A stretch of 26,891 nt of DNA, from IMG/VR virus record IMGVR_UViG_3300030116_007925, positions 1 to 26,891 of that record. One strand, 5' to 3'. The stretch comes from a virus. The first letter of the stretch is position 1. The number at the start of each line of letters is the position of its first letter. Positions 1 to 26,891 of this stretch are shown one piece after another. Made by a program: the position numbers and the translations under genes. The notes beneath the pieces are model-generated. The model saw only the letters and a program-made list of their open reading frames with translations. It was not told where the DNA came from and ran no database searches.

Positions 1-121
1 CGGCGCGGATCGGGACCAAATCGCAGCTCCGTTTATAGTTTTTAGCTATGAATCAAAAGCCCGTACGTTTGGGCAGCGGTCCCCGACCCACGGGCGGGAA
101 TGTTTAACTTTTTTAAAAGAC

Positions 122-149
122 ACAAAAAAGCCCGCACATTGGCGGGCTT
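122..149 (-). terminator. Intrinsic terminator after the 85-aa gene
   Basis: Read on the minus strand, a six-pair GC stem (GCCCGC with GCGGGC, extended by two A-T pairs, six-base loop) is followed by a run of six T. It lies about 27 bases downstream of the stop codon at 176. The same stem recurs after the next two genes (502-528 and 1124-1150), with variation only in the loop, so this is a duplicated terminator module. Confidence 0.85.
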
Positions 150-175
150 GATCGGTGAGTTAATCGGTTAACACG

Positions 176-433
176 TCATGCGAGCAACTCCAACTCAGCG
201 TCGACGGCGGTTTGGACGTGATCGCGCAGATCAGCGTTAGCAGCGGGGCAATGCTCGGCAAATGTAATCAACGCTTCGCGGATATCAGAACCAAACAGAG
301 AATCGAATTCTCGGCGATTCCACGGGTCCAGTTCACAATAGGCGCTATGCATTGCGTTGAACGCGCTAGCCAAATCATAAGTACGCGACTCGGCTAAACC
401 GTTTTCTGTTAAGTATTTTCGGAAATCTTTCAT
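176..433 (-). CDS. Hypothetical phage protein, 85 aa
   Basis: Unrecognised small acidic protein. I chose the ATG at 433 because AAGGG lies at a good distance upstream; an in-frame TTG at 451 would overlap that ribosome site. The sequence is predicted mostly helical, with a Leu/Glu-rich C-terminus and no membrane segment or catalytic motif. It is a single-gene transcription unit, with a sigma70-like promoter at 479-507 upstream and an intrinsic terminator at 122-149 downstream. Its position in a row of small independently punctuated genes suggests an accessory early function (host takeover or defence evasion), but nothing in the sequence proves this. Confidence 0.7.
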   Translation of the reverse strand: MKDFRKYLTENGLAESRTYDLASAFNAMHSAYCELDPWNRREFDSLFGSDIREALITFAEHCPAANADLRDHVQTAVDAELELLA

Positions 434-478
434 TTCACTTTTCCCTTTCAATTGCGCCGAACGTCTCGGCGTGGCGTA

Positions 479-507
479 AGTATAAGCTTTATCGCATGCA
501 TAAAAAA
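479..507 (-). promoter_or_regulatory. Sigma70-like promoter with TGCGAT element, -35 in a terminator T-tract
   Basis: On the minus strand TTTTTT (502-507) is followed by a 17-base spacer and TATACT (479-484). The spacer contains ATGCATGCGAT, shared exactly with the promoter at 1102-1130. The -35 position coincides with the T-run of the terminator at 502-528, so the end of one unit and the start of the next are fused. It would drive the gene ending at 176. Confidence 0.6.
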
Positions 508-528
508 AGCCCGCACGGTGGCGGGCTT
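502..528 (-). terminator. Intrinsic terminator after the 169-aa gene
   Basis: Minus-strand hairpin (GCCCGC 509-514 pairing with GCGGGC 521-526, loop of six) followed by seven T. The stem is identical to those at 122-149 and 1124-1150. It sits 20 bases past the stop at 548. Confidence 0.85.
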
Positions 529-547
529 AGTTGCGAGGTGCTGAGCC

Positions 548-1057
548 TTAGATACTGATAGAAACCGACGCGTTATCGAGCACATCGCGAACAATGTCCT
601 CGATGCAAGAGTCCGCAATGCGACGGTCTACCGCATCGTCGAATTCGAGATGATCGGTAGGGTCATAGTCGTCTAACGCTTCTCTGATCCTGACATCGAG
701 CATTTCGACAATTTTCGCTTCGAGTTCCTCACTGATGACGGCCAATATCGCGTCGGACAAATTGCCTAGCATTTGATCGGTGGTGTCCCGTGCCGTTTTT
801 GCAAGGGTTAATTCACGATCTAGGCCATCTGAAATGTTTGTGAGTCGACGTATCTCAGCGGCGGCTTCAAAAATATCATCGGCAGTCGCGTTTAGTCCGG
901 CTTCGACGTGATCATCCCCTAACCGTTGCAAATACTCAGACAACGGTGCCTTTTCTTTTGTCGTGGGTCCGATGTTATTTGTGGACGCGGACGGATCTTT
1001 TAACAATGAGTTTAGATTCTGCGCCGTGCCTGAGTCGATTTTGTGGTCTGTGTTCAC
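548..1057 (-). CDS. Hypothetical acidic phage protein, 169 aa
   Basis: Not recognised. The protein starts at a GTG preceded by GGAGCAAGAAAA, a spaced variant of the GGAGAAA ribosome site used elsewhere here. It is strongly acidic (many Asp/Glu) and mostly helical. Residues about 60-115 have heptad-like hydrophobic spacing and may form a coiled coil; the last 40 residues carry an Asp-rich stretch (DYDPTDHLEFDDAVDRR). It has its own promoter (1102-1130) and terminator (502-528). Strong negative charge is common in phage DNA-mimic or inhibitor proteins, but that is only an analogy. Confidence 0.7.
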   Translation of the reverse strand: MNTDHKIDSGTAQNLNSLLKDPSASTNNIGPTTKEKAPLSEYLQRLGDDHVEAGLNATADDIFEAAAEIRRLTNISDGLDRELTLAKTARDTTDQMLGNLSDAILAVISEELEAKIVEMLDVRIREALDDYDPTDHLEFDDAVDRRIADSCIEDIVRDVLDNASVSISI

Positions 1058-1101
1058 TTTTCTTGCTCCAATGTTGCGCCATCGGTTTGTGGCGTGAGCA
1101 C

Positions 1102-1130
1102 ATTATAAGACTAATCGCATGCATAAAAAA
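1102..1130 (-). promoter_or_regulatory. Sigma70-like promoter with TGCGAT element
   Basis: Minus strand: TTTTTT at 1125-1130, 17-base spacer containing ATGCATGCGATTAG, and a perfect TATAAT at 1102-1107. The -35 lies in the T-run of the preceding terminator (1124-1150). It drives the GTG-start gene at 1057. Confidence 0.7.
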
Positions 1131-1150
1131 AGCCCGCACATGGCGGGCTT
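1124..1150 (-). terminator. Intrinsic terminator after the 80-aa gene
   Basis: Minus-strand stem GCCCGC (1132-1137) with GCGGGC (1143-1148), five-base loop, followed by seven T. It ends the two-gene unit 1170-1825 and is the third copy of the same module. Confidence 0.85.
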
Positions 1151-1169
1151 ATTCGGTCGCGTTGATCGG

Positions 1170-1412
1170 TTAGGTGTGCGCGTAGCCGTCACGCTCGATA
1201 CCGATAGACATATGCGGAACATTGCACAATGCGCAATCGTCGAAGTGCAACAAAACGCAATCTTGAACCACCCACGAAATAAACCCCATGCCTGAGAACA
1301 ACGGGTGATCAGTATGCGCTACATGTTGGCCATGAATCCGCAAAAGCGAAGTGCGCTGTTTGTCGGTATACGGCATCAAATGGTCGACGTGTTTGGGAAG
1401 TAGGTTTTCCAT
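1170..1412 (-). CDS. Hypothetical phage protein, 80 aa
   Basis: Unrecognised. The ATG at 1412 overlaps the TGA of the upstream gene as TGATG, with GAGG upstream, which argues for translational coupling; an earlier in-frame start at 1436 would sit well inside the neighbour. The protein has several His residues (positions 8, 11, 27, 30, 33, 36, 57 and the end) and a Cys/His-rich middle (QDCVLLHFDDCALCNVPH), possibly metal-binding but not a zinc finger I know. It is the last gene of a two-gene unit ended by the terminator at 1124-1150. Confidence 0.6.
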   Translation of the reverse strand: MENLLPKHVDHLMPYTDKQRTSLLRIHGQHVAHTDHPLFSGMGFISWVVQDCVLLHFDDCALCNVPHMSIGIERDGYAHT

Positions 1413-1825
1413 CAATCGAACCTCGCAATTTTGCACTGTCCGTTACTATCGCGCAGACCGACGATGCCATAAGGATAGACGAAGCATTCGACGTCACATC
1501 GGGACCGGTCTACGCTTGCAAGTGCTAAATACGGGTGCAAATCTTCATCATCGGCAAAGCTGCTCACATAGGTGCCATTTGCTTTCAACTCCCCGCCGAG
1601 CGGATACTGCGAAAAACCGCCATGCTGGTACAAATCATCCATGCCGTCCGCAATCGTTTGAAGATTACCGGATTCGGTTAAAGACAACGCGCGCTCGAAA
1701 AAATCGGGTATCAAACCGCTCGCTTCTTCGAGGTTTGCCTTGTCATAAAACGGGTACTGCTTTTGTGGGTCATGTTGCCAGCTTAATAGAAGCTTTGCGG
1801 GCCGAATCTGTATCACTGTTTCCAT
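1412..1825 (-). CDS. Hypothetical phage protein, 137 aa
   Basis: No family recognised. The N-terminal half contains alternating hydrophobic stretches and the middle a Gly/Tyr-rich segment (QHGGFSQYPLGGELKANGT), typical of a small globular alpha/beta protein. No signal peptide or transmembrane segment is visible. The ATG at 1825 has AGGA eight bases upstream. It is the first gene of a two-gene unit, coupled by a TGATG overlap to the 80-aa gene downstream, with a promoter at 1865-1894 that lies directly against the stop of the next gene upstream. Confidence 0.7.
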   Translation of the reverse strand: METVIQIRPAKLLLSWQHDPQKQYPFYDKANLEEASGLIPDFFERALSLTESGNLQTIADGMDDLYQHGGFSQYPLGGELKANGTYVSSFADDEDLHPYLALASVDRSRCDVECFVYPYGIVGLRDSNGQCKIARFD

Positions 1826-1864
1826 TTTCGTTATTCCTATTTTGCGCCGGTATGGCGTTTTGAA

Positions 1865-1894
1865 ATTATCGGACTAATCGCATACAAAACGCAA
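1865..1894 (-). promoter_or_regulatory. Sigma70-like promoter with TGCGAT element
   Basis: Minus strand: TTGCGT (1889-1894), 18-base spacer with TATGCGATTAGTCC, and GATAAT (1865-1870). The spacer shares TGCGATTAGTC with the promoter at 1102-1130. It occupies the 74-base gap after the stop codon at 1900 and serves the two-gene unit ending at 1170. Confidence 0.65.
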
Positions 1895-1899
1895 GCTTT

Positions 1900-2622
1900 T
1901 TATGCGACCGCCAAGGTCGGTATGATGTTGGTGTCCACCACAAAACCGCCAGTGTCGTTTTTTGCCGGTCCTTTTGCCTTTAAACCGACGACTATCGGGC
2001 CTGACATGACGTTGTCCAAATCTGACAGATCCCCGTCGATCACTTTTCTACCTAAAAAAATGTTGGGCATTTTTCCCTTGAAAACGACGGCTATCGGATT
2101 GTCATGACATAAGGCCATCAGTACTTGCTTGCGATACTGGTGCCTTGCGCTATAGCTAAACATCAACCGATAGTTGTCGGGAGTGTTGCCCAATCGCTTC
2201 GCTAGCTTGGTGTAGTCGTAGAAAAATAGATCGGGGAATTGCTGCGGAATATCGTGATCTTCGAAAGGTATGTCGGAAATGGTATTTAGCCGCACAACGC
2301 CCTGCAGGTTTTTCTTTTCACACACGTTTTTTTGAAAGTTAGTTAGTTCGCGTCGTAGTTGTGACAAAAAACCCTCACGGTTTTTGTGCCAGTAGTCAGT
2401 TTTCTTTTGGCGAGCTATGTTGATGTGCGGATTGTATTGAGCGCGTCCGGATTCCTTCAAGCAGGCGTCCATGCATCCGGCTGCCTTGCTACCGGCGCAG
2501 ATAATGCGGTCGGGCAGCATGCTCAGACTGGCCATGCGTACCGGCTTGCCAAAATAATTATTTGGTTTGTTCTGTGTCTTTTTTATTTTCGTGTTGCTGG
2601 CGGTCGTGTTTAATAGTTTCAT
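1900..2622 (-). CDS. Phage protein with conserved Cys triad, DUF7227/GP88-like (240 aa)
   Basis: I recognise the style of a widespread phage family (in my memory DUF7227, related to the GP88 group), whose function is unknown. Seen here: an N-terminal Cys cluster C42-x7-C50-x3-C54 (CAGSKAAGCMDAC), a central RLNTISDIPFED segment, an FFYDYTK segment, and a C-terminal DGDLSDLDNV followed by VVGLKAKGPAKND. The spaced cysteines ahead of an apparent alternating beta/alpha region could bind an iron-sulfur cluster; that is inference. I chose the ATG at 2622 because conservation begins at MKLLNT; the longer in-frame extension to 2751 lies inside the upstream gene. It overlaps the upstream 75-aa gene by 65 bases in another frame. 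Confidence 0.75.
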   Translation of the reverse strand: MKLLNTTASNTKIKKTQNKPNNYFGKPVRMASLSMLPDRIICAGSKAAGCMDACLKESGRAQYNPHINIARQKKTDYWHKNREGFLSQLRRELTNFQKNVCEKKNLQGVVRLNTISDIPFEDHDIPQQFPDLFFYDYTKLAKRLGNTPDNYRLMFSYSARHQYRKQVLMALCHDNPIAVVFKGKMPNIFLGRKVIDGDLSDLDNVMSGPIVVGLKAKGPAKNDTGGFVVDTNIIPTLAVA

Positions 2623-2785
2623 GGTTCGCATCCGTTGGTGTTGGTGTATGCGAACTATCGCGTATGCGTCCATAGATGTCAACGCGCTTAGAGTCGTCGT
2701 CTTTTTTGATTTTGTCGACCATGCCATCGGTCGGCTGCGGGCCTTTATCAAACCAATCTAAAATTTTAAAAAGTAACCACGCCAC
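2558..2785 (-). CDS. Small hypothetical protein with hydrophobic N-terminus, 75 aa
   Basis: Starts at a GTG with AGGAGT (2792-2797 on the plus strand) six bases upstream. The N-terminus (VAWLLFKILDWFDKG) is a short amphipathic or membrane-associating helix; the rest is highly charged, hydrophilic and Lys/Asp/His-rich, probably disordered. It has no recognisable family. It is the promoter-proximal gene of the unit with the 240-aa Cys-cluster protein and overlaps it. The hydrophobic-plus-disordered design fits a small membrane-associated phage protein. Confidence 0.5.
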   Translation of the reverse strand: MAWLLFKILDWFDKGPQPTDGMVDKIKKDDDSKRVDIYGRIRDSSHTPTPTDANHETIKHDRQQHENKKDTEQTK

Positions 2786-2791
2786 GCCTGT

Positions 2792-2842
2792 ACTCCTATG
2801 CGATTTGTCGCAGCCTAACAACATGCTTGCGCGCAGTGTCAA
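2792..2842 (-). promoter_or_regulatory. Candidate promoter and perfect operator palindrome
   Basis: On the minus strand a perfect TTGACA lies at 2837-2842; the -10 expected 17-18 bases on is weak (GTTAGG or TTAGGC). Just downstream, 2799-2812 reads TGCGATTTGTCGCA, a perfect TGCGA-N4-TCGCA inverted repeat that would cover the start of transcription. The ribosome site AGGAGT follows. A consensus -35 with a poor -10 and an operator at +1 suggests a regulated promoter. Confidence 0.5.
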
Positions 2843-2910
2843 GACCTCGATACTAAATTCCCGCCTCTATATAGAACTTTTTCCAGAAAGAAAAAAAAAA
2901 CAAAAAAATT

Positions 2911-2932
2911 TTTGCTGAAAAGTGCTATGTAG
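2911..2932 (+). repeat. 22-base direct repeat, copy 1
   Basis: Differs from 3075-3096 at two positions. The shared core is GCTGAAAAGT-N-CTAT-N-TAG. A diverged inverted relative (CTGGAAAAAGTTCTATATAG on the minus strand) lies at 2867-2886. Confidence 0.8.
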
Positions 2933-2973
2933 TTACGGCTTTTTTGCTTTGCCCCGTAACGCCTTAAATCATG

Positions 2974-3043
2974 CCGGTACGCCACCGGTACGGCTGCAGG
3001 CCCCGTGATATAAGGCTTGTACCGCCGTACCGCCTGTACCGCC
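2974..3043. repeat. GTAC-centred iteron cluster
   Basis: Two CCGGTACG and three GTACCGCC units within 70 bases; the last three are tandem, with zero and one base between them. Both unit types are centred on the palindrome GTAC, so they could be sites for one dimeric protein. Confidence 0.7.
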
Positions 3044-3074
3044 ATTTTTGAAATTGTTTTTTCAAAAAATATAT

Positions 3075-3096
3075 TTTGCTGAAAAGTACTATATAG
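3075..3096 (+). repeat. 22-base direct repeat, copy 2
   Basis: Partner of 2911-2932 with 20 of 22 bases identical, 164 bases apart, bracketing the iteron cluster. Confidence 0.8.
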
Positions 3097-3141
3097 AAGC
3101 TCGATTTTTTGAACCAAGCGCCGCGAACCGCGTTACACGCC

Positions 3142-3600
3142 CTATTTCCCGTCCCCTGTCGCCTCGAATTCCATATCATGGCTCGCGCTACCAGAAAACA
3201 AACCTTGTCCTATTTTTTGGTGGAACAGCCATTTATCCACAACAATCCACCTTGGCGCATTGTAGTGATGGTAGCCTCTTGTTTGCTCAAAGTGTGCCTC
3301 GAACATGTCCTGCAAGTGCAAAGCGGAAATGTCGTGTGCTCTGCGTTGGAAAAAACAGGTGCGGAGCATCAATTCTATGACGACGTCTTCCCATCGGTTG
3401 GGATCACTGAGGTCGGTATCTTTTTGATGGCAGGCAGCATATTGCTGGCAGACGCTAGACAGCATGGCGCGGTCCATCATTCGCGTGTTGGCAGAAAAGC
3501 CGACGATGTTATCGACAGACACATCGCCTCGGATAATGTCTGGCACACACCCGCTGATGGTGGTGCCGACAAGGGCTTGGTTATCACGTAATAGTTTCAT
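3142..3600 (-). CDS. Hypothetical phage protein, 152 aa
   Basis: Not recognised. The ATG at 3600 follows GGAGAAAGTGA, the leader repeated before several genes here. The N-terminal third is mixed hydrophobic (GTTISGCVPDIIRGDVSV); the middle is helical with Cys at positions 49, 57 and 82; the C-terminal part is aromatic and His-rich (RGYHHYNAPRWIVVDKWLFH). It is the last gene before the iteron region and is separated from the upstream gene by the UUCG hairpin at 3619-3638. If the region downstream is an origin, an initiator role is conceivable from position alone; I see no DNA-binding motif. Confidence 0.65.
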   Translation of the reverse strand: MKLLRDNQALVGTTISGCVPDIIRGDVSVDNIVGFSANTRMMDRAMLSSVCQQYAACHQKDTDLSDPNRWEDVVIELMLRTCFFQRRAHDISALHLQDMFEAHFEQTRGYHHYNAPRWIVVDKWLFHQKIGQGLFSGSASHDMEFEATGDGK

Positions 3601-3618
3601 TCACTTTCTCCGTTGATA

Positions 3619-3638
3619 AGAAAGGGGCCGAAGCCCCC
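3619..3638 (-). terminator. Hairpin with UUCG loop, probable terminator
   Basis: On the minus strand GGGGC-TTCG-GCCCC is followed by TTTCTTA. A five-pair GC stem closed by a stable UUCG tetraloop with a short T-run, 6 bases after the stop at 3645 and just before the next ribosome site, suggests partial termination or an mRNA processing/stability signal. Confidence 0.6.
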
Positions 3639-3644
3639 GTGAGT

Positions 3645-4106
3645 TTAGCTGGCTGGTTGCCAGTACCCGTAGACGCATCGCTGCTCGTCTCTGGAGCAAT
3701 CGTAGGTGTCATGGATGACGCCATCGATCACTGCGACGAGATGCTTTGAAACTTTGCAGATTAATCGTCCGCTCGGTAACTCATCGGCGTTGAGATGCAC
3801 TTGGCATCCGCTCCCGATTTGCATCGTTGGAGTCCAGACAAAGCCTAGCTCCTGCATGTAGTCCTTGAACCATTTCCGCTCGGTGTAAATACCGTTGCGG
3901 GCTGATCGGGACTGCTTGCCCGTGCGTTTCGATCTACGCTGCGAGGCGTTGCCCTCCGCCAATCGGTCGTAGACCTGTTGGTAGGGAAGCTGCGCCGCGA
4001 TGGCGATGGCTCGGCAAACGCAGTCACCCGCATCGCCTTTGTAGCCAGCGCCCTTGCGGCCGCCGTCATCGTAGACGAACGCAGGGTTGGATATGGCTTG
4101 AGTCAT
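3645..4106 (-). CDS. Conserved phage protein, possible papain-like cysteine peptidase fold (153 aa)
   Basis: I recognise this as a small conserved phage protein without a named function. The conserved blocks are GDAGDCVCRAIAIA (residues about 25-38), the LPYQQVYDRLAEG helix, the GFVWTPTMQIGSGCQVHL segment, and the C-terminal SKHLVAVIDGVIHDTYDCSRDEQRCVYGYW. A Cys at the start of a helix (C29), a later His in a beta-strand context (KHLVAVIDG), then HDTYD, is the order of catalytic residues in papain/NlpC-like peptidases and bacteriocin-type C39 proteases. That assignment is my inference. The ATG at 4106 follows GGAGAAAGTGAT. It has its own promoter (4193-4221). Confidence 0.75.
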   Translation of the reverse strand: MTQAISNPAFVYDDGGRKGAGYKGDAGDCVCRAIAIAAQLPYQQVYDRLAEGNASQRRSKRTGKQSRSARNGIYTERKWFKDYMQELGFVWTPTMQIGSGCQVHLNADELPSGRLICKVSKHLVAVIDGVIHDTYDCSRDEQRCVYGYWQPAS

Positions 4107-4192
4107 ATCACTTTCTCCAAGTTGTTAAAGATCTGGGATGCTCCGCGTGGAACATTGCCCCCGACGAGGTCCTTTCCTCAATCGGTATGCAC

Positions 4193-4221
4193 ATTATCGC
4201 ATACACCACCCACCCTGTCTA
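4193..4221 (-). promoter_or_regulatory. Sigma70-like promoter, TGCGAT overlapping the -10
   Basis: Minus strand: TAGACA (4216-4221), 17-base spacer ending in TATGC, then GATAAT (4193-4198). Here TATGCGAT runs into the -10 hexamer rather than lying in mid-spacer. The leader to the ATG at 4106 is about 80 bases. Confidence 0.65.
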
Positions 4222-4288
4222 CCCCAGTTTTTAGACACAACTTAGACAAATGCAATTATTTTTCAATGAGGGGTTGACAAGATCGGCG

Positions 4289-4552
4289 CTATTCGATCCT
4301 CCACACGGTAATACTGTTTGTATCTTCGTTTTTTCGGCTGGTTGTTTTTTGATTTCTTCTTCTAGCTGCAAGCCTGAAAACGCTTTCCCGACTACTGATC
4401 GGATATCCTTTTTTGTTTTTGGCATCAATTTCAAAAACAACACAATCCCCTACCTCCCAATTAGCGACAACATCGTGCAGATCTTGATGTTTGCTTTTTG
4501 GCCCGCGCCTTTTCGTCGCAGGAATCGGTACGTTCTTTAATATTTTAATCAT
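4289..4552 (-). CDS. Small conserved phage protein, DUF7303-like (87 aa)
   Basis: Its pattern matches a common small phage protein: an N-terminal VPIPATKRRGPKSK, then a WEVGDCVVFEI beta-hairpin, a basic middle, and a terminal ITVWRIE. I associate this with the DUF7303 group; function unknown. The basic N-terminus and compact beta core would suit nucleic-acid or protein binding. The ATG at 4552 overlaps the stop of the 400-aa gene by eight bases, so the two are co-transcribed and probably translationally coupled. After its stop there is a gap of about 180 bases before the next gene, with no clear terminator. Confidence 0.7.
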   Translation of the reverse strand: MIKILKNVPIPATKRRGPKSKHQDLHDVVANWEVGDCVVFEIDAKNKKGYPISSRESVFRLAARRRNQKTTSRKNEDTNSITVWRIE

Positions 4553-5747
4553 CTTTTTCCTTATCTAAATCTTTAACCAACTGATAGTCCTTGACGATCA
4601 CGCCATATTTCTCATCGCCGCGCTCAAAAGAATCTATCCAGATAACTTTTTTTAAGCTGCCGTCAGGATTTTTATATTCGCGTCGATGTCCCCTGACACG
4701 GTGTAAAGCCGTGCCATAAGGCCGTTGTCGCGGCTTAGACGGTTGGACCTCTTCGACGAAGTCTTTTGGCAGTTTGATTTTCAATCGGTAGTAGTCGTTA
4801 CGCGGGACAATGCGGGGAGTCGACGATTTTTGATTAGCAACGCCCATCACTTTCTCGCGGGCAACCCACGGATAGTTCAAAGTGTTGATTACCATAATCA
4901 CAAAACGAAGCCACATGCCTTGGCATCGCATACTGGATACCTGTCCGTTAAACGTGCCTATCGTAAAATCATGGCCGTTCAAATCGATATGCTCACACCA
5001 GTACATGCGCTTTTCGATGATATCGACACCTCGGAACATCTGCCAAACAGGGCTGTCATGGTCCATGCCGTTTGTGTCCATCGGGCCGTCGTTCGGTCCA
5101 AAAAGACCAAATGCGACAGTGCCCACCTCCGACACACGCATGATCTCTTCGTCTTTGATATGAACCGCTGGCCGTGTGCCCCGCTGCAATTCCTTGTCTA
5201 GTGTATTCGCCCACCGCGATGTGACGCCCGGACGGTAAATATCAATGCCGTAACCGCTGTTTCCTGCCATGGTGTCGTAAAACTGAAAACTGAATCCGTC
5301 ACCCATGACGCCTTTTTCTCGGTCATAGCGTTTGATCTCTTCGACCAAGCACCCAACCACACTTCCTTTGACGGTCGTGCGCTCCTCTGGTGTGAGAGGA
5401 GCGAAGGGAGCTTCGAACGCTGGATTGTCTGGGAACTCAACCCAGAACTTTGGGAAGGGCAGATTGAACTCTTTCAGGGCCTTGAGAATGATGTGCTCGT
5501 TACAGCGAGCATCGTCGACCAAGGCGCGGCTGTAGACCCACTCTGCCAGTTCATCGTCAACATCGAGACGTATGGCGGTACGAATCGCCTCTCGCTCTTC
5601 TGCTGCAATTTTTTTCATTGCATTGCGCTCGCTCTTATTTACAGCCGTGCTGCCCCACCCTGCGATACGGGTGCTGGGGCGTTCCAGATCGTGAACGATC
5701 TTCGGGTGAAGCATTCCGACTTCAAAAGGTTCGTCAGTAATTTTCAT
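4545..5747 (-). CDS. Conserved hypothetical phage protein, 400 aa
   Basis: Unknown function, the largest gene of the left block. The N-terminal ~80 residues are helical and charged. Residues about 80-250 have mixed alpha/beta character, with a PFPKFWVEFPDNPAFEAPFA segment and a GDGFSFQFYDT strand. The C-terminal ~55 residues form a separate small unit: ALHRVRGHRREY, a short linker, WIDSFERGDEKYG and VKDYQLV. This HxxRGHxR...RGD...KDY arrangement recurs at the C-termini of various phage and mobile-element proteins, as I remember it. No catalytic motif is clear. The ATG at 5747 has GAGA upstream. It leads the operon with the 87-aa gene, driven from the divergent promoter region. Confidence 0.75.
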   Translation of the reverse strand: MKITDEPFEVGMLHPKIVHDLERPSTRIAGWGSTAVNKSERNAMKKIAAEEREAIRTAIRLDVDDELAEWVYSRALVDDARCNEHIILKALKEFNLPFPKFWVEFPDNPAFEAPFAPLTPEERTTVKGSVVGCLVEEIKRYDREKGVMGDGFSFQFYDTMAGNSGYGIDIYRPGVTSRWANTLDKELQRGTRPAVHIKDEEIMRVSEVGTVAFGLFGPNDGPMDTNGMDHDSPVWQMFRGVDIIEKRMYWCEHIDLNGHDFTIGTFNGQVSSMRCQGMWLRFVIMVINTLNYPWVAREKVMGVANQKSSTPRIVPRNDYYRLKIKLPKDFVEEVQPSKPRQRPYGTALHRVRGHRREYKNPDGSLKKVIWIDSFERGDEKYGVIVKDYQLVKDLDKEKDD

Positions 5748-5765
5748 TTTTTTCTCTCATGCCTA

Positions 5766-5794
5766 TTGCATAACTAAGATAACTCGCATATCAT
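5766..5794 (+). promoter_or_regulatory. Rightward promoter of the interlocked divergent pair
   Basis: Plus strand: TTGCAT (5766-5771), exactly 17 bases, TATCAT (5789-5794). It would start transcription about 20 bases before the ATG at 5823. It overlaps the leftward promoter at 5776-5804, so the two cannot be occupied by RNA polymerase together. Confidence 0.6.
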
Positions 5795-5804
5795 CGCATT
5801 TCAA
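5776..5804 (-). promoter_or_regulatory. Leftward promoter of the interlocked divergent pair
   Basis: Minus strand: TTGAAA (5799-5804), 17-base spacer with two tandem half-sites (ATGCGAT, then ATGCGAG ten bases on), and TATCTT (5776-5781). It drives the 400-aa/87-aa operon. The paired TGCGA elements lie within both promoters and are well placed for a repressor that selects between them. Confidence 0.6.
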
Positions 5805-5822
5805 GCTTTTTGGAGAAAGTGA

Positions 5823-6095
5823 ATGAAGGACAAACGTTCTAAGCGAAATACAAAACAATTTCGCAAAAAGGTAGCTGAAAGGCAGGCGAAGGCCCGCCGC
5901 AGGCGTTTACCAAAAGACTCTGTCATCAAGTACAACCCCGTCACCGGAACTCAGGAATCGTCTGAGTACAAAAATCTCGAAAGGAATTTTTTCTTACACA
6001 ACCCGACCGTGGCCGAGCTGCGGGACCGCACAAGTGTGCCTGACGAAAAACCCAACAAGCAATTCACAAACGAAAAACAACTGGAGCTTTTCTGA
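5823..6095 (+). CDS. Small basic hypothetical protein, 90 aa
   Basis: First gene of the plus-strand operon. The N-terminal ~30 residues are very basic (Lys/Arg clusters such as QAKARRRR) and helical, suggesting nucleic-acid contact; the C-terminal half is polar and ends in ELF. No family is recognised. The start follows TTGGAGAAAGTGA and the stop overlaps the next ATG by one base (TGATG), a tightly coupled junction. Confidence 0.7.
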   Translation: MKDKRSKRNTKQFRKKVAERQAKARRRRLPKDSVIKYNPVTGTQESSEYKNLERNFFLHNPTVAELRDRTSVPDEKPNKQFTNEKQLELF

Positions 6096-6562
6096 TGCAC
6101 AAAGACGCTAAAAAAATTGCACGTCGTATTGACGACGCGTTCGCCGCGCTCCGCGAGATGGGATTTTTTGCCAAGGCCAACCACACCTGTTGTCAGTCCT
6201 GCGGGCTGGCCGAGATCCCCGAAGACAAAGAGGACGCCTATGTCTTCTACCACATGCAGGACGCGGAAGGTCTGAAGCAAGACGGTGTGTGCTATCTGGC
6301 GTGGGGCGGATGTGGTCAAACCATTTGCACCGCGCTCCGCGAAGCGGGTTTAGAAGTCGATTGGAACGGCAGCGAGCACACCAGAATCAAAGTCACCGGC
6401 TTGGAGGCTAGCGCCAAGCAGTGGGACGTGACCATCGTCCAGACCAGTGTCGTGAAGAGCATATCTGCCAAGACAGAGCAGGAAGCGATCCGCAAAGCGC
6501 GGGACGATGCTAGTTGGTCAGACCACGTAGTCGATGTGCAGACAATAGCGTCGCCATCGTGA
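6095..6562 (+). CDS. DUF6891-like protein, 155 aa
   Basis: Resembles the DUF6891 family: an N-terminal helix (IDDAFAALREMGFFAKAN), then HTCCQSCGLAEI with three Cys (C32, C33, C36), YVFYHMQDAEGLK, and LAWGGCGQTICTALREAGLEVDWNG. The biochemical role of the family is unknown. The Cys cluster could bind a metal, although the spacing is not a standard zinc ribbon. The C-terminal ~50 residues (after about 105) look like an extra beta-alpha module (VTIVQTSVVKSISAKTEQEA). It is coupled at both ends: a TGATG overlap upstream and a GTGA overlap downstream. Confidence 0.75.
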   Translation: MHKDAKKIARRIDDAFAALREMGFFAKANHTCCQSCGLAEIPEDKEDAYVFYHMQDAEGLKQDGVCYLAWGGCGQTICTALREAGLEVDWNGSEHTRIKVTGLEASAKQWDVTIVQTSVVKSISAKTEQEAIRKARDDASWSDHVVDVQTIASPS

Positions 6563-6780
6563 AAGGCGAACTCACAATAATCTTTGACGAAGAAGAAGCG
6601 CAGCGAGTCGTTACGCTGCTTCTTGGTCTTGATGAACGGCTGTCCGTTATGGAACAGCAAATAGAAACTTTGTTGGAGAAAGTGAATGGATCGGAATATG
6701 GACAAAAATCCAGAAACCGCAGAAGAAGCCCTGTATCAGGGGTTAGTGATGCAGATGCTCCCGAATCAGACAAAAACTGA
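6559..6780 (+). CDS. Small hypothetical coiled-coil protein, 73 aa
   Basis: The GTG at 6559 overlaps the previous TGA as GTGA, which I take as the start; an in-frame ATG at 6514 would lie inside the DUF6891 gene. The first ~45 residues combine a beta-hairpin-like start (VKGELTIIFDEEEAQRVV) with a Leu/heptad helix (LLGLDERLSVMEQQIETLLEKV), probably a dimeric coiled coil. The last 30 residues are Ser/Arg/Asp-rich, and their codons overlap the next gene in another frame. Confidence 0.6.
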   Translation: MKGELTIIFDEEEAQRVVTLLLGLDERLSVMEQQIETLLEKVNGSEYGQKSRNRRRSPVSGVSDADAPESDKN

Positions 6781-6901
6781 GCGCGAAGAGCTAAACGACA
6801 TAATCAACAATTTGAGTGCGATGTTGCCTGAGCACGTCGTAAACATGTGTAAATTCAATGCGCTTTGTAAATTTTTGGGTATAGGAGAAAAAAGTGAGTA
6901 A
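6686..6901 (+). CDS. Small hypothetical helical protein, 71 aa
   Basis: Preceded by TTGGAGAAAGTGA, the same leader as the gene at 5823, so the ATG at 6686 is well supported even though it lies inside the previous gene. The product is acidic and helical (PETAEEALYQGLVMQM, ELNDIINNLSAML), with two Cys near the end. The overlap with 6559-6780 is 95 bases in a different frame. Its stop overlaps the following GTG start by eight bases. Confidence 0.65.
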   Translation: MDRNMDKNPETAEEALYQGLVMQMLPNQTKTEREELNDIINNLSAMLPEHVVNMCKFNALCKFLGIGEKSE

Positions 6902-7844
6902 CGAATATTTGTATGAAACACCCGTGCAAGCCATGCTGCGTGATCCCAAAGAAGTGGGCAAGATGAATTCCATCATGAAGACGCAGATCGATGCGTTAAC
7001 GCAAGAACTTGGCAAGTCGTGGAAGCAATGCTGCCGAGTGTTAGCAAATGAGATCGGCATTGATTATGCAACGCTCAAAAATTTTGTTGAGGGCAAAGTG
7101 CAAAAGCCTAGCGAAAAAACGCTGCAGAGCATGCAGACGTATCTGGATGAGTTTGATGCGTCTGTGATTCGTGGCGAGTCAACACCAGACAACGCAAAAG
7201 ACCGCAAGATATCAGAGTTGGAAGCGAAGATCCGGCAGTTGCAAGAAGAGATTGATTACAAAGACAAGAGCCGTGAAGAGTTACGGTTGAGTTATGTGAA
7301 AGTGCGCGAACAGCTCGACAGCGTGCAAGCCCAAGACCCTGAGTTTCACGAACAATATCAAGTTGTGCATCCAGAAAACAGTTACTGGATGACACACAGT
7401 GATATGTACATAGAGATCTATACCACTGGCACAGATTGGGAAGACTCCGCCGAGCGTAACCGTGTATGCACGATTCCGATACCGGACACCACCATGCTTT
7501 TACACCGGGGCCAAGTACCGCACATCCGTGGCGAAAAGGAGGACGGTAATTTCGATTGGATACCAGACCCCGACTACGTGAAGATCAGTGAAAATGATAA
7601 GGGTGAGGTTTGGGAGGCACCGGAGACGGTTTCATCGCAAGGTCACACGATACCTGCACGATCTGTGGTGGTTGAATCAAGGGAGCAGTTCGATGTTCGC
7701 CGCGACCAAGTCAGAGCGGAAAATTTTGCGTTGGTTACCGATGCTGCAAAAGCCATTGAAAAAATGTACCGTAAATGCGGAGGCATACCGGACACAGAGG
7801 TCTACGTCGGTTTGAGAGTAGACGTGACCAGCAACGTTTTTTAG
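6894..7844 (+). CDS. HTH and coiled-coil phage protein, putative regulator (316 aa)
   Basis: Starts at a GTG with AGGAGAAAAAA upstream. Residues about 25-90 resemble an XRE/HTH_3-type DNA-binding domain: SWKQCCRVLANEIGID, then YATLKNFVEGKVQKPSEKTL. Residues about 100-145 form a charged coiled coil (ISELEAKIRQLQEEIDYK). The C-terminal ~165 residues are an unrecognised domain with several beta-strand-like segments and conserved-looking aromatics (YQVVHPENSYWMTHSDMYIE). A DNA-binding head, oligomerising stalk and globular sensor or effector domain suit a transcription regulator. This is the largest gene of the plus-strand operon. No catalytic motif is seen. Confidence 0.7.
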   Translation: MSNEYLYETPVQAMLRDPKEVGKMNSIMKTQIDALTQELGKSWKQCCRVLANEIGIDYATLKNFVEGKVQKPSEKTLQSMQTYLDEFDASVIRGESTPDNAKDRKISELEAKIRQLQEEIDYKDKSREELRLSYVKVREQLDSVQAQDPEFHEQYQVVHPENSYWMTHSDMYIEIYTTGTDWEDSAERNRVCTIPIPDTTMLLHRGQVPHIRGEKEDGNFDWIPDPDYVKISENDKGEVWEAPETVSSQGHTIPARSVVVESREQFDVRRDQVRAENFALVTDAAKAIEKMYRKCGGIPDTEVYVGLRVDVTSNVF

Positions 7845-7894
7845 GTATGATCAGGGCAAACCAGTTTGGGATGCGGCCTATCACTCCGCTCCAA

Positions 7895-8063
7895 GCGCGC
7901 GCCGTCCGCGTGCCCAAAAGACGGCACTATTTTGGCTAGGGTCTCCAGCCCTGAAACGCGCGTTCCCGTCCGCGTGCCAGAAGGCGGGCCGAATCGGGCA
8001 AGAGGGCTAAACACACTCTCTCCTTGCGCGTCCCCGTCCGCGTGCCCACAGGCGGGGCTTTTT
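7895..8063 (+). ncRNA. Three-unit tandem RNA hairpin array with conserved loops
   Basis: Three units 64 and 68 bases apart. Stems: 7901-7906 with 7920-7925 (six pairs), 7965-7970 with 7983-7988 (six pairs, one G-U), and 8032-8038 with 8051-8057 (seven pairs, one G-U). The stem sequence varies while pairing is kept: the outermost aligned pair is G-C in unit 1 and C-G in the others, and an inner T-A becomes T-G. The 12-13 base loops all begin CGCGTGCC and end in A-rich sequence. Each unit is preceded by GCGCG, which could pair with the loop CGCGT to form a pseudoknot. The last unit runs into TTTTT and then the ribosome site of the next gene. The units fill the 227-base gap between two genes. 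Function is unknown: attenuator, protein sponge and leader structure are all possible. Confidence 0.65.
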
Positions 8064-8071
8064 GGAGAAGT

Positions 8072-8161
8072 ATGAAAGATCGAGAAGTAATCAAAGGCTT
8101 GTTGTTTGGCGTAGCCATCGCAGTAGGCATTTGGTTGCTCGCATGGATTCTAGGATCGTAG
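8072..8161 (+). CDS. 29-aa single-pass membrane peptide
   Basis: A very short gene. The ATG at 8072 follows TTGGAGAAGT, a clear ribosome site. After a charged start (MKDREVIKG) there is one strongly hydrophobic segment (LLFGVAIAVGIWLLAWIL) long enough to span a membrane, then GS and stop. It sits directly behind the hairpin array and ahead of the 77-aa gene. Small phage membrane peptides can act in lysis, superinfection exclusion or defence evasion; nothing here decides which. Confidence 0.6.
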   Translation: MKDREVIKGLLFGVAIAVGIWLLAWILGS

Positions 8162-8173
8162 AGGATAATCTAT

Positions 8174-8407
8174 ATGGCAGAAGTGACAGAAACTGAAGAA
8201 ACAACCCTTTCCCTTAATCTGTCCGCCGAGGAGGGGCTGTTTTTACTCAGACTTTTGAAAAGTTCCAAAGACGATCCACGGATTCACGGCTTGATTGGCA
8301 CCTGCTTCTGGTTTCATAGCCATAGCAAAAGCGAAGAGCAGTGCATCAAAGACACGTGGACCGCTGTCGAGCAAAAGCTGGAGGCACTCAAACTTGTCGG
8401 CTCGTGA
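8174..8407 (+). CDS. Small hypothetical protein, 77 aa
   Basis: Unrecognised. GAGG lies nine bases before the ATG. The product has a Glu/Thr-rich N-terminus, a hydrophobic helix (EEGLFLLRLLKSS) and a His-rich middle (CFWFHSHSKSEEQC), then a C-terminal helix ending VEQKLEALKLVGS. No transmembrane segment. It follows the 29-aa gene in the plus-strand operon. Confidence 0.65.
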   Translation: MAEVTETEETTLSLNLSAEEGLFLLRLLKSSKDDPRIHGLIGTCFWFHSHSKSEEQCIKDTWTAVEQKLEALKLVGS

Positions 8408-8630
8408 GGTTAGCAAAACGTTCACCACAAAAATGATTGAAGAGTTGGCGAAGGTGGAAAAAATCAGCGACATTCAGAAAAAGTTGCTGGATACATCGTC
8501 GCTGCTCGTTGCATACCCCGATGCATCAGAGGACAAATCAAAAGAGTGGTTGACAACAATAAACTGCTGTCGCTTGGAACTACGCAGGCGGTTTTTGACT
8601 AAACGGAATCGAGTTCACGAGCCTCTCTAG
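8394..8630 (+). CDS. Small hypothetical helical protein, 78 aa
   Basis: Last gene of the plus-strand operon. The start is uncertain: TTG at 8394 has GGAGG nine bases upstream and overlaps the previous gene by 14 bases; the first in-frame ATG at 8433 has no good ribosome site and would give 65 aa. The product is helical and basic at its end (ELRRRFLTKRNR). Its 3' end overlaps the convergent RHH gene by 32 bases, with no terminator between them. Confidence 0.5.
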   Translation: MSAREVSKTFTTKMIEELAKVEKISDIQKKLLDTSSLLVAYPDASEDKSKEWLTTINCCRLELRRRFLTKRNRVHEPL

Positions 8631-8766
8631 ACCGGTCCTCTTTCCATTCGTTGAAAATTTTACGCAGTTGTCCGCTGATCGTGCGGTCTTCTAACTGCGC
8701 AATCTCTTTGATCTGGCGATAAACTGGCATTGGCACCAGTATCGATTTCCATTTCGTTGTATCCAT
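8599..8766 (-). CDS. Ribbon-helix-helix (Arc/CopG-type) protein, 55 aa
   Basis: Nearly the whole protein fits the RHH fold: a basic beta-strand (KWKSILVPM) for operator contact, helix 1 (PVYRQIKEIAQLE), a turn DRTIS, and helix 2 (GQLRKIFNEWKED). RHH proteins dimerise and bind short inverted repeats, commonly repressing their own promoter. I chose the ATG at 8766: it has no ribosome site but lies 7-8 bases after a good -10, suggesting a leaderless message. A TTG at 8802 would instead place the promoter inside the gene. The promoter carries TGCGAT, making this the best candidate for the protein reading that element (inference). Confidence 0.7.
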   Translation of the reverse strand: MDTTKWKSILVPMPVYRQIKEIAQLEDRTISGQLRKIFNEWKEDRSREARELDSV

Positions 8767-8773
8767 GCAAGAG

Positions 8774-8802
8774 ATTATCTCACGAATCGCATATAAATGC
8801 AA
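8774..8802 (-). promoter_or_regulatory. Sigma70-like promoter for a leaderless RHH message
   Basis: Minus strand: TTGCAT (8797-8802), 17-base spacer containing TATGCGATTCG, and GATAAT (8774-8779). The expected transcription start, about seven bases on, falls at or one base before the ATG at 8766. It starts immediately after the polymerase stop codon. Confidence 0.65.
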
Positions 8803-10710
8803 CTAGATTTCTTTGGTTTCGCCCCACGACGGCCCAAGATCTATATCGCATTTATTTGGCACGTGCAGGCGTATGGCGTCCTCCATAACCTGTTTGATCC
8901 GCTTGGCGTGGTCCGCGCTTGTGACACTGCAACCTAGTTCGTCGTGTACCTGCAGCAGGGGCCGCTCACCGGCCTCGTACAGATCGACCATGGCTTGTTT
9001 GGTCATGTCCGCTGCAGACGCCTGTATGAGCCTGTTCAGCGCCTTGTACGTATATGCACGCTTGAGCGGGGCAGTCTCACCGTAGGTTGCCTTAGCTTCT
9101 TTCAACGGCATGGCTTTCTGGATGTCGTAGCCCATCGGCTCGAACATATCAAAACGGCACTTACGACCTTTCAACGACCGCAATGACCCGTCGTCTTTCT
9201 GATCCACGGACCGCGATACGCCATTCATTAGCTCTTTGACGAAGGGCACGCGTGAGTGGTACTGCTGAGTCAGTTCTTTCGCGTCCTCAAACTCCAGATC
9301 TAGCTGGTCCGCGAGCTTACGCACCCCCATGCCGTACATCATGCCCAAGTTAATTGTTTTGGCTTGCTTTCGGCTGATGTTCGCCATGTCGGCAACCATA
9401 GTATGGAAATCCATGTTTGGGTTGTTTGTGTAGCCATCGACAAACTCCTTGGCACCACCCAGTGGCAGACCTTTCCAGCGACCGAATACGCTCGCGTAAT
9501 GCGTCAAGATCCGTGGCTCCTGCTGCGAATAATCGATGGCCGCCCACAGTTCGCCCTCTTCTGGCAAAAACAAACTGCGGATCATTGGCCCAAGCTCTGG
9601 ATCACGGGCCGGGATTTGTTGCAGGTTTGGGTTGGACATGGACAGGCGACCAGAAACGGTGCCTCCATCGTCGCTACGAAGCTGGTTGATGTGCCCGTGA
9701 ATGCGGCAGTCAGGCCCGACAAACTTCATAATATTATTTATGAAAGTGCCTTGAATCTTATTCAGGTTACGTGCCACGACGATCATTTTTGCAAAGGGAT
9801 GCGGGTTCTCGTTCAAAAAGGCTTTTGTAAACGACGGTGCGCCTTTGGCCGTCCGTGGATAGGCAACTTTTAGCTTATCAAATGCTCTGGCCAAAGAAGT
9901 TGCCGCCCAGATCTCCACTTCAAACCCTGCCTGCTTGTTAATTTTGCGGCAGGCTTCTTTCTCTCTTTTCAAAAGTTGTTGTCTGGTCCGCTCACACTTT
10001 TCTAGATCGACTCGTATACCGCGATGTGTCATGTCGATCAGGCAGGGCGTAAGCCGTGTTTCGAGATCGTAGATGGTCTCAAGGTCTTGCTTGTTGATCT
10101 CAACACGAAACAGCTTGTACAGATCGAAGGCCAGCCGTGCGTCTTGCTCTGCGTAAGGCCCCACAAACTGCGCTGGTAGCTTCCAAAGCTCACCCTTTGG
10201 GTCCACCCCAAAGTCCACGGCAGCCTGCGTCAGCAGCTTCTCTGACTTCGCTAGACCCAGATAATCGTAGGACAAGGCGTTGAGCGAGTAACTGAAACGA
10301 TTTTCGTCTAGCAGCGCAGCCATCACCATGGTATCAATGATCGGGCCATTTACAGGCACGTCGAGTGCCTTGAGCCATCCAAGATCGTAGGGTGCGTTGT
10401 GCATAATTTTGGGACAACCTGTGGATAACTGCTTGCCCAGCCATCGCAGCACCTGACCTTTGTCGAGGTTTCCACCACCGAGATGGTTGATCGGGTAGTA
10501 CGCTTCAAACCCATCGGTGGCGACGGCTATGCCTACGACGTCGCCGTCTTTGCGCGGCCAGCCCGGCCCCATTTGCTTGAGGTTCGGGTCACGCGTTTCG
10601 AGGTCAATCGCAATCTCTTTGGCGTCCGTGAGATCTTTCAGTTCAAAAGGTGCAGTCCACTCCGTTTCAGTAGTAAACAGCGGAAACTGCAGTCTAGTTT
10701 CCTTGTGCAT
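8803..10710 (-). CDS. polA: Family A DNA polymerase with 3'-5' exonuclease (635 aa)
   Basis: Replicative Pol I-type enzyme without a 5'-3' nuclease domain. Exonuclease motifs: D36-x-E38 (AIDLETRD), N105/D109 (MHNAPYDL) and Y186-x3-D190 (YAEQD), so proofreading looks intact. Polymerase motifs: template-grip segment GRLSMSNPNLQQIP (354-367), motif A D393-YSQQE398, motif B R447-x3-K451-x3-L455-x3-Y459, and motif C H589-D590-E591. The two metal-binding Asp are D393 and D590. The residue equivalent to E. coli F762 is Leu (L455), and motif A has Gln where Pol I has Ile. The ATG at 10710 has AGGAAAG upstream and overlaps the DUF3310 gene by 17 bases. It is the last gene of the replication operon. 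Confidence 0.95.
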   Translation of the reverse strand: MHKETRLQFPLFTTETEWTAPFELKDLTDAKEIAIDLETRDPNLKQMGPGWPRKDGDVVGIAVATDGFEAYYPINHLGGGNLDKGQVLRWLGKQLSTGCPKIMHNAPYDLGWLKALDVPVNGPIIDTMVMAALLDENRFSYSLNALSYDYLGLAKSEKLLTQAAVDFGVDPKGELWKLPAQFVGPYAEQDARLAFDLYKLFRVEINKQDLETIYDLETRLTPCLIDMTHRGIRVDLEKCERTRQQLLKREKEACRKINKQAGFEVEIWAATSLARAFDKLKVAYPRTAKGAPSFTKAFLNENPHPFAKMIVVARNLNKIQGTFINNIMKFVGPDCRIHGHINQLRSDDGGTVSGRLSMSNPNLQQIPARDPELGPMIRSLFLPEEGELWAAIDYSQQEPRILTHYASVFGRWKGLPLGGAKEFVDGYTNNPNMDFHTMVADMANISRKQAKTINLGMMYGMGVRKLADQLDLEFEDAKELTQQYHSRVPFVKELMNGVSRSVDQKDDGSLRSLKGRKCRFDMFEPMGYDIQKAMPLKEAKATYGETAPLKRAYTYKALNRLIQASAADMTKQAMVDLYEAGERPLLQVHDELGCSVTSADHAKRIKQVMEDAIRLHVPNKCDIDLGPSWGETKEI

Positions 10711-10933
10711 TGTCTTTCCTCGGGTCATCACCCATCGCAAAGCGCGTGTACCAAATTGATTTTTTCAGATCTTCTTCCGCATCAAACTTTTTGCCAGCAC
10801 GCCACTGATATTTGAAGCTAGCCAAACGACAGTACATCTGCACGGCCTCTGGTCCGAAAGCCGCGACCATAGCATCAATACATTCGATCTCTGAGTCGGC
10901 GTAGTGAGCCGGTGAGTTGACCATGTCGCTCAT
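10694..10933 (-). CDS. DUF3310 protein, T7 gp1.7-related (79 aa)
   Basis: Matches the DUF3310 pattern well: VNSPAHYADSEIECIDAM at the N-terminus, then YCRLASFKYQWRAGKK and DLKKSIWYTRFAM. The family includes T7 gp1.7, a nucleotide kinase acting on thymidylates, often encoded beside phage replication genes; here the domain stands alone. A role in nucleotide metabolism is inferred from the family. The ATG at 10933 overlaps the helicase stop as ATGA, with AGGAG eight bases upstream. Confidence 0.85.
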   Translation of the reverse strand: MSDMVNSPAHYADSEIECIDAMVAAFGPEAVQMYCRLASFKYQWRAGKKFDAEEDLKKSIWYTRFAMGDDPRKDNAQGN

Positions 10934-12459
10934 AAGGCGTAGCTCCTATAGAAATCTGTGGGTTCCAAGGTATACAAGTTCTGCCGTGTGCGCGTTACAG
11001 CCACGTAGAAAACTCGATGCATGGAATCAGGATCACTCTCCATGCTAGCCTCTGCGGCTGCAGTGATGTCAGTAAACAACACAACGTTGTCTGCCTCACC
11101 ACCCTTGGCTCCGTGGATCGTGGACAATCGTATGCGCGGCTCTGCCGTCAGGTCCTCGCCCCGCCGGACCAAAGCATTAATGTACGCCACGTCGACGCTG
11201 GGTAGCTTATCCAAAGCTTCGTCCCACGACATCTCCGGTTTTGCGAGCAACCCGTTGTAGTCGCGCAGGTCCTCGAAGGTGAACAGAGCCTCTGGATCAC
11301 CGATAATCTTCTTGTGACCGCGAGCAACCCGACCGCCATTGCCTGACATAAATGAGTACATGGCCTTGGCAGCATCAAAAGATATCGGCTCACCGTCTTG
11401 TAAACGCGACCACGCGGACAATGCGACACGTATCTTCTCGCGCACGCTCCGCACGCCACCACCGTATTCGAAGTAGTAGCCCTGACTTTTTAAAAATTGT
11501 TGCACAGGCGTCAAGAAGTAGTTCGCTTGGGCCAAAAACAACCAAGTGCCCTCAACCATGTCCAATTCAAAAAAGTCTGTCAGCCGCTCCAGTTTCCCTT
11601 CGGTCTGCTTTGGCAGATACTTTTTGGGGAACCGTCGCTTGATCCGTGAGCAGATGCGCTCTGCAATCTTGTGAATGTTCGACGGGACACGATAGCTTTG
11701 CTCCAGCACCTCGCTACCACCGTCGAGATTGATGAAATGCTCAACGTCTGCGCCAGACCACTTGTAGATAGCCTGATCATCGTCACCAGCGCAGTACATG
11801 CGCTCTGACCGCCCGTCAATCGCGTGCGCTATCTTCCATTGCAAAGGCGACAAGTCCTGTGCTTCGTCCAGCATCGCCAGCTTGAACGGTGGGCAAACGG
11901 TTGCCGCAGTATCCGCAAAAAGCTCTAGCATGTCCGTGTAGTCAAAGAGACCATGCTTTTTTTTGTAGGCTTTCAAAGAGTTAGCTGCATAATCGACCTC
12001 AATCCATGGCTGATCAAGGTCACTGTCGTTGTACTCATCCTTGAGTGAACGCATCTTCAAACGTGCCAGTGTGATCAAACGCAGCAACGGCGTCTCTTTT
12101 TTCAGGCTGTTGCTCAGATCTTCTTCGACCTCATGTCGCGACGAAACGCTGCCTTCCATGAAGTCGACGCCTGTCACCCGCTCGACCTCACGGTAGTGCT
12201 CTGCTGTCATCAACTGATCGTTGCGTAGCCCCGTCAAGTGAAACGCCAGACTGTGCAGGGTTCGGAAAAAAGGTAAGTCGTTCTTTGGATCGAGACCAAA
12301 CCGTTTGGAGGCGCGCTCCTTGGCTTCGTTTGCCGCTTTGCGCGTGAACGCAAAAAAAGCGATGTGCCCCGGATACGTGCCTTTGCCCAGTTCTGCTTCC
12401 ACAAGATTCAGTAGCGTTGTCGTTTTGCCCGTGCCCGGCGGGCCAAAGATTCTTTGCAT
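10930..12459 (-). CDS. UvrD/Rep-like superfamily 1 helicase (509 aa)
   Basis: DNA helicase of the UvrD/PcrA/Rep class, presumably unwinding the phage template 3'-5'. Motifs in order: Walker A GPPGTGKTTT (K12), Ia-like FAFTRKAANEAKERA (37-51), motif II LDEAQD (197-202), motif III GDDDQAIYKWSGAD (225-238), IV-like LEQSYRVPSNI (252-262), V STIHGAKGGEADNV (446-459), and VI VFYVAVTRTRQNL (483-495). At 509 residues it is shorter than UvrD (about 700), and the Walker A begins at residue 6, so the upstream Q motif is missing. It lies eight bases after the primase stop, with AGAGAG before the ATG. Confidence 0.9.
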   Translation of the reverse strand: MQRIFGPPGTGKTTTLLNLVEAELGKGTYPGHIAFFAFTRKAANEAKERASKRFGLDPKNDLPFFRTLHSLAFHLTGLRNDQLMTAEHYREVERVTGVDFMEGSVSSRHEVEEDLSNSLKKETPLLRLITLARLKMRSLKDEYNDSDLDQPWIEVDYAANSLKAYKKKHGLFDYTDMLELFADTAATVCPPFKLAMLDEAQDLSPLQWKIAHAIDGRSERMYCAGDDDQAIYKWSGADVEHFINLDGGSEVLEQSYRVPSNIHKIAERICSRIKRRFPKKYLPKQTEGKLERLTDFFELDMVEGTWLFLAQANYFLTPVQQFLKSQGYYFEYGGGVRSVREKIRVALSAWSRLQDGEPISFDAAKAMYSFMSGNGGRVARGHKKIIGDPEALFTFEDLRDYNGLLAKPEMSWDEALDKLPSVDVAYINALVRRGEDLTAEPRIRLSTIHGAKGGEADNVVLFTDITAAAEASMESDPDSMHRVFYVAVTRTRQNLYTLEPTDFYRSYAL

Positions 12460-12467
12460 AAATCTCT

Positions 12468-14003
12468 CTAAAAAGGAATGTCTTCTTCTGCTCCACCAAA
12501 ACTTGGCGGCTCGATCCGACTCACGGCCTGCTCATGCGCAGGTATCTTCCATAACCGCACCACTTTACCTTGAATACGTAATTGTGTTGCCTCGCCGTTG
12601 ATGTCCCGCAGGCGCTGCGCGATCTGGTGTGTCTTGTACACTTTGAAGTTAGCTTTGATAAGGTGCGCTTCCAGATCCTTGAGCCTAAAGTACGTTTCCT
12701 TCAAGTCTTCATCTGTCCACGGCCTCTTGAGCAAGATCTGCTCCTTTTCATCCGCCGCTTGATGCCCTGTACAAAACTCCTCAAGGTGATCCGCAAACTG
12801 CCCGTTGACGCTCACATCCTGACTGACCTCTATGACATGACCCTCAGTGTCACTCATTTCGTTGAGCAGAGCGTTAATACGCTGCTCCCATTGCGCTTTT
12901 TGCACGGTCCGGGGGAAAAAGTTCAACTGCTCAACACAAGCCTTCTGAAAAGCTGACTGAACCATCAGATCATCCGTGCCCAGTTCGAGCGGCTTACCTT
13001 GAACGTCCAAGAACCAAACCGGCGGTACGCTGTTGTATTTTCGCAGGTTGGCTATCTGCACGCCTGACGTTGCAGCATCGATACCAAACTTACGTGTTTT
13101 GCAAAGCTCGGAGTTGCAGTATGCGTTGATCGGGGCGTCACGGCACTTGTACGCGTAGTCTTTACGCTCCAGTTGCTTGGCCACCGTGTTGACTTCACCC
13201 AGCGGCAGCGGTGGGTGAATGTAATTCATGTTGTGCGTCAGGATCTCGGACTCCCACGTCTCGGGGTGAGACTTACGCAGGTAAACGCCTAAATTGAACA
13301 AACCGTTGTTTCGAGCGCCTTCACCGATACCCTCTTTGCACAGGATCTGCAAACAAGGTGGACCGTCTGGTATGGGCAAAGCTGCATCCTGCTCCACCAC
13401 CAAAGCCAGCGCCTCTTCGTGCGTCTGCACGTTCTGGTCCACTAGCTCTAGAAACTCATCGAACGTGGCTGCCGTGCCATCAAGATTGAATCCGTACCGC
13501 AGACCGTTTTCGTGGTCAAAGTACGGCATGTTCAGGAAGTTACCCACGTCACCACGCTCTAGGTTCAAGCTGATCTGTTTGGGAAAGATCTCACTGCCGC
13601 CGTAACCAAGGCCCGCGCTCAACTGTGTCAGCACGTCCTGCATGTCTTTGGCAGGGATAAATTCATCTGTGAATAAAAATACGTGAGCACCGCCCGACTT
13701 TGATCGGCACACCACCAGCGGTAGCTTGGCTGCTTGGATCTTCTCGATCAGCGCCTTGTGATCGAAATTGTATTGATCGATGTCAATGCACCCCCAGCGG
13801 CATGCATTGTCCTCGTTGATTGGAATGATCCCTATGGATTGCTCACCTGCTAGGTGTCGCTCCCAGTGCTCTTTGGTCCGGGTTTCGCGCACCACCGTCG
13901 CTTTACCTTGGGTCTTGCCACTACTGGACTTCGACTCAATCGTGAACGTGCCGTGCGCCTGCTTCAGACCATCAAAAATCTGTGCGAATTTGCGAATATT
14001 CAT
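12468..14003 (-). CDS. AEP-superfamily primase with SSB-like C-terminal tip (511 aa)
   Basis: Archaeo-eukaryotic primase-like protein, similar to the TOTE-associated AEP group. Catalytic motifs: WGCIDIDQ (D74, D76), SKSGGAHVFLF (S103, H107) and, after a glycine-rich turn, EIFPKQ followed by GNFLNMPYF, where TOTE-type primases have FPxQ...GN. Residues about 215-300 include CKEGIGEGARNN and a helical region like PriCT-type primase tails, then a segment with Cys spaced like a possible metal site (YKCRDAPINAYCNSELC). The protein ends AEEDIPF, closely matching the SSB tip DDDIPF. ATG 14003 is preferred to 14009 because AAGGA then sits at normal distance. Confidence 0.85.
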   Translation of the reverse strand: MNIRKFAQIFDGLKQAHGTFTIESKSSSGKTQGKATVVRETRTKEHWERHLAGEQSIGIIPINEDNACRWGCIDIDQYNFDHKALIEKIQAAKLPLVVCRSKSGGAHVFLFTDEFIPAKDMQDVLTQLSAGLGYGGSEIFPKQISLNLERGDVGNFLNMPYFDHENGLRYGFNLDGTAATFDEFLELVDQNVQTHEEALALVVEQDAALPIPDGPPCLQILCKEGIGEGARNNGLFNLGVYLRKSHPETWESEILTHNMNYIHPPLPLGEVNTVAKQLERKDYAYKCRDAPINAYCNSELCKTRKFGIDAATSGVQIANLRKYNSVPPVWFLDVQGKPLELGTDDLMVQSAFQKACVEQLNFFPRTVQKAQWEQRINALLNEMSDTEGHVIEVSQDVSVNGQFADHLEEFCTGHQAADEKEQILLKRPWTDEDLKETYFRLKDLEAHLIKANFKVYKTHQIAQRLRDINGEATQLRIQGKVVRLWKIPAHEQAVSRIEPPSFGGAEEDIPF

Positions 14004-14087
14004 TATCATCCTTGGTCCGTGCGTGGCGCTTTTCTACGGGGAGGGTAGGTAGGAGCGCCTAACGATGGCACGGTCACCGGATTCTGT

Positions 14088-14909
14088 TTACCAAGGAATA
14101 TCGTCGCCGCTATCCTCTTGCGTCTGTTTTGGCTTTGACGGTGCGGCCCCTGCCTCCTCATGCTTCACCGTTACGTCCCCTGCGCTAATGGCAGTGTGGA
14201 ACGCTTTCGCCGCTTGGTACGTGTTTGCGTCCTGAATCGGCCCCTCAAGATCGATCTTCCAACCGTGCCAAACGCCCTTGGAGTTTTCCTCTTTCGCCGT
14301 CGTCAGGTTGTAGACGTGTGAGAAACGCGGTGGCTGGAACGGCACACCGTTCGCCCCGACCATGCTGCGTGTTGCAATCATGGTGTTCCACTGACGCGAC
14401 TTCTTCAGTTGCGTCGACTTCATAGAAATCAGCGCGTTGGATAACGTGCCGTCCTCTTCCATGATCAAGATGTAGTGCTGATGCGTCTCATCGATGTACT
14501 CGCCCTTGCCGCCCTCGACGTACTCACGGTTGTCGTCTGGATCACGACGAGTTTGTGGCCGGGTTTCATCCGGTGTGAAAATCTTAATCGGCGCTCCGGT
14601 GCCTGAACCTCGGGGTGCCCACAGCAAAAACCGCCGCTCATAGTGGCAAGGGATTACCTTTAACGGACCCTTGCTGCTATAAACTTGACGAGACACAGAG
14701 TTGACCATGTCACCAAGCTTGGCAGTCTCTGCCAGCTTTTCGTCCTGCTGGAGCAGTTCTGAAGATACAATCTTCAAGAACGGCAGTGCCAAGTCGTCTT
14801 GGCTCAACTCCATACCAACCCCTGCGTCTGCTTCAAACATCGCAGGCCCTGCGACAGCGACGTCGCTTTTTTTCTTTTCCGCTACTTTCTTTTCGTCCTT
14901 ATCGGTCAT
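14088..14909 (-). CDS. Probable phage ssDNA-binding protein (273 aa)
   Basis: Conserved phage replication-block protein. Layout: a Lys/Glu-rich N-terminus; DDLALPFLKIVSSEL (about 39-53); a long central beta-rich body (GPLKVIPCHYERRFLLWAPRG, YILIMEEDGTLSNALISMKS, QWNTMIATRS) that could be an OB fold; then a disordered Pro/Glu/Gln-rich tail ending EDSGDDIPW. The acidic tail plus the hydrophobic tip DDIPW is the signature of ssDNA-binding proteins. I assign the function from the tail and the context (between primase and a conserved companion), not from a recognised OB signature. The ATG directly follows the upstream stop, with GAAGG before it. Confidence 0.65.
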   Translation of the reverse strand: MTDKDEKKVAEKKKSDVAVAGPAMFEADAGVGMELSQDDLALPFLKIVSSELLQQDEKLAETAKLGDMVNSVSRQVYSSKGPLKVIPCHYERRFLLWAPRGSGTGAPIKIFTPDETRPQTRRDPDDNREYVEGGKGEYIDETHQHYILIMEEDGTLSNALISMKSTQLKKSRQWNTMIATRSMVGANGVPFQPPRFSHVYNLTTAKEENSKGVWHGWKIDLEGPIQDANTYQAAKAFHTAISAGDVTVKHEEAGAAPSKPKQTQEDSGDDIPW

Positions 14910-15479
14910 TTATTTTGCCTTCGTTATCGTTGCTCGTTGTCCAACCCACACGCCAAACAAATCCATGTCTAGCTCCTTACCTTCCTCAATTCGACCTTTG
15001 ACCCAAGCCTTGAGAGTGCCGGGATGGATGTCTTCCTTCCGCTCTGGCTCCCATTGCTTTTGAGTCAATTCGTCAACCAAGGCTTTTGCTTCGTTGTCCT
15101 TCTCCTTACCGAAGCGCACCGTGACGGTGTTTTTGATAATGTCGCCCTCTCCATGCGCACGCAGCCAATCGAAAGCTTTGCCTTCGTCGGCTTTTTTTAT
15201 TCTTGCGCCATACGTTTCTTTGATGTCGACCTTGCTGCCGTCCGCTAGAGTGAAATTGGTCAGCCCAATTTCGGTCATCTGGCTGGGCAGATCTTCGTCA
15301 GTAAGCTTGAGCAATGTCTGCTTTGCTGCTTTTAGATCAGCTTCAAGATTTTCTACCCGTAGCTGCGCTGCTAAGATATCATTGGCTAGCTTTTGGACTC
15401 CGCCCAATCCTTCATTGGAGGGCAGGTTAAGGGGACTTTGGCTGTCTTCAGCCATGAGATCGGAGAGATCTGTACTCAT
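14910..15479 (-). CDS. Conserved phage replication-block protein, unknown function (189 aa)
   Basis: A family I recognise from phage genomes next to ssDNA-binding genes, without known function. An N-terminal coiled coil (ANDILAAQLRVENLEADLKA, about 32-51) is followed by TNFTLADGSKVDIKETYGARI (a beta module), AFDWLRAHGEGDIIKNTVTVRFG, and HPGTLKAWVKGRIEEGKELDMDLFGVWVG. The ATG at 15479 has GAGGAAGA upstream; in-frame extension to 15560 crosses the promoter. First gene of the replication operon with a consensus -35 promoter (15532-15560). Stoichiometric partner of the ssDNA-binding protein is a reasonable guess. Confidence 0.75.
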   Translation of the reverse strand: MSTDLSDLMAEDSQSPLNLPSNEGLGGVQKLANDILAAQLRVENLEADLKAAKQTLLKLTDEDLPSQMTEIGLTNFTLADGSKVDIKETYGARIKKADEGKAFDWLRAHGEGDIIKNTVTVRFGKEKDNEAKALVDELTQKQWEPERKEDIHPGTLKAWVKGRIEEGKELDMDLFGVWVGQRATITKAK

Positions 15480-15531
15480 AGTCTTCCTCGTGTTTCGTGT
15501 TTCAAGCGGCGTTAGCCACTTCCCAAAGCAA

Positions 15532-15560
15532 GAATAATCCCATAATATCGCAGATGTCAA
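15532..15560 (-). promoter_or_regulatory. Promoter of the replication operon, overlapping the SNF2 start codon
   Basis: Minus strand: TTGACA (15555-15560), 17-base spacer with CTGCGATATTATG, and TTATTC (15532-15537). The -35 shares bases with the ATG of the divergent SNF2 gene (15554-15556). A second TGCGAT lies just upstream at about 15570-15578. Confidence 0.6.
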
Positions 15561-17020
15561 ACGAATTTAGGCATCGCATGCAATTTAATTTCAAAACTGA
15601 GCCTTACGAACACCAGCGCAAAGTCTTCGATGCGAGTTGGGACAGCAAATCGTGGGCCTTGTTCCTTGAAATGGGGACAGGCAAAACCAAAGTCACTATC
15701 GACACCATGGCCAAGCTTTATTGCGAGGGTGAGATAAACGCCGCCGTGGTCATCGCACCGAAAGGCGTTTACGGCAACTGGGTGGCAAAAGAAATACCCC
15801 AGCATATGCCGGACGATGTGCCGTGCAGCGTTGTCCTCTGGCAACCAAACCTGACCCAGAAGTTCAAAGCAGAGCTGATGGCCCTGACGAACGATCAAGA
15901 GCACCTCAAGATATTGGTGATGAACGTAGAAGCTTTCTCCACCAAGAAAGGACCGGACGTCGCAGCGTGGTTTGTAAAGCGCAATCCAAACTGCATGATC
16001 GTCGTGGACGAGTCCACCTCGATAAAAAATCGCACTGCGAAGCGCACCAAAAGCATTGTAAAGGTGGGCAAAGCGGCAAAGTATCGGCGCATCTTGACCG
16101 GCAGCCCGATTACCAAGAACCCGATGGACCTGTATGCACAGTGTGCGTTTCTGGGCACAGACATTTTGGGTTTCGAGTCGTTCTACGCGTTTCAAGGACG
16201 GTACGCGGTGATGAACACTCGCAAGTTTGGTAATCGCAGCTTTCAAGAGATCACCGGTTACAGGAACCTCGATGAACTCAACACCAAGCTGCAGACTTTC
16301 AGCAGCCGCATTTTGAAAGAGGACTGCCTCGACCTGCCGGAAAAGATTTACATGCAGCGTCAGGTGCCGCTTACAAAACAGCAAGAATCTGCCTATAAAC
16401 AAATGAAAGAGATGGCACTAGCCATGCTGGAAAAGGGCGAGCTAGCGACGACACAAAGTGTGCTTACGCAGATCATGCGCCTGCAGGAGATCTGTTGTGG
16501 GCATCTGAAAACAGACGACGGTAAGGTACAGGACATACCCAACAATCGTATGGGCGAACTGCTAGAGGTCATCAGCGAGATGAGCGGCAAGGTCATCATT
16601 TGGGCAAGCTGGGTCTTCGATATCGGCAAAATCAAAGACGAACTAGCAAAGATCTACGGGCCGCGATCAGTCTGCACGTTCTACGGTGACACCCCGGTGC
16701 AAGAGCGCGACCAGATGGTGGCAGACTTCCAAGATCCAGATAGCGAGCTACGCTTCTTTGTCGCCAACCCACGCACTGGGGGCTACGGCTTGACACTGAC
16801 CGCAGCGACCAACATGGTTTATTACAGCAACCAGTACGATCTGGAGATACGCCTGCAATCGGAGGACAGAGCGCACCGTATTGGTCAGACCAAGCACGTT
16901 TTGTACGTAGATCTTGTAAGCCCAAACACGGTAGACGAAAAAATCATTGCCGCTTTGCGTAACAAGATTGATCTGGCCCAGCAAGTGCTGGGCGAAGAGG
17001 CTAAAAAGTGGCTGGTTTAG
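15554..17020 (+). CDS. SNF2-family (SF2) DNA translocase/helicase (488 aa)
   Basis: Motifs in order: PYEHQ (18-21 with Q21), Walker A MGTGKT (K44), Ia VVIAPKGVYGNW, motif II VVDEST (D152, E153), III LTGSPITKNP (181-190), IV-V KVIIWASW and NPRTGGYGLTLTAA (405-418), and VI QSEDRAHRIGQ (R439, R442). This is the SNF2 core without accessory domains. Such phage proteins are thought to remodel protein-DNA complexes or act with replication/recombination; the exact role is unknown. Start: the ATG at 15554 lacks a ribosome site, and CATAAT at 15541-15546 would give a leaderless message; the alternative ATG at 15578 has only AGG. It is a lone plus-strand gene between minus-strand blocks. Confidence 0.9.
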   Translation: MSNEFRHRMQFNFKTEPYEHQRKVFDASWDSKSWALFLEMGTGKTKVTIDTMAKLYCEGEINAAVVIAPKGVYGNWVAKEIPQHMPDDVPCSVVLWQPNLTQKFKAELMALTNDQEHLKILVMNVEAFSTKKGPDVAAWFVKRNPNCMIVVDESTSIKNRTAKRTKSIVKVGKAAKYRRILTGSPITKNPMDLYAQCAFLGTDILGFESFYAFQGRYAVMNTRKFGNRSFQEITGYRNLDELNTKLQTFSSRILKEDCLDLPEKIYMQRQVPLTKQQESAYKQMKEMALAMLEKGELATTQSVLTQIMRLQEICCGHLKTDDGKVQDIPNNRMGELLEVISEMSGKVIIWASWVFDIGKIKDELAKIYGPRSVCTFYGDTPVQERDQMVADFQDPDSELRFFVANPRTGGYGLTLTAATNMVYYSNQYDLEIRLQSEDRAHRIGQTKHVLYVDLVSPNTVDEKIIAALRNKIDLAQQVLGEEAKKWLV

Positions 17021-17826
17021 TTTCTGCCGAAAGGTGATCCCGCAAAACGCGAAGCCTGCCTGAAGCGGTACGGCTGCGGTCTTGGCGCTTGATACCTTTG
17101 AGGCGCAAAAAAAGTTGGTTGGGGTGGTCTGTAACTTTGTTGCGGGGCTGCAAACTGCGGATAGTAATTCGAAGGCGCTTGCGAAAATGCGCCAGAATTA
17201 TATGCTGGCTGTCCCATACCCCCTTGCATCATTTGTTGAAACATCTGCATCATTAAACGCATCATCCCGGTCATGTCTTGCTGAGTAAATTGCGGCTGTT
17301 GTTGAGCCATAGGCTGCTGTAAAGATTCAACTGACGGTCGTTGGATCGGCTGAAATTCTTGCACAGGAGCCGGTTGCGGCTGTGGCCTTTGGGTCTCTTG
17401 TTGAACCTCAATTTGCGCGGGTGGACTGATAGACCCGCCGGGTCGCTGGATGCCTGCGATGCTTCCGCCGTCGAGCGATCTCGGCCTAGAAGGTTCGCCG
17501 CCAAATTTAGAAGGATCTGCTGTGTATTGTTTCGCTATCTCCAGAGCTTCTGGGTTTTGTGCGTACATTTCGTCCATAGCTCTGATATAACCGCTCATAC
17601 TGCTTGACCCTCGACGCATTTGGCCAGTCACTGGGTCAGGGCCAAAAAGCGCCACGTCCATGGTCATCGCACCAGTTGGCTTTTCAGGTACTTGGAAGCC
17701 ACGTTCTGCAAGCACCTCCTCCAAAGACTTAGGTGCTCGGCTAGGGGCACTTATTTGACCAAATTGTGGTACTGAACCCGGACGTCTGGTGGCCATCAAA
17801 GATCCAATCCCTCGTTGCATCAACAT
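17017..17826 (-). CDS. Pro/Gln-rich putative virion protein (269 aa)
   Basis: Low-complexity protein of unknown function at the end of the structural operon. Residues about 30-60 include a short ordered segment (PKSLEEVLAERGFQVPEKP); residues 130-180 are Pro/Gln-rich (QRPQPQPAPVQEFQPIQR); residues 185-205 contain a Met-rich helix (MMRLMMQMFQQMMQGGMG); the tail is Pro/Tyr/Phe/Arg-rich. It begins four bases after the stop of the 1304-aa gene; starts at residue 3 or 11 are also possible. It meets the SNF2 gene tail to tail with a four-base overlap of the stops. A disordered virion or scaffold-like role is inferred from context. Confidence 0.65.
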   Translation of the reverse strand: MLMQRGIGSLMATRRPGSVPQFGQISAPSRAPKSLEEVLAERGFQVPEKPTGAMTMDVALFGPDPVTGQMRRGSSSMSGYIRAMDEMYAQNPEALEIAKQYTADPSKFGGEPSRPRSLDGGSIAGIQRPGGSISPPAQIEVQQETQRPQPQPAPVQEFQPIQRPSVESLQQPMAQQQPQFTQQDMTGMMRLMMQMFQQMMQGGMGQPAYNSGAFSQAPSNYYPQFAAPQQSYRPPQPTFFAPQRYQAPRPQPYRFRQASRFAGSPFGRN

Positions 17827-17830
17827 AAGA

Positions 17831-20800
17831 TCAACCCGGCGACTGCGGCAGCGAAGCTATGCCTTGCTGCTGTATCAATCCAGACAAAGGATCGTTAGGG
17901 AACAGGGCCGCAAACTGCTGACGCTGTTGCGGGTTCGGTGCGCCTTGAGGTGGCGGTGCGGCCATTTGTTGAGGCATGGGCTGCTGCATCGGTGGAGGCA
18001 AGGGAGCTTGCATGGCAACTGGTTCTTCAGAAGGCACGGGATCGAGACTAGGTTGCTCTGTTAGGGCTGCCTCCGCGCCTCGCACGGTGACAGAACCAAG
18101 ATAAGTCGGTGAAGCAAGCAAGTTTTTGGCTATACGGACAAAAATTCGGTTTTGCTCCTGCGGAGTAGCACCCGCTCGCATCAAGTCTCGCAAGGTCTCA
18201 GCACCCTTTTTGCCGGGCCGCGAGGCGTCGATCAAAATGTCTTTCGCAATGATGTTAGGCAAGTTGATAAACTGGTGTCGTAAAGCTTGAGCACCCGCGC
18301 CTGTCGTCTGAATGGTTGGACTCATCCCAATCATTCTGGTGACTTCTGCAATGCCTTGCGCGCCTGCAAAACGAGCTATGAAATCTTTCACTGCTTGGTT
18401 TTCTTGGGCTTGCAAAAAATCGTCTGCTCCCGTTGCCAACGCGTCTTCGAGCTTCTTGCCTCGCTCCAAGAACACCTTGAGTTCTGACGCCTGCTCAGTT
18501 GGGACCCCACCGTTTTGCTCCAGTATTTTCATCAGACTGGGGCCTTGGTTTGGAAATTTATCCAACCCAACATCAAGTCTCTTGTTTGTCGTGTCAAAAA
18601 GGATGTCAGACATCGTATTGAAATCGATCACTTTTTGACCATTGACAGTTTTCAAAGACCTTTTCAGTGCAGCGCCGACCACCGTTGAGAACAAAGCCTC
18701 TTTAAAATCTTCTTTTTGTGCATCGTTCACTTGGGCGGTGTTGATGCGTCGTGCCAGAGATTTAAGATCCACGTCCGGGGTATCGCTTTCTAAAACTCGT
18801 TGAATGACCGTTTCGGCGTTACTAGCCCCTAAAAATTTGCTGAGATTGACTTCTTTGGCGTGAGTTTTTGCGCGTTCGCTGCTTTGCGCCAGCGCAGACT
18901 CCAAGGCAATTTTTGCCGTCGCGGCGTTCTGCAGATCTGCAATCAATTCACCGTCTGGGTCCAAAGCCCTGATGACCTCACTTCGTTGATCTAAGAACCG
19001 TTGAACATCTTGGTCACTGAGAGTTAGAGCGGTCAACGGCGTTGACTCAGGCTGCAGAGGGTTTTGCACTGTTACAGGTTTTGCCTTTTGCAGCAATTCT
19101 GTGCGGAGAAAAGCATCGATGGCACCACTTGCCGTGGCCCGCTTTGCATCCCCTAGATCGATTGGTGCTCCGTCTAACCCGCGAAAGTTAAATGCGGCAA
19201 GAGTTTCTTCGACGTTTTGTATCGGTCTCGTGCTGAACAACTTTTTCAGAGCTTCTTCGGGCGCGATCAAGTCTGCACCAACCGGCTTTTCTCGCCCAAG
19301 TTGACCGATAAAAGTTCGTCGGAAAACATCTTGATGCGCTCGTGCGTACCTTTCCGCTAAATCCAACGCCTTGAGATTGTCTGAAACAATCCCGTCTAAG
19401 GTGCCGTCTTCGATTCTTTGTTGGATTGCGTTGGTCGCGCCTCTGTTAAGAATAGTGAGTTGAGGGATCGTTGGACCGTCCTTGATGCCACGATCCGCGT
19501 CCCGCAGCATATCTCTGACCTTGCTACGGAAAGCCAACAGCTCACCGATTGGCTTGAGTTCTGGCTCATCGGCGACAAATTCGCCAAGGTTGATCGTCCC
19601 AATCTCTGCGTCCAGGTCTGCAAGATTACGTCGAATCGATTCGACCTCTTTCGCTTGTCGAGCCAGTTTGAGGATATTTGCCCGCACCGACTGAGATAAT
19701 TCACTGCCCTCTGCGTCGGGGTCATCGATTTTTCTTGAAAAGCCATCGATTACACGATCAAGCCTTGTTTCGTAGCCACGTTTTCTCGGCCCCGGTAGTG
19801 TGTCCACCAAAAGATCAAAACGATTGAAAGCTTCCGGATTGTTTTCGGCAGTGCGTTGAAAGGTGGCTCCGACCGTATTCAAACGGCTGTTCAACGTTTT
19901 TTTACGAGAACTTGCCTCATTTAGAATGCCTTGCAGTCCGGTATCGGTGCGCAAACCATAGTTGCGTAGATCGGCGATCAGGTCGCCTTTCAACTCTCCT
20001 GCTTCGGTCAGCAAATTTTCAACACGTAACTGTCGGTAGGAATCAAGAATCGGGGCGGTGCTGACAGTGACCGTTTTGTCTACGGCGTCGTAAAGCTTCC
20101 TTCGTATTTCCTTGCTTTCTTCGATAGCCTGATCAGCGGCATCGCGTAAAAGGACGCCCTGCTCAGTTCGTATTTTATCGACTGTGTCGGTGTCGCTTCG
20201 CACCAGTTTGAGTTTATCTGCCGCCTCTGCCGCAGCAGTGAGCTTGTCGTCAAGTAACTGCGTGATACCTGTTTCAAGGGCTTCTTGTTCGAGTCGCCCT
20301 GCTTCTTGCAAAAGCTCATCACCACCCGCAATCCGCATCGTGTCAATCAATTGACGTAAATGCTCTCTGGATTTGATGCCAAATTCCTTCTGCTCTGCCG
20401 TCAAAGCTTGGTTGCCGCGTCGTGTCGAAGCCTCCATGAGCAGAATAAAAGGATCGTTCGTTATCTGTCCCGGCGAAAGCAATGCAGCGAATTGCGGGTC
20501 GTCAGCGATTAACCTATCTAGTTCGTCGGCGAAAGCCAGAGCGGTGTTTTCGCGCACAGGCCTGCCTGCAGCTTCATCCGCTCGCCGTTGGGCCGTTTCA
20601 TACCCACGCACAATAATTTCGGCAGCTTTTTGCCTGCGTGCTCGATCACCCTTATCTCGGAACCCAAAAAGGTTTTTTGCGGATTCTTTGAATCCCTTTT
20701 CTCGAACGTCCTCTCCAACTCGACCCGTGGTTGCGGCCACCGCATCTGCTGCAATCAAGGTAGGTGATGGAACAAAACTGGCTGCGATACCCGCGATTGT

Positions 20801-21745
20801 TCGAGTCGTGTCGTCGCCCGGATAAAACGCCTCTGAAAAACCTTCCGCAGCGGCAGGGATGGCGGTTGCGGCCAGTTCTTTTAAACCGAAATTTGCAAAA
20901 TTTTTGGCTTCTTGTACTGCTTTTTGGCCTTTCGTACCGCTGGCTAGTTGTTTTCCTCGTGCTTCTTCACCCACACGAGCAACCACTCTTTCCAAAAACT
21001 CTCGCCTGCGAATGTTGCGAGGCACTCCTCCTTCCTCCACAAAAATTTCGCCAGCTTTGTCCAGTATTTTGTTTTTTTCCTCGTTATGTTGTTTGAGTAA
21101 TTTCTTTGATCCAAAATCAACTGCTTCTGGTATGGCACGTAGGGATAGCTGTGTCGTCGGCGCAAAGGACGCGACGCTTCCGAGGACCTCCCCAGCAACC
21201 CCAAACGCCCTTTCGCTTGGCAACAGTTGCCTCTCATCAAACACTGCCTCTTCTAATGCTTCGCCAGCGCCAGTGAGGCCGGTCGCAATCGCTGCAAGCA
21301 AACCACCACCAAGCAGCAGGGGCGCAGATGCAACGCCTGCCGCTCCGAGACCCGCGACAGTTGCTGCTCCGGCCAGTCCAGAGGGCAACCCTTCCACAGC
21401 ACCTCTGCCAATGCTGCCAAAAAAAGTGCCTACTGGATCTGCTCGCAAGTCATCTGCGCTTCGTCCGATGAGTTTGGACACTACCTGCTCTGTCGTGAAG
21501 CCCGCTTCTCTCGCGCCTTCGAAATCAAAATCGGCTTTTTGACTGAGCTTTCGGGCGATGACGTCCAGTGCATCGCGGGAGTTATATCCTTTGTCAGAAA
21601 GAGCAACGAACGCGCCATCTAGATCAAAATCAATCGGCTTGAAAGCGTTGGCCCGCGCGGCGCGAAGGCTTTGGCGCTCTTCTTCAGATACATCCGCGAC
21701 ACCTTGTGCAAGGGTCGTGGGCAAGTAAGTGAGTGGTATGGCCAT
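17831..21745 (-). CDS. Giant internal-virion or DNA-ejection type protein (1304 aa)
   Basis: Very long helical structural protein. The N-terminal ~100 residues are soluble, then a Gly/Ala-rich hydrophobic stretch (about 105-165, e.g. LAGAATVAGLGAAGVASAPLL) could insert in a membrane. The remainder is long charged helices with predicted coiled-coil periodicity and many Lys/Glu/Arg runs (e.g. AETVIQRVLESDTPDVDLK). The final ~90 residues are Pro/Gln/Met-rich. A large helical protein with one hydrophobic glycine-rich patch matches podoviral internal proteins that are ejected to form the DNA channel, or a tape-measure protein; I cannot choose. It abuts the 964-aa gene with no gap. Confidence 0.7.
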   Translation of the reverse strand: MAIPLTYLPTTLAQGVADVSEEERQSLRAARANAFKPIDFDLDGAFVALSDKGYNSRDALDVIARKLSQKADFDFEGAREAGFTTEQVVSKLIGRSADDLRADPVGTFFGSIGRGAVEGLPSGLAGAATVAGLGAAGVASAPLLLGGGLLAAIATGLTGAGEALEEAVFDERQLLPSERAFGVAGEVLGSVASFAPTTQLSLRAIPEAVDFGSKKLLKQHNEEKNKILDKAGEIFVEEGGVPRNIRRREFLERVVARVGEEARGKQLASGTKGQKAVQEAKNFANFGLKELAATAIPAAAEGFSEAFYPGDDTTRTIAGIAASFVPSPTLIAADAVAATTGRVGEDVREKGFKESAKNLFGFRDKGDRARRQKAAEIIVRGYETAQRRADEAAGRPVRENTALAFADELDRLIADDPQFAALLSPGQITNDPFILLMEASTRRGNQALTAEQKEFGIKSREHLRQLIDTMRIAGGDELLQEAGRLEQEALETGITQLLDDKLTAAAEAADKLKLVRSDTDTVDKIRTEQGVLLRDAADQAIEESKEIRRKLYDAVDKTVTVSTAPILDSYRQLRVENLLTEAGELKGDLIADLRNYGLRTDTGLQGILNEASSRKKTLNSRLNTVGATFQRTAENNPEAFNRFDLLVDTLPGPRKRGYETRLDRVIDGFSRKIDDPDAEGSELSQSVRANILKLARQAKEVESIRRNLADLDAEIGTINLGEFVADEPELKPIGELLAFRSKVRDMLRDADRGIKDGPTIPQLTILNRGATNAIQQRIEDGTLDGIVSDNLKALDLAERYARAHQDVFRRTFIGQLGREKPVGADLIAPEEALKKLFSTRPIQNVEETLAAFNFRGLDGAPIDLGDAKRATASGAIDAFLRTELLQKAKPVTVQNPLQPESTPLTALTLSDQDVQRFLDQRSEVIRALDPDGELIADLQNAATAKIALESALAQSSERAKTHAKEVNLSKFLGASNAETVIQRVLESDTPDVDLKSLARRINTAQVNDAQKEDFKEALFSTVVGAALKRSLKTVNGQKVIDFNTMSDILFDTTNKRLDVGLDKFPNQGPSLMKILEQNGGVPTEQASELKVFLERGKKLEDALATGADDFLQAQENQAVKDFIARFAGAQGIAEVTRMIGMSPTIQTTGAGAQALRHQFINLPNIIAKDILIDASRPGKKGAETLRDLMRAGATPQEQNRIFVRIAKNLLASPTYLGSVTVRGAEAALTEQPSLDPVPSEEPVAMQAPLPPPMQQPMPQQMAAPPPQGAPNPQQRQQFAALFPNDPLSGLIQQQGIASLPQSPG

Positions 21746-24640
21746 TTACTTGAAAAACTTATCTAATTCATCGAAGACTTGTTGGGACGGTTTGAGCTTT
21801 GCTTCGTAGGCTTTGATAATATTTTCGTATTCCGCTTGAATAGAATTCATCTGTGCTAAGTCGGTTTGCACCTTCGTTATTTCTTTCCGGGTCAGGTTGG
21901 CGTTATCGAGCAAGTCCTCTTGGTTTTGAATCCCCAAAGCCATGGTGTTTCTCGCCAATTTGAAGTAATCCAAAGCCTCTTCGTCTTGTAAAACCAATGA
22001 ATCCGCCGGGACCTGCAAGTTTTTCAACATACGTTGAAGTTCAACGTTGTCTTTGCCCGGGATAGCTGCCATTAACGTCGTTGTGGCGACAGTGCCTAGC
22101 GTTTCAACAGCTTTTTTGGCTTGCCGTTCGTCAGCACCTATGCCGACTTCGGTGTCAAATAGCACATTGGCGACAGTGTTTGCGATGTTGCCGAAGCCGA
22201 CTTTGATAGCTTCGCGCGTGCCTGTCGCTTTTGTGATGTCTTCGATATCGCGACTGATGATTGGCTCATAAGTGCGAGGTATTTGTTCGGGATCTTGTGT
22301 AGGTGTCTCTATTGGGAATCTATAGCCGGTCACGGGATCGAGTAAACCCTGACCAGCCCCTATATCGACCTCTCCGCCTAACGCGAAACCGGGTAGAGAG
22401 GGGATGGCAAACCCTGCTTCTTTTCTTTTGATCAAGGCCGCGCGCAACGTTGGAGTCAATTTACGAGCAGGCACCGGGTTACCTCGGTTATCTAAGGTCG
22501 TAGTTCCGAAAATATTCGTCAACGCCAGATCAAAACCGGGCACGTCCATACCGCGCTCATACATTTTAATAAGTTGATTATCACCTAATAGCTGGAACTG
22601 TTGTTGCTGGGTTCCAAACTCTCTTGGTGCGCCCGCCGCCATCAAAGCATTGCGCAAAGCGTCTGACTTTCTGAGGTTCAAGGTTTCCTGACGCAGGGCC
22701 TGATCTGCTAGAGCGATGTAGTTTTGTACATCTTGATCAGCGCGCGTAAATGATCTCAGATCTATGCCCTGTCTTGCCGCTGTCGCTCGCAGTTCTCGTA
22801 TTTCTTGTTCGACATCACGTATTTCTCTGGCCTCCGACGCCCTGCCGAAAGCACCGCCTGAGACTTGGAACAGCCAGCTATCACTGGTACTGGGTGATAA
22901 ACCTTTTTGCAAAGCAAATTTTTCTTCTTCAAGCTCGAACAACTTCTCGCGATAATCAAGCTCGTTATCCTGCATTTCTAATTTCAGGTCTCGGTCGAGC
23001 GAGTTTTCACCGCTGATAAAATCTTGCCGCTTGTCCTGCATATAGTCACTGAACTCAAGCCTCTGAGTCTGCAGACCAGCGTCTATTTCGCCCTGCAATT
23101 TGCGGTTTGATAAATCTTTATCTTTCAGCCGTGCTATTTGATCAGCCTGAAGAGCGAGATTGTTATTGAAATTTATGCCGATTTGTTCGACTTCATAGCC
23201 TTGAATTATTTCTCGAAGCTCTTTGCTGCGTGTGAAATTTTTGGCCGCCAGTTCTTCTTCGAGTTCAGCGTTCAAGCGAGCCAATTCTTGCGTGTTTTTC
23301 GCGGCCCTTTCTTGTTGCTCTTCAAGGAACTGGCGATTTTGAGCTTTATCGAAAAGATCAACACCCAATTGTGAGGCTAATCTGCTGGACTGCGCTTTTA
23401 TTCCAGCAGCCGTAATTTTGCCTTGCTGCTGCAATCCTCTGCCTCGCACAAAATCTTCAAAAAGGGTTTGTCTGGCAGCGGATTTTTCCGCCTCTCGCAG
23501 GCCAATATCTCTTTCTTCAGCCGCTATGCCTTGCTGCACGGCAGCCAATCTTAACGCTTGTTCTCCCCTACGCTCGCGGGCCAATCGCTCAGCCGCGCTT
23601 TCCGCATACTGCTGCCCGACCGAGCCTAGTTGAGCCAAAAATCCTCGCCCGGCCATGTTTTCACCCGTTCGTGGGTCGCGACCACTTGCGAAGGCGAAGC
23701 CTGCACGCGCTAGATCTAGTGCTGCCTCTCGATCAGAGGCAGCTTTAGCACCCTCCAAATCGTAAGCCTCCTCCATCAAAGCGCGGAACCTAGCGGCCTC
23801 TTGTTCTGCAGACACGGGGTCACGTTGCCTGAGAGCGTCACTGCGCAAAGCCGCTGCGATGTCGGGATCTTGATCAGCAAGAAACGGGATAGACGCTAAA
23901 CCGCCTGTGGCGCTTTCCGCGTCTTTCATCATTTCACTTTTTGCCATCACCGTGCCAAACAAGGGGTCAAAGACTGGGTCAGTGTTCGGGAAACGTGTCC
24001 CTAAGGGGCTAGTACCGGTTTGGAACTTTTTTACGGCACCGCCTTGGTTGAATTGTTGCACCGGCTGGTCCATGGGTTCGGGTTGTCCTTGCGCCATCAA
24101 AGCTCCAACGCCTTGACCCATGTCGTCTTCCATCTCTGTGTCGCCGATAACTTGGGCTATCAAACCCCCTACGCCACTGTCGATGGCACCTTCTTCGGTC
24201 ATCATAATCGTGGGCTGAACCATGGTGAGAACGGACTCTGGAGTCTGACGCGCGTCTGCCTCGCCGACAAAGGTGGCAAGTTCCGCGACACGTGCTTCAA
24301 GCGGACGATCATTGCCACGAATTGAGTTGATCAACTCTTCCGTATTAGCGGCCATGTCAATGCCGTCCATGGTTTCGGCTAGATAATCCAGACCGATTGC
24401 CTCGCCCTGCTCACGGGCCGCCAAAACGTCTTGTGCCAGAGGATCAAGCGGCTCTTGAGGCATCATCGCCATATCGCCTGCAGGCATCATGGCACCGATA
24501 CCACCGCCTTCTTGCTTTTCTATGACGCCTCGTCCAATCAAGATGTCCTTCTGAGTGACTTTGCCGTCACCGCTAAGATCAGGAAATTTGCTTGCACCAC
24601 CACCTGCGGCACGGAACATGGGTCTATCCATTACGTTCAT
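21746..24640 (-). CDS. Large virion-type protein with N-terminal EF-hand loop (964 aa)
   Basis: Unknown structural protein of a type I associate with marine phages, beginning MNVMDRPMFRAAGGG. Residues 21-32 (DLSGDGKVTQKD) are a canonical EF-hand/dockerin calcium loop: ligands D21, S23, D25, K27 backbone, T29, D32. Met- and Gly-rich repeats follow (GGGIGAMMPAGDMAMM, GVGALMAQGQPE). The centre (about 290-560) is long Glu/Arg/Gln coiled coil. The C-terminal third holds GFALGGEVDIGAGQGLLDPVTGYRFP and a further helical region. The ATG overlaps the upstream stop as TAATG, with GAGGG seven bases before it. A virion or DNA-ejection role is inferred from neighbours and composition. Confidence 0.7.
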   Translation of the reverse strand: MNVMDRPMFRAAGGGASKFPDLSGDGKVTQKDILIGRGVIEKQEGGGIGAMMPAGDMAMMPQEPLDPLAQDVLAAREQGEAIGLDYLAETMDGIDMAANTEELINSIRGNDRPLEARVAELATFVGEADARQTPESVLTMVQPTIMMTEEGAIDSGVGGLIAQVIGDTEMEDDMGQGVGALMAQGQPEPMDQPVQQFNQGGAVKKFQTGTSPLGTRFPNTDPVFDPLFGTVMAKSEMMKDAESATGGLASIPFLADQDPDIAAALRSDALRQRDPVSAEQEAARFRALMEEAYDLEGAKAASDREAALDLARAGFAFASGRDPRTGENMAGRGFLAQLGSVGQQYAESAAERLARERRGEQALRLAAVQQGIAAEERDIGLREAEKSAARQTLFEDFVRGRGLQQQGKITAAGIKAQSSRLASQLGVDLFDKAQNRQFLEEQQERAAKNTQELARLNAELEEELAAKNFTRSKELREIIQGYEVEQIGINFNNNLALQADQIARLKDKDLSNRKLQGEIDAGLQTQRLEFSDYMQDKRQDFISGENSLDRDLKLEMQDNELDYREKLFELEEEKFALQKGLSPSTSDSWLFQVSGGAFGRASEAREIRDVEQEIRELRATAARQGIDLRSFTRADQDVQNYIALADQALRQETLNLRKSDALRNALMAAGAPREFGTQQQQFQLLGDNQLIKMYERGMDVPGFDLALTNIFGTTTLDNRGNPVPARKLTPTLRAALIKRKEAGFAIPSLPGFALGGEVDIGAGQGLLDPVTGYRFPIETPTQDPEQIPRTYEPIISRDIEDITKATGTREAIKVGFGNIANTVANVLFDTEVGIGADERQAKKAVETLGTVATTTLMAAIPGKDNVELQRMLKNLQVPADSLVLQDEEALDYFKLARNTMALGIQNQEDLLDNANLTRKEITKVQTDLAQMNSIQAEYENIIKAYEAKLKPSQQVFDELDKFFK

Positions 24641-26439
24641 TAAAAAGCCCTCGCCAGACCTGCGGCACCTAATGCCAAGCCACCTGCGGTTTGCGCCAAA
24701 CTAGGAGATGGCGCTTGTTGTTGGAACACGGCGCTCTGTGACGACGGCAAAGCCTTTGTCATATCGCCCAAGAAGCCTAGCTGCGCTAGCGGTTGGTTGT
24801 AGGCTGCCTGTTCTGCTGCAAACTGAGCGTTTAGGACGTTTTGAGCTTGTTGTTGACCCATGCCACCAAACTGTAGCAACTGTTGTACGTCTGCAGCCCT
24901 TTGCTGTTGAGCCTGTTGTCCTAGAGCCGCCTGCTGGCCACCGAGGCTGCCTAACTGCCCGGCTAACTGGCCGCCTTGTAGTGCGAGACCAGCGATTCCT
25001 TGACCCATGGCCCCGCGCTGTTGCGCAAGGGCCGCGAGTTGGTCGACGTCTCTCTGAGCTAACTGACCAAATTGCAGGCCCAACTGACCACCTTGCTGCG
25101 CAATATTTGCACGCTGACCGGCCATTTGAGCCAGAGCCTGCTGGCCCTGCAGCCCGAGAGCGCCCCCAGCTTGTGCGCCCCGTTGAGCAAGTTCTGCTGC
25201 CGACAATCCTAGACGACCTTGCTGTTGTGCCGTCTGAGCAGCTTGTTGCGCCAGTTGTGATTGTAGCTGTTCTGTAGAGATGCCCAGTGCTGCAGCTTGT
25301 TGTGCAAGTTGCGCTTGGCTCATCTGGCCCTGCAGCCCTAACTGGCCTCCAACTTGCGCGCCACGTTGAGCAAGCTGTTCTGCACTCAGGCCCAATTGGC
25401 CCACCTGTCCAGCAGCGCGCTGTTGTCGGGCTTTCGCTGCCTCGAAAGCCGCTTGAGCTTGCTGCGCCGCTTGTTGGAACCCTTGTGATCGTAGTTGTGC
25501 CCCGGTTCGTGCTTGTTGTTCCAAGACGTTTCGGCCTATTTCAGCCTCTTGGATAGCGCCTCTCGATCCGCCGAAAGCACCTGCTGCCGCTTGCTGCGCG
25601 CGTGCTTGATTCAATTGTTTTTCGCCGAGTCGAGCTATCTCAGCCTGCTCCGCTTCGATAACCTCTCGGGTGAACGGGTCCATAAACGCTGCAATCCCGC
25701 TCGGGTCGAACTGGGCATCACTGCCTCGGAGTTGCCCTATCGCTTGTTGCGTGATGCCACGTGCTCGCCCGGTTGCTTCACCCAAACCTGCTTGTGCGCC
25801 ACCTATTTGACCAGCTATGCCTCTTTGGGCTTGACCGATGCTGCGCATGCCTTGGCCTGCGATTTGACCTGCCTGTAAGCCAGATAGACCTGCCTCTCTT
25901 TGTGCTCGCCGCGTTGCTGGCATCGCCTGCTGCGCTGCCTGACGCCCGAGTTGCCCGGCCCGTCCTAATCCTTGCTGCGCTGCAAATATCTGACTACCAA
26001 CCCCGGCACCTGCTCGTGCTATGTCTGTGGCTGCACCAGAGAGTCCCCGCAGCGCCTGATCTCTGATCTGGAAGGGTGCTTGACGTTGGGCCAAAGCAAG
26101 CTGTCGGGCTTGCTCTAATCCTGAGATACCTGCTTGTTGTTGCGCCAAAGACTCTTGCAGCAAAGGAGCAGAGCCTTGCGCGATCATTTGTTGTGCAGCT
26201 TGGTTGGCGCTCAAAGCACCGCCGAGATAATCTTCGTATCCGCCGATACCTGACCGAATGATATCGCCTGCGGCAAGTTGTTCTGCGGTGAAGCCCGCGA
26301 CGCCCTGCGCTGGCGGTTGAATGCCTGCGGCTTGTAGGTCCCGTATGTATTTTTGTGCGTCTTGGAAAAGCCCTAGCTTGTACGCTTCAATCTCTGGCGC
26401 TTCGCGTACAATTTGTTCGGTTATGGTTGTCTCTGCCAT
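24640..26439 (-). CDS. Gln/Ala/Gly-rich virion protein with internal repeats (599 aa)
   Basis: I recognise the middle block FMDPFTREVIEAEQAEI...AAAGAFGGSRGAIQEAEIG (about residues 250-300) as a segment common in phage structural proteins, usually of unknown detailed function. The rest is dominated by Gln, Ala and Gly: helical heptads of the form QQAxxLG. Two near-copies of LGLSAEQLAQRGAQVGGQLG occur 61 residues apart (DNA repeats at 25141-25217 and 25324-25400). The C-terminus ends with a hydrophobic GGLALGAAGLARAF. It is coupled to both neighbours by stop/start overlaps. Likely internal virion or tail-associated protein. Confidence 0.7.
   Translation of the reverse strand: MAETTITEQIVREAPEIEAYKLGLFQDAQKYIRDLQAAGIQPPAQGVAGFTAEQLAAGDIIRSGIGGYEDYLGGALSANQAAQQMIAQGSAPLLQESLAQQQAGISGLEQARQLALAQRQAPFQIRDQALRGLSGAATDIARAGAGVGSQIFAAQQGLGRAGQLGRQAAQQAMPATRRAQREAGLSGLQAGQIAGQGMRSIGQAQRGIAGQIGGAQAGLGEATGRARGITQQAIGQLRGSDAQFDPSGIAAFMDPFTREVIEAEQAEIARLGEKQLNQARAQQAAAGAFGGSRGAIQEAEIGRNVLEQQARTGAQLRSQGFQQAAQQAQAAFEAAKARQQRAAGQVGQLGLSAEQLAQRGAQVGGQLGLQGQMSQAQLAQQAAALGISTEQLQSQLAQQAAQTAQQQGRLGLSAAELAQRGAQAGGALGLQGQQALAQMAGQRANIAQQGGQLGLQFGQLAQRDVDQLAALAQQRGAMGQGIAGLALQGGQLAGQLGSLGGQQAALGQQAQQQRAADVQQLLQFGGMGQQQAQNVLNAQFAAEQAAYNQPLAQLGFLGDMTKALPSSQSAVFQQQAPSPSLAQTAGGLALGAAGLARAF
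25141..25400 (-). repeat. Internal duplication, 183-base offset
   Basis: Segments starting at 25141 and 25324 both begin CTGGCCCTGCAGCCC on the plus strand and stay visibly similar for about 75 bases. The offset of 183 is exactly 61 codons, so the frame is kept; it encodes the repeated LGLSAxxLAQRGAQxGGxLG block. Confidence 0.7.
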
Positions 26440-26891
26440 CAGACTCTAGCCTCAAATTGACGCATCATTTTGTACATATTTCGCATGCCGTCTTCTCGAC
26501 TACCGCGACCGGCCCCTCGAACCGCCTTCGCAGTGAACACAAACTCGCCGTCAGATAGCATGGCTGGTATGTCATCCGACGTTTCGGTGCCGGGACCTTC
26601 GATAGGACCGTTCATGCGTGGGAAATTCATTATTTCACCACCTTCTTCAAAGCCGAAAGGTGGGGTGCTGATCGGCGTGGGCTGAAAAGCCGGTGCCCCA
26701 AGATCCGCGCCTGCTGCTCTAGTGATCGTAAATCGTGGCGGGATGTAAGTTCGGTCTTCGTCGAATATTCTATAGGCTTCAGGATTTTCTCGTATCAAAT
26801 CCAAACCTGTGCGTCGGTCGCTTATATCGACGGGGTCCATCTCTTGCTGCCCCAAGGCACTCAAGCCCAGAACCGCCGCAGCGCCGGGTCC
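26439..26891 (-). CDS. Conserved marine-phage virion-associated protein, 5' end outside window
   Basis: Open to the right edge, so the start is not in the window; at least 150 residues are present. The C-terminal ~75 residues are the recognisable part: NGPIEGPGTETSDDIPAMLS, DGEFVFTAKAVRGAGRGSRE and a final amphipathic helix (MRNMYKMMRQFE). I associate this tail with many marine phage contigs, where its role is unknown. Upstream lie Pro-rich segments (PTPISTPPFGFEEGGE). The TGA overlaps the ATG of the 599-aa gene (TGATG). The ordered C-terminus might be a processing or attachment domain; that is a guess. Confidence 0.7.
   Translation of the reverse strand, partial: GPGAAAVLGLSALGQQEMDPVDISDRRTGLDLIRENPEAYRIFDEDRTYIPPRFTITRAAGADLGAPAFQPTPISTPPFGFEEGGEIMNFPRMNGPIEGPGTETSDDIPAMLSDGEFVFTAKAVRGAGRGSREDGMRNMYKMMRQFEARV

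Follow-up and report, generated by a model that had tools for sequence, protein, structure and literature searches.

A conserved, pseudoknotted RNA element in tandem copies between phage genes

What is a short series of direct repeats doing in the gap between two phage genes? The DNA analysed here (the window) is the 26,891-nucleotide IMG/VR virus record IMGVR_UViG_3300030116_007925. A first-pass annotation, made from its letters and open reading frames, had described three RNA hairpins with a 64/68-base period between a helix-turn-helix (HTH) gene and a 29-aa membrane peptide gene, and had proposed that they are selected as RNA. We consider below how far the repeated unit extends, whether it is a folded RNA, where it occurs, and how it might act.

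The repeated unit and its array in the window

Three tandem copies of an RNA element of ∼62 nt occupy positions 7865 to 8060 of the window (Table 1). The number of units and their period were confirmed by a 13-mer, CCGTCCGCGTGCC, which occurs exactly at 7902, 7966, and 8034 (spacings of 64 and 68 nt), each time inside the stem and loop first described; with up to two mismatches it occurs four times in the window, against 0.8 expected, the fourth occurrence being unrelated. The first description also holds for the stem, for its loop CGCGTGCC, and for GCGCG upstream of them. This stem and loop, however, are one half of the element: the true unit is about twice the size, starting at least 30 nt further 5′ (at 7865, 7930, and 7996), and includes two helices, P1 and P2, that had been overlooked. 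The pairing of GCGCG with CGCGT, put forward as one possible pseudoknot arm, is real but is more than that, a true helix (P3). A pseudoknot is indeed present in every unit, but its arms are the P3 loop and a strand 3′ of P1.

Helices P1, P2, and P3 of each unit meet in a three-way junction, and the P3 loop, L3 (UUCCCGUC), pairs over 6 to 7 bp with GGCGGGA, just 3′ of P1. The layout is P1, the P2 hairpin, P3 with its loop, P1′, GAA, and GGCGGGA, giving the strand order P1-P2-P2′-P3-L3-P3′-P1′-L3′. The arms of P3 vary jointly among contigs (GCGCG/CGCGT, GCACG/CGTGT, GCCCG/CGGGT, GCGGG/CCCGT, ACCCT/AGGGT, CAGCG/CGCTG, and CATCG/CGATG), and for P1 the four bases after P3′ complement a strand 5′ of another hairpin (GACC/GGTC, GGGC/GCCC, TGGC/GCCA, and GGCT/AGCC).

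The core, L3 and its pseudoknot partner, is conserved and the stem sequences are free to vary; the units of one array differ from each other in most stem bases. Conservation of the core is partly due to ascertainment, because the family searches mostly required the L3/pseudoknot sequence; the covariation of P1 to P3 is unaffected. Pseudoknot strands that depart from the consensus also covary, as in unit 1 of the window (CGCCGTC/GACGGC, with compensatory changes from C-G to G-C in the outer pair and from U-G to U-A in the inner) and in locus L135 (CCCCAGC/GCTGGGA). Further covarying pairs of strands are CCCCAGTT/AACTGGA in L147, TTTCCGTC/GGCGGAA in L314, TGCTCGTC/GACGAGA in L090, and TTCCTGTC/GGCAGG in L290 and L308, where the next base is A in the form GGCAGGA.

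A covariance model, whose source alignment contains the window units and whose E-values are rough, found no match in the whole window besides the three units. Plain folding of the whole array region gave an ordinary stability (z = 0.49); this is unremarkable, as expected, because the key helix is a pseudoknot. The 316-aa gene upstream, the HTH gene of the first-pass annotation, gave no match in a Pfam search, and in other phages members of its family (C2) are found either 5′ or 3′ of the array.

Table 1. Features in and around the array; positions are those of the window
Feature	Position	Strand	Sequence	Remark
Upstream gene, 316 aa	6894..7844	+		Clusters with C2 family
Sigma-70-like promoter candidate	7824..7851	+	GTGACC-16-TATGAT	Just 5′ of unit 1; consensus match only
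Unit 1	7865..7925	+		Covariance model 38.5 bits
Unit 1 P1	7865-7870 / 7913-7918	+	TTTGGG / CCCAAA	
Unit 1 P2	7873-7876 / 7886-7889	+	GCGG / CCGC	
Unit 1 P3	7895-7899 / 7907-7911	+	GCGCG / CGCGT	
Unit 1 L3 / pseudoknot strand	7900-7906 / 7920-7925	+	CGCCGTC / GACGGC	
Unit 2	7930..7988	+		Covariance model 48.9 bits
Unit 2 P1	7930-7936 / 7976-7982	+	TTTTGGC / GCCAGAA	
Unit 2 P2	7938-7941 / 7949-7952	+	AGGG / CCCT	
Unit 2 P3	7958-7962 / 7971-7975	+	GCGCG / CGCGT	
Unit 2 L3 / pseudoknot strand	7963-7970 / 7983-7988	+	TTCCCGTC / GGCGGG	
Unit 3	7996..8057	+		Covariance model 64.7 bits
Unit 3 P1	7996-7999 / 8044-8047	+	GGGC / GCCC	
Unit 3 P2	8001-8006 / 8016-8021	+		
Unit 3 P3	8026-8030 / 8039-8043	+	GCGCG / CGCGT	
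Unit 3 L3 / pseudoknot strand	8031-8038 / 8051-8057	+	TCCCCGTC / GGCGGGG	
Ribosome site of next gene	8064..8067	+	GGAG	6 nt 3′ of pseudoknot strand
29-aa membrane peptide gene	8072..8161	+		Directly 3′ of array
77-aa gene	8174..8407	+		C37 family; anchor for homologue search

Covariation and the folded strand

Selection on RNA structure, suggested earlier from the three window units, is borne out by an alignment of 48 distinct units from IMG/VR phage contigs, window units included, with 20 pairs (A1). Compensatory change was seen in 18 of the 20 pairs, and double-change cells numbered 123, compared with 35.5 ± 6.0 in shuffled alignments. Paired cells made up 91.4% of the total, against 78.3 ± 0.7% after shuffling and 33 to 58% when the partners were slid by 1 to 3, and none of 500 shuffles attained any of the five measures. 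Broken down by helix, 92% of cells were paired in P1, 77% in P2, and 95% in P3, every pair of P1 to P3 showing compensatory change; the pseudoknot had 96.4% of cells paired and double changes in five of its seven pairs. Related phages carry homologous arrays in which pairing is maintained.

Covariation also brings out the pseudoknot pairs de novo. A covariance model (R1) was made without the pseudoknot, and its 116 unique matches were aligned for corrected mutual information; the model pairs ranked top, and the first standard pairs outside the model were the pseudoknot columns, 87-126 and 89-124. A descriptor free of sequence, specifying P1, P2, P3, and the pseudoknot only, recovered all three window units and gave one match in 412 kb of control loci, both strands included, and two after shuffling. 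A chance origin of the window units is excluded, because descriptor matches are nearly absent in the control loci. We conclude, with near certainty, that the units belong to a real, conserved, pseudoknotted RNA family.

In the unit pairs, G-U cells numbered 124 and A-C cells 19, which identifies the folded molecule as coding-strand RNA rather than the opposite strand or single-stranded DNA. This bears on a role at the DNA level, as origin iterons, an operator, or recombination joints for cassette swaps, which direct repeats at one main site in each genome, close to genes of replication and recombination, would suit. Such a role might also account for the variable gene set 3′ of the array and for a gene, C13, that ends in a relic of the element and in L304 lies between two elements. 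The retention of G-U but not A-C, with an orientation that tracks the coding strand, nevertheless makes the conserved fold an RNA, and the exchange of modules may simply follow from short homology; we regard a DNA-level element as very unlikely.

Searches of known families were negative: Rfam release 15 gave no match over the whole window at the gathering score, and no relevant match was found for three arrays at E ≤ 10. A hit to the Rfam family EGFOA was noise (11.9 bits against a threshold of 37.7) and was gone on a repeat search. A tRNA-like element was rejected, ARAGORN being negative, as was a coding explanation, the ORFs across the array being kept on neither strand; a protein repeat is ruled out by the spacings of 61 to 69 nt and the compensatory stems. 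Read-through of a stop codon stimulated by the pseudoknot was considered because P1 abuts the stop codon, and was set aside since the units are not spaced by multiples of three. A mobile repeat or MITE was rejected on the finding of one main array per contig.

The first-pass annotation knew of no described family of this form, and we agree: judged by Rfam and the open-access literature, this is a previously undescribed structured RNA family, with unusually strong covariation support, in phages that are probably marine. Its covariance model can be used to annotate viral metagenomes, whichever function holds.

Distribution and position between genes

Scanning IMG/VR for the core pattern gave 43 contigs, mostly of the same family; further scans brought the total to 103 distinct units, and a complete scan with a fixed-gap pattern matched 69 IMG/VR contigs. 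The virus records in the family are metagenomic fragments. From the IMG/VR sample numbers and the nearest relatives of the DNA polymerase, which are Pelagibacter phages, we read these phages as marine. Long contigs, of up to 57 kb, carry a single array; the one exception is a weak second site in a contig of 57 kb. By a strict rule, 20 of 46 distinct arrays have one copy, 18 have two, and 8 have three, with the units spaced 61 to 69 nt apart; in L007 the covariance model gives four copies.

The first-pass annotation had held that absence of homologous arrays from related phages would count against it. In close relatives the association is nearly complete: the element is on 24 of 24 contigs with close relatives (at least 60%) of the DUF669 gene, and an array lies upstream in 22 of 23 with close homologues (at least 67%) of the window's 77-aa C37 gene, the 23rd contig starting only 291 bases 5′ of that gene. 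The set anchored on C0 and C37, which served as a check on the ascertainment of the core, is not an independent sample, because many of its contigs overlap those found by pattern. Distant relatives of the anchor genes, at 14 and 8 loci, had no element, and no copy was found by covariance model or sequence-free descriptor in more remote phages that share these proteins (HTVC023P and HTVC027P; C0 homologues at 33 to 41%, C37 homologues at 43 to 48%). Searches by blastn of the consensus unit, the array, and the window against named phages gave nothing significant.

A prophage search found no match in 385 genomes from the class of Leisingera (G022) or in 369 from that of Halieaceae (G023). In the class of a Sphingobacteriales MAG (G021), two genomes gave matches, on phage-like contigs of 32 to 34 kb, which may be misbinned phage contigs. 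One element copy lies at 1501-1561 of L418 (contig C168, genome G879, of the same class), in a phage-like contig; its binning is a possible host clue or a case of misbinning. This copy has the usual layout, with a terminase-small-subunit-like gene on one side and an unknown gene on the other, and its P1 opens with the G of the TAG stop codon.

In most cases the array takes up a single intercistronic gap, running from the stop codon upstream to just before the next Shine-Dalgarno sequence, and it would usually be part of a polycistronic message. Of 46 distinct arrays, 36 have an upstream ORF whose stop falls between −30 and +9 nt relative to P1, most commonly at 0, +1, or −6, so that it often abuts or overlaps the first P1 pair; a Shine-Dalgarno sequence and start codon follow within 60 nt in 34 of the 46, mostly 5 to 20 nt beyond the pseudoknot, and in most arrays 4 to 23 nt separate the element end from the Shine-Dalgarno sequence. 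The usual array end is ACTAATA, ACTTACTAAAC, or ACTTCAATGG, with the ribosome site next. Neighbours from recurring gene families are on the same strand as the array. The flanking genes are mostly of DNA metabolism (Pfam families AAA_24, DUF669, DUF3799, PDDEXK_14, and HTH_23, with helicase-like, Cas4-like, and other genes by reading, besides SNF2-like and terminase-small-subunit-like genes), their identity varies among phages, and none is constant on either side.

Possible modes of action

A position that is independent of gene identity, on the sense strand, and between stop codon and ribosome site fits an intercistronic mRNA element better than a single-gene metabolite riboswitch. We think it probable that the array acts in cis on the phage message, regardless of the flanking genes. 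It would form a mechanically stable barrier between cistrons, in its likeliest form a nuclease roadblock or processing boundary by which the mRNA of the genes before it and that of the genes after it would differ in stability, with tandem copies providing redundancy, as in flaviviruses. A nuclease or processing barrier specifically is a tentative proposal, made by analogy; another intercistronic form, a brake on translational coupling, also fits. The position between stop codon and ribosome site makes function directly testable with short transcripts.

The analogy is with the exonuclease-resistant RNAs (xrRNAs) of flaviviruses. In class 1a xrRNAs, P1, P2, and P3 form the junction, the L3 pseudoknot measures 2 to 7 bp, and copies are often tandem (PMC8571300), and an xrRNA blocks the bacterial 5′-3′ exonuclease RNase J1 in vitro (PMC5760640), so the roadblock principle would work in bacteria. 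The phage units share the strand order, with the P3 loop pseudoknotted to a strand just 3′ of P1, a pseudoknot length (6 to 7 bp) within the same range, and a frequently tandem arrangement in a noncoding stretch beside coding regions. In contrast, xrRNAs lie in 3′ untranslated regions, whereas the phage units lie between genes of DNA phages, and the L3/pseudoknot sequence is unrelated. In xrRNAs, the segment 5′ of P1 pairs into the junction to form PK1, the 5′ end passing through a ring; among the top covarying pairs of the phage units there is none between the 5′ flank and J2/3, the 5′ flank varying too little to be informative. The conserved J2/3 cytosine of xrRNAs is unmatched, the best J2/3 column being C in 69 of 116 rows. 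We claim a resemblance to xrRNAs, not membership, because covariation gives no sign of PK1 and nuclease resistance is a prediction. That DNA phages independently evolved xrRNA-like RNAs, set in tandem between genes, which block 5′-3′ (RNase J-type) or 3′-5′ decay and so set the message ratios of neighbours, is a doubtful idea. Nuclease blocking by the array, if real, would be without precedent among DNA viruses of bacteria, judging by the open-access literature, and would show convergence with flaviviruses.

The sequence of the core points partly in another direction. The conservation of L3 and its partner exceeds what a purely mechanical barrier would call for, a hint of a binding partner, although the searches selected for that sequence, and one short array per genome could equally be the mark of a single regulated gene pair. 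A translational regulator of the downstream gene, in which a ligand or protein would bind the L3/pseudoknot core and its occupancy would alter ribosome access, could explain a conserved core among freely varying stems and the placement of the element shortly before the Shine-Dalgarno sequence. P1/P3 and a competing L3-pseudoknot hairpin could then be the two states of a switch; two states are plausible because, of the 103 units folded to minimum energy without a pseudoknot constraint, 51 favour the L3-pseudoknot hairpin and 13 the nested junction. Against this, the downstream genes come from many unrelated families, no riboswitch in Rfam matches, and direct sequestration is absent because the Shine-Dalgarno sequence lies outside the element. 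We consider this possible, if somewhat unlikely; if the array did bind a ligand or protein, it would be a phage regulator or counter-defence RNA of a new kind.

A phage precedent is the gene 32 leader of T4, T2, and RB69, an mRNA pseudoknot bound by gp32 (PMC3014915), which resembles the arrays in lying shortly 5′ of a DNA-metabolism gene. That leader has one simple pseudoknot of two stacked stems and serves one gene, unlike the tandem junctions and unrelated downstream genes found here. An operator of the gene 32 type does not fit: where a DUF669 gene (ssDNA-binding-like by reading) is present, it is upstream of the element, not downstream, and the downstream genes vary.

The array might instead be cut from the message to act in trans, its tandem pseudoknots titrating a protein, like the protein sponge suggested by the first-pass annotation, for example as a decoy for a host RNA-binding toxin or nuclease. 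ToxI consists of tandem pseudoknot repeats, and a phage pseudo-ToxI exists (PMC5086642); the arrays are like ToxI and CptI in having tandem pseudoknot units (one to four, in one main array per genome) and in the existence of phage-borne versions (PMC5086642). They differ in that ToxI has simple H-type pseudoknot repeats of 34 to 36 nt, with a terminator and then a toxin gene after them, whereas the phage units are ∼62-nt three-way junctions that differ in most stem bases within an array. No ToxN-like match was found downstream of the arrays in the part of the clusters that was scanned, which gave HTH_23, DUF3799, or no Pfam family; others read as a helicase or a methyltransferase. In the window clade only, the promoter candidate 5′ of unit 1 (9 of 12 consensus matches; one found against 0.2 expected) could give a separate short transcript and, with the T run after unit 3, would allow an RNA of ∼200 nt, a faint hint of a trans role. 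Most arrays sit between stop codon and ribosome site with no evident promoter or terminator of their own, and we judge a trans-acting RNA unlikely.

The same T run bears on termination. It follows the last copy in the window and in some other arrays, among them L014, L023, and L028, and the first-pass annotation had offered an attenuator on this ground. Most arrays, however, have no T run, the linkers between copies often have none either, and a scan of the window gave no terminator-like site at unit 3. Attenuation is not a general feature of the family, and a transcription terminator or attenuator is highly improbable.

Several minor features of the array surroundings may be recorded. A conserved block, TATG(AT/CT)C..GGGCAAACCAGTT(T/C)GGG, abuts unit 1 in the window clade (7846-7870 of the window, and L023, L034, L102, and L140); it could be a phage promoter or a piece of the unit 1 leader. 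Similar neighbourhoods in L031, L045, L135, L159, L044, and L326 have a spot just 3′ of the array where variable genes are inserted, among them a 388- to 412-aa C25 gene, a Dcm-like methyltransferase, and an HTH_23 gene. The 54-aa C13 gene ends in an in-frame relic of the 3′ half of the element (GGTGGTCGAAGGCGGGACT, read VVEGGT) at L008 (∼5670), L036 (∼5932), and L321 (∼1462), and in L304 the elements on its two sides are complete, as if gene and element had moved jointly. Finally, L307, L312, and L111 share a sequence beginning CTAATTTGGCCCATCGCAGAGCAAATCTAACGTGTTCTGCG after the array and before the next gene, which partly resembles another structured RNA.
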